This document shows positions 1-64,000 of a stretch of DNA of 64,000 nucleotides, one piece after another. The stretch's first letter is position 1. Each line of letters starts with the position of its first letter. The notes under the pieces are model-generated. The model was not told where the DNA came from. It saw nothing but the letters and a program-made list of their open reading frames with translations, and made no database searches. The DNA comes from Ensifer adhaerens. GTDB taxonomy: Bacteria; Pseudomonadota; Alphaproteobacteria; Rhizobiales; Rhizobiaceae. The translations under genes and the position numbers were made by a program. The stretch spans positions 3,027,001-3,091,000 of the forward strand of contig NZ_CP118610.1 of NCBI RefSeq assembly GCF_028993555.1. Reading direction: 5' to 3'.

Positions 1-25
1 AACTCGCCTACGAGAGCGTGCCTGA
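1..25 (+). CDS. possible last codons of an upstream gene (partial)
   Basis: One frame is open from the window edge and ends in TGA at 23-25. That stop overlaps the ATG of the acyltransferase as TGATG, the usual arrangement of translationally coupled genes. Only seven residues (TRLRERA) are visible, so the product cannot be named. The overlap is the only support. Confidence 0.3.
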
Positions 26-816
26 TGATCGCCTTGCGTTCGATCCTTTTCAACACGGTGTTCTACGCCAATCTGATCGTGCAGATGATCGTGCTGACGC
101 CGATCTATTTCCTGCTGCCGCGCAAGAAGGCCTGGTTCGTTCCCAAGAACTGGGTGCGCAGCAATCACTGGCTGCTCGAAAAAATGGTCGGCACGACCTT
201 CGAGATCGAAGGCTTGGAGAACATCCCTGATGTCCCCTACATCTTCGCCCCCAAGCACCAGTCCTTCTGGGACGCCTACGCACTTTTGCCCTGGCTCAGC
301 GATCCCTTTTACATCCTGAAGCGCGAACTCACCTGGATCCCGCTCTTCGGCTGGTATGTGCTCAAGCAACGCATGGTTCCGGTCAATCGCGCGGCTCGCG
401 GCAAGGCAATGACCGGCGTGATGAACCGCACCAAGCAGGAAATGGCAACCGGCCGCGAGCTCATCATCTATCCGGAAGGCACGCGCCGGCCGCCCGGCGC
501 CCCGCCGGAATACAAATACGGCATCGCACGCCTCTACCGCGATCTGGGCGTGCCGGTGGTGCCGGTCGCCATGCATCCCGGGCTCTTCTGGCCGCGCCGC
601 AAGTTCCTGCGTTTTCCCGGTCACTTCAAGGTCCGCATCCTGCCGCCGATCGAGGCCGGCATGGACCCGGACGCATTCCTTGCCAGGCTGGTGGAAGTCA
701 CGGAGAAGGCCAGCGACGAGTTGCTCGTCGAAACGGTGAAAAACAATCCGCACCTGCCGCTGCCGCCAACCGCCGAGCAACGGCTGAAGGAACTGAAGGC
801 GGCGGGCGGGGCCTGA
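25..816 (+). CDS. plsC: 1-acyl-sn-glycerol-3-phosphate acyltransferase (PlsC family)
   Basis: This enzyme transfers an acyl chain to the sn-2 position of lysophosphatidic acid, making phosphatidic acid for membrane phospholipids. The 263-residue protein opens with a hydrophobic stretch (about residues 8-31) that would anchor it in the inner membrane. The family signature HX4D is seen as H78-D83 (HQSFWD). The glycerol-phosphate binding EGTR box is at 151-154. Length fits the family. The ATG overlaps the stop of a gene entering from the left, so it is probably the last gene of an operon. Rhizobia carry several PlsC paralogues, some acting on ornithine lipids; sequence alone does not exclude such a role. 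Confidence 0.88.
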   Translation: MIALRSILFNTVFYANLIVQMIVLTPIYFLLPRKKAWFVPKNWVRSNHWLLEKMVGTTFEIEGLENIPDVPYIFAPKHQSFWDAYALLPWLSDPFYILKRELTWIPLFGWYVLKQRMVPVNRAARGKAMTGVMNRTKQEMATGRELIIYPEGTRRPPGAPPEYKYGIARLYRDLGVPVVPVAMHPGLFWPRRKFLRFPGHFKVRILPPIEAGMDPDAFLARLVEVTEKASDELLVETVKNNPHLPLPPTAEQRLKELKAAGGA

Positions 817-820
817 GCCC

Positions 821-1372
821 TCAGGCCCGCGCGCGCTGGCGCGTCTGCTCGAGCAGGCTCACCACCTCTTCCAGCCAGTGATCGCGAATGCCCATTTCTT
901 TCAGATGGGCAAGCGTGTTGAACACATACTCGCTGTTCGGCCCGGATTTCCCCGTCGACACCGCAACGATATCGGCCGCCTCGCCGGTGCTGAGCGTACC
1001 GGCATATTGGACATGAGCGCGGTCGATGACATAGGCGAGCGCCGGCACCCGCCGTCCGTCGGCAAGCAGCACCGGCATCGTGCGCTCCTTGTAGACATGC
1101 GTGACCAGTTCACGCTCACGCAGATAGTCGACGACATCGGTTGCCTGCCCGCGCTCGACGCGGAAGGCCGTGCCGATGCAGGAGCCGCCACGGTCGAGAC
1201 CAAGCACCAGTCCCGGCCGCTGTTCGGTGCCGCGGTGCACCCAGGAATGGACGCAGAGTGAACGGCGATAGCCGAATGCGCGCGCCGTCAGCTTTTCCTC
1301 GAAGGTAAAGCCGGGGTTCCACATCAGCGACCCGTAGCCAAAGACCCAAAATTCGTCCATATCCACTGTCAT
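821..1372 (-). CDS. gamma-glutamylcyclotransferase, ChaC-like
   Basis: ChaC-family enzymes split glutathione into 5-oxoproline and Cys-Gly in the cytoplasm. The 183-residue protein shows the N-terminal fold signature GYGSL (residues 12-16) that binds the gamma-glutamyl group. It also has an RERE stretch at 85-88, where the family places its catalytic glutamate. Length fits bacterial ChaC. A second in-frame ATG four codons in (MDEFW) is an equally possible start. It converges on plsC with only four bases between the two stop codons and probably has its own promoter in the 200-bp gap to the right. The family call is solid; glutathione as the substrate is inferred from the family. Confidence 0.85.
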   Translation of the reverse strand: MTVDMDEFWVFGYGSLMWNPGFTFEEKLTARAFGYRRSLCVHSWVHRGTEQRPGLVLGLDRGGSCIGTAFRVERGQATDVVDYLRERELVTHVYKERTMPVLLADGRRVPALAYVIDRAHVQYAGTLSTGEAADIVAVSTGKSGPNSEYVFNTLAHLKEMGIRDHWLEEVVSLLEQTRQRARA

Positions 1373-1574
1373 TCAACCCGCGCTGTCTGCTCTCGCCACC
1401 GAATCATGATCGGCTCTCAGGAATGGTCAGCCATGTCGGTTTCTACGGCACAGCATCTCGGCACGAAAGAGACAAGCTCGTCCTTGTGCACCCGAAGACA
1501 AGAATAGTTTTGCGGATCGGCGGCGCCACCCGAAAGGCAGCCGCAGTCCAGTTTAGAGTGAGGTATCCGCGCCC

Positions 1575-2585
1575 ATGTCGGCAACCGCAGTTTCCAATCC
1601 CTCGTCAGTCAGCCGGAAATTCCGCTGGCTGACAGCAGGCATCGTGCTTGTCGCCGGCATCTATTCGGCCGGCTGGTTCCTCGCCGCCGATCAGATCGAG
1701 AAGCGTCTTGCGGCCCGCCTCGCCGATGGGCAGGCGGCCGGGCTTGGCGGCGAATGCACGAACATGGACGTGCGCGGCTTTCCGTTCCGCATCGGCCTCT
1801 TCTGCGACAAGGTCCACCTCGACGACACTCGCCACGGCACGTCCGCCTCCTTCGGAGCGCTGCGGACGGCCGCACAGGTCTATCAGCCCGGCCATGCCGT
1901 GATCGAACTCGATGGCCCGGCCGAGATCCGCGCGTCGCCCGGCCTCAACGTCTTCGCCGACTGGACCCTGCTGCATGCGAGCGTGCGCGCGACCTTGTCC
2001 GGTGTCGACCGCACCTCGCTCACCTATGACAATCTCAACGGCCGGGTGCGCCTCCCGCTCTCGGGCGACGGGCTTGGCTTCGGCGCCAGCCACGGCGAAC
2101 TGCACCTTCGCCAGAACGGCGCTGACCTTGATGCCGCCTTGAGCGTCGACAAGCTCGACCTGCGTCCGGAGGAAGGGCCGAGCTACGCACCGCCGGCCGC
2201 CGTGGCTGCGGACCTGACCTTTACCGACAAGGCCGGATGGATGGCGACCACGCCGACACCGGAGATGTTTCGCGGCAGCAAGGGCGAACTCAGGCTGCTC
2301 ACCCTTGATCTCGGCTCCGGCATGAACGCCAAGCTTTCCGGACCCTTCTCGGTCAACGATCAGGGACTGATCTCCGGCGAGTTCTCGCTGACGATGTCGA
2401 ATATCGAGGCCTGGCGGGCCAATCTGGTCAAGCTGATCCCCGACGACGCCAACCTCGTGGACAACACCGCCAACATGCTGAAGGCGCTCGCCAACGGCAA
2501 GGACGAGGCGACCGTGAAACTCAACGTGCGCGACGGCACGGCGTTTCTCGCCTTCATTCCGATCGGTGTACTGCCGACGCTTTGA
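1575..2585 (+). CDS. DUF2125 domain-containing protein
   Basis: This is a 336-residue protein of a family common in Rhizobiales but of unknown function. An uncleaved signal anchor or transmembrane segment is seen at about residues 19-37. The rest is soluble, beta-rich and likely periplasmic, with a conserved pair of cysteines near residues 60-80 (ECTNMD and FCDK) that could form a disulfide. It stands alone, followed by a hairpin shared with the convergent tyrC. The family assignment rests on the N-terminal GWF-A-DQIE pattern and the DVRGFPFR motif. No enzymatic motif is visible. Confidence 0.75.
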   Translation: MSATAVSNPSSVSRKFRWLTAGIVLVAGIYSAGWFLAADQIEKRLAARLADGQAAGLGGECTNMDVRGFPFRIGLFCDKVHLDDTRHGTSASFGALRTAAQVYQPGHAVIELDGPAEIRASPGLNVFADWTLLHASVRATLSGVDRTSLTYDNLNGRVRLPLSGDGLGFGASHGELHLRQNGADLDAALSVDKLDLRPEEGPSYAPPAAVAADLTFTDKAGWMATTPTPEMFRGSKGELRLLTLDLGSGMNAKLSGPFSVNDQGLISGEFSLTMSNIEAWRANLVKLIPDDANLVDNTANMLKALANGKDEATVKLNVRDGTAFLAFIPIGVLPTL

Positions 2586-2625
2586 TCGAAGGCCGCCTTC
2601 TGCGGCACCCGCAGCGAAAAACAGA

Positions 2626-2663
2626 AAAGCCCGGGTCGCGGATCATTCCGCCAGCCGGGCTTT
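2626..2663. terminator. bidirectional rho-independent terminator
   Basis: Nine-base arms AAAGCCCGG (2626-2634) and CCGGGCTTT (2655-2663) lie between the convergent DUF2125 gene and tyrC. T-rich tracts follow the stem on both strands, so it probably ends both transcripts. Confidence 0.75.
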
Positions 2664-2679
2664 CTTGTTGGCTTAGTCG

Positions 2680-3603
2680 CTATTTCTGATCCATGGCATG
2701 CCGGCCGAAGTCCGGCATCGCCGTGTCCTGGCCCGCCTGGATGATCGAGCGGCGGATGGCGCGGGTGCGGGTAAAGAGGTCGAAGAGCTTGTCACCGTCG
2801 CCCCAGCGGATCGCCCGCTGCAGATAGGCGAGATCTTCGGAAAACCGCGCCAGCATCTCCAGGATCGCATCCTTGTTGTGCAGGCAGACGTCACGCCACA
2901 TGGTCGGGTCGGAGGCCGCCAGACGGGTGAAATCGCGAAAGCCCGACGCCGAATACTTAATGACTTCGGATTCGGTGACTGTCTCAAGATCATCGGCCGT
3001 GCCGACAATGTTGTAGGCGATGATGTGCGGCAGGTGCGAGACGATCGCCAGCACCTTGTCGTGGTGCTCGGCGTCCATTTCCTCGACCATCGAGCCGAGC
3101 GTTTCCCAGAAACGCCGCAGCCGGGCGACCGCTTCCCCGTCAGCACCTTCCGGCGGCGTCAGGATGCACCAACGGCCGCGAAAGAGGCCGACGAAGCCGG
3201 CATCCGGGCCCGAATGCTCGGTACCGGCGATCGGATGGCCCGGCACGAAATGTACGGTCTCCGGCAGATGCGGCGCCATTTGCGCAATCACCGAGCCTTT
3301 GGTCGAACCGACATCGGTCACGATCGCGCCAGGCTTCAGATGCGCCGCAATCTCGGCCGCGACAGCACCGGAGGCACCGACCGGGACCGAGACGATGACG
3401 AGGTCCGCGTCACGAACGGCTTCCGCCGCAGACAGCGTATAGCGGTCGCCGAGCCCGAGCTCCTGCGTACGCTTCAAAGTCGCCTCGCTGCGCGTGGAAA
3501 CGACGAGCGTACCGGCAAGCTGCTTCTCGCGGATTTCGCGCGCGATCGACGAGCCGATCAGGCCGATACCGATGAGGGCGATCGTTTCAAACTGCTGAGC
3601 CAT
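2680..3603 (-). CDS. tyrC: prephenate/cyclohexadienyl (arogenate) dehydrogenase
   Basis: This NAD(P)-dependent enzyme oxidatively decarboxylates prephenate and/or arogenate in tyrosine synthesis. The 307-residue protein begins with a Rossmann motif (GIGLIG, residues 12-17). The family motif HPIAGTE with the following HSG is at 123-132; the histidines act in substrate binding and hydride transfer. No chorismate mutase or ACT domain is fused to it. Its ATG overlaps the hisC stop by one base, and hisC-tyrC is a known rhizobial pairing. Whether prephenate or arogenate is preferred cannot be read from the sequence. Confidence 0.9.
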   Translation of the reverse strand: MAQQFETIALIGIGLIGSSIAREIREKQLAGTLVVSTRSEATLKRTQELGLGDRYTLSAAEAVRDADLVIVSVPVGASGAVAAEIAAHLKPGAIVTDVGSTKGSVIAQMAPHLPETVHFVPGHPIAGTEHSGPDAGFVGLFRGRWCILTPPEGADGEAVARLRRFWETLGSMVEEMDAEHHDKVLAIVSHLPHIIAYNIVGTADDLETVTESEVIKYSASGFRDFTRLAASDPTMWRDVCLHNKDAILEMLARFSEDLAYLQRAIRWGDGDKLFDLFTRTRAIRRSIIQAGQDTAMPDFGRHAMDQK

Positions 3604-4709
3604 TATTTCCGTCCCATGAATTCGGTCAGCGCCGCGATGACGCCTTCGTTGGCTTCTTCCGAGCCGATGGTCATGCGCAGTGCGTTCGGGAAGCCGTAGC
3701 TGCGGACCGCACGCAGGATATAGCCACGGCTGGTCAGGAAATCATCGGCCTCATCGGCCCGCTTGCCGTTTTCTTCCGGAAAGTGGATCAGCACGAAATT
3801 CGTGACCGAGGGCGTGATGCGCAACCCGATCGCTTCGAGCGCTTCGCTGACACGCGCGAGCCAGGTGAGATTGTGATCAACTGCCGTCGCAACAAAAGCC
3901 TGATCACGGATCGCCGCAGCCCCCGCAGCGATCGAGGGCGCACTGAGGTTGAACGGCCCGCGCACACGGTCGACCGCATCGATCACCTCCGGCGGCGCGT
4001 ACATCCAGCCGATGCGCAAGCCCGCAAGGCCGTAGATCTTCGAGAAGGTGCGGGTCATCACCACATTGCGGCTGGCCGAGACAAGCTCCAGACCGGCGGC
4101 ATAGTCGTTGCGGCGCACATACTCGGCATAGGCCGCATCAAGCACCAGCAGCACGCCTTCAGGCAGCCCCGCATGCAGCCGACGGACTTCATCGACGGGG
4201 ATGTAGGTGCCGGTCGGATTGGCGGGGTTGGCGAGGAAGACGACCTTCGTGCGCTCAGTCACCGCCGCGAGAATGGCATCGACGTCGACGCGCGCATCCT
4301 TCTCCTTGACGGTAATGGGCGTCGCGCCCGCAGCCATGATCTGGATCTTGTAGACGAGGAAGCCGTGCTCGGTGATGATGCCTTCATCGCCGGGGCCGAG
4401 ATAGGTGTGGCAGAGGAGCCCCAGCAGTTCGTCCGAGCCGTTGCCGCACATGATGTTGGCCGGGTTGAGGCCGTGCACAGCGCCGATCGCCTCTCTCAGC
4501 GCCCGCGCCTGGCCATCCGGATAACGCTCCAGGTTGAAGGCAGCCGCCTGGAAAGCCTCGATCGCCTTGGGGCTGGCGCCAAGCGGCGTCTCGTTGGACG
4601 AGAGTTTGTGCACCTTGGCGACACCCGGCGCGTGCTCCTTGCCCGGCACATAAGCGGCAATATCCAGAATGCCGGAACGCGGTTCGGGGCTCTTCGAAGC
4701 AAGGCTCAT
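3603..4709 (-). CDS. hisC: histidinol-phosphate aminotransferase (HisC type)
   Basis: This PLP-dependent fold-I aminotransferase has 368 residues. The PLP lysine is K224 in TRTFSK. The NPANPTG box is at 161-167, and D191/Y194 contact the cofactor. [10 protein letters not shown] near residue 37 is typical of HisC. The family acts on histidinol phosphate, and several members also transaminate phenylpyruvate or prephenate. Sitting directly upstream of tyrC in the same operon, this copy may serve aromatic amino-acid synthesis as well as histidine. The stop overlaps the tyrC start by one base. Rhizobia often carry more than one hisC, so the copy number in this genome matters for its role. Confidence 0.88.
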
Positions 4710-4854
4710 AGGGTCAGCTTTCTTTGGCCATCAAAGTGCTGCAGCGACGGGTACGTGCCTTGGGAGGCGCGCGGCGCTGCAAGCAGGAAAAGAGGTCAAG
4801 CCATTAGCGGCGCAAGCGGCTTTTGTCGAGGGTACGCCGCGGCTCCGGTGTTGG

Positions 4855-5610
4855 TTAGCGGGTGGGATGCGGCCGCTCACGCGTGCTCGGTACGCCCTGC
4901 GGCGCCAGCACCGGTACGAAGACGCGGCGCGATGCGCGTGCGGCGACTGGCAGCCCCTGGTAAAGCCGCTTCTGCGCCTCAACAACAATAACGCCGGAAA
5001 AGACAGGCCAGAGCGATCGACCGAGCCGCTCGAAGCCCCGACGCAGCCGCAGGATCGCCCTGAGCTTCGACGGTGGGAAGAACAGCGCATCCGCCGTGGC
5101 GCCCGGTGTGAAGTTGGTCTCACGCAGCAGCGCCGTCAGCTGCCCGCGCGAATAGGGCCGACCGGACCCGAAGGGTGTATGCTCCATGCGCGCCCAGACG
5201 CCGCGCCTATTGGGCACGACGATGACGAGTCGGCCGCCCGGCGCCAGCACCCGCCAGATCTCCTTCATGGTTTCCCGCGGGCTTTCGGCGAATTCCAACG
5301 AATGCACCATCAGCACCCGATCGATCGAGGCGTCGGGCAGCGGTAGTTCCTCATCGAACACCAGCGCCGTCGAGGAGAGCTCGGCAACCGGCCAGTTCAC
5401 CGCCCCCTGCCCGGCCGGCATGAAGGCGAAGGTGCGCTCGGTATCCTTGCGGAACCGTTCGAGATAGGGAACGGCATAGCCGAGACCGACCAGCCGCTCG
5501 TCCGGAAGCCGCGCCCAGACGGACGAAAGCGCCATGGTGACGGATTGCTCCGCCATACGGCCGAGTTCGGAGTGATAGAATTCGCGCAGGTCGACGATAT
5601 CGGTGTGCAT
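4855..5610 (-). CDS. class I SAM-dependent methyltransferase
   Basis: A 251-residue methyltransferase of the UbiE/Methyltransf_11 type. The SAM-binding glycine loop is modest (VGLGYAVPY, near residue 40). The more telling part is the central [17 protein letters not shown] strand followed by the conserved [16 protein letters not shown]. The chosen start is the ATG at 5610 (MHTDIVDL); another ATG three codons upstream (5619) is in frame. It is divergent from the glyoxalase II gene with about 90 bases between the starts, so the two share a regulatory gap. The substrate is unknown; the C-terminal basic tail (residues 190-251) is not typical of ubiquinone methyltransferases. Confidence 0.8.
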
Positions 5611-5700
5611 TCGCAACATGTTAGCTTCGAAGCGGTAGACTTCAAGGTAAGGCTCGCTACATTCGGCAGCATTCCCTCTCTCCTGACCGGAGGACGTGCC

Positions 5701-6471
5701 ATGGCCGCGCTCGAACTCGACCTCTTCCTCTGCCGCACCGACAATTTCGGCGTGCTGGTCCATGACCCCGAAAGCGGCCTGACCGCCTCGATCGACGCGC
5801 CGGAAGAGGCGCCCATTCTGGAGGCACTGGAGCGGCGCGGCTGGAAGCTCACCCATATCCTGACGACCCATCATCACGGCGACCACGTGGCGGCAAATGA
5901 CGCCCTGAAGCAACGCTTCGGCGTCACGATCATCGGCCCCTTCGGCGAAGCCTCGAAGATACCGGGCCTCGACAGGACCGTGCGCCATGGCGAGCGTTTC
6001 GATTTTGCCGGCCGTTCCGTCGAGGTGGTCGAGACCCCGGGCCACACGGCCGGCCATATCTGCTTCCACTTCCCGCAGGATAAGCTGCTCTTTGCCGCCG
6101 ACACCCTGTTCGCGCTCGGCTGTGGCCGCCTGTTCGAGGGGACGCCGGCGACCATGTGGCAGTCGCTCAGCCGGCTCATGGCGTTGCCGGACGACACGGC
6201 TGTCTATTTCGGCCATGAATACACGCTGTCCAACGCCCGCTTCGCGGTGACCGTCGACCCGGAGAATGCCGAACTCAAGGCGCGCGCGGCTGAAATCGAG
6301 GAGACACGCTGCGACGGCGGTTTCACCGCACCGACGACGATCGGCCTGGAGAAGCGCACGAACCCGTTCCTGCGCGCTAGCGACCCCGGCATTCGCGCCC
6401 ATCTCGGCATGCAGAACGCCGACGATGCCGCGGTTTTCGCCGAAATCCGCAAGCGGAAGGATAATTTCTAG
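5701..6471 (+). CDS. gloB: hydroxyacylglutathione hydrolase (glyoxalase II)
   Basis: It hydrolyses S-lactoylglutathione to lactate and glutathione, completing cytoplasmic methylglyoxal detoxification. The 256-residue protein has the metallo-beta-lactamase motif THHHGDH at 56-62, a TPGHTAGH histidine region near residue 112, and the C-terminal HEYT/NARF region that binds glutathione in true glyoxalase II enzymes. The start is the ATG at 5701, giving [15 protein letters not shown], as in the family; a longer upstream reading frame has no homologous sequence. The stop TAG overlaps the GTG of the next gene by one base, so the cupin gene is co-translated. Confidence 0.92.
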
Positions 6472-6908
6472 TGGCTGAGGCGCAATCGGCGGCGGAGATC
6501 ATCCAGGCACTCGGCTTGGTGCGCCATCCGGAGGGCGGATGGTACATCGAGACCTTCCGCGATACGGCCGGCGGCCCACGTGGGCATTCGACGGCGATCT
6601 ACTACCTGCTGGAGCGCGGCGAGCGCTCGCACTGGCATCGTGTGCGCGATGCGGTCGAGATCTGGCATCACCACGCCGGCGCGCCGCTCGAACTCAGCAT
6701 CGCCGAGGACGGGCATCCCGCCGAGACGCTGCGGCTCGGGTCCGACATTCTGAACGGGGAACGACCGCAGGGCGTGGTCCCGGCTAACTGGTGGCAGTCC
6801 GCCGCCTCGCTTGGCGATTGGACCCTGGTCGGTTGCACCGTCGCGCCGGCATTTGATTTCGCCGCCTTCGAAATGGCGGCTCCCGATTGGCAGCCGACCA
6901 ATCGATAG
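6471..6908 (+). CDS. cupin-fold protein, DUF985 family
   Basis: A 145-residue single-domain cupin of the Cupin_5/DUF985 type, recognised by LVRHPEGGWYIETFR at the N-terminus, SHWHRV in the first cupin motif, and the C-terminal VGCTVAPAFDFAAFEM. Some relatives are called sugar or UDP epimerase-like, but no activity is established that I know of. The GTG start overlaps the gloB stop (TAGTG), implying coupling to glyoxalase II. A role in metabolite-damage repair is possible but is inference from position only. It converges with the DMT transporter, 10 bases away. Confidence 0.8.
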   Translation: MAEAQSAAEIIQALGLVRHPEGGWYIETFRDTAGGPRGHSTAIYYLLERGERSHWHRVRDAVEIWHHHAGAPLELSIAEDGHPAETLRLGSDILNGERPQGVVPANWWQSAASLGDWTLVGCTVAPAFDFAAFEMAAPDWQPTNR

Positions 6909-6918
6909 CAGACCTTGC

Positions 6919-7809
6919 TTACTCCGCCGGCTGAGCCACCACCGCTCGCTTTGGGAAAATCATGTCCTTCGCCGCCAGTACCGCCCCGCCGGTCACGAAC
7001 AGGCAGGCGAGTGCGATGCGCCAGGACGGCTCCGCGAAACCGAACAGGATCAGGATCAGCGTCGAAAGCACCGGTGCCGCATAGCTGCAAACGCCGAGAA
7101 GCTGGATATTGCCGTTCTTCACGCCGAAGTCCCAGGCATAGAACGCCGCCCCGACCGGCAGCAGGCCGAGGCCGAGGACCGCCAGCCACTCGAAGGTGTT
7201 TGCGGGCCAGACGGTCGTTTCGAGCGCCAGATGGCAGGCGAAAGACAGGATCGAGGTGGCAAGACAAAAGCCAGTGACAACATCCGTCGAGACCGCTTCG
7301 AAGCGGCGGGTGATGAGAGAATAGCCGGACCAGGTGAAGGCGCAGAGGAAGGCGGCGCCGTAGCCGAGCAGATAGGCATCGTCGAAGGCAACGCCATTGC
7401 GCGCCACGATCAGGATCGTGCCCATGAGGCCGGCGAGCGCGCCGGCAAGATGATACCAGCGCAAGCGCTCGCCCGGCAGCAGCGCCGAGCCGACAACGAT
7501 CAGAAGCGGCCAGAGATAGGCGATCAGCCCGGCTTCCACTGCCGGGGCGTTGCGCAGGGCCGTGAAGTAGAGAAAGTGATAGCCGAACAGGCCGGCGATA
7601 CCCGTGATCCAGACCTTGGCGGGCTGCTTGAGCAGCGCCAGGCGCTCCGGCCTCATTGCCAGCACGACAAGTCCTGGCAGGCTGCCGATCAGGAAGCAGA
7701 TCGCCGAAAGCTGGAACGGCGGCATCTTGCCGGATGCTGCCGTGAACAGCGCGAGCAGCGACCACATCAGGATGGCAGAAAAGCCGATCAACGTTGCCTT
7801 GAATTTCAT
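6919..7809 (-). CDS. EamA-family (DMT) permease
   Basis: A 296-residue inner-membrane protein with about ten hydrophobic helices and two EamA repeats, the usual layout of drug/metabolite transporters. The pattern MKFKATLIGFSAILMWS and the GLFGYHFLYFTALRNAPAVEA segment resemble the YddG-like aromatic amino-acid exporter group. That is consistent with, but not proved by, the aromatic biosynthesis genes elsewhere in the window. It is monocistronic, convergent with the cupin gene. Substrate unknown. Confidence 0.85.
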   Translation of the reverse strand: MKFKATLIGFSAILMWSLLALFTAASGKMPPFQLSAICFLIGSLPGLVVLAMRPERLALLKQPAKVWITGIAGLFGYHFLYFTALRNAPAVEAGLIAYLWPLLIVVGSALLPGERLRWYHLAGALAGLMGTILIVARNGVAFDDAYLLGYGAAFLCAFTWSGYSLITRRFEAVSTDVVTGFCLATSILSFACHLALETTVWPANTFEWLAVLGLGLLPVGAAFYAWDFGVKNGNIQLLGVCSYAAPVLSTLILILFGFAEPSWRIALACLFVTGGAVLAAKDMIFPKRAVVAQPAE

Positions 7810-7905
7810 AGTCGTCCCCTCGCGCGGCCTCTCTCGCGGAAACCTGCGCCGATAAAATCACCGTGCTTCGTGGTATTTAACCTTTTAGTTGCACGCGGTC
7901 GCGCG

Positions 7906-8709
7906 TCAACCACCAAATCGCGTCGCCGAGACCGTGACCGGCCCAAGCTTGGTGGGGATGCGGACATAGACGGGGGCGTAGACGTTGACCGCTTGCGCCT
8001 TGGCAAACCAGATCTCCATCGTCTGCAGACGACGCAGATACTCGACGTCCTCGCGGCCCTTCTTGTATCCGGCCTTCGGCACGAAACGGATGCCGCAGAC
8101 GATTACTTCCCCTTCGAAGCCCTTCGTCTTGAAGGGTCTGGTGCCCTTTGGGGAGAGCTTGATGTCGAGCCGCGACTCGCCATCAAAGATCGGCAACGTG
8201 TTCGGGCAGACGCGCGCCTCGGCGGGAATGATGAGGCCGGAAAGCGGGTCGAGCACGTTGCGCATGTCGCGCGAGGTGACGGGCACCCAGTTCTTCGGCA
8301 ACGGCGTGCGCTTGGGTGTCATGCTCGCATGCACGACATTGCCGTTGCGATAGGTGACGCTGATCGCCCGCCCCTTCGAACCGCTGCGATAGGACATCGA
8401 ATATTGCGACGCCCGCAGGTGATCCTTGTCGATCACACCCGAAACCTGAGTCTGACCCGAGGTCCGGCTGAGGATATCGAGCAGACCGGCCGACTTCAGC
8501 GTTCCCGATATCGTGTAGCGATTCTTCTGCAGTTCGGTGTGGAAGGAGGCGCGGGCAACCGGCAGACCGGCCAGCGAGATGCTGTAATCCGTCAGATGCT
8601 CGACATCGGCGGCCGATGATACTGTGGAAAACGAGACCGCGGACAGCAGCGCCGCCACGCGAAAGCCATTTCGCAACTTCATGCCTTGAAAAATCCATCG
8701 CTTGAACAT
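7906..8709 (-). CDS. DUF3108 domain-containing exported protein
   Basis: A 267-residue protein with an N-terminal signal peptide (hydrophobic run AALLSAVSFSTVSSA, cleavage expected after SSA). This suggests periplasmic or outer-membrane location. The rest matches DUF3108, a proteobacterial family of beta-rich envelope proteins without known catalytic residues; LTDYSISLAGLPVARASF and the C-terminal VYAPVYVRIPTKLGPV are the family-like parts. A start nine codons in (8682) would give a more standard signal peptide and cannot be excluded. It is divergent from rpmB across a 350-bp gap. Confidence 0.75.
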   Translation of the reverse strand: MFKRWIFQGMKLRNGFRVAALLSAVSFSTVSSAADVEHLTDYSISLAGLPVARASFHTELQKNRYTISGTLKSAGLLDILSRTSGQTQVSGVIDKDHLRASQYSMSYRSGSKGRAISVTYRNGNVVHASMTPKRTPLPKNWVPVTSRDMRNVLDPLSGLIIPAEARVCPNTLPIFDGESRLDIKLSPKGTRPFKTKGFEGEVIVCGIRFVPKAGYKKGREDVEYLRRLQTMEIWFAKAQAVNVYAPVYVRIPTKLGPVTVSATRFGG

Positions 8710-9061
8710 CGCCGCAATACCCTGAAATGCAGGCTCTTTGCGGCTTTTCTACGCCCAGTTCGCTGCAGCCGCACGTCGGGCCGACCCTGTGGTCGCCACA
8801 CGTCCTCATGCAAGAAATAACGCATAGCAAAACCGCTTGGAATGGGTCTCGCAAGGCATTATTCTTCAGAGAACCAAGCGTCACATCTGAAGATCGGTCG
8901 GGAAAAACCGCGGGTTTTCCCAGAATGCAAGAGGTTTGGCTTGACGGGCGGGCCGTCTCTGACTATAGAACCGCGACTTTCCAATAATGGCCTAGGAACG
9001 CGGCCTGGGCTCTGGGCCCGCTACCGCATTGTCCGGCGGCGATAAAGAGAATAGGTGTACC
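8710..9061. other. intergenic region upstream of rpmB
   Basis: About 350 bases without a gene. It holds the rpmB promoter described separately and an imperfect G/C-flanked palindrome at 8899-8921 (GGGAAAA pairing with TTTTCCC). I see no further coding potential: the open frames here lack ribosome-binding sites and family resemblance. Confidence 0.6.
8941..8969 (+). promoter_or_regulatory. sigma-70 promoter for rpmB
   Basis: TTGACG at 8941-8946 and TATAGA at 8964-8969 are separated by exactly 17 bases, close to the housekeeping consensus. Transcription would start near 8976, about 85 bases before the rpmB ATG. Confidence 0.65.
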
Positions 9062-9352
9062 ATGTCCCGTAGTTGCGAATTGACCGGCAAGGGCGTCCAG
9101 TCGGGCAACAATGTAAGCCACGCCAACAACAAGACCAAGCGTCGGTTCCTTCCGAACCTTTGCAACGTCACGCTGATTTCCGACGCTCTCGGCCAGCGCT
9201 ACCGTCTGCGCGTTTCCGCTGCAGCTCTCCGCTCGGTTGAACACCGTGGCGGCCTCGACGCCTTCCTGCTGAAGTCGGACGAAAACGAGCTGAGCATGCG
9301 CGCTCGCCTGCTGCGTCGCCAGATCGTCAAGAAGGTTGCTGAAGCCGCCTGA
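9062..9352 (+). CDS. rpmB: 50S ribosomal protein L28
   Basis: A 96-residue ribosomal protein of the large subunit. It starts [23 protein letters not shown], the standard alphaproteobacterial L28 N-terminus, and continues with [10 protein letters not shown] and the basic [13 protein letters not shown] tail. The length is normal. The start is the ATG at 9062; an upstream GTG extension is not conserved. In many alphaproteobacteria rpmB stands alone, away from the large ribosomal operons, as here, with its own promoter and a strong terminator. Confidence 0.96.
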
Positions 9353-9385
9353 TCGGCGCCAGCGTCCTGTCTTCGACACGCGTTT

Positions 9386-9420
9386 AAAAGGCTTGCGGGT
9401 TCATCCGGCAAGCCTTTTTC
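9386..9420 (+). terminator. rho-independent terminator after rpmB
   Basis: Eleven-base arms AAAAGGCTTGC (9386-9396) and GCAAGCCTTTT (9408-9418) are followed by further T. A classical intrinsic terminator 33 bases past the rpmB stop. Confidence 0.85.
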
Positions 9421-9505
9421 TCGTGCGCATATTTTACATTCGTCGGCCGGATGCTCGCTTCCGGCTTTCATCCCTCTAGCTGGTGGCATCTCCCAGGATA
9501 AAAAA

Positions 9506-10150
9506 ATGCTGATCAACCGCACGTTCTTCGTCTATGTCGCGCTGATGACCCTCGTGGTCGTGGCCTCGAATTTCCTCGTTCAATACCCCCTGCCGGGCTC
9601 GATTGCCGGCATGCAGCTCGGCGATCTGCTCACCTGGGGTGCCTTCAGCTATCCCTTCGCCTTCCTGGTGACCGACCTTACCAACCGCCAGTTCGGCCCG
9701 CGCATTGCGCGCCGCGTCGTGGTTGTCGGCTTTATGGTGGCGATCCTCTTGTCCTTCGTCGCCGCCACGCCGCGCATCGCGATCGCCTCTGGCTCAGCCT
9801 TCCTGTTCGGTCAGCTCCTGGATATCTCGGTGTTCAACAGGCTGCGCCGTCAAAGCTGGTGGCATGCGCCGCTTGCGGGCTCGCTGATCGGCTCGGCGCT
9901 CGACACCGCGATGTTCTTCTCCTTCGCCTTTGCGCCGTTCTTCGTGTTCTTCGGCGCAAACGACAGCTTCGCTCTGGAAACCGCGCCCCTGCTCGGCGTG
10001 CTCACGACGGAAGCTCCGCGCTGGATCTCGTGGGCAATCGGCGACTTGAGCGTCAAGATCCTCTGCGGCCTCGTCATGCTGCTGCCCTATGGCGCATTGA
10101 TGAGCATCGTCAAGCCGATGCCGGCAGCAGAAGCCAAGGCATCCGTCTAA
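9506..10150 (+). CDS. queuosine precursor transporter (VUT/YhhQ family)
   Basis: This 214-residue membrane protein has about six helices. YhhQ-family members import the queuine precursors preQ0/preQ1 for modification of the tRNA wobble base. Family features are the N-terminal VVVASNFLVQYPL, the LTWGAFSYPFAFLVTDLTNRQFGP segment between helices 2 and 3, and the LFGQLLDISVFNRLR motif. Length fits. It is a single-gene unit bounded by the rpmB terminator and its own very strong terminator. The family call is good; preQ1 versus preQ0 cannot be told. Confidence 0.87.
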   Translation: MLINRTFFVYVALMTLVVVASNFLVQYPLPGSIAGMQLGDLLTWGAFSYPFAFLVTDLTNRQFGPRIARRVVVVGFMVAILLSFVAATPRIAIASGSAFLFGQLLDISVFNRLRRQSWWHAPLAGSLIGSALDTAMFFSFAFAPFFVFFGANDSFALETAPLLGVLTTEAPRWISWAIGDLSVKILCGLVMLLPYGALMSIVKPMPAAEAKASV

Positions 10151-10173
10151 GCAAAGTCTGCCGAAAAAGGATC

Positions 10174-10220
10174 GAGCCGATGATTGCGGTCAGACGACCG
10201 CAATCATCGGCTCTTTCGTT
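10174..10220 (+). terminator. strong rho-independent terminator
   Basis: Perfect 18-base arms (10174-10191 and 10196-10213) with a four-base AGAC loop, then TTTCGTTTT. It ends the transporter transcript and may also block readthrough from the convergent gene. Confidence 0.88.
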
Positions 10221-10261
10221 TTGAGAGCCCGGATCACTGGCCCCTTGGGCCAAACAAGAGG

Positions 10262-11266
10262 CTATTGCGTCAGCACGGTCGTGAAACGGAACTCGAGCAT
10301 CAAATTACGCTCGAGGATGGAGTGGTTGTCATCCGAAACGACGATCACCCGAACTTCACCATCCGGCCGCGCAACGACGTCGAGCCCTTCCATATTGTCG
10401 ATCTGGTGGCGCATATCGGCTTCAAGGATGACCTCACCATCGACCACGGCGCCGGGCTTGATCGCATCGCCGGCAATACGCCGGATCTGCATGCCGAGCC
10501 CCGAACCAAACGAGAAGCGCCGCTCCAGAAGCAGCAGGTCGCCGTTCGGCAGGAACGCGCCGTCGGTTACCGCATAGGGATCCTTGCGCACCACAGCAAA
10601 CGCGCCGCGCTGCGGCCCGTCGAGAATGCCCGCGAGCAAATTGTCCGCCTTGTCGACGCTGCGTTCTGCGACGGCGATCGTTGCGCCGGCCAGGGGACTG
10701 TCCTTTGGCGCTACCGCGATGGTCTCGATGCCGCCATTGTTGCGCAGTTCCTTGATCGAAAACGGCAATGGCAGGCTCCCGATCGGCGTCGATGCCGCAA
10801 AGCCAGGGTCCGGGTAGATGTCGATCCGATGCGCCTGTTCGTAGGAGACGACCACCTGCCCCGCCCGCAGCGCCAGTCCTTCCGCATCGACCTTCCACTT
10901 CGCCAGGCCAACGTCGCCGTTGCGGTCGGCCATCGGCGTGGCAGTGAGATCCGCGAGACCGGAAAGCCGGCCGTCGTCATCGCGGGTGACGGCACCTTCG
11001 AGCCAATGCCCGGTGTCCATGATCGCGATGAAACTGTTGCCATCCGGTCGAAAACGGATCGCCGACACGGCGCCGAACAGGGAATTCGGTGAGGTCATTT
11101 CCAGCCCGCCGACGAACTCCAACGCGCCGAACCGGGTGGCGTTCGATCCAACCGCGAAACTGCCGATCTGACGGCTGCGGATCGGCAGCGTTTCGCTATT
11201 CGAGGCGGCCCATGCCGAGCCGGTCGACGACAGAAGCAGGAGGGCTAGAAGTCCACGACCGAGCAT
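10262..11266 (-). CDS. esterase-like activity of phytase family protein, exported
   Basis: A 334-residue protein with a clear signal peptide (MLGRGLLALLLLSSTGSAWA, cleavage after AWA), hence probably periplasmic. The mature part resembles the esterase-like domain found in some phytases (beta-propeller, PF13449): FGALEFVGGLEM near the N-terminus, FIAIMDTGHWLEGAV, FLPNGDLLLLERRFS and the C-terminal DNMEGLDVVARPDG with its metal-coordinating acidic residues. The start is the ATG at 11266, because the longer upstream reading has no signal sequence. It lies 200 bases downstream of cobT on the same strand. Substrate unknown; a phosphoester is inferred only from the family name. Confidence 0.75.
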   Translation of the reverse strand: MLGRGLLALLLLSSTGSAWAASNSETLPIRSRQIGSFAVGSNATRFGALEFVGGLEMTSPNSLFGAVSAIRFRPDGNSFIAIMDTGHWLEGAVTRDDDGRLSGLADLTATPMADRNGDVGLAKWKVDAEGLALRAGQVVVSYEQAHRIDIYPDPGFAASTPIGSLPLPFSIKELRNNGGIETIAVAPKDSPLAGATIAVAERSVDKADNLLAGILDGPQRGAFAVVRKDPYAVTDGAFLPNGDLLLLERRFSFGSGLGMQIRRIAGDAIKPGAVVDGEVILEADMRHQIDNMEGLDVVARPDGEVRVIVVSDDNHSILERNLMLEFRFTTVLTQ

Positions 11267-11469
11267 AGGGAGAAATACCTTCAGGAGAACAGCATCATGA
11301 ATGAAGCAGAGCACGACGACGCGAAACACCTGCCAAGGCGCACCGAGACCATCGCTGCAGCTTGGTAGACTGTAAAACTTTGTCCGTAAATTGACTTCGA
11401 GCAGGGCCGCAACGTGCTGACGCCGGTTGGCGTTCGGAAGCGGCACACGCCACCTCCGAACGAAACAGA

Positions 11470-13365
11470 TTACCCCGCGCGACGAAGGCGCGAGGAACCA
11501 CGCCGTTGGCTCTCGTCCTCAAAGAGCGCCGCCAGTTGCTCGGTCATTGCACCGGCAAGCTCGTCGGCGTCGACGATGGTCACGGCACGGCGGTAGTAGC
11601 GCGTCACGTCGTGACCAATACCGATCGCCAGAAGTTCGACCGGCGAGCGCGTCTCGATCTGCTCGATGACCGCGCGCAGGTGCCGTTCCAGATAGTTTCC
11701 GGGATTGACCGAAAGCGTCGAGTCATCGACCGGCGCACCGTCGGAGATCATCATCAGGATGCGGCGCTGTTCGCGCCGCGCCATCAGCCGCTCATGCGCC
11801 CACATCAGTGCTTCGCCGTCGATGTTTTCCTTCAGCAGCCCCTCGCGCATCATCAGGCCGAGATTGCGGCGCGCCCGGCGCCACGGAGCGTCGGCGGACT
11901 TGTAGATGATATGGCGCAGGTCGTTGAGCCGGCCCGGTGCCTGTGGCTTGCCGCCGGCCAGCCACTTCTCGCGCGACTGCCCGCCCTTCCACGCCTTGGT
12001 GGTGAAGCCGAGGATCTCGACCTTGACGCCGCAACGCTCAAGCGTGCGCGCCAGGATATCGGCGCAGGTCGCCGCAACGGTGATCGGACGACCACGCATC
12101 GAGCCGGAATTGTCGATCAGCAGCGTCACGACGGTATCGCGGAAATTGGTGTCTTTCTCGCGCTTGAAGGAAAGCGGCTGCATCGGGTCGATGACGATGC
12201 GCTGCAGGCGGGCCGTGTCGAGATAGCCCTCCTCAAGGTCGAACTCCCAGGAACGGTTCTGCTGCGCCATCAGCCGGCGCTGCAGGCGGTTGGCAAGCCG
12301 TCCGACCGCACCCTGGAGATGCGAAAGCTGCTTGTCGAGGAAGGCACGCAGACGGTCGAGTTCCGCTTCGTCGCACAGCTCTTCGGAAGCAATCGTCTCG
12401 TCGAACTCGCGGGTGAAGACGGCGTAGTCGACCTTCTCGTTGAAGTCGGAAAACGGCTGGTTCGGGCGCTTGACTTCGCCGGGCGTCTCGCTGTCCTCGT
12501 CGCCCTCGTCCTGCAGGTCGTCGTCGGAGATCTCCGCGCCGTCCATCTCGCCTTCTTCCATCTGCTCTTCGGCAGCCTGGTTTTCGTCGGCGGGTGCGGC
12601 GTCGTCACCGGCTTCCTCGTCGCTGGCGTTCTCGTCCTGCTCCTGGCTGCGCGGCTGGTCCTCGTCGGTCTCGCTTTCCTGCTCGTCCGGCTCGTTGTCG
12701 TCGTCGCCATACTTCTCGGCGACCTCCATCGACGTCAGCATGTCGCGCACGACGCGGGCGAAAGCCTGCTGGTCGTTGATGGCCGACGACAGGTTCTTGA
12801 TGTCCCCGGCAGCCTTGCCCTCGATGAACTCCCGCCAGAGGTCGAGCACCTTGCCGGCAGAGGCCGGCGGCTTCTCGCCAGTCAGCTTCTCGCGCACCAG
12901 AAGCGCCACGGCCTCGCCGAGCGGCGCATCGGCCTGCCGCTCGATCGTTGCGAAATTCGCCTTGGCGTATTTCTCCTCGAGCATGACGTTGAGGTTCTTG
13001 GCAACGCCTGCCATGCGCAGCGCGCCGATCGCCTCGACGCGCGCCTGTTCCACGGCATCGAAGATCGCGCGGGCGTCCGCGCCCTGCGGCGACATGGTCG
13101 CGTGGATACGTGCGTCGTGACAGGCCTTGCGCAGCGCCATGCTGTCGCCGAGACCGCGGGTGACGGCAAGCTCCTGCAGTGTCGGGCGCTTGGAAAGCTC
13201 CGGCAGGCGGATGCGCTCCCCGGTCATGCCCGGTCGCTCGTTGGCAAAGGCCACTTCCACCTCGGCATCGCCCGCGATCGATCGGATGCAGCCGGAAAGC
13301 GCCCGCTTGAACGGCTCCGCAGCATTCTCGCGCGTGGTTGGCTTTGCCTTCGAGTTCGAGCTCAC
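11470..13365 (-). CDS. cobT: aerobic cobaltochelatase subunit CobT
   Basis: CobT with CobS and CobN inserts Co2+ into hydrogenobyrinic acid a,c-diamide during aerobic cobalamin synthesis, driven by ATP. The 631-residue protein has an N-terminal helical domain, a long acidic linker (about residues 220-297, mostly D/E) and a C-terminal von Willebrand A domain. The MIDAS motif DNSGSM is at residues 418-423. The architecture parallels the magnesium-chelatase D subunit. Length fits the family. The ATG overlaps the stop of the upstream GNAT gene. CobN is not in this window and is expected elsewhere. Confidence 0.95.
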
Positions 13366-13802
13366 GACAGTTCCTTCTTCAGCCAGAGACGATGAAAGCC
13401 CGGCGGGAAATCATCGAGTTTGCCATAAACGTCATAACCCAGCTTCTGATAGAAGCCGTCGCCCTGGAAGCTGAACGTGTCGACATAGATGTAGCGGGCG
13501 CCGCGACTTGCGGCGATCGCTTCGACACGCGCAACGAGCTCGCGCCCGCTGCCCGATCCTCTCAGCGCCTCGTCTACCCAGAGCAGTTCGATGAAGCACC
13601 AGTTCCAAGCGGTGTAGGCGACGATGCCGCCTACGATCTCGTCGCTGTCATCACGCACCGAAACGGCGAAGCGCTTGTATTTGGCACTTCCTGCCTTTTC
13701 GAGGTTGAAGGCCTTGAGGCCCTTGAAGACCGCATTGGCGGTCTTCGTGACGCTCTTCTCCTCAACGAAGCGAAGCGCCGCTGCGCCCTTCGCCTCCGCC
13801 AT
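13362..13802 (-). CDS. GNAT-family N-acetyltransferase
   Basis: A 146-residue single GNAT domain, with the acetyl-CoA loop region [17 protein letters not shown] (about residues 80-96) and the C-terminal [12 protein letters not shown] typical of the fold. It lies between cobS and cobT: its stop overlaps the cobT start by four bases, and it begins three bases after the cobS stop, so it is translated as part of the chelatase operon. The acetyl acceptor is unknown. The coupling suggests constant co-expression with CobS/CobT, but no cobalamin role is demonstrated by sequence. Confidence 0.85.
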
Positions 13803-13805
13803 GGC

Positions 13806-14804
13806 TCAGGCGGTGGCTTCCAGCACGATGTTGGCAGCACTTTCCTTCAGCTCGATGCCGAAGGCGCGCTGGTAGTGCTCGGCGACCAGCGCTCGCTCCA
13901 ACTCGTCGCACTTGTTGAGGAAGGTCACGCGGAAGGCAAAGGCGATATCGCCGAATATGTGGGCGTTCTCAGCCCAGGTGATGACCGTACGCGGGCTCAT
14001 GACGGTCGAAAGGTCGCCGTTGATGAAGGCCGCGCGCGTCAGGTCCGCAACGCGCACCATCTTGGAAACGGTTTCGCGGCCCTTGTCGGCCGTGAAGCCC
14101 TTGACCTTGGCAGCGACGATGTCGACTTCCTTGTCGTGCGGCAGATAGTTCAGCGTTGTGACGATCGACCAGCGGTCCATCTGCGCCTGGTTGATCTGCT
14201 GCGTGCCGTGATAGAGGCCGGTCGTGTCGCCGAGACCGACGGTGTTGGCGGTCGCAAACAGACGGAAGGCCGGGTGCGGACGGATGACGCGGCTCTGGTC
14301 GAGCAGCGTCAGACGACCGGACGATTCCAGAACGCGCTGGATGACGAACATGACGTCCGGACGGCCGGCATCGTACTCGTCGAAAACGAGCGCGACATTG
14401 TGCTGGTAGGCCCAGGGCAGAATGCCGTCCTTGAACTCGGTGACCTGCAGACCGTCCTTGACGACGATCGCGTCCTTGCCGACGAGGTCGATACGGCTGA
14501 CATGGCTGTCGAGGTTGACGCGCACGCACGGCCAGTTGAGGCGGGCAGCGACCTGCTCGATATGGGTCGACTTGCCGGTACCGTGATAGCCCGACACCAT
14601 CACGCGTCGGTTGTGGGCGAAGCCTGCGAGAATGGCGAGCGTCGTTTCGCGGTCGAAGAGGTAGTCCGGATCAAGGTCAGGCACATAGGCGTCGCCCTTC
14701 GAATAGGCAGGAACGCGCAAATCCGTATCAATGCCGAAAACCTCCCGGACAGAAATCGTGGTGTCGGGGAGGTTGGAAATGTCGAGGTCAATCTTGCTCA
14801 TCAT
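13806..14804 (-). CDS. cobS: aerobic cobaltochelatase subunit CobS
   Basis: CobS is the AAA+ motor of the CobNST cobaltochelatase. The 332-residue protein has Walker [10 protein letters not shown] at 72-80 and Walker B FDEYD at 141-145. The N-terminal region with [20 protein letters not shown] is typical of CobS. Two adjacent ATGs (14804 and 14801) are possible; a GGAG sequence sits just upstream, and the longer form was chosen. cobS, the GNAT gene and cobT form one tight operon. No cobalamin riboswitch is visible just upstream. Confidence 0.95.
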
Positions 14805-14875
14805 GTCTCCAGAGCGGCCACCGGACGGCACCCGCGCATTCGCCTGCAAAAGTGCTTCTGTAATAATCCGGGTTG

Positions 14876-15502
14876 TTAGCAGAAACCAGCCTGTTTTAAC
14901 AATTGGTAGGCTTGAATAACGGCGCGAAAACGCTCTTCCGATCCTCTATCTCCGCCATTGGCATCCGGGTGATGCTTTTTGACCAGATCCTTGTAGGCCG
15001 CCTTGATATCGGCCGCCGTCGCCGAAGCGCCGAGACCGAGCGTATCGAAGGCTTTCGCCTCGAGCGTCTTCAACTTGCGCTGGCGCGGCTCCGGCCGGCC
15101 GGAGCGCGCCCGCGCCTCGCTGACGAAGCCGAAGGGATCGCGCATGCGCGCCTGGGCGCCCGCGGTGCCGGATCGCATCTGCGACTGCGTCGGACCGTTC
15201 TTGGCATTCTTGTTGACACCAACAGTCCAGGTCGGGCGGTGGCCGGTGATCGCTTCCTTCTGATAGCGGGCAACTTCGCTGTCGGAGAGGCCGGAGAAGA
15301 AATTGTAGCCCTTGTTGTATTCCTTCACGTGCTCGAAGCAGAACATGAAGTACTGGCCCTCGGCATTGCGACCGACGGGGGCCCGATGCACGCCCTTCTG
15401 ATCGCAACCGTCCCACTGACAGATGGGCGCAGCCGGTTCCGCCTGCGGCTCCACCTTGCGCCGGGTTCGAATGCGATCGAAGTATTTTGAATCGAGTCTC
15501 AT
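14876..15502 (-). CDS. protein with C-terminal J domain
   Basis: A 208-residue protein with an inverted layout for a J protein. The J domain is at the C-terminus (about residues 148-205) with the HPD tripeptide at 178-180, which stimulates DnaK ATPase. The N-terminal half carries C28, C33, C55 and H58 (CQWDGC and FCFEHV), arranged like a small zinc site. There is no G/F region or DnaJ central zinc finger, so it is a specialised co-chaperone, not DnaJ. The start [10 protein letters not shown] was chosen; an ATG three codons upstream (15511) is also possible. It is divergent from bolA; client proteins are unknown. Confidence 0.82.
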
Positions 15503-15659
15503 GGCGCTCATTATGGGGTTTGGCCGAGGCCACAACAAGAATTGACAAAGCGGAATGTTGCTGGCTTTGTGCGGGCATTTTGCGCCGCCTGGCCCGCGAT
15601 TGCCGGGTTCTGCTGAATTGCGAGGGGGCGTCAAGCAAACAGCAAATTGGGACGGAAGA

Positions 15660-15941
15660 ATGTCGCTTACGGAAACGATCGAAAAGAAGCTGATCGAGGC
15701 CTTCCATCCTGAACGGCTCATGGTCATCAACGAGAGCCACATGCATGCCGGCCATCAGCCGGGTTTCGATGGCAGCGGCGAATCCCATATGCGCGTGCGC
15801 ATCGTTTCGAGCGCCTTTACCGGCATGAGCCGCGTCGCCCGTCATCGCGCCATCAACGATCTCCTGAAGCCGGAACTCGATGCCGGCCTGCACGCCCTTG
15901 CGGTCGAGCCCGCGGCTCCCGGCGAAGCGACCCGCTGGTAG
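15660..15941 (+). CDS. bolA: BolA-family protein
   Basis: A 93-residue single-domain BolA protein. Family members bind monothiol glutaredoxins and [2Fe-2S] clusters, and some act as stress or morphology regulators. The conserved INESHMHAGH (about residues 23-32) and the ESHMRVRIVSSAFTGMSRVARHR block with the basic FXGxxxxxRHR pattern identify it. It starts at the ATG at 15660, preceded by GGAAGA; the upstream extension of this frame is not conserved. It is transcribed away from the J-domain gene across about 150 bases and ends next to the convergent CorC-like gene. Confidence 0.92.
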   Translation: MSLTETIEKKLIEAFHPERLMVINESHMHAGHQPGFDGSGESHMRVRIVSSAFTGMSRVARHRAINDLLKPELDAGLHALAVEPAAPGEATRW

Positions 15942-15944
15942 CAA

Positions 15945-17255
15945 TCAAGCCGTCGGAGCGGCACCGTCTTCCGCTGGGCGGATGCGCAGTTTGGTGATGC
16001 GGTTCTTCACCCGCTTCATCACGATGAAGCGTTTGCCGTGGAAGGTGAAGGCCTGGCGCTCCTCGGGAATGCTCTTGGACTCGTGGATCACCAGACCGGC
16101 AACCGTCGTTGCCTCCTCGTCCGGCAATGACCAGTCGAGCGCACGGTTGAGGTCGCGGATCGGCACCGAGCCGTCGACGACGATCGAGCCGTCGGCCTCC
16201 TGGCGCACGCCCTGGATATCGAGGTCGTGTTCGTCCGCAATGTCGCCGACGATTTCCTCCAGAATGTCTTCCAGCGTCACAAGGCCCTGAACCTGGCCGT
16301 ACTCGTCGACGACGATCGCCAGATGCAGCTTGCGGCGGAGAAACGCGTTGAGCTGGTCCTTGAGGTTGGTCGTATCGGGCACAAACCACGGCTTCTGCGC
16401 GATCTTGACGATGTCGAGGTTCTCCGGCTCGACATTCGGCTCTGCGAGCGCTCGCAGGAGATCTTTGGAATGCACCACACCGATAATGTTGTCGGTCGAG
16501 CCACGCCAGAGCGGCAGCCGCGTAAACGGGCTTTCGAGGATGTCGCGGACACAGACCTCCGGCGGTTCCTCGGCGTTGATCGCGCGCATGCTGGTGCGGT
16601 GGATCATGATGTCGGAGACTTCGAGCTCGCCGAGATCGAGCACGCCGCCCAGCCGATCGCGGTCGGCCTTGATCACCGAGCCTTCCCGGTGCAGGAAATC
16701 CACCGCGCCGCGCAGTTCCTCGTGCGCCGAAAGCATCGACATATCGGCGGCAAGATTGACACCGAAGAGATTGAGCAGACGCCGGACGATGCCGTTGACG
16801 AGGCTGGAGACCGGCCCGACGATCGCGACGAAGGGCCGAACCAAGGGCGCAACAGCGAGCGCGAAGCGATCCGGCGAAGCAATCGCCCAGCTCTTCGGCA
16901 GAACCTCGGAGAAGATCACGAGCAGCACCGTCAGGGCCAGCGTCGCGATCGCCACGCCGCTATCGCCGAAAAGACCGATCAGCAGGCTCGTCGTCAACGA
17001 CGACGCAAGGATGTTGACGAGACTGTTTCCGATCAGGAGCGTGCCGATCAGCCGGTCACGCCGTTCGATCAGCCGGTTGACGACGCCAGCGCGTTCCTCG
17101 CCATTGTTTTCGAGCGTATGCATGCGCGAGCGCGACGCGGCCGTCAGCGCAGTCTCGGATCCCGAGAAGAACGCCGACAGCACGAGCAGGCCGAAGACCG
17201 AGAGGATCGACAGCCAGTATTCAGCCAGAAAAGCTATAAAGGCTTCGCCGGTCAT
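15945..17255 (-). CDS. CNNM/CorC-HlyC family membrane protein with CBS domains
   Basis: A 436-residue inner-membrane protein. It has an N-terminal DUF21/CNNM transmembrane domain (about residues 10-190), a CBS pair (about 210-335) and a C-terminal CorC_HlyC domain (about 345-425). Relatives act in magnesium or cobalt efflux and were historically named hemolysins; there is no evidence here for a toxin. SAFFSGSETALTAASRSRM near residue 28 is the conserved DUF21 motif. Its ATG overlaps the aroB stop by four bases, so it is coupled to the shikimate genes, an arrangement that recurs in related genomes as I recall. Confidence 0.87.
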   Translation of the reverse strand: MTGEAFIAFLAEYWLSILSVFGLLVLSAFFSGSETALTAASRSRMHTLENNGEERAGVVNRLIERRDRLIGTLLIGNSLVNILASSLTTSLLIGLFGDSGVAIATLALTVLLVIFSEVLPKSWAIASPDRFALAVAPLVRPFVAIVGPVSSLVNGIVRRLLNLFGVNLAADMSMLSAHEELRGAVDFLHREGSVIKADRDRLGGVLDLGELEVSDIMIHRTSMRAINAEEPPEVCVRDILESPFTRLPLWRGSTDNIIGVVHSKDLLRALAEPNVEPENLDIVKIAQKPWFVPDTTNLKDQLNAFLRRKLHLAIVVDEYGQVQGLVTLEDILEEIVGDIADEHDLDIQGVRQEADGSIVVDGSVPIRDLNRALDWSLPDEEATTVAGLVIHESKSIPEERQAFTFHGKRFIVMKRVKNRITKLRIRPAEDGAAPTA

Positions 17256-18385
17256 TGCGGATGTTTTTCCCTCAGGAAGCTCAATACCTCCGATGCCGGA
17301 ACGTCATCGGCGACGAAGGATTGTCCGACGCCGCGCGTCAGGATGAAGGTGAGCTTGCCGCCCTTGACCTTCTTGTCCTGGGCGATCGCATCCATCAGCC
17401 GTTCGGCCGGGGGCAAGATACCCGGGATTTCCGACATGCGGGTCGGCAGGCCCACGGTCTTCAGATGGGTTTCGACACGGGCGGCATCGTCCGGGCTCGC
17501 AAGGTTCATGCGTGCCGAGAACTGATGCGCGAGCACCATGCCGATCGAAACGCCCTCGCCATGCACCAGCCGGGCGCTGTCATATTCGGTCGCCGCCTCG
17601 AGTGCATGGCCGAAGGTGTGGCCAAGATTGAGCAGCGCGCGCAAGCCATTCTCGCGCTCGTCCGCCGCAACGACATCGGCCTTGGCCTGGCAACTGACCG
17701 CGATCGCCTCGATCCGAGCCGCGCCCCCGGCAAAGACCGCCTGCCAGTTCTTTTCGAGCCAGGCAAAGAAATCCGGCTTGTCGATCAGTCCGTACTTCGC
17801 AACCTCGGCATAACCGGCGCGGAATTCGCGCTCACTCAGCGTGTCGAGCACGTCGGTATCGGCCAGCACCAGGTCTGGCTGATGGAAAACGCCGATCAGA
17901 TTCTTGCCGTGCGGCGAATTGATACCGGTCTTGCCGCCGACCGAGGAATCGACCTGCGCCAGCAGCGAGGTCGGGATCTGGATGAACCGCGAGCCGCGAC
18001 GCGCGATGCCGGCGGCAAAGCCGGTGAGGTCGCCGATGACGCCGCCGCCAAGCGCGATGACCGCATCGTTGCGCTCGATGCGGGCACCGAGCACGGTCTC
18101 GCAGACCGTGATCAGATGCTCATAACTCTTGGTCTTCTCGCCGGCCGGCAGCACGAGCGATACAGCGTCGATGTCGCGTCCCTTGAGGCTCGCCATCAGC
18201 GGCTCGAGATAGCGCGGCGCCACGTTCTCGTCGGTGATGACGGCCATCTTGCGCCCCTTGAGGCGGGCTGCGATCTCCTGGCCGGCGGCGGCAATCAGCC
18301 CGGGGCCGATCAGGATATCGTAGGAACGGTCACCGAGATCGACGCGGACCTTGCGTTCTGCGGCGGGCGCAACATGGCTATTCAT
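17252..18385 (-). CDS. aroB: 3-dehydroquinate synthase
   Basis: The second step of the shikimate pathway: it converts DAHP to 3-dehydroquinate using NAD+ and a divalent metal. The 377-residue protein has the NAD-binding IALGGGVIGDLTGFAAG, the substrate-binding SSVGGKTGIN and the metal ligands in GHTFGHALE. It overlaps the end of aroK by eight bases and the start of the CorC-like gene by four, giving a compact aroK-aroB-corC-like operon read leftward. Length is standard. Confidence 0.95.
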   Translation of the reverse strand: MNSHVAPAAERKVRVDLGDRSYDILIGPGLIAAAGQEIAARLKGRKMAVITDENVAPRYLEPLMASLKGRDIDAVSLVLPAGEKTKSYEHLITVCETVLGARIERNDAVIALGGGVIGDLTGFAAGIARRGSRFIQIPTSLLAQVDSSVGGKTGINSPHGKNLIGVFHQPDLVLADTDVLDTLSEREFRAGYAEVAKYGLIDKPDFFAWLEKNWQAVFAGGAARIEAIAVSCQAKADVVAADERENGLRALLNLGHTFGHALEAATEYDSARLVHGEGVSIGMVLAHQFSARMNLASPDDAARVETHLKTVGLPTRMSEIPGILPPAERLMDAIAQDKKVKGGKLTFILTRGVGQSFVADDVPASEVLSFLREKHPQ

Positions 18386-18968
18386 GGTTTCTCTTGTCCT
18401 GGTATTCGATGACGGCGGTGAGAACGTCTTCCACCATCGTCTCTTTCTTCACATCGCGTGACAGTACCGTCAGATCGGCTTCCGAGTAGATCGGGTAGCG
18501 CGCGTTCATCAGGTTCTGGAGCGTCTGCTTGGGATTTTCCGTCTTCAGGAGCGGCCGGGTATCGCGCTTGTTGACCCGCTCCCAGAGCACGTCAAGTTCG
18601 GCATTGAGCCAGATCGTCAGGCCACCCTTCTTGATCTGTCGGCGCGAGCGCTCGTTGATATAGGCACCGCCGCCCGTCGAGACCACGCGCGGCCCGCTGC
18701 GCAAAAGCCGTTTCAGCACCCGCGTTTCCAGCGCCCGGAACTCCTCCTCGCCGTAGCGGGCGAAGAGGTCGCTGATCGTCATGCGCGAAACGCGCTCGAT
18801 CTCGTGGTCGGAATCGACGAAAGGTATGCCGAGCGCCTGGGCGGTCAATCGTCCGATTGCCGACTTGCCGGCGCCCATGAGGCCTATGAACACGAGATTG
18901 CGTTTACCGAGTACAAGCTTCGCCCGCTCGGCAAGCGTTGCGGAAACCGGTTCGATCACGTCGTTCAT
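18378..18968 (-). CDS. aroK: shikimate kinase
   Basis: It phosphorylates shikimate at the 3-hydroxyl with ATP. The 196-residue protein has the P-loop GLMGAGKS at 29-36, shikimate-binding DSDHEIE, the GGGAY loop, and the lid region KRDTRPLL. The start is the ATG at 18968 (MNDVIEP); a longer in-frame extension reads through a region without conservation. It is the first gene of the aroK-aroB operon. The N-terminal extension of about 20 residues before the P-loop region is usual in rhizobia. Confidence 0.94.
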   Translation of the reverse strand: MNDVIEPVSATLAERAKLVLGKRNLVFIGLMGAGKSAIGRLTAQALGIPFVDSDHEIERVSRMTISDLFARYGEEEFRALETRVLKRLLRSGPRVVSTGGGAYINERSRRQIKKGGLTIWLNAELDVLWERVNKRDTRPLLKTENPKQTLQNLMNARYPIYSEADLTVLSRDVKKETMVEDVLTAVIEYQDKRNHE

Positions 18969-19205
18969 TGGACTTCTTATTCCCCATTCCCTTTCGGTAT
19001 CGACAAATCGGGGTGTAGCGTCAAGTCGTCGCGCGCGTCCGCTCACGGTTCTTGAACTCGGCCGAAGCGGCGTTCATATAGGTCTGGCACCCGCCATCGC
19101 GCCCGCGTGTTCATTCGAACGCGTCAACAGCGCTGGCCGTTTGAACGCCTGCATGCGTATCCTGGTCTCCGCTTCGATCCAAGGGCACATGCAGAGGAGA
19201 TTGAA

Positions 19206-19355
19206 ATGCCGACCCTATTCCGGTTCCTGTTCTTCTGCGTCGTTATCGCCGGAATAGTCTACGGCACGATGGTCTCTCTCGTCACCTTCGTCGAGCCCGT
19301 AGAGCGGGACGTGACCGTGAAAATCCCGTCCGAGCGGGTGAACAAGGCCCAATGA
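19206..19355 (+). CDS. small single-pass membrane protein upstream of xerD
   Basis: A 49-residue protein with one transmembrane helix (about residues 4-26) and a short charged tail ([21 protein letters not shown]). It starts at the ATG at 19206, preceded by GAGGAGATTGAA, a good ribosome-binding site. Its stop overlaps the xerD start as ATGA, implying coupled translation. No family function is known to me. The strong initiation signal and the coupling argue that it is a real gene. Confidence 0.72.
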
Positions 19356-20308
19356 GCGATCTTTCCGCAGCCCATGTCGAGGCCTTCCTCGAAATGATGA
19401 GCGCCGAGCGCGGTGCTGCGGTCAACACGCTGCAATCCTATGAGCGTGACCTGGAGGATGCCGCCTCGCACCTGCGCACGCTCGGAACCGGGCTGACGGC
19501 GGCAACCCCGGACGACCTTCGAACCTACCTCGCGCATCTCTCGGGCCAGGGTTTCAAGCCCTCCTCACAGGCACGACGCCTCTCGGCGCTGCGGCAATTC
19601 TACAAGTTCCTCTACGCCGAAGGCATGCGCGGCGACGATCCGACCGGCATCCTCGACGCCCCGAAGAAGGGGCGCAGCCTGCCGAAGACGCTGAGCGTCG
19701 ATGACGTCTCCCGGCTGATCGGCCAGGCAGAGACCGAAGCCGCCGCTGGCGGCCAGGATCGCCTCGCAAAGTTGCGCATGCATGCGCTGATCGAACTGCT
19801 CTATGCCACCGGCATGCGTGTCAGCGAGCTGGTCTCCCTTCCTGCAAGTGTGCTTCAGCAGAACGGCCGCTTCCTGGTCGTCCGCGGCAAGGGCAACAAA
19901 GAGCGGCTTGTACCGCTCTCGCAAGCGGCGATCCGGGCGATGCGGGCCTACGGCGAGGCGCTCGCCGAGGAGATGGCGAGGCAAGAGGCAGGCGGCCGCG
20001 AAAGTCCGTGGCTCTTCCCCTCCTCCGGCAAGCAAGGCTTCCTGCCGCGCCAGGTTTTTGCGCGCGATCTGAAATCGCTCGCCGCCCGCGCCGGCATAAG
20101 GGTCGCCACGATCTCCCCGCACGTGCTGCGCCATGCCTTTGCCAGCCACCTGCTCGCCAATGGCGCCGACCTTCGGGCCGTGCAGGAACTGCTGGGACAT
20201 TCGGACATTTCAACGACACAAATCTATACGCATGTGCTGGAAGAACGGCTGCACAACCTCGTGCAAAACCATCACCCTCTTGCCAAACAGGCGAAAAAAC
20301 AGGATTAG
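19352..20308 (+). CDS. xerD: site-specific tyrosine recombinase XerD
   Basis: XerD with XerC resolves chromosome dimers at dif under FtsK control. The 318-residue protein has the SAM-like N-terminal domain (residues 8-95) and the full catalytic set: R156 (ATGMRVSEL), K180, H257, R260 ([11 protein letters not shown]), H283 (LGHSD) and the nucleophile Y292. There is no neighbouring attachment site, excisionase or phage gene, so this is the housekeeping enzyme and not an integrase. It is coupled to the small membrane protein upstream. Confidence 0.93.
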
Positions 20309-20372
20309 GACGGCCGGGCACGCTGGTTTCGGCCCGCTGGCCCTTGTCGCAAAATGATCGGAAACGCATCTC

Positions 20373-21326
20373 ATGCACAACTATCTCGATTTCGAAAAAC
20401 CCATCTCCGACCTCGAAGGCAAGATTCTCGAATTGAAGAAGCTCGCCGGCGAAGACGAGAGCGTGAACACTTCGGATGAGATCGAACGCCTGGAGACGCG
20501 CGTCCGCGACGCGATGGTCGAGATCTATTCCAAGCTGACGCCCTGGCAGAAGACCCAGGTCGCCCGTCACCCGTCGCGCCCGCACTTCCTGGATTACGCT
20601 GCCGAGCTCTTCACCGAGTTCACGCCGCTTGCCGGCGACCGCAACTTCGCCAACGATGACGCCATCCAGGCCGGCCTTGCGCGTTTTCGCGGCATGCCGG
20701 TCGCCGTTCTCGGCCAAGAAAAGGGCAACGACACCAAGTCGCGCATCAAGCACAATTTCGGCAGTCCCCGTCCTGAAGGTTACCGCAAGGCAATCCGCGT
20801 CATGGAAATGGCCGATCGCTTCGGCCTGCCGCTGATCACGCTGGTCGATACCGCAGGTGCCTACCCGGGCGTCGGCGCCGAGGAACGCGGCCAGGCGGAA
20901 GCGATTGCCCGCTCGACCGAGATGTGCCTCAACGTACGCGTGCCGATCGTCACCGTCGTCATCGGCGAAGGCGGCTCCGGCGGCGCGATCGCGATCGCCA
21001 CCGGCAACCGCGTCTACATGCTGGAGCACGCGATCTACAGCGTCATATCGCCGGAAGGCGCTGCCTCGATCCTGTGGCGCGATTCCACCCGCGCCAAGGA
21101 AGCGGCCAGCAACATGAAGATCACGTCTGAGGATCTGAAGGCGCTCGGCGTCATCGACGGCGTCATTCAGGAGCCGGTCGGCGGCGCGCACCGCGATCCG
21201 AACGCGGTCATCGGCCGCACCGGCACTGTCATCGCCGACGCGCTGAAGGAGCTTTCCGGACGCAGCGGCGACCAGTTGCGCACGGATCGCCGGCAGAAGT
21301 ACCTCAATATCGGCCGCAACCTCTAA
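20373..21326 (+). CDS. accA: acetyl-CoA carboxylase carboxyltransferase, alpha subunit
   Basis: AccA with AccD forms the carboxyltransferase that makes malonyl-CoA for fatty-acid synthesis. The 317-residue protein starts [18 protein letters not shown], and has the biotin-carboxyl-binding [15 protein letters not shown] loop and the [13 protein letters not shown] motif typical of AccA. It lies 64 bases after xerD on the same strand; whether the two share a transcript is uncertain. Length is standard. Confidence 0.95.
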
Positions 21327-21595
21327 GCTGGAACGGGATGCGGGCAGGTAATCCCTCGCCCTCTGTCCCCTCTCGCCTTTGATGGTTCGCGATTGCGCAA
21401 GCGGATTTCGCAACCGCAAATCGGAGTGTGGCCAAATCTTGGCCATATTCATGAGGTCATGAACAGCGCATCGGCAGGGACGCCCTGCAGGGTTAAGAAT
21501 TCGTGAAGTATAATCGCTTAGTGATTCTCTAAAGAGCCCACCTCCGCGGACAAGGGCTCTCCTAGTCGAGTTTGGGTTTGAACGGGCCTCTGCTG

Positions 21596-23047
21596 ATGCG
21601 TTTCTGGAACCTTGTAGCTTCCGCCGCCATTGTCGCCGCGCTTGCCGGCTGCACCAATGAAGCGCTGGACACGACGACATCGGTCGACATCAAGTCCGTC
21701 AAGAACAAGACCGAATACCAGGTCTCTGCTCCGATGGTCAAAAAGATGAGCGAACTCGGGATGCAGAAGCAGGCCCCGATCGCGCTGCGCATCTTCAAGG
21801 AAGAGGGTACGCTCGAAGTCTGGAAGGCCAACACCGCCAACCGCTTCCAGCTGCTGAAGACTTACAAGATCTGCGCATGGTCCGGAAAGCTTGGCCCCAA
21901 GGTGAAGGAAGGCGACCGTCAGGCGCCGGAAGGCTTCTACCCGCTCTTCCCGCACCAGATGAACCCCAACTCGAACTATTATCTGGCCATCAACACCGGC
22001 TATCCCAACGCCTTCGACAAGGCCAATGGCCGTCAGGGAACGCACCTGATGATCCACGGCGCCTGCTCGTCGTCGGGCTGCTACTCCATGACCGACGAGC
22101 AGATGATCGAGATTTTCGCGCTCGCGCGGGATAGCTTCAAGGGCGGCCAGGAAAGCGTTCAGCTCCAGGCCTTCCCCTTCCGCATGACCGCGGAAAACAT
22201 GGCGCGCCACCGAGACAACCCGAACATCGACTTCTGGAAGATGCTGAAGGTCGGCTACGACCAGTTCGAGGTCACCAAGCGTCCGCCTGAAGTCAAGGTC
22301 TGCGAGAAGAAGTACGTCTTCAACCAGCAGGCCTCCAGCCCGTTCAATCCGAGTGGCCAGTGCCCGGCCATGTCGACGCCGCCCGCCTTGCAGGTGGCGA
22401 TGGCAAGCTTCGAGAAGAGCTACCAGACCGACTACGACAAGGCCATGAAGAAGTATGACGGCATGGTCTGGTACGAGCCGAGCGAAGCCGAGCGCAAGGC
22501 GATCGTCGCCAAGCAGCGCGTCGGCCGCGAACTCGCCTATGCGCCGACCGGCAACTCCCTTGACGCAGGCAAGATGATGAAGGCGAGCGATCTCGAGAAG
22601 AAGATCGCCCTGCAAAAGGAAGCGGAAGAAACCAAGCAGGCCGTCGAGATCCAGAAGAAGGAGTTCGAAAAGGCGACCGACGGCGGCAAGCACGTCCCGG
22701 TCCCGGCCGCCAACCCGATCCCGCAGCTGGTGATGCAGGCGGCCGTCGAGCCCGAGAAGAAATCCTTCTGGAGCCTGTTCTCGAAGAGCGAGCCTGAGTT
22801 GCAGATGCCCGCACCGGTCGTCGTGACGCCGGATCAACCGGCAAGCGGACAGCAAGCCGCCGTTCCGCCGCAGGCACAGGAGCCGGCAAAGACGACGAAA
22901 CAGGCACGTGCTGCAGCGCCCGCATCTGCCGAGCAGCAGACGGCCGCAGTTGCAGCGGCACCGGCACCCGATGCGGTGGCGGAAACGCCTGTCCTCACCG
23001 AAGAGCCGCCGAAGAAGCGCCCCTTCTGGAAGATCTGGGGCAAGTGA
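21596..23047 (+). CDS. lipoprotein murein L,D-transpeptidase (YkuD fold)
   Basis: L,D-transpeptidases make 3-3 crosslinks in peptidoglycan or attach proteins to it. The 483-residue protein begins with a lipoprotein signal peptide ending in LAGC (C19). The catalytic motif HGACSSSGC is at 154-162, with C162 as the expected nucleophile. After the roughly 200-residue catalytic half comes a lysine/glutamate-rich helical region and a low-complexity Ala/Pro/Gln tail (about 410-465), then a basic terminal segment. The start is the ATG at 21596, set by the signal peptide; an upstream TTG is in frame. Its stop overlaps the TusA-like gene. Confidence 0.87.
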   Translation: MRFWNLVASAAIVAALAGCTNEALDTTTSVDIKSVKNKTEYQVSAPMVKKMSELGMQKQAPIALRIFKEEGTLEVWKANTANRFQLLKTYKICAWSGKLGPKVKEGDRQAPEGFYPLFPHQMNPNSNYYLAINTGYPNAFDKANGRQGTHLMIHGACSSSGCYSMTDEQMIEIFALARDSFKGGQESVQLQAFPFRMTAENMARHRDNPNIDFWKMLKVGYDQFEVTKRPPEVKVCEKKYVFNQQASSPFNPSGQCPAMSTPPALQVAMASFEKSYQTDYDKAMKKYDGMVWYEPSEAERKAIVAKQRVGRELAYAPTGNSLDAGKMMKASDLEKKIALQKEAEETKQAVEIQKKEFEKATDGGKHVPVPAANPIPQLVMQAAVEPEKKSFWSLFSKSEPELQMPAPVVVTPDQPASGQQAAVPPQAQEPAKTTKQARAAAPASAEQQTAAVAAAPAPDAVAETPVLTEEPPKKRPFWKIWGK

Positions 23048-23283
23048 TGCCTGACGAGACCAGGATCATCTACGACCTCAGGGGGCTTAAGTGCCCCCTT
23101 CCCGTTTTGAAGACGCGCAAGCGCATGGCCTCGCTGGCCCCGGGCGCATTGCTGGAGATCGAGACGACAGATCCTCTGGCGGTGATCGATATCCCACATT
23201 TCTGCAACGAGGACGGCCACACGCTCGAAGAGGCGGCGCCCGCCGACGGCGGCCACCGGTTCCTCATCCGTAAGGGCGCCTGA
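23047..23283 (+). CDS. TusA-like sulfurtransferase
   Basis: A 78-residue TusA/SirA-fold protein with the family CPxP motif (C16-P19 in GLKCPLP). C16 would carry persulfide sulfur for relay to tRNA thiolation, molybdenum cofactor or other sulfur pathways. The ATG overlaps the transpeptidase stop as TGATG, so expression is coupled, though the functions seem unrelated. Many bacteria have several TusA paralogues. The sulfur destination here is unknown; mnmA, a possible client in E. coli, is 35 kb away. Confidence 0.85.
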   Translation: MPDETRIIYDLRGLKCPLPVLKTRKRMASLAPGALLEIETTDPLAVIDIPHFCNEDGHTLEEAAPADGGHRFLIRKGA

Positions 23284-23327
23284 GACGCCCCGAGCCACCA
23301 CGCAGCTTGGCGAGTTTTGTGCCGTCG

Positions 23328-23478
23328 CAACTCCGGACGGAAAACCGCTTCGCACTTTTCCTGGAGTTTGGTCGAAAGCGGGCGCAACTCCAGACAGAAA
23401 ACCGCTTCGCACTTTTCCTGGAGCTTGGCCGAAAGCGGGCGCAACTCCGGACAGAAAACCGCTTCGCACTTTTCCTGG
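23328..23478. repeat. three tandem copies of a 57-bp palindromic unit
   Basis: Units begin at about 23328, 23385 and 23442, each starting CGCAACTCC, with only a few substitutions between them; the third copy is shortened. Each holds an inverted repeat: CAACTCC near the start and GGAGTTG or a close variant about 38 bases on, enclosing a shared GAAAACCGCTTCGCACTTTT core. I recall a similar palindrome (CAATTCC...GGAATTG with the same core) scattered between rhizobial genes. Here it is triplicated between the TusA-like gene and the end of the CobW gene. A role as mRNA 3-prime structure is plausible. Confidence 0.8.
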
Positions 23479-23484
23479 AGTTGC

Positions 23485-24645
23485 TTAGAACCGCATGCCG
23501 GGCACAGCGAGCGGGTTGTCGGAGAGTGCCTGCGCATCCGGCCGGTCGATACGCGGCTTGCCGGTAAAGGCATCGAACAGGTCGCGGACGAAAGCTTCTT
23601 CCAGCCCCTTGGTAATCAGCACCATGCGAGTGCGCCGATCGTTCGGATCCGGCCAGGCGGAAAGCCGCTCCGGCGTGTGGAAGACATTCTGCACACCGTG
23701 CAGCACCAGCGGCCGGTCCGGCCTGTCGGCAACCGCAACGATCGCCTTCATCCGAAGCAGCTTCTCGCCATGCGCCGAGCGCAGGAGGTCGATGAACATA
23801 TCAAGTGCCATCGGCTCGATCGGCCGATCGTGCACGATGCTGAACGAGCGAATGTCGCCGCCGTGCCGGTTCACATGATGATGATGGTGATTATCGTGGT
23901 CGTGGTCGTGGTCGTGGTGGTGGTGGTGGTGGTGATCATCATGATGATGGTGATGATGGTCGTGGTGCGCCTCATCCTGCAGCCAGCGCCCGACATCGGC
24001 AATCTTCGAGGATGGATCATAGAGGCCGCAGGCGAAAAGCGCTGAGCGCCCCGCCTCGTCACTGTCGCCGTCGATCAGCGGCGCACGCGGGTTGAGCGCC
24101 CGGATCCGTGCCGTCAGAACGTCGCGTTGGGATGCATCGGCGAGACTGGCCTTGCTGACGACGATGCGGTCGGCGACCGCAACCTGCTTCAGCGCTTCCT
24201 CGTGGTTCGCGATCGTCTGCAGGCCGTTGACGGCGTCGACGACGGTGACCACGCCGTCCAGCCGGAAGTTCTGCGCGATGACCGGATTTCCGATCACCGA
24301 TTGCAGCACCGGCGCCGGGTCGGCAAGGCCGGTCGTCTCGATGACGATGCGCTTCAGCGGCCTGATCTTGCCGGTTTGCATCCGGTCCATCAGATCGGCA
24401 AGCGTATCGACCAGTTCGCCGCGCACGGTGCAGCAAAGGCAACCGTCGGAAAGCTCGATGACGCCGTCGCTGGAGGCTTCTACCAGCAGATGGTCGATCG
24501 AAACATCGCCGAACTCGTTGATGATAACCGCAGTGTCCGAGAGATCCGGATCCTTCAGCAACCGGTTGAGCAACGTTGTCTTGCCCGCACCGAGGAAGCC
24601 GGTGAGGATCGAGACCGGCACCGCCGGCAAGGGACTAGCCATCAT
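23485..24645 (-). CDS. CobW/COG0523 GTPase, probable metal chaperone
   Basis: A 386-residue G3E GTPase. Walker A GFLGAGKT is at 16-23, the metal-binding CLCC (CxCC) motif at 69-72, and a His/Asp run of about 31 residues at 227-257 lies between the GTPase and the C-terminal CobW_C domain. COG0523 proteins deliver zinc or cobalt to client enzymes; the His tract suggests zinc or nickel buffering. It follows the D,D-carboxypeptidase by nine bases in the same direction, so they are probably co-transcribed. It is not near cobS/cobT, so a cobalamin role is not favoured. No Zur-box was identified. Confidence 0.88.
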   Translation of the reverse strand: MMASPLPAVPVSILTGFLGAGKTTLLNRLLKDPDLSDTAVIINEFGDVSIDHLLVEASSDGVIELSDGCLCCTVRGELVDTLADLMDRMQTGKIRPLKRIVIETTGLADPAPVLQSVIGNPVIAQNFRLDGVVTVVDAVNGLQTIANHEEALKQVAVADRIVVSKASLADASQRDVLTARIRALNPRAPLIDGDSDEAGRSALFACGLYDPSSKIADVGRWLQDEAHHDHHHHHHDDHHHHHHHDHDHDHDNHHHHHVNRHGGDIRSFSIVHDRPIEPMALDMFIDLLRSAHGEKLLRMKAIVAVADRPDRPLVLHGVQNVFHTPERLSAWPDPNDRRTRMVLITKGLEEAFVRDLFDAFTGKPRIDRPDAQALSDNPLAVPGMRF

Positions 24646-24654
24646 GAACTCCGA

Positions 24655-25752
24655 TCAGAAGGTCGGCCGCGGCACGGGGATCGGCACATTGGCGGCATCG
24701 CCCTGGCCGACCGGGTCGCCGGCAATCTTCGGCGCCTTCTCGCCGCTGCCGGCGATCAGGCCGGCGAAGGCGAGCTTCAGCGGCCGGTTGATTTCGTGGA
24801 TATAGGGCGAAAGCAGCTTCTGGCGCCCGGCCTCATCGCGGCCTTCGCTGCGCACCTTGGCGGCCGCCTTCGAGCAGATCTGCTTGCTGACGTCGGCCAC
24901 CATGTCTCGCGTCTCGCCATAGGGCGGGATCTGCACCAGCGACGGTTTTCCGGTGCCATTCGTCGTCAGCGCCATTTGCAACAGCCGCGCGGATTCGTCG
25001 GTACGCGCGCCGAGGCTATCTTCGCCGAGCACGACCGAAACGACGCTGCGCCCGTCTCGGGTGGCAGACGAAACTTGGTTGAAGCCGGAGGCACAGATGA
25101 AGCCCGTCTTCATGCCGTCGGCCCCTTCGAAGCGGCCGATCAGCTTGTTGTAGTTCGGATAGTCCTTCTTGCCGGTGGTAATGCCCTCCAGCGAGAAATA
25201 GGAAGCATATTGCGGGAACTCGCGCTTCAGCGTGATCGCCAGCACCGCAAGATCGCGCGCCGTCGTATACTGGCCGGGGCCGGGCAAGCCATTGGGATTG
25301 ATAAAGTTCGACGACATCATGCCGATGCGGCGTGCCTCGGCGTTCATGCGCTCGATGAAGGCGGGCTCGGAACCGCCGACCGTCTCGGCGATCGCGACCG
25401 CGACGTCGTTTGCCGATTTGACCAGCATCATCTTCAGCGCGCTGTCGAGCGTCATCGCCTGGCCGGGCTTGTAGAACATCTTGCTCGGCGGCTCGGACGC
25501 CGCATTCTTCGTCATGACGACCGGGCTTTCGAGCGTGAGCTGTCCCGACTTGATGGCGCGGAAGGCCGTATAAGCCGTCATCAGCTTGGTCAGCGACGCC
25601 GGATACCATTTCTGGAAGATGTCCTGGTGCTCGTAGACCTTCAGCGAATTGACGTCGACGACGAGCCGCGGATTGGCCGCAGCCGGCAGCGCCGCAAGAA
25701 GCGTCGCGCAGGTTGCCGCCGTCACTCCCAGCGCCTTCATCTTGCCACGCAT
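24655..25752 (-). CDS. D-alanyl-D-alanine carboxypeptidase (S11 family)
   Basis: A periplasmic penicillin-binding protein that trims the terminal D-Ala of peptidoglycan stem peptides. The 365-residue precursor has a signal peptide (cleavage near AAA-NP, residue 27) and the three active-site motifs: SLTK at 53-56 (S53 nucleophile, K56), SAN at 113-115 and KTG at 215-217. The ATG at 25752 was chosen; ATG 25740 and GTG 25773 are alternatives. The S11 C-terminal DUF1615-like beta domain is not obvious. It heads a probable two-gene operon with the CobW GTPase. Confidence 0.9.
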   Translation of the reverse strand: MRGKMKALGVTAATCATLLAALPAAANPRLVVDVNSLKVYEHQDIFQKWYPASLTKLMTAYTAFRAIKSGQLTLESPVVMTKNAASEPPSKMFYKPGQAMTLDSALKMMLVKSANDVAVAIAETVGGSEPAFIERMNAEARRIGMMSSNFINPNGLPGPGQYTTARDLAVLAITLKREFPQYASYFSLEGITTGKKDYPNYNKLIGRFEGADGMKTGFICASGFNQVSSATRDGRSVVSVVLGEDSLGARTDESARLLQMALTTNGTGKPSLVQIPPYGETRDMVADVSKQICSKAAAKVRSEGRDEAGRQKLLSPYIHEINRPLKLAFAGLIAGSGEKAPKIAGDPVGQGDAANVPIPVPRPTF

Positions 25753-25918
25753 GAAAAATCCTGCTGTCACCACAATAGAACCTCGAAATTCCGCTGTTGC
25801 CTCGTCTCGTCCGGCTATTTAGCCTATATGGCGAGGAGATGGCAAAGCCCATTCACGGGCACCCCTGCCAATCCACCGCAGATACAACAGTGATCGAACA
25901 GACCGACAGGACGAACCG

Positions 25919-27082
25919 ATGCCGATACTCAACCGTGCCGCCGAACTCCAGAACGAAGTCACCGAATGGCGGCGCCACCTGCACAGGAACCCGGAGCTCC
26001 TGTTCGCGGTCGAAAATACGGCATCCTTCGTCGAAAAGAAACTCAAGGAGTTCGGCGTTGACGAAGTCGTGACGGGGCTTGGCCGCACCGGCGTCGTCGG
26101 CCTGATCCGCGGCAATCTCGGCGCAGGCCGCACCATCGGCCTTCGCGCCGACATGGACGCGCTGCCGATCACCGAGACCAGCGGCAAGCCCTGGGCTTCG
26201 GAAACGTCCGGCAAGATGCATGCCTGCGGCCATGACGGCCACACCGCCATGCTTCTCGGCGCGGCAAAGTATCTGGCCGAAACCCGCAACTTCACCGGCA
26301 GTGTCGCCGTCATCTTTCAGCCGGCCGAAGAAGGCGGCGGCGGCGGCAACGAGATGGTCAAGGATGGCATGATGGAGCGCTTTGCGATCGCCGAAGTCTA
26401 CGGCATGCACAACATGCCGGGCATGCCCATTGGTCACTTCGGCAGCCGCGTCGGCCCGATCATGGCCTCGACCGACGAGTTCACCATCACCGTCAAGGGC
26501 CGCGGGGGCCATGCGGCCCAGCCGCACAAGACAATCGACCCGATCGTCGTCGGCACGCAGATCGTCACCGCGCTGCAGACCATCGCCTCGCGCACGGTCG
26601 ATCCACTTGCCTCCGTCGTCGTCTCCGTTACCAAGTTCCATGCCGGCTTTGCCCACAACGTCATTCCGGAAGACGCCGTTCTTGGCGGCACCGTGCGCAC
26701 GCTGATGCCTGAGGTGCGCGACATCGGCGAGGCTCGCATCCGCACGATCGCGGAGGGTGTCGCCGGCATCTACGGTGCGACGGTCGAGGTTGCCTACAAC
26801 CGAAACTACCCGGTGACCGTGAACCATACCGACGAGACCGGCTATGCGCTGCAGGCAGCGGCCGAGATCGCCGGCGCAAGCAACGTCAAGCCGTCGCTCG
26901 ACCCGATGATGGGCGGCGAGGATTTCTCCTACATGCTGATCGCCCGCCCCGGCGCTTTCGTGTTCATGGGCAATGGCGACACTGCCGGGCTGCATCACCC
27001 GGCTTACGACTTCAACGACGAGGCGATCCCGCACGGCATTTCCTACTGGGTCAAGCTCGCGGAAACGCGACTTGCCGCCTGA
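25919..27082 (+). CDS. M20 family metallopeptidase/aminoacylase (hippurate hydrolase type)
   Basis: A 387-residue dinuclear-metal amidohydrolase of the M20D group, whose members remove acyl groups from amino acids or split indole-3-acetyl conjugates. Visible metal and catalytic residues are D78 and D80 in RADMD, C103, H105 and H108 in HACGHDGH, and E137-E138 in PAEEGG. A GGGGN loop follows. The dimerisation domain occupies about residues 180-295. The Lrp-type regulator 19 bases downstream is probably co-transcribed and may control this gene. The substrate amide is not predictable. Confidence 0.88.
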   Translation: MPILNRAAELQNEVTEWRRHLHRNPELLFAVENTASFVEKKLKEFGVDEVVTGLGRTGVVGLIRGNLGAGRTIGLRADMDALPITETSGKPWASETSGKMHACGHDGHTAMLLGAAKYLAETRNFTGSVAVIFQPAEEGGGGGNEMVKDGMMERFAIAEVYGMHNMPGMPIGHFGSRVGPIMASTDEFTITVKGRGGHAAQPHKTIDPIVVGTQIVTALQTIASRTVDPLASVVVSVTKFHAGFAHNVIPEDAVLGGTVRTLMPEVRDIGEARIRTIAEGVAGIYGATVEVAYNRNYPVTVNHTDETGYALQAAAEIAGASNVKPSLDPMMGGEDFSYMLIARPGAFVFMGNGDTAGLHHPAYDFNDEAIPHGISYWVKLAETRLAA

Positions 27083-27101
27083 GGCACGGGCGGGAGGCAC
27101 C

Positions 27102-27566
27102 ATGCATCAGATCGACAAAATTGACCGCAGAATTCTGAACATCCTCCAGGCGGATGGGCGCATCACCAATCTGGAGCTCGCCGATCGCATCGGCCTGTCG
27201 CCGACGGCGACCAGCGAGCGCCTGCGTCGGCTGTTGAAGGAAGGCTACGTCTCGGGTTTCGGCGCGCGACTGGACCCACACAAGCTCGGCTTCGGCTTGC
27301 TGGTCTTCATCGAGGTCATGCTCGACAAGACGACGCCCGACGTCTTCGACCAGTTCGCCGCTGCCGTCAAACAGGCGCCGGCCGTGCTCGAATGTCACAT
27401 GGTGGCGGGTGGGTTCGATTACCTCGTCAAGACGCGGTTCGAGGATATGGCCGCCTATCGCAACTTCCTCGGCCAGGTGCTCTGGACGCTTCCGGGCGTC
27501 AAGGAAACCCGCACCTACGCGGTCATGGAAGAGATCAAGAACGACGGGCCGCTGCCGCTCGTTTGA
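27102..27566 (+). CDS. Lrp/AsnC family transcriptional regulator
   Basis: A 154-residue regulator with an N-terminal winged helix-turn-helix (about residues 5-60, IDRRILNILQADGRITNLELADRIGLSPTATSERLRRL) and a RAM/AsnC effector domain (about 70-145) that binds amino acids and forms octamers. The start is the ATG at 27102, after GGGAGG. Its C-terminal part (VKETRTYAVMEEIK) resembles the Lrp proper/PutR-like branch. Located immediately after the M20 aminoacylase, it probably senses an amino acid made by that enzyme; this is inference from position. Confidence 0.88.
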   Translation: MHQIDKIDRRILNILQADGRITNLELADRIGLSPTATSERLRRLLKEGYVSGFGARLDPHKLGFGLLVFIEVMLDKTTPDVFDQFAAAVKQAPAVLECHMVAGGFDYLVKTRFEDMAAYRNFLGQVLWTLPGVKETRTYAVMEEIKNDGPLPLV

Positions 27567-27588
27567 TCTCACTGCCGCGAACAGAAAT

Positions 27589-27617
27589 CGGCCCGGAAAC
27601 CATCGGATTCCGGGCCG
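27589..27617. terminator. bidirectional terminator
   Basis: Ten-base arms CGGCCCGGAA (27589-27598) and TTCCGGGCCG (27608-27617) lie between the convergent Lrp and alcohol-dehydrogenase genes. T-rich sequence follows on the plus strand (CTTCATTT). Confidence 0.65.
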
Positions 27618-27629
27618 CTTCATTTCAGT

Positions 27630-28682
27630 TCAGGCGGCGTCCTGCAGCGACGCCATGTCGATCACGAAACGGTAGCGCACGTCGCTCTTGACCACGCGCT
27701 CATAGGCCGCGTTGATCTCCTGGATGCGGATCGTTTCGATTTCCGAGACGATGTCGTGCTCGCCGCAGAAGTCGAGCATTTCCTGGGTCTCCTTGATCGA
27801 GCCGATCATCGAACCGGAAATGCTACGGCGCGCCGGTACCAGCGAGAAGGCATGGACCGGCACGGCATTTTCCGGAATGCCGACCAGCACGAAGTCGCCG
27901 TCGACCTTGAGCAGATTGACGTAGGCGTTCCAGTCGATCTCGGCAGCAACGGTGCAGATGATGAGATCGAACGTGCCTGCCAGCGCCTTGAAGGTCTCCG
28001 GATCGTTGGTGGCATAGTAGTGGTCGGCACCGAGCTTCAGCCCGTCTTCTTTCTTGGAAAGCGTCTGGCTGAGAACGGTCACGTCAGCGCCCATGGCATG
28101 TGCCAGCTTGACGCCCATATGACCGAGACCACCCATGCCGACGATCGCGACCTTCTTGCCGGGACCGGCCTTCCAGTGACGCAGCGGCGAATAAAGCGTG
28201 ATGCCGGCGCAAAGAAGCGGTGCCGCAGCATCGAGCGGCAGGTTTTCCGGAATCGAAAGGACATAGCCTTCCTTGACGACGATGCTATCGGAATAGCCAC
28301 CCTGGGTCGGCGTCTTGCCGTCGGCTTCGACGCCGTTATAGGTGACGATCAGGCCCGGCATGTAGTGTTCCAGATCCACATCGCGGCTAGCGCAGGTGGT
28401 GCAGGAATCGACGAAGCAGCCGACACCGGCGCGGTCACCGACCTTGAACTTGGTGACTTTGGAGCCGACCGCTGTGACGATGCCGACGATCTCGTGGCCG
28501 GGGACCATCGGGAATGCCGAGTTGCCCCACTCGTTGCGGGCCTGGTGGATGTCGGAGTGGCAGACGCCGCAATATTTGATCTCGATCACCACGTCGTCGT
28601 CGCGCGGCTCGCGACGCTCGAAGGTGAAGGGCGTCAGCGGCTTCGACGCATCGGTCGCCGCATATCCTCTTGCAATGGCCAT
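27630..28682 (-). CDS. zinc-dependent NAD(P) alcohol dehydrogenase (YahK/CAD-like)
   Basis: A 350-residue medium-chain dehydrogenase. Catalytic zinc ligands are C41 (GVCHSDIH) and H63-E64 (GHE); the Rossmann motif is GMGGLGHMG. It resembles the cinnamyl-alcohol/YahK aldehyde reductases, which are NADPH-dependent. The structural-zinc loop is unusual: where relatives have four cysteines, only the first two are kept (DSCTTC), while the third and fourth are replaced by Arg and Met. It is divergent from the AraC regulator across 218 bases, so AraC control is likely. The substrate is an unknown aldehyde or alcohol. Confidence 0.87.
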
Positions 28683-28900
28683 CAGTCTGTCCTCATTTTG
28701 GGAAAGGGTGCAGGTCCGGAGGGAGCCCGGCCTGACGCACCGCCGAATATGGGCGCGCTGAAGGCAAAGGCGTTAGAGCGATCCTGCAAAGTTTTTGCAC
28801 GATCCTCCGAGATTGCAGCAGGGGCCCTGGAGATGACGCGTCGAAGCCTTATTTGCGCAGCACCTCGCACAATGCTAAGCATCTGGAAAGGCCATAGAAT

Positions 28901-29839
28901 ATGACAGTCACGCGACAGACCGCCCGCCACCAGATGATCGATGTGATTGCCCGGTTCGCCGAGCGCGACGGCGACCACATGACCGGGATTTCCGGGTTGA
29001 CCCTTCATCGCCATGGCGGCGACGCCCCGGTCAACTGCTCCGCCTACCGCCCAAGTCTCGCGATCATCGTGCAAGGAGCCAAGCGCGTCGTGCTCGGTGA
29101 AGAGACGCTGATCTATGGCGCTTCGGACTATCTGCTGACATCGATCGATCTGCCGGTTCTCTCCCAGGTTTGCGAGGCCTCGGCAGAGGAGCCCTACCTC
29201 AGCATGGCCTTCACGCTCGATCCCGGCAAGATCCAGGCGCTGCTCGCCTCATTGCCCCAACTACCGCAGCCCGCCGCCTCGCCTCGCGGCATGACGGTCA
29301 GCAAGATCAACTCTGAACTCGAAGATGCCGCCCTTCGGCTCCTGCGTCTGCTGGAACGTCCGGACGACATTCCGGCGCTGCTGCCGCTGATCGAGCAGGA
29401 GATCCTCTATCGCCTCTTGACCGGACCGCACGGCCACCGCCTGAGGCAGATGGCGACGACCGACAGCCAGCCGCACCAGGTGGGCCGTGCCGTCGCCTGG
29501 CTCAAGGAACATTACTCGCGCCCCTTGCGGATCGACGATCTCGCCAACCGTGTTTCCATGAGCGTTTCGTCGCTGCACCACCACTTCAAGGCGATCACGG
29601 CGATGAGCCCGCTGCAATACCAGAAGCAGCTTCGTCTGCAGGAAGCGCGACGGCTGATGCTGGAGGAACAGTTGGATGCGGGCGATGCCGGCCATCAGGT
29701 CGGCTACGAAAGCCAGTCACAGTTCAGCCGCGAATATGCCCGCCACTTCGGCGAGCCGCCGATGCGCGACATCGGCCGGGTGCGCCGCTCGTTGCTCGAA
29801 CGCTTCGGCGGCGAAGCGGAATTGCTCAGCGAAGGCTAA
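28901..29839 (+). CDS. AraC family transcriptional regulator
   Basis: A 312-residue regulator with an N-terminal AraC_N-type cupin domain (about residues 25-180; CSAYRPSLAIIVQGAKRV and SQVCEASAEEPYLSMAF are typical of this subgroup). The C-terminal AraC HTH (about 205-300) shows LRIDDLANRVSMSVSSLHHHFKAIT and the second-helix signature VGYESQSQFSREYARHFGEPP. This subfamily is often adjacent to, and activates, oxidoreductase genes. Here it is divergent from the YahK-like dehydrogenase, its most likely target. Confidence 0.88.
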   Translation: MTVTRQTARHQMIDVIARFAERDGDHMTGISGLTLHRHGGDAPVNCSAYRPSLAIIVQGAKRVVLGEETLIYGASDYLLTSIDLPVLSQVCEASAEEPYLSMAFTLDPGKIQALLASLPQLPQPAASPRGMTVSKINSELEDAALRLLRLLERPDDIPALLPLIEQEILYRLLTGPHGHRLRQMATTDSQPHQVGRAVAWLKEHYSRPLRIDDLANRVSMSVSSLHHHFKAITAMSPLQYQKQLRLQEARRLMLEEQLDAGDAGHQVGYESQSQFSREYARHFGEPPMRDIGRVRRSLLERFGGEAELLSEG

Positions 29840-29894
29840 ACGTCAGCTCCAGCGTATACTCGCCGGGGTACCGAGTTCGGCCGAATTCCCGGTT

Positions 29895-30329
29895 TCAGCT
29901 CCGTTCGATATCGCGCCTGAGCACGATCGAGGTCGTCAGATCCTCGACATTGTCCATCGTCGCCACTTCGTTGCGCAACTCGTTGAGGGCGTTGATCGAC
30001 CCGACCTCCACCTCGACGACGAGATCGAGCTGGCCGCTGACGGACGACACCTTACGCACGGAGGAAAAGCCGGCCAGCCGGTCGAGCACGCCGATTGACG
30101 GCGTCCGCTGCAGCGTGACCAGCAGGAAGGCCTGGATCGTTCCCTCGTCCAGCTGCCCGATATCGGCGCGATAGCCGCGGATGACGCCGGCCTTTTCGAG
30201 CCGGCCGACCCGCTCGGTCGTCGCACTTCGGGACAGCCCGATCCGGCCCGCCAGCGACTTCATCGGGATGCGCGCCTCTTGCGAGAGGATGCTGAGGATG
30301 GTGCGGTCGATCGCGTCTATGTCCTGCAT
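29895..30329 (-). CDS. Lrp/AsnC family transcriptional regulator
   Basis: A 144-residue Lrp-type regulator: helix-turn-helix at about residues 4-58 (IDAIDRTILSILSQEARIPMKSLAGRIGLSRSATTERVGRL) and a RAM domain after residue 65. The start is the ATG at 30329 (MQDIDAID), which gives the standard family length; the longer frame upstream adds unconserved residues. It is divergent from the kinase-M23-aminotransferase fusion with 126 bases between starts, and a palindrome lies in that gap. Control of the fusion gene by an amino-acid effector is likely but inferred. Confidence 0.87.
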   Translation of the reverse strand: MQDIDAIDRTILSILSQEARIPMKSLAGRIGLSRSATTERVGRLEKAGVIRGYRADIGQLDEGTIQAFLLVTLQRTPSIGVLDRLAGFSSVRKVSSVSGQLDLVVEVEVGSINALNELRNEVATMDNVEDLTTSIVLRRDIERS

Positions 30330-30379
30330 CTCTGCTCCTACGAGGCCCGCCGACAAGATGACGGTTATTATAAACATAG

Positions 30380-30396
30380 TGCCGGTGCAACCGGCA
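30380..30396. promoter_or_regulatory. candidate Lrp operator between divergent genes
   Basis: A perfect inverted repeat of TGCCGGT and ACCGGCA with a three-base centre, just after an AT-rich TTATTATAAAC stretch, sits midway between the Lrp gene and the fusion gene. Its position suggests an operator for one or both promoters. Confidence 0.4.
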
Positions 30397-30455
30397 TATT
30401 GCCGGATGCATCCCATCACCGCTCATGTAACTCTCGCTTTTGAGATGAGGGTCCC

Positions 30456-33400
30456 ATGAACGATATGCTGAAGACGACGCCTGACTTTTCGACCGATGCC
30501 GCAGCCGCACTGCTGAAGGAGCACTACGGCCTCCAAGGCGCGCTGTCGCTGCTTGCCAGCGAACGCGACCAGAATTTCAAGGTCGAGACCAAGGGCGATG
30601 GCACCTACATCCTGAAGATCATCAATGGTGCCGAACCCGAAGCCGAAAGCGATTTCCAGACGGCGCTGCTCGGCCACGTCGGCACCCACGCCGCCGATCT
30701 GCCGGTGCCGCATATCCGCCCAACGCTATCAGGCGCGAGCCTCGCTTCGACCACGAGTGCGCGTGGCGTCACCCATCGCCTGCGGCTCGTCAGCTGGGTC
30801 GAGGGCCTGCCACTCGCCGAAACCGGACGCAGCGACGCGGCCCTTCAGTCGCTCGGGCACATGCTCGGCCGCTTCGACGCCTCGCTCAAAGGATTCATGC
30901 ATCCGGGCGCGCTGCGCGATCTCGACTGGGACATCCGCCATGCCGGCCGTTCGGCCGACCGCCTGCATCACGTCGCCGCTGCCGAAGACCGCGCGCTGCT
31001 CGAGCGCTTCCTCGCCCGCTTCGAAACATCAGTCGCACCGCGGCTTGCAACCCTTCGCGCCGCCGTCATCCACAACGACGCCAACGACTGGAACGTGCTG
31101 GTCGCCAAGGCCGACCACGACCAGATCTCTGGATTGATCGACTTCGGCGACGCGCTGCATGCGCCTATCATTGCCGAAGTGGCGATTGCCGCCGCCTATG
31201 CCGGGCTCGATCATCCCGATCCGATCGGCGCTGCCGCCGTGATCGCCCGCGGCTTCCATGCCGAGTATCCGCTGACGGAAGAGGAGATCGACCTCCTGTT
31301 CGATCTCATCGCCATGCGGCTTGTGACGTCGGTCACCATTTCGGCCTCACGCCGCGCCCACACCGACGACAATCCCTATCTCGCGATCAGTGAGCGGCCA
31401 GCCTGGACGCTGCTGCGCAAGCTCGACCGGATGAACCCGCGTTTCGCCACCGCCATCCTGCGCAAGGCCTGCGGCTTCGAGGCGACCCCCGGCGCCCGCA
31501 AGGTCGCCGCCTGGATCGGCGCCAACCGCAAGTCGCTGAAGCCGCTGCTCGAACGCCCGGCCGCCACCTACCCGGCAGCGCTGGTGCCCTATGGCGACCC
31601 CACCCATCCGATGACGGTGAAATCGGCTGGCGAACAGCCGGACGAAGCTCAGGCGATCTGGGAAGACTATTGCCGTGAGCGCGGCATCGAACTCGGCATC
31701 GGCCCCTTCGGTGAAGAACGCACCGTCTATGCCGGCGAGATGTTCGTCTCCCGTTTTATCGACCACACCCGCCGCACCCGCCATCTCGGCCTCGACCTGT
31801 TCATGGCTGCCGGCACCAGGCTCTACACTCCCCTAGCCGCCACCGTCGTCAGTGTCGAGATCGAAAAGGATCCGCTCGGTTATGGCTGCCTGATCGCGCT
31901 TCGCCATGAGCCCGAGGGCTGCCCGCCCTTCGTCACGCTGTGGGGCCACATGGCGCATGAAGCGATGGACCGCATCCAGGCCGGCGACCGACTGGAGGCC
32001 GGCGCGCTCGTCGGCGAGATGGGGGCGCCTAAGGAAAATGGCGGCTGGGCGCCGCATCTGCATCTGCAGCTTTCGACCGACACCACTCTTTCGGCAACCG
32101 AAATCCTTGGCGTCGGCGAGCCGCAATTTCTCGACGTCTGGGCCGAGCTCTTCCCGGATGCCCGCACCTTCGCCGGCATCGCGGAGGAATTCTACGAGAA
32201 GAAGGGCCGCTCGCACGAGGAAATCGTTAAACGGCGCAAGGAATTGTTGCTGCCGAACCTCTCGATCTCCTACGACAAGCCGATCAAGTTCGTGCGCGGC
32301 GAAGGCGTCTGGCTGATCGACGACAGCGGCCGCGCCTATCTCGACTGCTTCAACAATGTCTGCCACATCGGCCACGCCCATCCGGCGGTGGTCGAGGCGA
32401 TGGCCAAGCAGGCCGCGATCCTCAACACCAACACCCGCTATCTGCACGACAACATCGTCGCCTATGCCGAGCGGCTGACCGCGACGCTGCCGAAGGAGCT
32501 GACGGTCGCCGGCTTCGTCAACAGCGGCTCGGAGGCCAACAGCCTGGCACTCCGGCTGATGCGCGCCCATACCGGCCGCGAAAACGCCATCACGCTCGAC
32601 TGGTCCTATCACGGCACGACGCAGGAGCTGATCGACATCAGCCCCTACAAGTTCCGCCGCAAGGGCGGCAAGGGACCGAAGCCGCATGTCCATGTGGCAA
32701 CCATTCCCGACAGCTACCACGCGCCGACGGACTGGCCGGCAGAGGAACACGGCAAGCGCTTCGCCGAAAGCGTCGCCGAACTGATCGCGGCGATGCAGGC
32801 CAAGGGCGAAGGTCCGGGCTTCTTCATCGCGGAATCGATCCCGAGCGTCGCCGGCCAGGTGTTCCTGCCGGAGGGCTATCTGAAGGAAGTCTATCGGCTC
32901 GTGCGCGAGGCGGGCGGCGTCTGCATCGCCGACGAGGTGCAGGTCGGCTTCGGCCGTGTCGGCAGCCATTGGTGGGCGTTCGAGACCCAAGGCGTCGTGC
33001 CGGACATCGTCACCATGGGCAAGCCGATCGGCGATGGCCATCCGTTGGCGGCCGTCGTTACGACCCGCGAGATCACAGACAGCTTCAACAACGGCATGGA
33101 GTATTTCAACACCTTCGGCGGCAATCCGGTTTCCTGCGCCGTCGGCCTTGCGGTGCTCGACGTGATCGAGGGACAGAATCTGCGCGGCAATGCGCTTACG
33201 ATCGGCAACTACCTGATGGACGCCTTCCGCGCCATGCAGGCCCGCTACGAGGTGATTGGCGACGTGCGTGGCATGGGCCTTTTCCTCGGCATCGAGCTTG
33301 TTGGCGACCGCAAGACCAAGGCGCCGGCAACCGAGTTCGCCCGGGCCGTCTCCAACGGCGCGCGGCGGCGGGGCGTCCTGATGGGCACCGAAGGTCCGCA

Positions 33401-33512
33401 TGACAACATCCTGAAAATGCGTCCGCCGATGATCTTCTCGAAACGCGATGCCGATCATCTGATCGCCGTGCTCGAAGAGACCTTCGCAGACGTGGCAAAG
33501 ACGCTCGGCTAG
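30456..33512 (+). CDS. three-domain fusion: small-molecule kinase, M23 peptidase fold, class-III PLP enzyme (copy 1)
   Basis: A 1018-residue protein in three parts. Residues about 25-300 are an aminoglycoside-phosphotransferase/hydroxylysine-kinase-like domain with catalytic HNDANDWN (206-213) and metal-binding DFGD (229-232). Residues about 420-545 are an M23 (LytM) fold with the zinc set intact: H443 and D447 in HLGLD, H498, and H534/H536 in HLHLQ. Residues about 590-1018 are a class-III aminotransferase fold with PLP lysine K856 and D826-E827. There is no signal peptide, so M23 would be cytoplasmic. Kinase plus class-III enzyme recalls the hydroxylysine kinase/phospho-lyase and ethanolamine-phosphate lyase pairs. 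I infer phosphorylation of an amino alcohol followed by PLP-dependent phospho-elimination. Confidence 0.85.
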
Positions 33513-33547
33513 CACCGGGCCGAACAGCAGCAAAACCGAACGGATTG

Positions 33548-33574
33548 GCCGGGATGCGCGACACGCATCCCGGC
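33548..33574 (+). other. intercistronic hairpin between fusion gene and binding-protein gene
   Basis: Eleven-base arms GCCGGGATGCG (33548-33558) and CGCATCCCGGC (33564-33574) with a five-base loop and no T tract. It may protect or partly stop the upstream mRNA, letting the binding protein be expressed at a different level. Confidence 0.55.
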
Positions 33575-33618
33575 AGCGAAGACGCATGCCCAAAACACTG
33601 GAAGAGGAGAACAGGACA

Positions 33619-34629
33619 ATGAGATTTGGAATTCTAGCACTTGCGAGCGCGGCGTTTCTCGCCGGCACAGCCGCCAACGCCGGCATGCTCGACGTCATCA
33701 AGGAGCGCGGCGAGCTTCGCTGCGGCGTCAGCCAGGGCGTGCTCGGCTTTTCCGCCCCCAACGACAAGGGCGAATGGACCGGCTTCGACATCGATTTCTG
33801 CCGCGCCGTCGCAGCCGTGGCCCTCGGCAATCCGGACAAGGTGAAGTACGTGCCGCTCTCGACCAAGGAGCGCTTCGCAGCCCTGCAGTCGGGTGAGGCC
33901 GACCTGCTGTCGCGCCAGACTACCTGGACACTGTCGCGCGACACCGATCTCGGCATGAGCTTCGTCGGCGTCAACTATTACGACGGCCAGGCCTTCATGG
34001 TGCGCAGCGATCTCGGCGTGAAGAGCGTCAAGGAGCTTTCGGGCGCCTCCGTCTGCACCGAGACCGGCACGACGACAGAGCAGAACATGGCGGACTACTT
34101 CGGCGCCAACAACATCCAGTATCAGGTGGTCGCTTTCGAAAAGGCCGACCAGACGATCCAGGCCTTCAACACCGCCCGCTGCGACGTCTATTCGACCGAC
34201 GCCTCAGCGCTTTATGCCCAGCGCCTGACGCTGAACGACCCGGACCGCTTCGTCGTGTTGCCGGAAGTGATCTCCAAGGAACCGCTCGGCCCGGCCGTTC
34301 GCCAGGGCGACGACCAGTGGTTCAAGATCGTGCGCTGGACACTGTTTGCGCTCACCGAGGCCGAAGAGCTCGGCATCACCAAGGACAATGCCGCCAAGCT
34401 CCTCGAAAGCGGCACAACCGCACAGAAGCGCTTCCTCGGCATCGAGAACGAGGCCGGCAAATCGCTCGGGCTTGATCCGAAATGGGCCTACCAGGCGGTT
34501 TCCGCCGTCGGCAACTATGGCGAAGTCTTTGAACGCCACCTCGGCAAGGACAGCCCGCTCAAGATCGATCGCGGCCTCAACAAACTCTGGAGTAATGGCG
34601 GCCTGATGTACGCTCCGCCGGCACGCTGA
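33619..34629 (+). CDS. amino-acid ABC transporter substrate-binding protein (AapJ-like)
   Basis: A 336-residue periplasmic binding protein of the polar amino-acid family, with a signal peptide (MRFGILALASAAFLAGTAANA). The mature part begins MLDVIKERGELRCGVSQGVLGFS, typical of AapJ, the general L-amino-acid binding protein of rhizobia. The start at 33619 follows a GAGGAG ribosome-binding site and sets the signal peptide. No permease or ATPase genes follow: a terminator comes next, so it either uses a transporter encoded elsewhere (for example AapQMP) or serves as an orphan receptor. It is co-oriented with the fusion gene 107 bases upstream, suggesting that it imports the fusion enzyme's substrate. 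Confidence 0.88.
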   Translation: MRFGILALASAAFLAGTAANAGMLDVIKERGELRCGVSQGVLGFSAPNDKGEWTGFDIDFCRAVAAVALGNPDKVKYVPLSTKERFAALQSGEADLLSRQTTWTLSRDTDLGMSFVGVNYYDGQAFMVRSDLGVKSVKELSGASVCTETGTTTEQNMADYFGANNIQYQVVAFEKADQTIQAFNTARCDVYSTDASALYAQRLTLNDPDRFVVLPEVISKEPLGPAVRQGDDQWFKIVRWTLFALTEAEELGITKDNAAKLLESGTTAQKRFLGIENEAGKSLGLDPKWAYQAVSAVGNYGEVFERHLGKDSPLKIDRGLNKLWSNGGLMYAPPAR

Positions 34630-34635
34630 TCCCCA

Positions 34636-34672
34636 GAGCAATTCCAGCAAGGGTCTCCGTTTGGAATTGCTC
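34636..34672. repeat. rhizobial-type intergenic palindrome
   Basis: Perfect 11-base arms GAGCAATTCCA (34636-34646) and TGGAATTGCTC (34662-34672) around a 15-base loop. The arm sequence is that of the scattered rhizobial palindrome which I believe is also the parent of the 57-bp units at 23.3 kb, but the loop is shorter and different. Confidence 0.6.
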
Positions 34673-34694
34673 GACCATGGAAAAGCGCCAACGA

Positions 34695-34730
34695 GACGCC
34701 GCGGCCCTCCCCGCGGCGTCTTCGTTTTTT
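34695..34730 (+). terminator. rho-independent terminator after the AapJ-like gene
   Basis: Ten-base arms GACGCCGCGG (34695-34704) and CCGCGGCGTC (34711-34720) followed by TTCGTTTTTT. Confidence 0.85.
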
Positions 34731-34834
34731 GGGCCGCCCGGGAAGCACGCGCACTCGCCACCCGGCGGTTCAACAGTCAGGCGGGTCACCCGATTGGCTC
34801 CACACTGGCCACCGGCCCCCAACCCAACAAGCAA

Positions 34835-34866
34835 AAACGCCGCGACGGATATCCGTCGCGGCGTTT
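34835..34866 (-). terminator. terminator of the Liv-type operon (32-bp perfect palindrome)
   Basis: A 32-base perfect palindrome with 16-base half-sites and its centre at 34850/34851. Read on the minus strand, the stem ends in GCGTTTTT, so it works as an intrinsic terminator 44 bases after the LivH stop codon. Confidence 0.8.
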
Positions 34867-34909
34867 ACTGTAAGCTTGAAGGTTGGCCGATCTTGCGGCC
34901 GCTGGCTCG

Positions 34910-35797
34910 TCAGAGCTTGACGATCGTCTTGCGGGCAAGCAGCCCCTGCGGCGCGAAGAGCAGCACGCCGATGACGAGCAGGATGGTGAAGGCGTCGCGA
35001 TAGCTCAAGAGGCTTTCCGGCAGATAGGCCTGCAGGAACACCTCGATGAAGCCGAGCAGAAAGCCGCCGGCGACCGCACCCGACAGGCTGCCGAGCCCGC
35101 CGATGATCGCGGCGATGAAGGCCTTCAGCACCGGCAGGAAACCCATCAACGGATCGACGCTGCCGCGCTGGGCCACCCAGAGGATGCCAGCGACGCCCGC
35201 GAGCAGGCCAGAGATCGCAAAGGCGGTGGCAACCACCGCATTGGCGCGGATGCCCATCAGCCGGACGATGGCGAAATCTTCGGAGGCCGCGCGCATGGCC
35301 CGGCCGAGCACGCTGGTGCGCAGGAAGAGATTGAGGCCGACGAGCATGATGATCGTCACCAGGATGGAGGTTCCCTGGATGAGGCCGAGATGCAGGCCGC
35401 CGATCTCGATCGTGCCGGAAAAGCTCTCCGGCATCGGCACCGGTTTCGGCCGGGCGGAAATGAAGTTCTGGAAGAGAACGCGCAGGATGGCACTGACGGC
35501 AAAGCTCGTCAGAAGCAGCGTCGTGCCGCTGGCGCCGCGTACCGGCCGGAAGGCGATACGCTCCATCAGCATGGCGAGCACGATTGCGATCGTCAGTGCG
35601 GCGCAGACGGCCAACGGAAACGGCAGCCCCAGCAACAAGGCGAAGCAGAGACCATAGCCGGCCGCCGTCATCAGCTCGCCATGGGCAAAATTGATGAGCC
35701 CCATGATCGAGAAGACGACCGCAAGGCCAAGGGCGAGGAGCGCATAGGTGCCGCCGAGGCTGAGCGCATTGACGAGCTGCTGCAGGAACATGTCCAT
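34910..35797 (-). CDS. branched-chain-type amino-acid ABC transporter permease (LivH family)
   Basis: A 295-residue inner-membrane permease with about eight helices. LivH-family features are the N-terminal LQQLVNALSLGGTYALLALGLAVVFSIMGLINFAHGELM and the EAA-like GIRANAVVATAFAISGLLAGVAG segment. It is the last gene of a leftward operon (LivMG fusion, binding protein, LivF, LivH). Together these form a HAAT-type importer. The substrate could be a branched-chain amino acid, but HAAT systems also move amides, urea and other amines, and the neighbouring catabolic genes point to something less common. Confidence 0.9.
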   Translation of the reverse strand: MDMFLQQLVNALSLGGTYALLALGLAVVFSIMGLINFAHGELMTAAGYGLCFALLLGLPFPLAVCAALTIAIVLAMLMERIAFRPVRGASGTTLLLTSFAVSAILRVLFQNFISARPKPVPMPESFSGTIEIGGLHLGLIQGTSILVTIIMLVGLNLFLRTSVLGRAMRAASEDFAIVRLMGIRANAVVATAFAISGLLAGVAGILWVAQRGSVDPLMGFLPVLKAFIAAIIGGLGSLSGAVAGGFLLGFIEVFLQAYLPESLLSYRDAFTILLVIGVLLFAPQGLLARKTIVKL

Positions 35798-35823
35798 GGT
35801 TTTGACCTCTTGCCCGCGGGGCC

Positions 35824-36561
<738 letters not shown>

Positions 36562-36655
36562 CGGGGCAAAGTCCTTGCCATGAATTGCGGAGCGCCAACG
36601 GCCGGCGGCAGCAGCGGCGATCCCAGACAGACCGGAGATCGCCGCCAAAGGTCGA

Positions 36656-37819
36656 TCAGGGTGCCGGAATGTCGGCAGCGGCCGGGACGCCCTGGCTGAT
36701 CAGTTCGCGGTTGCCGCCTTCGATGCGCACCAGCGACACCGAACGCAGCGGCATGCCCTGCGTGCCGGCATAGCTGATCGGGCCGGTCACACCCTGGACG
36801 TTTTCGAGCGAGGCAATCGCGTTGCGGATGGCGACCGGATCGATGCTGTTGGCTTCCGTTACCGCCGCGTCGATCACCTTGCCGAGGTCGTAGCCGTTGG
36901 CGATATAGACCGTGTCCGGCACCTGGCCGAATTTCTCCTTGTACTTCACATTGAAGTCGGCGAGCGGGCTGCCTTCGCTGGCAAAACCTGCTGTCGTGAA
37001 GACGACGCCATCAACCGTCGCACCGAGACCGAAGGTGGTGGGCGAGTCGATGCCGTCGCTGCCGAGGATCGGGATCGTCACGCCGGCGCCGCGCAACTGG
37101 CGGATGAAGGCCGGGAAATCAGGTTCGTAGGCTGCGGTCATGATGACGTCAGGTGCCGGGTTCATCGCCTTGATCTTGGTGACCTCGGCGCCGAAATCCT
37201 GCTGACCCATGCTGAAGGTGCCCTCGCCGAGCAACTCGCCACCCTTGGCGGTGAAGGCGGCGGCGAAATATTCCGGCAGCTTCAGCGTATAGGCGCTGTC
37301 GGGCGACTTAAGAATGTAGGCCTTCTTGTAGCCCTTTTCGGTCGCGTAGGTGGCGAGTACCGAAGCCTGGACGTTGTCGGCCGGGTAGTTGCCGAACATG
37401 TAGTCGCCGACGGCGAGCGGCATAGTCGGGGTCGTGGCGCAGAAGGAGAAGGCCGGGATCTGGGCTGCCTGGGTCACCTGACCGGCAGCGATCGACGGAT
37501 CGGCGTCGCAGGGGGTGATCACGATCTTGACGCCCTGGTCGACCAGTTCCTGGGCCACCAGGGCCGTCTGGGCCGCATCCGAGCGGGTGTCCTTGGCAAC
37601 GAGCTTGATCGGGAACTTGCCGGCCGCACCACCGGCGGCGTTGATTTCCTCGACGGCCATTTCCAGGCCCTTCAGCGACGGCTGGTCGTAGGGTGCAAGG
37701 CCGCCAGTCTGGGCGGTTGCAAGGCCGATGACCAGGTCTTCGGCAAGGGCCGGCAGCGGCGAAAGCGCGATGCCACTAAGAATGGTGGTGAGGCACAGGG
37801 CCCTGACGTTCGATTTCAT
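36656..37819 (-). CDS. branched-chain-type ABC transporter substrate-binding protein
   Basis: A 387-residue periplasmic binding protein (Peripla_BP_6, LivJ/K-like) with a signal peptide (cleavage after PALA, residue 26) and the typical mature start EDLVIGLATAQTGGLAPYDQPSLKGLEMAVEEINAAGG. It lies between the LivMG fusion and LivF in one operon. The ligand pocket cannot be read from sequence alone, and the family covers branched-chain amino acids, amides and aromatic compounds. Confidence 0.9.
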   Translation of the reverse strand: MKSNVRALCLTTILSGIALSPLPALAEDLVIGLATAQTGGLAPYDQPSLKGLEMAVEEINAAGGAAGKFPIKLVAKDTRSDAAQTALVAQELVDQGVKIVITPCDADPSIAAGQVTQAAQIPAFSFCATTPTMPLAVGDYMFGNYPADNVQASVLATYATEKGYKKAYILKSPDSAYTLKLPEYFAAAFTAKGGELLGEGTFSMGQQDFGAEVTKIKAMNPAPDVIMTAAYEPDFPAFIRQLRGAGVTIPILGSDGIDSPTTFGLGATVDGVVFTTAGFASEGSPLADFNVKYKEKFGQVPDTVYIANGYDLGKVIDAAVTEANSIDPVAIRNAIASLENVQGVTGPISYAGTQGMPLRSVSLVRIEGGNRELISQGVPAAADIPAP

Positions 37820-37839
37820 CTGAAAAGTTCCCTCTTTGA

Positions 37840-39720
37840 TTATGCAGGCTTGTGAACGCCCGGCGCACCGGACGGAAAATCTGAGGCGGCGGCGGTTTCA
37901 CTGCGTGCCCGGGCCGATGAGCGGCGACGGCCGATATAGGCCTCGATGACATCCGGGTTCGCCTGGATTTCCGCCGGCGTGCCGATGGCGATCTGCTGGC
38001 CCTTGTTGAGCACGACGACGACGTCGCAAAGCCGCATGATCAGCTTCAGATCGTGTTCGACGACGAGCAGACCGAGTCTGTACTTCGTGCGGATACGGTC
38101 GAGCACATGCATCAGCTCTTCGGTCTCGGCCGGGTTCATGCCGGCCGCCGGTTCGTCGAGCAGCAGGTAGCGCGGCTTCAGCGCCAGCGCACGGGCGATT
38201 TCCAACCGTCGCTGGGCGCCGTAGGAAAGTGTGCCCGCCAGCCGGTCGGCAAATCCGTCAAGGCCGACCTCGGCCAGCACGGTCAGGGCGCGGGCGGCCG
38301 GATCTTCGCCATTGGCCTTCAACGCGCTTGCCGCAACCGTGACGTTTTCGAGGACCGTCAGGTTCTTGAACAGGCGGATGTTCTGGAAGGTGCGCGCCAG
38401 GCCCGCAACCGGGACGGCATGAACGGCAAGCGAAGCGACATCCTGACCGTCGATCAGCACGCGCCCCATCGATGGCGGCACGACGCCGGACACGCTGTTG
38501 ATCAGCGTCGACTTGCCGGCACCGTTCGGGCCGATGAGACCGGTGACAAGGCCGGGCTTGATCTCGAAGTTGGCGTTTTCCAGCGCGACGAGACCGGCAA
38601 ACCTCTTGCCGAGATTTTCGACCCGGAGCGTGCCTTGGCCCGCTGAAGCTGTAACGGCCGCAGGCGTGCTACTCACCGGCGCAACGTCCTTCGCAGCGGC
38701 GCGCTTGAACCAGCCGAAACGCTCGTCGAGCTCGCGCACGCCGAAGAGACCGTCCTGCAGACGGTACATGACGACGAGGATCGCCACGCCGATGCCGATA
38801 TCGGTGAGGCCAAAGACGGTTGGCAGCTTAAGGAAGCCGAGATCGACGCCACCTTCAAGCTTACGCAAGAGCTCAACGATCAGCATGATCACGGCAGCGC
38901 CACCGACGGCACCCGAAACCGTGGTGATGCCGCCAAGGATGAGCATCGCCAAAAGCATGAAGGTGAGGTTGAAGTAGAAATCCTTGGGCGAGAAGGCGCC
39001 GAGGAAATGCGCGAGCAAGGCACCGGCGGCCCCGGCAAGTATGGCGCCGAGAACCCAGCCGAAGAAACGGTGCAGCTTGACGTTGACGCCGACGGCGGTC
39101 GAGGCGATCTCGTCTTCACGCGAGGCCCGAAGCTTCAGGCCGGCGCTTGAATCCCGATAAAGGCGGGCAACGGCAACGGCCGCAATGGCAAAGGGCAGCG
39201 CCACCCAGAGATTGACGGCGCGCGGGATGCCGAAAAAGGTCTGGCTGCCACGGGTGAAATCGGTCGAGGCGACGAGCACGACGTGCACGATGACGAGAAA
39301 GCCGAGGGTGGCGATCGAGGCTGACGAGCCAGCCAATCGCGCGACCGGAATGCCGATCAACACCGCAACCAGGGCGACAACCAAAAGCGCAAGCGCAAGT
39401 GCCGGCAAGAAGGGCATGCCGATACCCGCCAACCATTCCGGCAGATGCGGCAGCGCCGTCTTCTGGATGATCGGGTTGAGCGTAAGCAGGCCCGACGCAT
39501 AGGCGCCGATCGCCATGAACCCGACGTGACCAAAGGAAACGATACCGGAATTGCCGGCATAGATGCCGATGCCGAGCACGGCGATGACGTTGATCATGAA
39601 CAACGTCACGAGGCGCTCGCCGCTGCCCGGAAAGAACAGCGAGGCGACGACGGCGGCTGCCAGCATCGGCAGCGACGTTACAAGGATACCAACGACGGTT
39701 TCTCGCCTGACGCGCACCAT
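37840..39720 (-). CDS. LivM-LivG fusion: permease plus ATP-binding protein of a HAAT-type ABC transporter
   Basis: A 626-residue protein joining two subunits that are usually separate. Residues 1-345 are a LivM permease with about nine helices and the VNVKLHRFFGWVLGAILAGAAGAL loop. After an Ala/Ser/Thr/Pro linker (about 346-362), residues 363-600 are a LivG ATPase with Walker A GPNGAGKS (397-404), signature LSYGAQRRLEIARAL and Walker B LLLDEPAAGMNP. The start ATG 39720 is preferred because GGGGGA lies at proper spacing; ATG 39726 sits directly on that sequence. It is the first gene of the operon, divergent from the RpiR regulator. Confidence 0.9.
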   Translation of the reverse strand: MVRVRRETVVGILVTSLPMLAAAVVASLFFPGSGERLVTLFMINVIAVLGIGIYAGNSGIVSFGHVGFMAIGAYASGLLTLNPIIQKTALPHLPEWLAGIGMPFLPALALALLVVALVAVLIGIPVARLAGSSASIATLGFLVIVHVVLVASTDFTRGSQTFFGIPRAVNLWVALPFAIAAVAVARLYRDSSAGLKLRASREDEIASTAVGVNVKLHRFFGWVLGAILAGAAGALLAHFLGAFSPKDFYFNLTFMLLAMLILGGITTVSGAVGGAAVIMLIVELLRKLEGGVDLGFLKLPTVFGLTDIGIGVAILVVMYRLQDGLFGVRELDERFGWFKRAAAKDVAPVSSTPAAVTASAGQGTLRVENLGKRFAGLVALENANFEIKPGLVTGLIGPNGAGKSTLINSVSGVVPPSMGRVLIDGQDVASLAVHAVPVAGLARTFQNIRLFKNLTVLENVTVAASALKANGEDPAARALTVLAEVGLDGFADRLAGTLSYGAQRRLEIARALALKPRYLLLDEPAAGMNPAETEELMHVLDRIRTKYRLGLLVVEHDLKLIMRLCDVVVVLNKGQQIAIGTPAEIQANPDVIEAYIGRRRSSARARSETAAASDFPSGAPGVHKPA

Positions 39721-39813
39721 CTGCATTCCCCCAGATTTTCGGCCCGCCTCATGTTTTTGGCTCGGGCCCGTTCCCGAAATGAACGTTATCGCAGATCGAC
39801 CAAATGTCAATCT

Positions 39814-39827
39814 TGTTTCAAAAAACA
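39814..39827. promoter_or_regulatory. candidate RpiR operator in divergent promoter region
   Basis: TGTTT and AAACA form a perfect inverted repeat with a four-base centre inside an AT-rich 180-base gap between the LivMG and RpiR genes. A related CTGTAACAAAAAGTAG lies 17 bases on. RpiR proteins bind such AT-rich palindromes; assignment is by position only. Confidence 0.35.
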
Positions 39828-39899
39828 TTATCTGCTAGCAATTCTGTAACAAAAAGTAGAAATTGGGGTTCACGCCATCATTTTTGGGAGGCAGAAATC

Positions 39900-40781
39900 G
39901 TGGCAATCCGGGATCGACTGACAGACGGCGCCATCACCTTCACGCGCTCGGAACTGAAGATCGTGCGGCAGCTGTTGTCGAACTATCCGGCAGCCGGGCT
40001 GAACACGGTCGCGCATCTCGCCGCCGCCGCCGGCGTCAGCAATCCAACCGTCGTGCGCTTCGCCAACACGTTGGGCTTCGAGGGCTATCCTGAGTTCCAG
40101 AAGGCGCTGCTCAGCGAAGTGCAGGAGCGCATGAGCTCGCCGCTCTCCATGCTCGACGAGCGGCGCCCGTCGCTGGAGCAGGAGAATTTCTACCAGTACT
40201 TCCTGCGCGCCAGCATCCATGCGCTCGAATCCTCGATGCAGATGCTGCCTTCGGAAGATTTCGAGGCTGCGGTCGATGCCGCGGCCGACATGGGTGCCCG
40301 CGTCCACTGCCTCGGCGGCCGTTTCAGCGGCTTCCTCGCCGGACTGCTCTGGTCGCACATGAAGCAGCTGCGCGGCGAGACGCGCTGGATCAACGGCAGC
40401 CAGGCCGACCAGGTCGACCAGCTCGTCGATCTCGGCAAGCGCGATGTGCTCTTCGTCTACGACTACCGCCGCTACCAGAACGATACGATCCGGTTCGCCC
40501 GCCAGGCAGCGGCGCAAGGTGCGCGCATCGTGCTCTTCACCGACCGCTGGGTTTCGCCGATCGCCGATTTCGCCACCGTGACGCTGACAGCACCCGTCGA
40601 CACCGTCTCGCCCTACGACACCATGGTGCCGGCGATCGCCCAGACCGAAGCGCTGATCGCGGCGCTGACGGCCCGCCTTGCCACCCAGTCACGGGGCCGC
40701 ATCGAGCGCATGGAGGAACTGCGCCGCGGCTATCAGATCACCGAGGACGCCTTCAATCCGCAGGTCGAGGACGACCGCTGA
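39900..40781 (+). CDS. MurR/RpiR family transcriptional regulator with SIS domain
   Basis: A 293-residue regulator. An N-terminal RpiR helix-turn-helix (about residues 1-77; LNTVAHLAAAAGVSNPTVVRFANTLGF) precedes a C-terminal SIS domain (about 120-270). SIS domains usually bind phosphosugars, so the effector may be a phosphorylated compound. The GTG start at 39900 follows GGGAGG at good spacing. It is divergent from the Liv-type operon and is followed by the hydrolase-ligase-aminotransferase genes on the same strand, so it probably controls both directions. An RpiR in an amino-acid setting fits the idea of a phosphorylated intermediate made by the nearby kinase fusions. Confidence 0.88.
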   Translation: MAIRDRLTDGAITFTRSELKIVRQLLSNYPAAGLNTVAHLAAAAGVSNPTVVRFANTLGFEGYPEFQKALLSEVQERMSSPLSMLDERRPSLEQENFYQYFLRASIHALESSMQMLPSEDFEAAVDAAADMGARVHCLGGRFSGFLAGLLWSHMKQLRGETRWINGSQADQVDQLVDLGKRDVLFVYDYRRYQNDTIRFARQAAAQGARIVLFTDRWVSPIADFATVTLTAPVDTVSPYDTMVPAIAQTEALIAALTARLATQSRGRIERMEELRRGYQITEDAFNPQVEDDR

Positions 40782-40826
40782 CCGTTACCGCCGCATGGCG
40801 AACCAGACAAACCGAGGAGAATCCGA

Positions 40827-41489
40827 ATGAGTGCAGTTACCGTAAAGGTTGGCGACGATCTCTTGAGGCGCGACAGCGCCTATGAGGCCGGCCGCACCTC
40901 GCTGCTGTTCGTCGACATGCAGCGCATCTGGTGCGAGCCGAACCTCGACCCGACCCATCCGCAGGATGCCGACAGCTACTACCACAAGCGCCTGCGCCAG
41001 ACAGTCATTCCCAACCAGGTCCGCATCCTGGAAGCGGCGCGCAAGGCCGGCTGCGAAGTGCTGCACACGATCATCGAAAGCCTGACGCTCGACGGTCGCG
41101 ATCGCTCCCTCGACCACAAGCTCTCCGACATGCATGTGCCGAAGGGCTCGCCCGAGGGGCAAGTCATTCCGGAACTGGCACCGATCGACAACGAGATCGT
41201 GCTGCCGAAGACGTCGTCGGGCGTCTTCAACTCGACCAACATCGACTACATCCTGCGCAATCTCAACACTCGCTACCTGATCATTGCCGGCGTCATCACC
41301 GACCAGTGCGTCGACATGGCGGTGCGGGATGCGGCCGACCGCGGCTACCTCGTCACCGTCGTCAACGACGCCTGCGCCACCTACAGCGAGCAGCGGCACG
41401 ACGCGGCACTGCGCGCCTACTCGGGCTATTGCTGGACGACCGACACCGACACCGTTGTCGGCCGCCTCGGCGCCCTGCGCCAAGCTTGA
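40827..41489 (+). CDS. isochorismatase-like cysteine hydrolase
   Basis: A 220-residue alpha/beta hydrolase of the isochorismatase/N-carbamoylsarcosine-amidase superfamily. The triad is visible as D30 (FVDMQ), K128 (LPKTSSGVF) and C161 (DQCVD), with the cis-peptide region before C161. Members split amides, ureides and nicotinamide. It starts 45 bases after the rpiR stop and is followed 37 bases later by the ligase gene, so it belongs to the same operon. Together with a glutamine-synthetase-like ligase it may act on an amide intermediate; the substrate is unknown. Confidence 0.87.
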   Translation: MSAVTVKVGDDLLRRDSAYEAGRTSLLFVDMQRIWCEPNLDPTHPQDADSYYHKRLRQTVIPNQVRILEAARKAGCEVLHTIIESLTLDGRDRSLDHKLSDMHVPKGSPEGQVIPELAPIDNEIVLPKTSSGVFNSTNIDYILRNLNTRYLIIAGVITDQCVDMAVRDAADRGYLVTVVNDACATYSEQRHDAALRAYSGYCWTTDTDTVVGRLGALRQA

Positions 41490-41526
41490 ATCGCCGCCCG
41501 GAAAACAGAGACAAGAGGGAAACCCC

Positions 41527-42870
41527 ATGACCGAAATCAACAACGGCAAGGCGGCCGCCGAACTGACGGAGCTCGCCACCTTCGTCACGACAGATATCGC
41601 CGGCATCACCCGCGGCCGCAGCTTCGCAGCCTCCCAGATTGACGACTATCTGCGCAAGGGCGTGGGCTGGGTGCCGGCCAACCTGGCGCTGACGCCCTTC
41701 GACCTGATTGCCGAGAACAATCCATGGGGCTCGGCCGGCGACCTCCGGCTGATGGCGGATCCCGCCAGCAAGGCGCGCGTCACCTGCCTGCCCGATGAAA
41801 CGCCGCTGCATTTCTACCATTCCGATATCACCGACCTTCAGGGCAATGCCTGGGACTGCTGCGTGCGCAGCTTCCTGAAACAGACGCTGAAGGAGTACGA
41901 AAAGATCGGCCTCAAGGTTGTCTCGGCGGTCGAGCAGGAATTCCAGCTTCTCGGCGTCGACTGGCCGGACGCCCCCTCCTTCGGCCTGCGCGCTCAGCGT
42001 CGGGCCGAGCCCTTCGGCTCGCTTTTGATGACCGCGTTGCAGGAGGCGGATGCTGAACCGGAAATGTTCCTGCCGGAATACGGCAAGGACCAATTCGAAA
42101 TCACCTGCCGCCCGGCCGACGCGTTGACCGCCGCCGACCGCGGCGCCACGATCCGAGCGATCACCAAGGAAGTTGCAGCCCTCTTTGGCTGGAACGCGAG
42201 CTTCGCCCCGAAGACGGCGTCCAACGGCGTCGGCAACGGCGTGCATCTGCATGTGAGCTTCACCGATCTCGACGGCAATCCGGTGACCTTCGACGCCTCG
42301 CGCCCGGGCCGCCTGTCGAAGGTCGCTGGTTCCTTCGCCGCTGGCGTCATCAGGCATCTGCCGGCGCTGACCGCGTTCACCGCCCCGTCGGTGCTTTCCT
42401 ACATGCGGCTCGTGCCGCATCACTGGAGTGCCGCCTATACCTGCCTCGGCGAAAAGAACCGCGAAGCGACGCTCCGCATCTGCCCGACGCTGGACCTGCC
42501 GGGCAGCAATCCAGCCAAGCAGTTCAACATGGAGTATCGTGCCGCCGATGCCTGCGCCAGCCCGCATCTGTCGCTGGCGGTGCTGCTGAAGGCCGGCCTC
42601 GAAGGCATCAAGGCAGGGCTCGAACAGCCGCCGCTGATCAACTCCGACCCGTCCGATTTCTCGGATGAAGACCAGAAGAAGCTCGGCATCCGCCGCCTGC
42701 CTGCCAGCCTGCCGGAAGCACTCGATACGCTTGCCGCCGACCCTGTCGTTACCGGCTGGTTCTCCAAGGATTTCCTCGACTGCTACGTAGCGATGAAGCG
42801 CAAGGAGATCGAGATCGTTGAAGGGCTTTCCCCGGACGAACTCTGTGCCCGCTATGCGGCGGTCTATTGA
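41527..42870 (+). CDS. glutamine synthetase-family ligase (gamma-glutamyl-amine ligase type)
   Basis: A 447-residue member of the glutamine synthetase fold. Catalytic and metal residues look intact: E136 and E138 (EQEF), the EYGKDQFEIT segment, HLHVSF in place of the usual HxHQS, and the ATP/glutamate-binding NREATLRI. The short, diverged N-terminal beta-grasp region and lack of the adenylylation loop separate it from GlnA. Relatives such as PuuA join glutamate to amines rather than ammonia. Its place between two amidohydrolases and an aminotransferase supports a catabolic ligase role; the amine is unknown. Confidence 0.85.
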   Translation: MTEINNGKAAAELTELATFVTTDIAGITRGRSFAASQIDDYLRKGVGWVPANLALTPFDLIAENNPWGSAGDLRLMADPASKARVTCLPDETPLHFYHSDITDLQGNAWDCCVRSFLKQTLKEYEKIGLKVVSAVEQEFQLLGVDWPDAPSFGLRAQRRAEPFGSLLMTALQEADAEPEMFLPEYGKDQFEITCRPADALTAADRGATIRAITKEVAALFGWNASFAPKTASNGVGNGVHLHVSFTDLDGNPVTFDASRPGRLSKVAGSFAAGVIRHLPALTAFTAPSVLSYMRLVPHHWSAAYTCLGEKNREATLRICPTLDLPGSNPAKQFNMEYRAADACASPHLSLAVLLKAGLEGIKAGLEQPPLINSDPSDFSDEDQKKLGIRRLPASLPEALDTLAADPVVTGWFSKDFLDCYVAMKRKEIEIVEGLSPDELCARYAAVY

Positions 42871-42888
42871 TTGACGGATGGGCAGCCC

Positions 42889-43710
42889 ATGACCTCGACA
42901 ACGGCCATCAAGAGCCCCGAACACGGCGTGCGACCTGACCCGAGCGCGCCGCTGCTTGCGATCGACGAACTGCCGCCTTATGCGGTCTTCAACCCGGACG
43001 GCGCCTCGCCGATCCTGCTCCTGTGCGAGCATGCGTCCAACCGCATGCCGCGCGCACTCGGCGACATGGGCCTGCCGCTTCACGAGCGCCAGCGCCACAT
43101 CGCCTGGGATATCGGCGCCATGGCGCTCGCCCAGCGCTTGAGCGTCAGCCTCGACGCGCCGCTGTTCTTCACCAACTATTCGCGCCTGGTGATCGACTGC
43201 AACCGGCCACTGGCCGCACCCTCGATGATCCCCGAGATCAGCGAGACGACGGAGATCCCAGCCAATCGCAATCTGAGCGACGCCGAGCGGCAGCAGCGGA
43301 TCGACACGCTGTTTAGGCCATACGCTGATGCCGTCACCCGCCGGCTCGACCGGCTGGAAGGCGAAGGAAAACGACCCTTCGTCGTCGGCATCCATAGCTT
43401 CACGCCTGTCTATTTCGGCAAGCCGCGTCCCTGGCAGGCTGGCATTCTCTACCGCGATGCGGTTGGCTTTGCCCATTCGCTGATCCGCGAACTTTCGAGC
43501 GAGCCGCAGCTGACGATCGGCGACAACGAGCCTTACAACATCCATCCGGACGAGGATTACACCGTGCCCGTCCACGCCGACGCGCGCGGACTTCCCGGGG
43601 TTCTGGTCGAGGTGCGGCACGATCTGATCGACACCGATGCGGGCGTCGCCGTCTGGGGCGAGCGGCTCACCCGGTGTCTTAAAGCCAGCATCGGGGAGCA
43701 AGAGTTGTGA
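42889..43710 (+). CDS. N-formylglutamate amidohydrolase-like protein (FGase family)
   Basis: A 273-residue protein of the N-formylglutamate amidohydrolase fold, recognised by LLLCEHASNRMP near the N-terminus, the DCNRPLAAPSMIP loop, GIHSFTPVYFG and the C-terminal LVEVRHDLID. The ATG at 42889 follows GGATGGG; an upstream TTG is in frame. It resembles the predicted FGase subgroup rather than well-studied HutG. It could hydrolyse N-formylglutamate made by HutF 6 kb away, or an N-acyl/gamma-glutamyl product of the preceding ligase; position favours the latter. Its stop overlaps the aminotransferase start (GTGA). Confidence 0.8.
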   Translation: MTSTTAIKSPEHGVRPDPSAPLLAIDELPPYAVFNPDGASPILLLCEHASNRMPRALGDMGLPLHERQRHIAWDIGAMALAQRLSVSLDAPLFFTNYSRLVIDCNRPLAAPSMIPEISETTEIPANRNLSDAERQQRIDTLFRPYADAVTRRLDRLEGEGKRPFVVGIHSFTPVYFGKPRPWQAGILYRDAVGFAHSLIRELSSEPQLTIGDNEPYNIHPDEDYTVPVHADARGLPGVLVEVRHDLIDTDAGVAVWGERLTRCLKASIGEQEL

Positions 43711-45017
43711 CCACGCTCTACGAAAGAGACAGGGCGGCGATCGCGAACCTGCAGAAACTGCGCTTCTTCCCGCTCGCCGTGACCGGGGGCCGGGGTGCCA
43801 GGCTTGTAGAGGAGAATGGCCGTGAACTGATCGACCTATCCGGCGCCTGGGGTGCGGCAAGCCTCGGCTATGGCCACCCCACGCTTGTCGAGGCGATCTC
43901 CGGCGCTGCGGCAAATCCGGCCGGCGCCAGCGTACTCTCTGCCGCCAATGGACCGGCGACGGCGCTTGCCGAAAAACTGCTCGCAGCGTTTCCGGGCTCA
44001 GGCGACAACAGGGTCTGGTTCGGCCATTCCGGATCCGACGCCAACGAGGCCGCATTCCGCGCCGTCACGAAAGCGACGGGACGGTCGGGCGTCATCGCCT
44101 TTGTCGGCGCCTACCACGGCTGCACCACCGGCTCGATGGCCTTCTCCGGCCACAGCGTCCAGGCGGATGCTACCAAGGCCGAAGGTCTGCTGCTGCTCCC
44201 CTACCCTGATCCATTCCGCCCTTACCGCGACGACCCGACGGGCGGCACAATCCTCGCCGAGTTGCGAGCGCGCCTCGAAGCGGCACCGGACCATTTCGCC
44301 GTCGCCTTCATCGAGCCGATCCAGTCCGATGGCGGCCTGATCGTCCCGCCGCCCGACTTCTTCCGCGCGTTTGCCGAAATCTGCCGTCAATACGGCGTGC
44401 TCGTCGTCTGCGACGAGGTGAAGGTCGGGCTCGGCCGCAGCGGTCGGCTGCATTGCTTCGAGCACGAGGATTTCGTTCCTGACATCCTGACCATCGGCAA
44501 GGGGCTCGGCGGCGGACTGCCGCTCTCTGCCGTGATCGGTCCGTCGTGCATATTGGATTGCGCCAGCGCCTTTGCCATGCAGACGCTACACGGCAATCCA
44601 ATCTCCGCCGCCGCCGGGCTGGCGGTCCTCGATGCCATCGAGCGTGAGCAACTCTCGCAGGAGGCGGAACGCAAGGGCCAACGGTTACGTCAGGGCTTGC
44701 AGCGCCTCGCCGAGCGCCATCGCCTGATTGGCGACGTTCGCGGGCGCGGCCTTGCCTGCGGTGTCGAACTCGTCACCGACCATGAGAACCGGACGCCGGC
44801 GTCGCGTGAAACGGCCAAGCTCATCTACCGCGCCTATGAACTCGGGCTCGTCCTCTATTATGTCGGGATGAATTCGAACGTGCTGGAGATGACCCCGCCG
44901 CTGACGATCACCGACGCGGACATAGACGCAGCGCTCGAAATCCTGGACCGGGCCTTCGACGACGTGATCGGCGGTCGCGTTTCTGACGCCGTGCTCGCGG
45001 ATTTCGCCGGCTGGTAG
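43707..45017 (+). CDS. class-III PLP-dependent aminotransferase
   Basis: A 436-residue fold-I aminotransferase. PLP lysine K265 lies in IGKGLGGGLP, D236-E237 binds the cofactor ring (CDEVKVG), and SGSDANEAAFRA with GAYHGCTTGSM forms the phosphate-binding region. It belongs to the omega/4-aminobutyrate aminotransferase group, which uses terminal amines. The GTG start overlaps the preceding stop by four bases. It is the last gene of the rpiR-hydrolase-ligase-FGase-aminotransferase run and ends at a palindrome shared with the convergent fusion gene. Substrate unknown. Confidence 0.9.
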   Translation: MTTLYERDRAAIANLQKLRFFPLAVTGGRGARLVEENGRELIDLSGAWGAASLGYGHPTLVEAISGAAANPAGASVLSAANGPATALAEKLLAAFPGSGDNRVWFGHSGSDANEAAFRAVTKATGRSGVIAFVGAYHGCTTGSMAFSGHSVQADATKAEGLLLLPYPDPFRPYRDDPTGGTILAELRARLEAAPDHFAVAFIEPIQSDGGLIVPPPDFFRAFAEICRQYGVLVVCDEVKVGLGRSGRLHCFEHEDFVPDILTIGKGLGGGLPLSAVIGPSCILDCASAFAMQTLHGNPISAAAGLAVLDAIEREQLSQEAERKGQRLRQGLQRLAERHRLIGDVRGRGLACGVELVTDHENRTPASRETAKLIYRAYELGLVLYYVGMNSNVLEMTPPLTITDADIDAALEILDRAFDDVIGGRVSDAVLADFAGW

Positions 45018-45024
45018 GCCTGGT

Positions 45025-45046
45025 TCGGCGGCAGCGCTGCCGCCGA
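45025..45046. terminator. palindrome between convergent genes, possible terminator
   Basis: A 22-base perfect palindrome (TCGGCGGCAG and its complement) lies in the 34-base gap between the aminotransferase stop and the stop of the second fusion gene. There is no T tract, so it is a weak candidate for intrinsic termination but could stabilise both 3-prime ends. Confidence 0.5.
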
Positions 45047-45051
45047 CGACC

Positions 45052-47976
45052 TTACCAGCCTTCCTCCAGCGCGCGGCCCAGCATGTCGGCAAAGAAGTCG
45101 GCGCTCTCCTTGCTGAGGCAGAGCGGCGGCTTGATCTTCAGGATATTCAGATGGTCGCCGGTCGGCTGCATGATGACGCCGAGATCGAGCAGGCGATCGC
45201 AGATCGCCGCCGTCTCTTCCGTGGCCGGTAACAGGGTTTCCCGGTCGCGCACGAATTCGACACCGAGATAAAGCCCCATGCCGTGCACAGCGCCGATCAG
45301 CGGGAAACGTTGTCCGAGCGCTTCGAGGCGGGCTTTCAAGTAGCCGCCGACGACGCGCGCATTTTCGGGAAGCCGCTCTTCCGTCAGGATGTCGAGCACG
45401 GTCTGGCCGACGACGGAACTGACGGGGCTGCCGCCGGCGGACGAGAAGAAGTACCCCTCCTTCTCCAGCGCATCGGCGATTTCGCGGCGGGTGATGACGG
45501 CGCCGAGCGGATGTCCGTTGCCCATGCCCTTGGCGACGGTGATGATGTCAGGCACGACGCCCTGCTCTTCGAAGCCCCAGAAATAGTCGCCGAGGCGGCC
45601 ATACCCGACCTGCACCTCATCGGCGATGCACACGCCGCCGCGGGCTCGCACCATGGCATAGACGGCGTCGAGATAGCCTTTCGGCAAGGGGATGCCGCCG
45701 GCATTGCCGTAGACGGGCTCGCAGATGAACCCGGCAAGCTTCTCGTCCGCAGCGTCCAGCTCGGCAAGCTTCGTGACGACGGAGCGGACATAGCTGTCTG
45801 TCGTATCGGCGCCACGGAACTCGCCGCGATAGGTGTTGGGGGCCGGCACCGGATGCACCCAGGCCGGGCGGGTTTCAAGCGCCTGCGGATTGTCGGCGAT
45901 CGAAGTGGAGACCGCATCGCTGGCGACGGTCCAGCCATGATAGGCCTCGAGCAGGCTCACGACGTTGCGGGCGCCGGAATGGGCCCAGGCGAGCCTGAGC
46001 GCCAGATCGTTGGCCTCCGAGCCGCTATTGACCAGGAACACCGTGTCGAGCCCTTCGGGCGCAAGCGCCGCCAGCCGCGTCGAGAATTCGGCGACGGAGG
46101 CGTAGTGGAAGCGTGAATTGGTGTTGAGCAGCGACCATTGCCGCCCGACGGCAGACGCCAGCCGAGGATGCCCATGGCCGAGGATGGTCACGTTATTGAC
46201 CATGTCGAGATAGCTGCGACCCTCCACGTCGAAGAGATATTCCTTCCATCCACGCTCGATCTGCGGTGGTTTCAGGTAGTAGTTCTTCTGCGGCTTGGCG
46301 AAGTGCTGCTGTCGTCGGGTTAGCAACGCTTCGCTGTGCAGTTCCGGCGCATCGCATTCGAAGCCGAGGACGCCGGCCGGTGACGGGCACAGCGCCTTCC
46401 ACGACTCCGCCTGATGCGGCATCACGAAGAGCGGCGGAACGAGGCCGTGCTCGCGGCAAAGCTGGACACGAATCAGACCATAGGACTGCTGCTCGCCGGA
46501 GACGACACCGAGTACCGCGCCATCAGCCGCGGTCTCCCCGAGATCGCCAGCGACCGAGACACCTTCAAGGAAGAGGCTCGCCTCGGCTCCCTCCAGAACC
46601 AGCAGCCCATCCTGCCGCAGGATGCGCCCCGCAAACGGGGCATTGATCTCGCGGCCCGCTTCCAGGCAGATGTCGACATGCAGCGCCAGCGTCGCGTCGG
46701 GCTTCGGCGATCGCAGTTGCGTCTCGGTCATGCGGTATTCGCCGTAGCGGGTGGTCGCGACACCGATCGCATGGGCGGCGTGCTGCAGCACGGAAATCGG
46801 CAGGCCCTGATGCTGCCAGCGTTCCTCCGGCAACAGCGGGCTGAGGATCGAGAGGTCGATCTGGCGCACGTCGGTCGGTCCGATCCCCTGGATGAGGCTA
46901 TCTCCGGCCACCGGCTGCGATACGGGCGCGAGCGCCACCGCCGCCAGAATGGCGTGCTCCATCAGCACCGGCGGAACCGAGGTCGCGACGTCGAAGATCT
47001 CCCGCTCGTGCGCAGCGTTGCCCTCGACGTAAGTGTTGCCGCGCTCGCGGGAAAGTTGATGCTCGGAGCTCGCCACCAGCACGGCGGCGCGGGCGACGAT
47101 CAGCGGCCAGAGCGCCTTCAGCTCCACCTCGGTCAGCGGGCACGCGGCGTGAAACGCCTTGACCGCCGGCAGGATGAACCAGGGGTCGCCATCAGCATGA
47201 TGCAGCAAAGAGGCGCAGGTCACGGCAAGTTCGGCGACCAGCCACCCCTTGAGGATATCGCCGAAATCGATGACGCCGTCCGGGATCGGCCGGCCGGCCG
47301 CATCCGGTTGGCTCACCACGTTGTCGTCGGTGACATCATGATGGATCGCCTGAATGCGCAAATCCGGTATCAAGGGCTGCAAACGCCGCATGGCGCCGAC
47401 CATGATCTCGGCGATGCGCTTTTTGCGCTGCTGGTCCGCCATGTCGGTAAGAAGATGCAGCACGACGGGACCGGCGCGGCGCAGGTCCCATTGCAGTTCG
47501 CGTTCAAGCCCGGGATGCTCGAAGTCCTGCAGCGCCGCGGCGAGCCGCCCGGCCAGTGCGCCGAGCGCGGCAACCGCTTCCCGCGAGAGATGCTTGCGCC
47601 GGGTCAGCGGCTCGCCATCGAGGAAACTCAGCAGACGGATCCGGTAGTCCTGATCGCGAACCGTGACGCTCTCGATCGCCTCGCCCTTGAGCGAAGGCAC
47701 GACTTCCGCAACACGCGCCGAAGTCAGGCGCTCGGAAAGATGCCCCAAGGCAGCATTCTGGGCCTCCAATTCGAGCGCCCCATACTCCGCACGGCAGATC
47801 TTCAGCACGTAGCGTCGCTCGCCGGTATCGATGCGATAATTGCGATCCTGCTGGCTGCCGAGTTCGTTGATCGTGCCTGAGAGACCGTAATGCTCGGCCA
47901 GCAACACCCGCGCCTCATCGGCACTGACATCGGGCCTGGGCAGCTCGGTGCGAAGCTTCAGCGCGTCCTCAACCAT
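45052..47976 (-). CDS. three-domain fusion: small-molecule kinase, degenerate M23 fold, class-III PLP enzyme (copy 2)
   Basis: A 974-residue paralogue of the fusion at 30.5 kb. The kinase part (about residues 20-310) keeps HHDVTDDN (212-219) and DFGD (237-240). The PLP part (about 560-974) keeps K816 (TVAKGMGNG) and D786-E787. The middle M23-like part (about 420-515) has lost its metal site: aligned with copy 1, the first histidine is A431 and HLHLQL becomes LIRVQL (501-506); only D435 remains. So here the M23 fold cannot be a zinc peptidase and may be structural or ligand-binding. It is convergent with the aminotransferase; no regulator is directly adjacent, hutC being 100 bases upstream on the same strand side. 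Confidence 0.85.
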   Translation of the reverse strand: MVEDALKLRTELPRPDVSADEARVLLAEHYGLSGTINELGSQQDRNYRIDTGERRYVLKICRAEYGALELEAQNAALGHLSERLTSARVAEVVPSLKGEAIESVTVRDQDYRIRLLSFLDGEPLTRRKHLSREAVAALGALAGRLAAALQDFEHPGLERELQWDLRRAGPVVLHLLTDMADQQRKKRIAEIMVGAMRRLQPLIPDLRIQAIHHDVTDDNVVSQPDAAGRPIPDGVIDFGDILKGWLVAELAVTCASLLHHADGDPWFILPAVKAFHAACPLTEVELKALWPLIVARAAVLVASSEHQLSRERGNTYVEGNAAHEREIFDVATSVPPVLMEHAILAAVALAPVSQPVAGDSLIQGIGPTDVRQIDLSILSPLLPEERWQHQGLPISVLQHAAHAIGVATTRYGEYRMTETQLRSPKPDATLALHVDICLEAGREINAPFAGRILRQDGLLVLEGAEASLFLEGVSVAGDLGETAADGAVLGVVSGEQQSYGLIRVQLCREHGLVPPLFVMPHQAESWKALCPSPAGVLGFECDAPELHSEALLTRRQQHFAKPQKNYYLKPPQIERGWKEYLFDVEGRSYLDMVNNVTILGHGHPRLASAVGRQWSLLNTNSRFHYASVAEFSTRLAALAPEGLDTVFLVNSGSEANDLALRLAWAHSGARNVVSLLEAYHGWTVASDAVSTSIADNPQALETRPAWVHPVPAPNTYRGEFRGADTTDSYVRSVVTKLAELDAADEKLAGFICEPVYGNAGGIPLPKGYLDAVYAMVRARGGVCIADEVQVGYGRLGDYFWGFEEQGVVPDIITVAKGMGNGHPLGAVITRREIADALEKEGYFFSSAGGSPVSSVVGQTVLDILTEERLPENARVVGGYLKARLEALGQRFPLIGAVHGMGLYLGVEFVRDRETLLPATEETAAICDRLLDLGVIMQPTGDHLNILKIKPPLCLSKESADFFADMLGRALEEGW

Positions 47977-48089
47977 GATCTCGTCATCCTCCCATTCGGC
48001 GGTCGATCCTCCGAATCGACCGGAATATTGTCGAGATTAGAGCGGGATAGGAAAAGATGTGCGGTTTTCTGCCGAAGCCCGATCCCGAT

Positions 48090-48833
48090 CTACTGCGACA
48101 TGCCCTCAAGGCGATAGCGCGTGCCGGGATAGAGCAGCCGCGCGGTCGTCACATTGGCCGTCTCCGACCAGGTGCGGCGCCGGATCATCAGGCAGGGTTC
48201 GTTGCGGTCAATTCCGAGCAGCTTGCATTCCCACGGCTGCGGCGACACCGCCTCGACGATCTGCTCGGTGCGCGTGATCGGCGCGACCGCAGTGAGATAG
48301 GCATTCGGCGTCATCGCCTGGAAATCCTGCTCCAGATAACGCGGGCAGATTGCCGAATTGACGAAACGGTCCTCGATCTGGATCGGCAGGCCGTTTTCCG
48401 AATGCACCATGATCGAATGGAAGACGCGCGCGCCGGTGGCAAGGCCGAGTGCGTAGCCGATCTCCGGCGTAGCCACCTCTTCCTGCAGAAGCGTCATTAA
48501 CGACGTGTGCGTATGGCCGCGCTCGTGAATCTCGTCAGCGATGTTGCGGACTTCCAGAAGTGCGGTGCTGCCCTTGTGGGCGGCCACGAAGGAGCCGACG
48601 CCCTGCACCCGCGTGATTGCACCCTCGGTCGCCAGTTCCCTGAGCGCCCGGTTGGCAGTCATGCGGCTGACGCCGAGGTCGGCGACGATCTCGTTTTCCG
48701 AGGGGATGCGGTGATGGGCCGGCCACTCACCGCTCTCGATGCGGCTGCGGATGAACTGTTTGACCGCTTCGTAGCGCGGCACCGGACCATCCTCGAAGCC
48801 GGCCGTATCGTTCCGTTTTCTGAGTGCCGTCAT
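48090..48833 (-). CDS. hutC: GntR/HutC-family transcriptional repressor
   Basis: A 247-residue regulator. An N-terminal GntR winged helix (about residues 18-82; RIPSENEIVADLGVSRMTANRALRELATEGAITRVQGVGSFVA) precedes a UTRA effector domain (about 95-240). In hut systems HutC is released by urocanate. It is divergent from hutF, which heads the transporter operon. The start ATG 48833 is used; a TTG one codon earlier is possible. With no intact histidine ammonia-lyase or urocanase in the window, the source of its inducer here is open. Confidence 0.9.
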   Translation of the reverse strand: MTALRKRNDTAGFEDGPVPRYEAVKQFIRSRIESGEWPAHHRIPSENEIVADLGVSRMTANRALRELATEGAITRVQGVGSFVAAHKGSTALLEVRNIADEIHERGHTHTSLMTLLQEEVATPEIGYALGLATGARVFHSIMVHSENGLPIQIEDRFVNSAICPRYLEQDFQAMTPNAYLTAVAPITRTEQIVEAVSPQPWECKLLGIDRNEPCLMIRRRTWSETANVTTARLLYPGTRYRLEGMSQ

Positions 48834-48936
48834 CAACTCACGCCCCGCCTTTCCGGAATGCCGAACAAATCATGCGCATTCACCCTCGAATCTTTTCGTT
48901 CATTTCACGCTTGCGCGCCAGCGTAAAATATCTATA

Positions 48937-48950
48937 GTTCCATATACAAC
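48937..48950. promoter_or_regulatory. candidate HutC operator
   Basis: GTTCCATATACAAC is an imperfect palindrome whose CATATACA core resembles the TGTATATACA-type sites bound by HutC in other bacteria. It sits between hutC and hutF, about 20 bases before the hutF start. Confidence 0.45.
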
Positions 48951-48969
48951 TACGTACAGGAAAATGCAC

Positions 48970-50343
48970 ATGGCAACTTTTCCCGTCAACCGGATCTTTG
49001 CAGAACGGGCGCTCCTGCCCGGCGGCTGGGCCCAAAACGTCGCGATAACGCTCGATGCGTCCGGGCGGATTGCAGCGATCGAAACCGGCAGCAGCGCCGC
49101 CAATGGCGAGCGCGCGGTTGGACCGCTGATTCCGGCAATGGCCAATCTGCACTCCCATGCCTTCCAGCGCGCCATGGCCGGCCTTGCCGAAGTGGCCGGC
49201 AGCGGCGACGACAGCTTCTGGACCTGGCGCGAGGAAATGTATCGCACCGTCGGCCTTGTAACCCCTGACGATGTCGAGGCGATCGCCGCCAAGCTCTATA
49301 TGGAGATGCTGAAGGGCGGTTTTGGCCACGTGGCCGAATTTCACTATCTGCACCATCAGGCCGACGGCACGCCCTATACTGACCCGGCCGAGATGTCGCT
49401 GCGTATTCTCGCCGCTGCCCGCACCACCGGCATCGGCCTCACGCACCTTCCGGTTTTCTACGCCCACGCCAATTTCGGTGGTGTCGCGCCAAATCCGGGC
49501 CAACGGCCGTTCCTGCATGATCCGGATCGGTTCCTCGCCCTCCTCCAGCGTCTCGAGCCGCTTTGCCGCGAGGCCGACCACACGCTCGGCTACGCCATCC
49601 ATTCGCTGCGCGCAGCAACGCCCGAGGAAATGCGCACGATCCTTGAGGCAGCGCCCGTCGCCGGTCCGATTCACATCCACGTCGCCGAGCAGACCAAGGA
49701 AGTCGACGACAGCCTCGCTTGGAGCGGCCGCCGCCCGGTCGAATGGCTGCTTGACGAAATGCCGGTCGATCAGCGCTGGTGCGCCATCCACGCCACGCAT
49801 CTGACGGAAAGCGAACGGCAGCGCCTGGCACGTTCCGGCGCCGTCGCCGGTCTCTGCCCAGCGACCGAAGCCAATCTCGGCGACGGCATCTTCCCGGCAG
49901 TCGACTTCATGGCCGAAGGCGGCACCTTCGGCATCGGCACCGACAGCCACGTGGCGACCAGCGTTGCAGAGGAACTGCGCCTGCTCGAATATGGCCAGCG
50001 GCTGCGGGACCGCCGCCGCAACCGGCTTGCCACCGGGCCGGGCGCCTCGATCGGCCGGACCATCTTCGACGCAGCGCTCAAGGGCGGCGCCCAGGCGGCG
50101 GGCCAGAAGACCGCGGGCATCACCGTCGGCGCACGCGCCGATTTCGTCGTGCTCGACGGCGGCAATCCCTATATCGCCGCCGCCACTGACAACCAGATCC
50201 TCGACCGTTGGCTTTTTGCACTCGGCGGCGAGAGCGTTCGCGACGTGATGGTCGCGGGCGAGTGGAAGATCCGGAACGGACGCCACGACCGGGAGGAAGA
50301 AATCGACCGCGCCTTCGCGCGGGTGCTGATGAAACTCAAATAG
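48970..50343 (+). CDS. hutF: formimidoylglutamate deiminase
   Basis: HutF converts N-formimidoyl-L-glutamate to N-formyl-L-glutamate and ammonia, the fourth step of the five-step histidine pathway. The 457-residue amidohydrolase has the metal motif HSH at 61-63 (NLHSHAFQRAM), HIHVAEQTKEV, HATHLTE and the metal aspartate in GTDSHV, all typical of HutF. The ATG at 48970 has AGGA eight bases upstream; another ATG at 48964 is too close to it. It is divergent from hutC and heads the hutF-X-W-V-H-D run. Confidence 0.92.
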   Translation: MATFPVNRIFAERALLPGGWAQNVAITLDASGRIAAIETGSSAANGERAVGPLIPAMANLHSHAFQRAMAGLAEVAGSGDDSFWTWREEMYRTVGLVTPDDVEAIAAKLYMEMLKGGFGHVAEFHYLHHQADGTPYTDPAEMSLRILAAARTTGIGLTHLPVFYAHANFGGVAPNPGQRPFLHDPDRFLALLQRLEPLCREADHTLGYAIHSLRAATPEEMRTILEAAPVAGPIHIHVAEQTKEVDDSLAWSGRRPVEWLLDEMPVDQRWCAIHATHLTESERQRLARSGAVAGLCPATEANLGDGIFPAVDFMAEGGTFGIGTDSHVATSVAEELRLLEYGQRLRDRRRNRLATGPGASIGRTIFDAALKGGAQAAGQKTAGITVGARADFVVLDGGNPYIAAATDNQILDRWLFALGGESVRDVMVAGEWKIRNGRHDREEEIDRAFARVLMKLK

Positions 50344-50378
50344 TCGTCAAAGCCAAAATCAATACAGGGAACAGCTTA

Positions 50379-51413
50379 ATGTCGATCAACAAACTGAAAC
50401 TCACGCTTGCGGCCACAGGCCTGGTGCTTGCCGCCTCCACCGGCAGCGCCAGCGCCTCCTATTGCGGTGATGGCAAGACCGTCACCTTCGCCGGCATCGA
50501 TTGGGAGAGCGGCGCCTTCATCACTGAAGTGATGAAGACCATCCTTTCCAAGGGCTACGATTGCCAGGTTGATTCGATCCCCGGCAACTCGGTGACGCTG
50601 GAGCAGGCAACGGCCAACAACGACGTGCAGATCTTTGCCGAGGAATGGCTGGGCCGCTCCGATATCTGGAACAAGGCCGTCGAGGAAAAGAAGGTCGTCG
50701 CCGTCGGCAAGACCTTCGTCGGCGCAAGCGAAGGCTGGTTCGTGCCGGAATACGTCATCAAGGGTGACGCCAGCCGCAACATCGAGGCCAAAGCCCCGGA
50801 CCTGAAGAGCGTGTCGCAGCTTTCCGACCCCAAGATCGTCGAACTCTTCGCCGACCCGGAAGAGCCGGCCAAGGGCCGTTTCCTCAATTGCCCGTCGGGC
50901 TGGACCTGCGAGGGTGTCAGCTCCGCCAAGCTCGAAGCCTACAAGCTCGGCGAGACCTACGTGAACTTCCGCCCAGGCACCGGCACGGCGCTCGATTCCG
51001 CCATCACGTCCGCCTATCTCCAGGGCGAGCCGATCCTCTTCTATTACTGGTCGCCGACCGCCATCATGGGCAAGTTCAAGCTCGTTCAGCTCGAGGAGCC
51101 GGCCTACAACGAAGCCTGCTGGAAGGAGCTTTCGAGCGCGACCGGCAAGCGCGATCAAGGCTGCGCCTTCCCGTCGGTCGACGTCTCCTATGGCCTCAAC
51201 AGCACATTTGCGCAGGAGGCGCCCGAGATTGTCGCCATCCTCGAAAAGGCGACCTTCCCGCTCGACGCTGTCAATGGCAGCCTTGCCTACATGGCCGACA
51301 ACAAGGTCGACGCGACGGCTGCTGCCGCCGAGTTCCTGAAGACCAAGGCCGATGTCTGGGGCAAGTGGGTTTCCGATGAAGCCCGTGGCAAGATCGAAGC
51401 CAGCCTGAAGTAA
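50379..51413 (+). CDS. hutX: histidine/betaine ABC transporter substrate-binding protein
   Basis: A 344-residue periplasmic binding protein of the OpuAC/ProX type, with a signal peptide (about residues 1-27, ending SASA). The mature part starts YCGDGKTVTFAGIDWESGAFITEVM. Aromatic residues expected to form the betaine cage are present (for example W43 in GIDWESG and the YYWSP segment). In S. meliloti the related HutXWV system takes up histidine, proline and betaines. It lies 35 bases after hutF and is followed by a GC-rich hairpin before hutW. Confidence 0.9.
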   Translation: MSINKLKLTLAATGLVLAASTGSASASYCGDGKTVTFAGIDWESGAFITEVMKTILSKGYDCQVDSIPGNSVTLEQATANNDVQIFAEEWLGRSDIWNKAVEEKKVVAVGKTFVGASEGWFVPEYVIKGDASRNIEAKAPDLKSVSQLSDPKIVELFADPEEPAKGRFLNCPSGWTCEGVSSAKLEAYKLGETYVNFRPGTGTALDSAITSAYLQGEPILFYYWSPTAIMGKFKLVQLEEPAYNEACWKELSSATGKRDQGCAFPSVDVSYGLNSTFAQEAPEIVAILEKATFPLDAVNGSLAYMADNKVDATAAAAEFLKTKADVWGKWVSDEARGKIEASLK

Positions 51414-51549
51414 TCCCGCAATCGCCAGGTCCGGGCTCCGCCGCACGCATGGCGGGGCCGGGCTCGGCCTCTTGCGACCATACCCGAGGCAAGCGCCATT
51501 GATGGCCGCAGGAGGCGGCCGCCTTTGGTCCGAGCAAGGAACGTTTCCG

Positions 51550-52407
51550 ATGTTTCCGGATTCTCTCAATCTCTCCATCCGTGGGCCGGTGAACGACTTC
51601 ATCCAGGCGCTGGTCAGCGGCTATGGATGGGTCTTCAAGGCGATCAGCGGTGTTATCCTGAAAGCCGTTCTGTTCATCGAATGGATCCTGCGTGGCCTGC
51701 CCTGGTGGGTCGTCATCCTCATTTTCATGGCGCTCGCCTGGCAGAGTTCCAAGCGCTGGACCCTGACGGTCGCCGTCGGCGTTCTGCTGTTCTTCGTCGG
51801 CGTGCTCGGCCTCTGGGACCTGACGATGCAGACGCTGGCCCTGATGCTGATGGCAACCATTGTCTCTGTCGTCATCGGCGTACCCATGGGCATCCTCGTC
51901 GCAAAGAGTAGGGTGATGCGCAACATCACGCTCCCGGTGCTCGACGTCATGCAGACCATGCCGAGCTTCGTCTACCTGATCCCGGCGCTCATGCTCTTCG
52001 GCCTCGGCAAGGTTCCGGCGATCCTCGCCACCATCATCTACGCCGTGCCGCCGCTCATTCGCCTCACCGATCTCGGCATCCGCCAGGTCGACCACGAGGT
52101 GGTGGAAGCGGCGACAGCCTTTGGCGGCAGCCCCAACCAGATCCTCTTCGGCGTCGAGCTGCCGCTCGCGACCCCGACGATCATGGCCGGCCTCAACCAG
52201 ACGATCATGATGGCGCTGTCGATGGTGGTCGTCGCCTCGATGATCGGCGCCCGCGGCCTCGGCGAGCAGGTGCTGAACGGCATCCAGACGCTCGACGTCG
52301 GCAAGGGGCTCGAAGCCGGCATCGGCATCGTCATTCTCGCGATCGTTCTCGACCGCATCACGCAAGGCTTCGGCAAGAGCCGGACGGAGGATCCCCGCAA
52401 TGGCTGA
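51550..52407 (+). CDS. hutW: histidine/betaine ABC transporter permease
   Basis: A 285-residue inner-membrane permease of the ProW/OpuAB class, with about six to seven helices and a conserved EAA-like loop (GVELPLATPTIMAGLNQTIMMALSMVVVASMIGARGLGE). The N-terminal amphipathic segment (NDFIQALVSGYGWVFKAISG) matches ProW relatives. It starts at ATG 51550 and overlaps hutV by eight bases. The 136-base gap after hutX contains a stem (CCGGGCTCCGCC with a G-rich partner) that may limit transcription into the membrane genes. Confidence 0.92.
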   Translation: MFPDSLNLSIRGPVNDFIQALVSGYGWVFKAISGVILKAVLFIEWILRGLPWWVVILIFMALAWQSSKRWTLTVAVGVLLFFVGVLGLWDLTMQTLALMLMATIVSVVIGVPMGILVAKSRVMRNITLPVLDVMQTMPSFVYLIPALMLFGLGKVPAILATIIYAVPPLIRLTDLGIRQVDHEVVEAATAFGGSPNQILFGVELPLATPTIMAGLNQTIMMALSMVVVASMIGARGLGEQVLNGIQTLDVGKGLEAGIGIVILAIVLDRITQGFGKSRTEDPRNG

Positions 52408-53227
52408 TATCGAGATCCGCAACGTCTACAAGATCTTCGGGCAGGACGCCAAAGCCGCACTCGCCATGGCCAAGGAGGGGCTCAACAAGTCCGAGATCCT
52501 CGCCCGCTCCGGCTGCAGCGTCGGCCTCAACAATGTCAGCCTGACGATCGGCGCCGGCAAGATCTTCGTGATCATGGGGCTTTCCGGTTCCGGCAAGTCG
52601 ACACTGGTGCGCCACATCAACCGGCTGATCGAACCGACGAGCGGCGAAGTGGCGTTCGACGGCAACAACATCTTGGACCTCGACGCCAAGGCGTTGCGCA
52701 CCTTCCGCATGCACCGCGTCAGCATGGTGTTCCAGAGCTTTGCCTTGATGCCACATCGCACGGTGCTGCAGAACGTCGTCTACGGCCAGCGCGTGCGCGG
52801 TCTTCCCAAGGCCGAAGCCCGCGACATCGGCATGAAGTGGATCGAGACCGTGGGTCTCGCCGGCTACGACGCCAAGTTTCCGCACCAGCTTTCCGGCGGC
52901 ATGAAGCAGCGCGTCGGCTTGGCTAGGGCACTCGCCGCCGATACCGACGTGATCCTGATGGACGAGGCCTTCTCGGCCCTCGACCCGCTGATCCGCGCTG
53001 ACATGCAGGACCAGTTGCTGCAACTGCAGCAGAACCTTGCAAAGACCATCGTCTTCATCACCCATGATCTCGGCGAGGCGCTGCGCATCGGTTCGGAGAT
53101 CGCCATCCTCAAGGATGGCCAGGTGGTGCAGGTCGGCACGCCGGACGATATTCTGGAGCGGCCGGCCAACGATTATGTTGCCCGCTTCGTGCAACGCCGC
53201 CAGGGACGACCGGAAGCCCATGACTGA
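52400..53227 (+). CDS. hutV: histidine/betaine ABC transporter ATP-binding protein
   Basis: A 275-residue ATPase of the ProV/OpuAA class. Walker A is GLSGSGKST, the signature LSGGMKQRVGLARAL, and Walker B VILMDEAFSALDP. The N-terminal IRNVYKIFGQDAKAALAMAKEGLNKSEIL is typical of the quaternary-amine transporter ATPases. It lacks the C-terminal CBS pair that makes ProV osmosensitive, which fits a nutrient-uptake rather than osmotic role. It overlaps both hutW and the HutH-like gene by eight bases. Confidence 0.93.
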   Translation: MADIEIRNVYKIFGQDAKAALAMAKEGLNKSEILARSGCSVGLNNVSLTIGAGKIFVIMGLSGSGKSTLVRHINRLIEPTSGEVAFDGNNILDLDAKALRTFRMHRVSMVFQSFALMPHRTVLQNVVYGQRVRGLPKAEARDIGMKWIETVGLAGYDAKFPHQLSGGMKQRVGLARALAADTDVILMDEAFSALDPLIRADMQDQLLQLQQNLAKTIVFITHDLGEALRIGSEIAILKDGQVVQVGTPDDILERPANDYVARFVQRRQGRPEAHD

Positions 53228-54701
53228 GAGCATAATACTTGACACACCACTGACGTGGCCGGAAATCGCGGCGGTCGCCAATGGCGCCCGCCTGACCCTT
53301 TCCGATACCGCCCGGCAACGCATCGTCAATGCCCGACGGATCGTCGATGCCCTGGTCGAGCGCGGCATCCGCGGTTACGGCATCAACACCGGCGTCGGCG
53401 CGCTGTGCGATGTCATCATCGACCGCAAGAACCAGCAGGCGCTGTCGCGCAACATCATCCTCAGCCACGCCTGTGGCGTCGGCGAGCCGCTTGCCCGGCC
53501 GGAAGCCCGGGCGGTGATGGCGGCCCAGATCGCCAACTTCGCCCATGGCTATTCCGGCGTGCGCATCGAAACGGTCGTGGCACTGCTGGCGCTGCTCAAT
53601 GCCGACCTCATCCCCGACATTCCCTCGCGCGGATCGGTCGGCTATCTGACCCATGCCGCGGCAATCGGCCTCGTACTGATCGGCCACGGAACGGTCGACG
53701 ACGGCAAGGGCAAGATCAGCGGTGCGGAAGCCCTCGCCCGCATCGACCTCAAGCCTTTGCAACTGGAGGCGAAGGAAGGGCTGAGCCTGGTCAACGGCAC
53801 GCCCTGCGCGACGGGACTTGCGGCCCTCGCTCTGTCACGCGCGACCCGCCTCTTCGACTGGGCGGATGCGGCGGCCGCCATGACCTACGAAAACCTCGGC
53901 AGCCAGGCCAACGCCTTTGCCGCCGTCCCGCTGGCGCTTCGCCGCTCCAAGGGGCTTGAAGACGTTGGGGCATCGCTGCGCGCCTATCTCGCCGAAAGCC
54001 CGATGCTTGCCGAGACTGCCGGCACGCGCACGCAGGACCCCTTGAGCCTTCGCGCCGTGCCGCATGTGCATGGCGCCGCCCGCGATGCGCTGGCCCAAGT
54101 TGCCGAAGTCGTCGACCGGGAGCTTGCAAGCCTCACCGACAACCCCGCCGTATCCGGCACACCAGATGCGCCGGAAGTCCACTCACAGGCCCACGCGGTG
54201 GGTGCTGCCCTCGGCCTTGCCATGGATAGCCTTTCGGTCGCCGTTGCCGAGGTCGCCGCCATTTCCGAACGCCGTATCGACCGGCTGGTCAACCCGCTGG
54301 TCAGCGGTCTGCCGGCCTTCCTTGCCGGCGACAGCGGCGTCTCCTCCGGCTTCATGATCGCGCAGTACACCGCTGCCTCTCTTGCCGCTGAAAACCGGCG
54401 TCTGGCGGCACCCGCGAGCCTCGACGGCGGCATCACCTCGGCGCTGCAGGAGGATATCCTCACCCACGCGACGCCGGCCGCCTGGAAGGCGCTGTCGATC
54501 GCCGACAATCTCGAAACGATCCTATCGATCGAACTGCTCGCCGCATCGCAGGCCTATGACCTGCAGCCACGCGGCCGCGCGGAGCGCACCGACGCGCTCT
54601 ACCGGCGCATCCGCGCAGCTATCCCGACCTATGCCGACGACCGGCCACTGAACGGCGACTTTGCGCGCATGCGCGCAATCATCGAAGAGAACCTGCCATG
54701 A
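53220..54701 (+). CDS. histidine ammonia-lyase-like protein lacking the MIO-forming Ala-Ser-Gly
   Basis: A 493-residue protein with the aromatic ammonia-lyase fold: GYGINTGVG with Y53, SHACGVGEP with H83, NGTPCATG with N192, SERRIDRLVNP (349-359) and QED with E411. In characterised lyases the motif GSVGASGDLAPLAH gives the MIO electrophile by cyclisation of ASG. Here it reads GSVGYLTHAA (138-147): the seven residues ASGDLAP are replaced by one Tyr. The QDxYSxR motif is QDPLSLR, and SGGNFHG is HSQAHAVG. It is thus unlikely to be a conventional histidase. It overlaps hutV (eight bases) and HutD (four bases), so it is part of the transporter operon. Usually annotated hutH. Confidence 0.85.
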   Translation: MTESIILDTPLTWPEIAAVANGARLTLSDTARQRIVNARRIVDALVERGIRGYGINTGVGALCDVIIDRKNQQALSRNIILSHACGVGEPLARPEARAVMAAQIANFAHGYSGVRIETVVALLALLNADLIPDIPSRGSVGYLTHAAAIGLVLIGHGTVDDGKGKISGAEALARIDLKPLQLEAKEGLSLVNGTPCATGLAALALSRATRLFDWADAAAAMTYENLGSQANAFAAVPLALRRSKGLEDVGASLRAYLAESPMLAETAGTRTQDPLSLRAVPHVHGAARDALAQVAEVVDRELASLTDNPAVSGTPDAPEVHSQAHAVGAALGLAMDSLSVAVAEVAAISERRIDRLVNPLVSGLPAFLAGDSGVSSGFMIAQYTAASLAAENRRLAAPASLDGGITSALQEDILTHATPAAWKALSIADNLETILSIELLAASQAYDLQPRGRAERTDALYRRIRAAIPTYADDRPLNGDFARMRAIIEENLP

Positions 54702-55279
54702 AGATCCTGCGCGCGAAAAACTACAAGCGCATGCCGTGGAAGAACGGCGGCGGCGAGACCGTGGAGATCGCCGTTTTCCCGGAAAAAGCGTCGCTCGGCG
54801 ATTTCGACTGGCGTGTGAGCATGGCGACGGTGGCCACAGACGGCCCCTTCTCCAGTTTCCCCGGCATCGACCGCACGCTCTCGATCCTGCAGGGCAAGGG
54901 CATGCGGCTGATGATCGATGGGCGCGAACCTGTGGTGATGACCGGAGAAACACCGCCGCTCCCCTTCCCCGCCGACGTCGCGACCTCGGCGACGCTGGTC
55001 GACGGTCCGATCGTCGACCTCAACGTCATGACACGGCGCGGCCGCCTTGCTCACTCGGTCCAGCGTCTGGCGATCGACCGTCCGCAAACAGTGGAAGGCT
55101 CGGCAGGAACGACCCTCGTCCTTTGTCATGGCGGCGCGGTGCGCCTGTCCGCGGCAGAAGCCACGGCCGACCTCGCAACGGGCGACACGGCAGTCCTTGG
55201 AGGCCCAGCCACCATCACGATCGAACCGGCGGCCTCTGCCGTTCTGTTCGTGATTACCATCGACAAGCCGGCCGCCTGA
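54698..55279 (+). CDS. hutD: HutD family protein
   Basis: A 193-residue bicupin-fold protein of the HutD/Ves family (PF05962), recognised by MKILRAKNYKRMPWKNGGGETVEIAVFP and the SSFPGIDRTLSILQGKGM stretch. HutD has no proven enzyme activity; in Pseudomonas it has been proposed to limit hut expression, perhaps by binding formylglutamate. The ATG overlaps the preceding stop (ATGA), so it is translated with the HutH-like protein. It ends the operon, 20 bases from the convergent GNAT gene. Confidence 0.9.
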   Translation: MKILRAKNYKRMPWKNGGGETVEIAVFPEKASLGDFDWRVSMATVATDGPFSSFPGIDRTLSILQGKGMRLMIDGREPVVMTGETPPLPFPADVATSATLVDGPIVDLNVMTRRGRLAHSVQRLAIDRPQTVEGSAGTTLVLCHGGAVRLSAAEATADLATGDTAVLGGPATITIEPAASAVLFVITIDKPAA

Positions 55280-55299
55280 TCGGGGCCGGCTTGCGCCGT

Positions 55300-55740
55300 T
55301 CATCCGCGGCGCAAATGCAGGAGCGGATAGGGGCGCCCTGCATCATCGACCGGTGAACGGCCGACTGTCTTGAAACCCATACGCTCATAAAATCCCGCGC
55401 CCGATGCATTCTGCTCGTTGACGTCGACAGTCAGAACCGGATGCAGGCTCATTGCGTGCTCGACGAGCCGTCGGCCGACACCGACGCCGCGCGCATCGGC
55501 GTGGACGAAGAGCGAATCGATCTGTGCATCGCTCATACCCATGAAGCCGAGCGCCTGATCATGCTCGTCAGCTGCGATCCAGAACTCGGCGGCGAGCAGA
55601 TACTGGTCGCGCACCAGCGCCTCGATAGCCGCAAAATCCTCCGGCGTCAGGAAGTCGTGCGTGGCGATGACGGCGCTGCGCCAGATCTCGAAGGTGCGCG
55701 GAAAATCGGACGAACGGGAGGGGCGAATGGAAATGGTCAT
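55300..55740 (-). CDS. GNAT-family N-acetyltransferase (YjaB-like)
   Basis: A 146-residue GNAT domain with the acetyl-CoA loop DARGVGVGRRLVEHA (about residues 83-97) and VNEQNASGAGFYERMGFK near the C-terminus. The start at 55740 gives MTISIRPSRSSDF, a typical GNAT beginning; the frame continues upstream without conservation. YjaB-like enzymes acetylate unknown small substrates. It is convergent with hutD. Confidence 0.88.
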   Translation of the reverse strand: MTISIRPSRSSDFPRTFEIWRSAVIATHDFLTPEDFAAIEALVRDQYLLAAEFWIAADEHDQALGFMGMSDAQIDSLFVHADARGVGVGRRLVEHAMSLHPVLTVDVNEQNASGAGFYERMGFKTVGRSPVDDAGRPYPLLHLRRG

Positions 55741-56052
55741 GAAACAATCACTTTGAAAATACGGCGTCGCTGCGGACTGCAGAGCTTGCAGCTCACGCGC
55801 AGGTACGAAACAGGACGCCAGGACGAAGATTTCCGGGCACGAATCCGGCCAGGCGAGAGGCGCGCACCTTAATCGAGAGCGCCGATCGCAAGCCGTTTGG
55901 CCAGGTGCGCTTTTCATGCAACGCTGATTAAGTTTCCAGTAACCATATCTCATGTTCCCCGGGGAACAGCGCAATTGACGCCACACGATAGTCTCCATGT
56001 CACGGTTTCTACCGACACACGCCAACAAACGCAGGGCTCGGAGGACAAGGAC

Positions 56053-56211
56053 ATGATCAAAACCGCTTTCGGCGTCAACGTCACCGTACTGGTCTTCTCG
56101 ATCACCGTGATCGCGATCATGCACTTCGCCCTGTCCCAATATCGCGCAGCCGAAATCGCCGACATCAGCCTACCCGACTACTCGACGATCACATCATCGA
56201 TCAGCAGGTGA
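56053..56211 (+). CDS. small single-pass membrane protein, unknown
   Basis: A 52-residue open frame with one transmembrane helix (about residues 7-26, VNVTVLVFSITVIAIMHFAL) and a hydrophilic tail. The start ATG 56053 follows an AGGACAAGGAC stretch usable as a ribosome-binding site. It has no recognisable family and stands alone between a GNAT gene and an exported protein. Its reality is supported only by the start region and composition. Confidence 0.45.
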   Translation: MIKTAFGVNVTVLVFSITVIAIMHFALSQYRAAEIADISLPDYSTITSSISR

Positions 56212-56291
56212 TCTTTTCGTTTTCTCAGTTGGGCGTTCGCCAAGTCCCGGCGAACGCAACGTCGACCCTATGAGCGGTCGACCGGCGTCCT

Positions 56292-57227
56292 TTACCTTCC
56301 GCCGACACAATCCCAGAGCCTTGCAACCGCCGCTGGCGCGCCTTTCAGGTCGACCCTGACCTCAGTGTCATCGACACGAAGCATGAGTTCGACGCTTTGC
56401 TCGATTGGCGCTTGGAAGCCACCTTCCTCACCCCCGCCGCGCACGACCAGTTGCTGCGGCGTGAGAACCTCGACACTGACTGCGGGATAAGGCTTGCCAT
56501 CGAAAAGCAACTCGGCGCTGGGAGGTGTCTCAGTCTTGAACGACCAGGCTTCGTTGTAGAATCCAAGATCAAATGCCTCGTTGACGTTCGCATGGACCAT
56601 GAAGGTTGTCGCTCCCTCGGTGTCTCGCGACATCACGCAGCCATTCGCGCTGTCGCCCTTCAGGCGCGAACCACTCCAAACGCCGAACCTAAAAGCGCGA
56701 TCCGCGTCGTTGGCAGTCTCCTCGATCCCATAGTTCAGGAGGTTGGGCTGTGTACCATCCGTCCTGAATTGCAAGACGTAGGCACCTTTCTCGGCATCGG
56801 TTCCTTCACATTTGGTCGTCGCCGGTCCTTTGAAAGGGTTCCCGTAGGAACAGCCACCCGTCACCGCTTTCGAGCTGATCGGCCCACCATCTTGCCCACG
56901 GTTCACGATGACCCTGTCTACACTCTGAAGCTGGCTATCGGCGTCCGGCTTCTTGCCTTCGATGCCGCTGAAGGTAACAGCGCCACCGGAGCCGATATTC
57001 ACCGTGAATCCCGTGCGGCCGGTGCGGTAGATCGACTGGATAAGCCGACCGTCGCAGGTATTCGTCATGTCTTCGCCTGCAACGACCAAACGCTCACAGA
57101 TGCCCGTCACCATCGCCACGCCAGTCAGATCGCCCATCTCTTGCGCAGCGGCCGGCAGACCGGCAAGGCTGCCCGGCATCGCGGTTGCAGCCATCATACT
57201 CGAGCGGAGGCTGATCGTCGCACGCAT
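56292..57227 (-). CDS. exported protein of unknown function
   Basis: A 311-residue protein with a probable signal peptide (MRATISLRSSMMAATAMPGSLAGLPAAAQ, cleavage after AAA). Cysteine pairs occur near residues 43 and 56 and again in the middle (GGCSYGNP, TKCEGT), suggesting periplasmic disulfides. The C-terminus (ELMLRVDDTEVRVDLKGAPAAVARLWDCVGG) resembles the ending of several small rhizobial secreted proteins. I do not recognise a catalytic motif. Base composition is somewhat less GC-rich than the flanking operons, and it stands alone. Confidence 0.6.
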   Translation of the reverse strand: MRATISLRSSMMAATAMPGSLAGLPAAAQEMGDLTGVAMVTGICERLVVAGEDMTNTCDGRLIQSIYRTGRTGFTVNIGSGGAVTFSGIEGKKPDADSQLQSVDRVIVNRGQDGGPISSKAVTGGCSYGNPFKGPATTKCEGTDAEKGAYVLQFRTDGTQPNLLNYGIEETANDADRAFRFGVWSGSRLKGDSANGCVMSRDTEGATTFMVHANVNEAFDLGFYNEAWSFKTETPPSAELLFDGKPYPAVSVEVLTPQQLVVRGGGEEGGFQAPIEQSVELMLRVDDTEVRVDLKGAPAAVARLWDCVGGR

Positions 57228-57410
57228 TCTTATCTCCCCAATTCGATCGAATATCCACGGTTGCAATCACGCTACAAAGCTTTCGACTTGGCCGCCAGTG
57301 CCGTCAGCACTGTGTAACGTGGATTGAGCGAAGGATTATGATACGAAACGCCGATCGACGAATGAGCGCTTGAGAGAGCGCCGAACAGGACATTGAGAAA
57401 GGCCGACAAA

Positions 57411-57776
57411 ATGGCAGAATCGCAAAACGAACTGAAGCTCAGCGCCTTCACGTTCCACGAACAGGCGGTCCGCGCCTCCGTCGGCGGCAAGCAGCTGGCG
57501 CTTGATGCCCTCGAACTCGGCGGCGAAATCCTGGTCGTGCTCACATGGCTCGGCAATTCCGAGCGAGGGCTGCGCAAGCCGGAATATGTCCTGCCCTTGA
57601 GCGCGGTTACGCACCAGGCGCTCAACAGCGATCCCGAAGCCAAGTACAAATGGGCGATCGGCGCGCCGCTGCCGCAATCGCTGTTTGACGGCAGTGCATC
57701 ACGGCAGTTCAGAAGGCAGTTCGGGGTCAGAAGCGGGCCGGCACTGACGTTACCGTTGAAGCCGACGAAGCATTGA
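57411..57776 (+). CDS. hypothetical protein
   Basis: A 121-residue protein starting at ATG 57411, preceded by GAAAGG. It contains a hydrophobic core (LDALELGGEILVVLTWLG, about residues 31-48) and a basic C-terminal tail (SRQFRRQFGVRSGPALTLPLKPTKH). No family is recognised and no signal peptide is evident. Codon usage matches neighbouring genes, so it is probably real. It lies 184 bases from the divergent exported-protein gene. Confidence 0.55.
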   Translation: MAESQNELKLSAFTFHEQAVRASVGGKQLALDALELGGEILVVLTWLGNSERGLRKPEYVLPLSAVTHQALNSDPEAKYKWAIGAPLPQSLFDGSASRQFRRQFGVRSGPALTLPLKPTKH

Positions 57777-57943
57777 CGTGACGGAGAGCGAGGCTAGGTC
57801 GGGCACCGCATGACGGTGATAACGTGAAGGCGTTAGGCTCGTTGCCGTCGCCTCGCGAACCGAAACTCAGGAGGACAGGACAAAGTGCATCACCCGCGTC
57901 TTGCGGACTTTTTTATCGATGCTCTCGGACTGAGAAGGAAAAA

Positions 57944-58020
57944 TGGTAGCGGAGGAGGGATTCGAACCCCCGACACAAGGATTATGATTCCTCTGCTCTA
58001 ACCTACTGAGCTACTCCGCC
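57944..58020 (-). tRNA. tRNA-Met (CAT anticodon), elongator type
   Basis: On the minus strand a 77-base cloverleaf is formed: acceptor GGCGGAG pairing with CTCCGCT (G-U at the end), D arm GCTC/GAGC, anticodon stem GAGGA/TCCTT with loop ATCATAA (anticodon CAT), T arm GGGGGTTCGAATCCCTC, and encoded CCA. The paired first position argues against the initiator. The Ile2 type (lysidine-modified CAT) usually has a different acceptor sequence, so methionine is favoured. Confidence 0.9.
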
Positions 58021-58071
58021 GGGTACCGCGTCAGGGCTTCGAAGGGGAAGCCGTCTTGACTGGACGGGCGG

Positions 58072-58101
58072 CTTATAAGGCGCCGTTCCCGCCAGTGTCA
58101 A
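58072..58101 (-). promoter_or_regulatory. sigma-70 promoter of the tRNA gene
   Basis: On the minus strand a perfect TTGACA (58101-58096) is followed after 18 bases by TATAAG (58077-58072), about 50 bases upstream of the tRNA 5-prime end. Confidence 0.75.
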
Positions 58102-58155
58102 GCCAAGTCTCCGGGAAAATGTGAAGTTTTCACAACAGCCCGGATATCAACGGCT

Positions 58156-59352
58156 TCAGGCCGCCGCCGGCGCCGAAAGCAGCGCCTTCAGGGCCGCTTC
58201 CGCACTGGCTTCGCGCTCCGATTTGCGAATAAATCCGCCGCCATAGACGCGCGCATCCTCACCGACGCCGGAATAGAGTGCGCAGGCCTGACCGGGCGCG
58301 ATGCCGGCCTCGCCTTCGGCAAGCTCCACATAGATGCCCTCGTCGTCCATCGCGAGCACGGCAGGCGCCGGCTGGCGGGTGGAGCGCACCTTGGCGAAAC
58401 AGTCGAAGCCGCGCGCAGCCGCCAGTTCGACGTCCTCATCGCCCAGCCAGTTGACGTCACGCAGATAGACGCGGCGGGTTTCGAGCGCCTCCTTGGGGCC
58501 GACGATCACCCGGCGCGAGCGGGCATCGAGATAGACGACATAGAGCGGCTCGCCGGTGGCAATGCCGATGCCGCGGCGCTGGCCGATCGTATAGTGCAGG
58601 ATGCCCTCGTGCGTGCCGAGCACGCGGCCGTCGAGATGCACGATCTCACCGGAAAGTGCGGCGTTCGGCTTCAGCTTCGCGACGATATCGCTGTACTTGC
58701 CCTGCGGCACGAAACAGATGTCCTGGCTGTCAGCCTTCTGGGCGACGACGAGGCCCATTTCTTCGGCAAACTTGCGCGTTTCGGCCTTGGAGTAGCCACC
58801 GAGTGGAAAGCGCAGATAGTCGATCTGTTCCTGGGTTGTTGCAAACAGGAAGTAGCTCTGGTCGCGGTCGGCGTCCGTCGGCCGGTAAAGCGCCCGCTGG
58901 CCGGCATAGCGCGGGTTCGGGCTCGGGCGCGAGCGGATGTAGTGGCCGGTCGCCAGCGCATCGGCACCGAGTTCCTTGGCGGTCGCAAGCAGATCGGCGA
59001 ACTTGACCGTCTGGTTGCAGGCAACACAGGGGATCGGCGTCTCGCCGGCGATGTAGCTTTCGGCAAACGGATTGATCACCGTTTCGCGGAAGCGTGCTTC
59101 GTAGTCGAGCACGTAATGCGGAATACCGAGCGTTTCGCAGACGCGGCGGGCATCGTCGATGTCCTGGCCGGCGCAGCAGGAGCCGGCGCGGTGAACGGCA
59201 GCACCGTGATCGTAAAGCTGCAGCGTGATGCCGAGAACGTCGTAGCCCTCGCGTTTGAGCAGGCCGGCAACGACGGAACTATCGACGCCGCCAGACATGG
59301 CAACGACGACACGCGTATCTTCGGGCTTGCGGTCAAAATCGAGACTGTTCAC
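58156..59352 (-). CDS. mnmA: tRNA-specific 2-thiouridylase MnmA
   Basis: MnmA adds sulfur at position 2 of U34 in tRNA-Lys, -Glu and -Gln, using ATP and a persulfide relay. The 398-residue protein has the PP-loop SGGVDSS, the catalytic cysteine in [12 protein letters not shown] and the second cysteine in [13 protein letters not shown]. The GTG at 59352 ([12 protein letters not shown]) is used because homologues begin there; a longer ATG/TTG frame exists. It is single-gene on this strand, with the tRNA gene after it. A hairpin (TGTGAAGTTTTCACA, 58120-58134) lies just beyond the stop. Confidence 0.94.
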
Positions 59353-59539
59353 GGGATCCAATCCGGCCTTCGGGCGGCAATCCATGCGCCTGCCCTGTTT
59401 CACGCTTCATGCGATGCACTGCCGCGAGACCATCTCGGCCCGGCGGGTTCTCGTGGCGACATATAGAAACTTGTCCGTCCGGCGGCAAGGCCGGCACCTA
59501 AAGGCCCGTCGCGCCCGCCACTGAACAGCGCAACGCGGA

Positions 59540-60289
59540 TCAGATCAGCTTCAGCCGCATGGCGCGGGCGATCGCCTGCATGCGGTTGACCGCGTCGAGC
59601 TTGCGGGTCGCGCTCTTGAAGTAGCTGCTGACCGTATAGGTCGAGATGCCCAGGATGATGGCAATCTCGTCGCTGCTCTTGCCCGCGGCCGCCCAACGCA
59701 GGCATTCCACTTCGCGGCTCGACAGCTTCTCGCGCGCCGAATTGCCGGTGTCGAAGGTGCGCTCCAGGCATTCGAAAAGCTGAACCAGCGTCAGATAGAG
59801 TGTCGCGCATTCGACGCCGGCCGGTGCCTCGCGGCGGCCGGACAACATGGCGATAAAGGGATCACCATTGCTCGTGTGCAGGAGCACGGCGAAGTGACGG
59901 GCCATCTCCGGGTGAGCGAGCAGCCGGTGCACCATGGCCTCGTCCACCGGCTTTGCGGCGATATCGAGGAGTTCGGGCCCGCCGGTTACCGGCAGCTTCG
60001 TAAACCGCAGCCGCTCGACCAACGTGCTCGACTGGAAGGTTTCGCAGGCGTCGTACTGGCGGACGAGCTCCGACGGCCAGTTGCTGAGCACCAGTCGCTC
60101 GGAAAAACGCTGTTGTTCGGCGAGCGGCATGCGCGCGATCATGAAATGGCCGAAGCCATAGCGGGCGATCAGCCGCCGCATGAGATGCAGAAGTTCATAC
60201 TCGGTGCGGACGGCAGCCGTGTCGACATCCGAAAAAATATCTGCCGCTTCAGCCTCGCGCAGCAAGGCCGGTTCATTCGATTCCTTCAT
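59540..60289 (-). CDS. LuxR family transcriptional regulator (no adjacent luxI)
   Basis: A 249-residue regulator with a C-terminal LuxR/GerE helix-turn-helix (about residues 188-245; KLSSREVECLRWAAAGKSSDEIAIILGISTYTVSSYFKSATRKLDAVNR). The N-terminal 180 residues have the size of an autoinducer-binding domain but are diverged from the acyl-homoserine-lactone pocket; W71 (SNWPSE) may be the conserved tryptophan of that family. No LuxI-type synthase is in the window. It may be a solo receptor or respond to another signal. It is divergent from sciP across a 480-base gap. Confidence 0.85.
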   Translation of the reverse strand: MKESNEPALLREAEAADIFSDVDTAAVRTEYELLHLMRRLIARYGFGHFMIARMPLAEQQRFSERLVLSNWPSELVRQYDACETFQSSTLVERLRFTKLPVTGGPELLDIAAKPVDEAMVHRLLAHPEMARHFAVLLHTSNGDPFIAMLSGRREAPAGVECATLYLTLVQLFECLERTFDTGNSAREKLSSREVECLRWAAAGKSSDEIAIILGISTYTVSSYFKSATRKLDAVNRMQAIARAMRLKLI

Positions 60290-60767
60290 CTGCGATCACC
60301 ACATCCCCAGGCGCCACCGCGCCCGGTCGAGAGAATACAAAACGCTTCAGATCACCTGAAGCATGAACTTCACCCCGGCGAACAAAATACAGCCGCCGCT
60401 ACCGGCCTGTCCGCGCAAGAAACGCGTCCGGTTGTGAAAACTATGACGATGCACCAAGAATGATTGCGGGAGCGCACATACGACGCTCATCCTTATTTCG
60501 GCGCCTCGTTACCAAGAATTTTAGTTAAAGTGAAATGTGGTAATTGCATGGCTCCCATGACAATTCCGGGATAATCCAGGCTCTTCTCAAGCAATCACAA
60601 GGATAGGGCGCACAGCCCCATGAATTGAATGGAAGCGGATCGTCGATATGGCGCCCCGCCGAAGTGTCTCAAATTATGAGCAAATTGTTACTTCCTGCTT
60701 AGGCAAATGTTAAATGTGGCAGGCTAAGGTCTCGGTCATATGGTCTTGAGTTTGTGTAGAGAGTCCC
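60290..60767. other. long intergenic region between the LuxR gene and sciP
   Basis: Nearly 480 AT-richer bases with no convincing gene. It contains the putative CtrA box described separately and another TTAGTTAAAG stretch near 60522, and serves as the divergent promoter region for the LuxR regulator and sciP. Confidence 0.6.
60699..60713 (+). promoter_or_regulatory. candidate CtrA box upstream of sciP
   Basis: TTAG-N7-TTAA matches the CtrA consensus TTAA-N7-TTAA with one mismatch and correct spacing. It lies about 55 bases before the sciP start, consistent with CtrA-dependent sciP transcription as known in Caulobacter. Confidence 0.5.
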
Positions 60768-61043
60768 ATGACCGAAATGATGCGACCACGCGTAAAATAT
60801 GTCATCGGCCCCGATGGCAGCCCTCTGACGATTGCGGACCTGCCGCCGGCCAATACCCGGCGCTGGGTGATCCGCCGCAAGGCAGAGGTGGTTGCCGCCG
60901 TACGCGGTGGCCTGTTGAGCCTTGAGGAGGCGTGCGAACGCTATACCCTCACGGTCGAAGAATTCCTGTCCTGGCAGTCCTCGATCAACGATCATGGTCT
61001 TGCCGGCCTGCGCACCACTCGCATCCAGCAGTATCGCCACTAG
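60768..61043 (+). CDS. sciP: CtrA inhibitor SciP (DUF1153)
   Basis: SciP binds CtrA and blocks transcription from CtrA-activated promoters in the G1 phase; it may also bind DNA. The 91-residue protein has the DUF1153/Trp-repressor-like helix-turn-helix: TRRWVIRRKAEVVAAVRGGLLSLEEACERYTLTVEEFLSW (about residues 30-70). The start MTEMMRPRVKYVIGPDG at 60768 matches homologues. It lies 1.8 kb from ctrA in the same orientation; a GC-rich hairpin (61071-61102) follows it. Confidence 0.93.
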   Translation: MTEMMRPRVKYVIGPDGSPLTIADLPPANTRRWVIRRKAEVVAAVRGGLLSLEEACERYTLTVEEFLSWQSSINDHGLAGLRTTRIQQYRH

Positions 61044-61247
61044 TTCGCCCATTGCAGGGCCATAGGTCGAGCGGCGGCTTCGGGTTTCCCGGGGCCGCCG
61101 CCGTCGTTTGAGCCTCGCGGCGAAAGGCGATTGGTGCTGTTTCGGGAACAGTCTGTGTGCCGGCAGTACCGGTTTCGTGGATTTCGATTTCCGGATTTCT
61201 GCGCTAGCTTTCGGACAAGGTAAACCGGTTCGCCAAGGAAGGCTGTC

Positions 61248-61529
61248 ATGGAAATCGCACACGAGGAAACTGGATCGCACGGCCGCTACTCGACCGTTGT
61301 CGAGGGGCATACCGGGGAAATGACCTATTCGCGCACATCTGCGCAATTGATCATCGTCGATCACACGCTCGTTCCGGATGCGCTGCGCGGCAAGGGCGTC
61401 GGCCAGGCGCTCGCCAAACATGCGATCGAGGAAGCCCGCAAGGGCGGCTGGAAGATCATTCCGCTCTGCCCCTTCATGAAGTCGCAGGCGATGCGGCACC
61501 CCGAATGGCAGGACGTCATCCAGGCATGA
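61248..61529 (+). CDS. small GNAT-type N-acetyltransferase (YjdJ/Gcn5-like)
   Basis: A 93-residue protein of the short GNAT group (COG2388). It contains HTLVPDALRGKGVGQALAKHAIEEARKGGWKIIPLCPF, where RGKGVGQAL is the acetyl-CoA loop and the LCPF cysteine region is typical. Length fits this minimal family. It is a single gene between sciP and a strong terminator. Substrate unknown. Confidence 0.88.
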   Translation: MEIAHEETGSHGRYSTVVEGHTGEMTYSRTSAQLIIVDHTLVPDALRGKGVGQALAKHAIEEARKGGWKIIPLCPFMKSQAMRHPEWQDVIQA

Positions 61530-61573
61530 GACACGGCTGTCGGCCGTCAAACCCATCCCGATCTCAAAATGAG

Positions 61574-61613
61574 AAGACCCGCCCGAACGCCAAGGCATCG
61601 GGCGGGTCTTTTC
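61574..61613 (+). terminator. rho-independent terminator
   Basis: Thirteen-base perfect arms AAGACCCGCCCGA (61574-61586) and TCGGGCGGGTCTT (61598-61610), then TTCG. It ends the transcript of the small acetyltransferase. Confidence 0.82.
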
Positions 61614-61810
61614 GTCCTGTCACGATCGTGCCGGATCGGGTCATGCCAAACGCATGATCCGACAAGGCTGGAAATATCTGCCCCGAAACGGGCTACCCGT
61701 CTGACCAGCGCACAAATTCCCCAGACCGGAATCGACCTGGAGATCAAATCGTCCGTTGGATCAAAGGCTTGCGACTCGTCAGCGCCCGGTCGGGGCGCAA
61801 GAACCGCAGC

Positions 61811-62161
61811 TTATGCCCGCAGGCGGGTCGATGTGTCCCGCTCTTCGAGGGCCGCCGCCTTCGCGTATTCAGCCTGCACTTCTTCGAGCGCGAGCTCGGC
61901 AGCATCCTGCTGCGCCTTCAGTTCGCGAATGGAAACCTGAAGATTGTCGGCTCTCTGACGTGCGGCCTTGGCGAAGGTGGGATAGGCGAAGTGCTGGGGA
62001 TCGGAGATGCCCGACTTCTTCTCCTCGAAAATAATCTGATTTTCCAGATCCTTGGTCATCCGTTCGAACTCAGCCATCATCATCTGAAGCTGGTTCAGCT
62101 GACGCTGCTTCTCGCGGACCTGAAACTCCTTCAGGCGGACAAGGCTCTCACGTGCTTTCAT
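61811..62161 (-). CDS. fliJ: flagellar export protein FliJ
   Basis: FliJ is a coiled-coil escort of the flagellar export ATPase FliI. The 116-residue protein is almost entirely helical with heptad-like charge patterning (ESLVRLKEFQVREKQRQLNQLQMMMAEFERMTKDLENQI). The start is ATG 62161. It is divergent from ctrA, a neighbourhood known in other alphaproteobacteria, where CtrA controls flagellar genes. FliI is not in the window. The call relies on length, coiled coil and context more than on strict motifs. Confidence 0.75.
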   Translation of the reverse strand: MKARESLVRLKEFQVREKQRQLNQLQMMMAEFERMTKDLENQIIFEEKKSGISDPQHFAYPTFAKAARQRADNLQVSIRELKAQQDAAELALEEVQAEYAKAAALEERDTSTRLRA

Positions 62162-62602
62162 ACGCAATACTCCCGTGGATAACGAGACCCCGGTTACTGA
62201 TTTGCCCGCAAGCCGGCCCAAACGGGACCGGCAACGAAAAATCTTCAGCGATATTAACAAAAGCCTACCGCTGGTAACCTTTCGTTTACGGGCATCGTTA
62301 ATCATAGGCGTGATGATTTAAGGCTCCGTAAATGCTGAGGCACGAAATGTGACCGCCCCGGCATTAACGAGTCGGAAGAGTCAGATAGCGGTATTTCCTC
62401 ATGTTTCACATGAGATTAGCCGTTCTGGATTCACGTTTGAAATCAGGAGACTGCTAAAAATATTTAACAATCTCGATACACCTTGCCAGAGGGAATCAGA
62501 ATTTGTTAACCATTTGGTGGCAGCCTCCAAATCAGGCAACGACTGGATCCGTATCGCGTAAGGGTGCCACGACGACCTTGGGCGGCGGAAAAGGGGAAGA
62601 AT
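62162..62602. promoter_or_regulatory. ctrA/fliJ intergenic control region with GANTC sites and CtrA half-sites
   Basis: About 440 AT-richer bases. Four GANTC sites, targets of CcrM methylation, lie at 62369-62373, 62378-62382, 62428-62432 and 62493-62497. CtrA-like half-sites TTAACAAT (62464-62471) and TTAACCAT (62506-62513) flank the last of them. This matches the known logic of methylation-timed and autoregulated ctrA promoters. No gene is evident in the region. Confidence 0.7.
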
Positions 62603-63304
62603 ATGCGGGTTCTATTAATTGAAGACGACAATGCAACGGCTCAGAGCATTGAGCTGATGCTCAAGTCCGAGAGTTTCAATGTCTACACCACCGACCTCGG
62701 TGAAGAAGGCGTCGATCTCGGCAAACTTTATGACTACGACATCATCCTTCTCGACCTCAATCTGCCGGATATGTCCGGCTATGAAGTCTTGAGAACGCTG
62801 CGTCTTTCCAAGGTGAAGACCCCGATCCTGATTCTGTCGGGCATGGCCGGCATCGAAGACAAGGTCCGCGGCCTGGGCTTCGGCGCCGATGATTACATGA
62901 CCAAGCCCTTCCACAAGGACGAGCTGGTCGCCCGTATTCACGCCATCGTCCGTCGTTCCAAGGGTCACGCCCAGTCGGTCATCTCCACCGGCGAGCTGAT
63001 CGTCAACCTGGATGCCAAGACGGTCGAAGTCGGCGGACAGCGCGTCCACCTGACCGGCAAGGAATACCAGATGCTCGAGCTGCTTTCGCTGCGCAAGGGC
63101 ACGACGCTGACCAAGGAAATGTTCCTGAACCATCTCTACGGCGGCATGGACGAGCCGGAACTGAAGATCATCGACGTCTTCATCTGCAAGCTGCGCAAAA
63201 AGCTCGCAAACGCTGCCGGCGGCGCCAACTACATCGAGACCGTCTGGGGCCGCGGCTACGTGCTGCGCGAGCCGGATGGCGCCGAGTACGCCGAAACCGC
63301 CTGA
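62603..63304 (+). CDS. ctrA: cell-cycle response regulator CtrA
   Basis: CtrA is the essential alphaproteobacterial master regulator that, when phosphorylated through CckA-ChpT, controls division, motility and replication genes. The 233-residue OmpR-type protein has a receiver domain with acidic pocket E7-D8-D9, phospho-acceptor D51 and K101, and a winged-helix DNA-binding domain (about 125-228; [38 protein letters not shown]). The C-terminal Ala residues fit ClpXP-mediated proteolysis. Start ATG 62603 follows AAGGGGAAG. Confidence 0.97.
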
Positions 63305-63328
63305 TTTCCCGTCCGGGCTTGCACCTAA

Positions 63329-63343
63329 CCCGCATGATGCGGG
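63329..63343 (+). other. short hairpin after ctrA
   Basis: CCCGCAT and ATGCGGG are perfect seven-base arms around one base, 25 bases after the ctrA stop, upstream of the main terminator. Possibly a 3-prime stabiliser. Confidence 0.4.
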
Positions 63344-63356
63344 CCCAGATAGCTCA

Positions 63357-63387
63357 CAAAACCCGCCATGTGCGGGTTTTGTTGTTT
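63357..63387 (+). terminator. rho-independent terminator of ctrA
   Basis: Ten-base arms CAAAACCCGC (63357-63366) and GCGGGTTTTG (63372-63381) with a five-base loop, then TTGTTT. Confidence 0.85.
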
Positions 63388-63470
63388 CCAGCCTTACCTC
63401 ACGTCGCCCTCCTCAAGAGGCGTCGCCCCTCCCCCGGCGCATGAAGAAGCACCGACCAGCGGCAGACACG

Positions 63471-63499
63471 AAAAAGCCGCGGCATTGGCCACGGCTTTC
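63471..63499 (-). terminator. terminator of the receiver-protein gene
   Basis: On the minus strand a GAAAGCCGTGGCC stem pairs with the GCCGCGGCTTTTT side (one G-T pair) and ends in a five-T tract, 31 bases past the stop codon at 63530. Confidence 0.75.
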
Positions 63500-63529
63500 G
63501 TTTCACGCGCTGCTTGTGAGCGAGACGGT

Positions 63530-63892
63530 TCAGGCCGCCATCGACTGGCTTGCGAAAACGCTGGTCAGGATCTTGCGGTCGAAAGGCTTCAGCAGGAAAT
63601 CGTCGGCGCCGGCGCGCTTGCCGGCCATCATCTTCTTCAGATCCGCCTCGACGACGCAGTAATAGATCCGGACCGACGGGCCGTTCGGAAGCCGGCGGAT
63701 GTTGCCGATGAGCTCGAGCGCGCCATCCAGTCCGGCGTCGATGACCAGGATGTTCGGGAGTTCAGCTTCGCAGCGGACAAGCGCCTCGAGGCTGTTCGAT
63801 GCCTCGTAAACCATGAAGCCCATGCCGGACAGGATACGTTTCCCAACTTTCCGGACGACATCCGAGCCGTCGGCAATCATCAAGCGCCGCAT
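63530..63892 (-). CDS. single-domain response regulator (receiver only)
   Basis: A 120-residue CheY-like receiver without output domain. Phospho-acceptor D52 is in ILVIDAGLDG, and K102 in FLLKPFD. The acidic pocket is reduced: the N-terminal motif is IADGSD with a single Asp at position 8, and the usual Thr/Ser before helix 4 is Cys (YYCVVEAD), so its phosphorylation chemistry may be altered. The start ATG 63892 (MRRLMIAD) is preferred over one six codons upstream. It is convergent with ctrA. It is not DivK or CpdR by sequence; its partner kinase is unknown. Confidence 0.82.
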   Translation of the reverse strand: MRRLMIADGSDVVRKVGKRILSGMGFMVYEASNSLEALVRCEAELPNILVIDAGLDGALELIGNIRRLPNGPSVRIYYCVVEADLKKMMAGKRAGADDFLLKPFDRKILTSVFASQSMAA

Positions 63893-64000
63893 GTCCAACT
63901 CCCTTCGCAACTTACCTATACGCGTACTCGCAGGCTTGAAACAACTCTATACAAATTTGGGAAAGATTTCGTTACGGAGTTTGCTTAACGACGTCTTTCT

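Follow-up and report, generated by a model that had tools for sequence, protein, structure and literature searches.

A MIO-less member of the histidine ammonia-lyase family at the Ensifer adhaerens hut locus: a predicted hercynine trimethylamine-lyase

We examined a gene of the histidine ammonia-lyase (HAL) family that sits in the histidine utilization (hut) locus of Ensifer adhaerens, within a 64-kb stretch of DNA hereafter called the window (contig NZ_CP118610.1, positions 3,027,001 to 3,091,000). The gene no longer encodes the MIO triad, and its product is probably an active, MIO-free enzyme that would convert hercynine, fed to it by the betaine-type transporter HutXWV, to urocanate and trimethylamine. 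We favor this function, which is predicted from sequence, because the protein is a HAL without MIO that carries the leucine of ergothionase and retains the histidine-binding residues, and because its clade is linked to true HutU and it lies behind a transporter of the betaine family.

Results

The lyase gene encodes 493 amino acids in an unbroken frame from the ATG at 53220 to the stop codon at 54699-54701, and shares 8 bp with hutV (52400-53227) upstream and 4 bp with hutD (start 54698) downstream, in agreement with the intact frame and the two overlaps described in the first-pass annotation. A longer frame beginning at a TTG codon (53037) was judged unlikely, since the added stretch lies wholly within hutV. 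PF00221 (Lyase_aromatic) spans the full length of the protein (489.9 bits) and thereby assigns it to that fold, but the scores fall short of the NCBIfam cut-offs for HutH (TIGR01225, 453.1 vs. 539.15; NF006871, 467.7 vs. 524). The best PDB match is 7tqr (284 bits), and in overall sequence the nearest relatives are MIO-type HutH proteins (41% against the HutH of the same genome). The predicted structure is a HAL fold without MIO, in which loop 402-411, containing Glu411, has a pLDDT below 50. Genes of this lyase type in soil bacteria usually bear the label histidine ammonia-lyase.

Table 1. Features of the hut locus in the window and of the lyase gene
Feature	Position	Strand	Basis
hutC, histidine utilization repressor	48090..48833	-	294.7 bits, cut-off 220
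hutF, formimidoylglutamate deiminase	48964..50343	+	713.4 bits, cut-off 413.05
hutX, OpuAC-type betaine-binding protein	50379..51413	+	nearest solved relative 7yle, glycine betaine/proline binding protein
hutW, permease, nearest choline/betaine permease models, below cut-offs	51550..52407	+	start by homology with L054
hutV, betaine/proline/choline-family ABC ATPase	52400..53227	+	342.7 bits, cut-off 326.6
MIO-less HAL-family lyase, predicted hercynine trimethylamine-lyase	53220..54701	+	intact ORF and HAL-family profile
GSVGYLTHAA (GSVGYLTHAAAIG) where the MIO motif GSVGASGDLAP is expected; Tyr142 at the MIO Ala142 site	53631..53660	+	codons and alignment to own HutH
QDPLSLR; Leu275 at the HAL Tyr280 site, common to other MIO-less family members	54033..54053	+	alignment
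HSQAHAVG instead of SGGNFHAE	54180..54203	+	translation and alignment to own HutH
hutD	54698..55279	+	PF05962, 191.3 bits

Among the named betaine and choline models, HutV alone scored above its cut-off while HutX and HutW fell below theirs, which counts against the hercynine reading. Both urocanase-type genes of this genome are located outside the window. Adjoining hutC on the reverse strand is a fusion of a phosphotransferase (APH) and a class III aminotransferase (45052-47976); a forward-strand gene at 30456-33512 encodes 1018 amino acids with an N-terminus that looks similar to that of the fusion. Just upstream of the hut locus are three forward-strand genes (41527-45017), namely a glutamine-synthetase-like gene (271 bits to gamma-glutamylputrescine synthetase, below the cut-off of 650), a gene of 273 amino acids without an NCBIfam match, and an aminotransferase-like gene.

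MIO and Tyr280 are both important in HutH, and the window lyase lacks both the Ala-Ser-Gly triad and the tyrosine. The loss of MIO and the altered QDPLSLR and HSQAHAVG motifs, all three pointed out in the first-pass annotation, are confirmed by the codons and the HutH alignment. That annotation also described ASGDLAP as replaced by a single tyrosine; a tyrosine does occupy the MIO site, but the actual change relative to the canonical HutH of the same genome is Ala142 to Tyr with a net deletion of three codons. The equivalents of HAL Tyr53, His83, Asn195, Gln277, Arg283 and Glu414 are all retained.

These residues are conserved across the clade. The 44 clade rows compared comprise 40 that were dereplicated at 82% and four added ones (L113 is included, and so are the near-identical L166-L168, so the counts are not independent). 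They show no variation at Tyr142, Tyr53, His83, Gln272, Arg278, Tyr383 and Glu411, and Asn192 and Leu275 have one exception each (Leu275, 43/44). All 12 of the other MIO-less rows examined, T. denticola ergothionase among them, likewise have Leu at HAL position 280. The column of ergothionase Lys383 (T. denticola numbering, from the alignment), a residue we take to be catalytic, holds Tyr in 44/44 clade rows and Lys in 11 of the 12 other MIO-less rows. A distant GSVGYI group (L170-L172) was left out of these column counts and of the second tree described below. Further MIO-less HALs (L134, L136, L138-L141 and L143-L147) have GCAD, GCGD, GAGD, GAAD, GQAD or GEAD at the MIO site, and all have Leu at 280.

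A close homolog is present in 31 of 199 genomes of the family, the window genome included (456-1036 bits, with the next matches at 282 bits or less), and every one of these carriers has at least two matches in the family search. Beyond the family the clade is patchy, since 8 of 289 genomes of the class (again including this one) match at E ≤ 1e-90. A scan of named genomes returned 578 stretches encoding a relative, and the 80 loci kept span Ensifer, Sinorhizobium (S. meliloti 4H41, S. medicae), Agrobacterium, Rhizobium, Shinella and others, as well as Tistrella, Kaistia, Paraburkholderia and Caballeronia. The clade has two main subgroups, with the motifs GSVGYLTHAA/QDPLSLR and GSAGYLTHNAH/QDALSLR. 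Compared with five close Ensifer orthologs, the window lyase gave dN of 0.037-0.046 and dS of 0.47-0.56 (0.041 and 0.502 for the L034 ortholog, so that dN is about one-twelfth of dS). With dN so far below dS the gene is under purifying selection and, as had been proposed, is maintained in the hut operon. A sequencing error, which the first-pass annotation had allowed for, or a decayed gene is ruled out by this selection and by conservation of the motif across genera. A more distant group, roughly 50% identical (L187, L188 and L189), has the motifs GSVGYI[VT]HGAH and QDALSIR and is without hut neighbors; a conserved gene of 265-266 amino acids lies nearby on the opposite strand.

In a tree of 62 rows, single branches set apart the lyase clade (99/91), the MIO group (97/87) and the remaining MIO-less rows (100/100). 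The same three groups recurred in a second tree, from which the trait columns were removed and to which tyrosine-lyase-like MIO rows were added, with weak support for the clade (88/68) and the MIO group (89/72). The lyase clade was joined to the ergothionases in neither tree, which also counts against the hercynine reading. Both trees are unrooted, with the three groups at one node and long branches flagged; they fit a loss of MIO shared with the ergothionases, two losses, or a gain.

Neighborhoods were counted at 98 loci (79 named and 19 of clade B; L102 was dropped, its gene not having been called). Both these loci and the 183-row set hold close relatives and overlapping loci, and so the counts are not independent. 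Hut genes lie within 10 kb of the lyase at 93 of the 98 loci and hutC at 85. The HutXWV cassette is upstream at 49 and a polar-amino-acid cassette at 21, so the suggestion that the clade always lies beside hutXWV and hutD is not quite borne out. A canonical MIO HutH shares a run with the lyase at 21 loci. At several Agrobacterium and Shinella loci, hutC-XWV-lyase are the only hut genes within 10 kb. The urocanases tested at lyase-bearing loci were true HutU in 6/6 cases, and none was thiourocanate hydratase, the neighbor expected of an ergothionase. Six further loci include two in hut operons and three (one genus, lyases about 50% identical) without a hut gene; at one of the six, a gene 63% identical to HutU lies within 4 kb of the lyase.

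Some of the neighbors argue against the hercynine reading. Five of the 98 loci (L065, L085, L090, L097 and L098), like three of the six further ones, have no hut gene nearby, and the binding protein of clade B is nearest to an octopine-binding, not a betaine-binding, protein. An N-methyl-L-tryptophan-oxidase-type gene occurs at 8/19 clade B loci and 0/79 named loci; the one tested scored 316 bits (cut-off 257), its called ORF being shorter than the model. Genes of the glnT type make gamma-glutamylmethylamide. At three Agrobacterium loci such a gene and glutamate-synthase-like genes (presumably glxBCD) adjoin the lyase, with soxB and soxD also present in two, and soxBD occurs at two clade B loci; however, this glnT/soxB link extends to only 5/98 loci in two lineages. 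As for use of the trimethylamine, no GlnT/GmaS-type gene scored above the cut-off in the window genome, which also weighs against hercynine.

Other genes recur beside the lyase. A HalD-like enzyme (Pfam) and a LysR-like gene lie by the lyase or its hut operon in two lineages (L098:8792-9583 and L100:18147-18941). The lyase adjoins a fatty-acid-desaturase-like gene at L065, L085 and L090, which are without hut context, and at L065 and L090 a phosphonate-type binding protein and a molybdenum-hydroxylase-like gene are also present (Pfam assignments from L065 only). In S. meliloti and relatives (L054, L055, L056 and L084), a "Gate" (nucleoside-recognition) membrane protein lies between the lyase and hutD (Pfam, L054 only). 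A region 3' of the lyase and HutU (L062:11567-21478) encodes an OpuAC-type binding protein, an ABC transporter, two luciferase-like monooxygenases, an ornithine-cyclodeaminase-family protein and a MIO-less HAL, and is possibly an ergothioneine or hercynine cluster.

Three PF00221 genes were found in the window genome: a canonical HutH, the window lyase and a third, MIO-less HAL. The canonical HutH has the GSVGASGDLAPLAH motif and lies in the order hutI-hutH-hutG, followed by hutU. The third HAL reads GSMGCADIGLM and, among solved structures, best matches T. denticola ergothionase (187.6 bits). Its cluster, outside the window (L133; G000 C1:2475000-2494900), is one of ergothioneine utilization, with thiourocanate hydratase (1055.5 bits, NCBIfam cut-off 930), thiohydantoin desulfurase (606.8 bits, cut-off 440), ErtD (801.2 bits, cut-off 600) and ErtE (602.8 bits, cut-off 520). 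The genome itself thus offers a precedent, a MIO-less HAL standing together with the urocanase-type enzyme that matches it.

As the first-pass annotation had asked, we looked for a canonical MIO-type HutH elsewhere in the carriers; a full-length match of at least 597 bits, in the score range of MIO HutH, was present in 28 of 30 carrier genomes tested (hand-picked from 80, with odd cases deliberately included). The motif GASGDL[AS]P was present in all six of the HutH-range matches fetched. In the carrier P. heleia the HAL match is a contig-end fragment only, and a search of the Pseudogemmobacter humi genome found no MIO-type HutH match. Pseudogemmobacter humi has a full hut operon with the lyase in the place of HutH, albeit with an assembly gap as a possible reason for the missing gene; all 12 of its congeners score at least 592 bits for HutH, with the motif in 10/10 fetched. 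Because it replaces HutH there, the P. humi lyase must supply urocanate, from either hercynine or histidine, if the operon works.

Thiourocanate hydratase above the cut-off was more frequent in carriers (13/31) than in non-carriers (13/168; p=7e-6). Counted by genus, which is the only way in which kinship was handled, the figures were 8/20 carrier vs. 7/89 non-carrier genera (p=0.001), and among the 69 listed genomes of 5 Mb or more, to which the size-restricted count was confined, 12/24 vs. 5/45 (p=0.0008).

Discussion

In the proposed reaction, hercynine (N,N,N-trimethyl-L-histidine, or histidine betaine) would be imported by HutXWV as a betaine and undergo 1,2-elimination to urocanate and trimethylamine. 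Tyr53 may abstract the beta-proton, as in HAL, with the imidazole held by Glu411 (HAL Glu414) and His83, while Tyr142 and Tyr383 are predicted to line the space that MIO vacates, where they might touch the trimethylammonium group. The urocanate would pass onward via HutU, HutI, HutF and HutG. Lacking a lone pair, a quaternary nitrogen is unable to attack MIO, and it leaves readily as it stands; MIO would therefore be both unusable and unneeded for hercynine. It is the gene context that suggests hercynine as the substrate. Within the open-access literature searched, we found no description of a hercynine or histidine betaine lyase.

According to PMC13405746, ergothionase is devoid of MIO and splits ergothioneine into trimethylamine and thiourocanate, a precedent that the first-pass annotation did not mention. 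The T. denticola enzyme (PDB 6s7j and 6s7q) resembles the window lyase in its MIO-less HAL fold and in the Leu at the Tyr280 site, and because this change is common to a MIO-free enzyme, the window lyase is probably a trimethylamine lyase and not a dead enzyme. However, the clade has Tyr383 where ergothionase has Lys, and Asn192, as in HutH, where ergothionase has Ser; the MIO loop reads GYLTHAA in the window lyase vs. GEGDITT in T. denticola ergothionase. With MIO-type HutH the lyase shares the histidine-binding residues and the linkage to hut, but it is without the MIO triad and Tyr280 and coexists with a canonical HutH. The clade is a distinct branch of MIO-free HALs, for which we predict a new substrate.

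Could the enzyme perform the same MIO-free chemistry on another histidine derivative, such as ergothioneine, S-methylergothioneine, its sulfonate or N,N-dimethylhistidine? The loss of MIO and the Leu280 shared with ergothionases would fit, as would the enrichment of ergothioneine genes in carriers and a second MIO-less HAL that follows the lyase at about 9 kb in L062 and precedes it by about 6 kb in L113. We nevertheless think this unlikely, given the Tyr that replaces the ergothionase Lys in every clade row, the separate branch, the true HutU at the loci in place of thiourocanate hydratase, and an ergothionase-like HAL already present in the ergothioneine cluster of the genome. The first option of the first-pass annotation was a pseudo-lyase serving in regulation or binding. 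An inactive paralog controlling HutH, uptake or HutC through binding of histidine or urocanate would fit the joint absence of MIO and Tyr280, and also the frequent occurrence of the lyase close to HutC and in a single run with the transporter genes. Such a dead regulator is quite unlikely: the other active-site residues are retained in 43-44/44 rows, the change at Tyr280 is shared with a proven MIO-free enzyme, the lyase is the sole HAL of the P. humi hut operon, in a genome without a MIO-type HutH match, and some cassettes consist of repressor, transporter and lyase with no other hut enzyme within 10 kb. A different catalytic role, which that annotation also entertained, is supported by the retained residues and the ergothionase precedent, as judged from the alignments. 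This leaves a true histidase with a MIO-independent mechanism, for which the replacement of HutH in P. humi and the retained imidazole-binding residues speak. It is very improbable, as a second histidase would be redundant beside the MIO HutH found in the same run or elsewhere in nearly all carriers tested, and ammonia leaves poorly where MIO is missing. Conversion of hercynine thus remains our preferred function for the window lyase.

The gene order hutC-hutF-hutXWV-lyase of the window recurs in S. meliloti 4H41 (L054). The operon SMc00669-SMc00674 of S. meliloti is named in PMC5596199, and a title in its reference list names histidine, betaine and proline uptake for the transporter of this locus. 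From gene number and order, we infer that SMc00669 is the S. meliloti counterpart of the window lyase.

We rate as about even the chances of a broader claim, that a large unrecognized branch of HALs consists of hercynine trimethylamine-lyases through which rhizobia, agrobacteria and relatives of Burkholderia take histidine betaine directly into the hut pathway, that the gene ending the hutXWV locus of S. meliloti belongs to this branch, and that Leu280 marks the MIO-free betaine lyases of this fold, several of them without a known substrate. If so, many HAL-like genes, probably hundreds judging from the 578 matching stretches of which 80 were kept, would act on histidine betaine and release trimethylamine, where a histidase would release ammonia from histidine, and Leu280 would serve annotation as a one-residue marker separating MIO-free from MIO-dependent members. 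The presence of a betaine-type "histidine" transporter at the hutXWV locus would also be accounted for. Soil fungi and actinobacteria make ergothioneine and hercynine, and the proposed activity would tie both compounds to the nitrogen economy of root-nodule bacteria.
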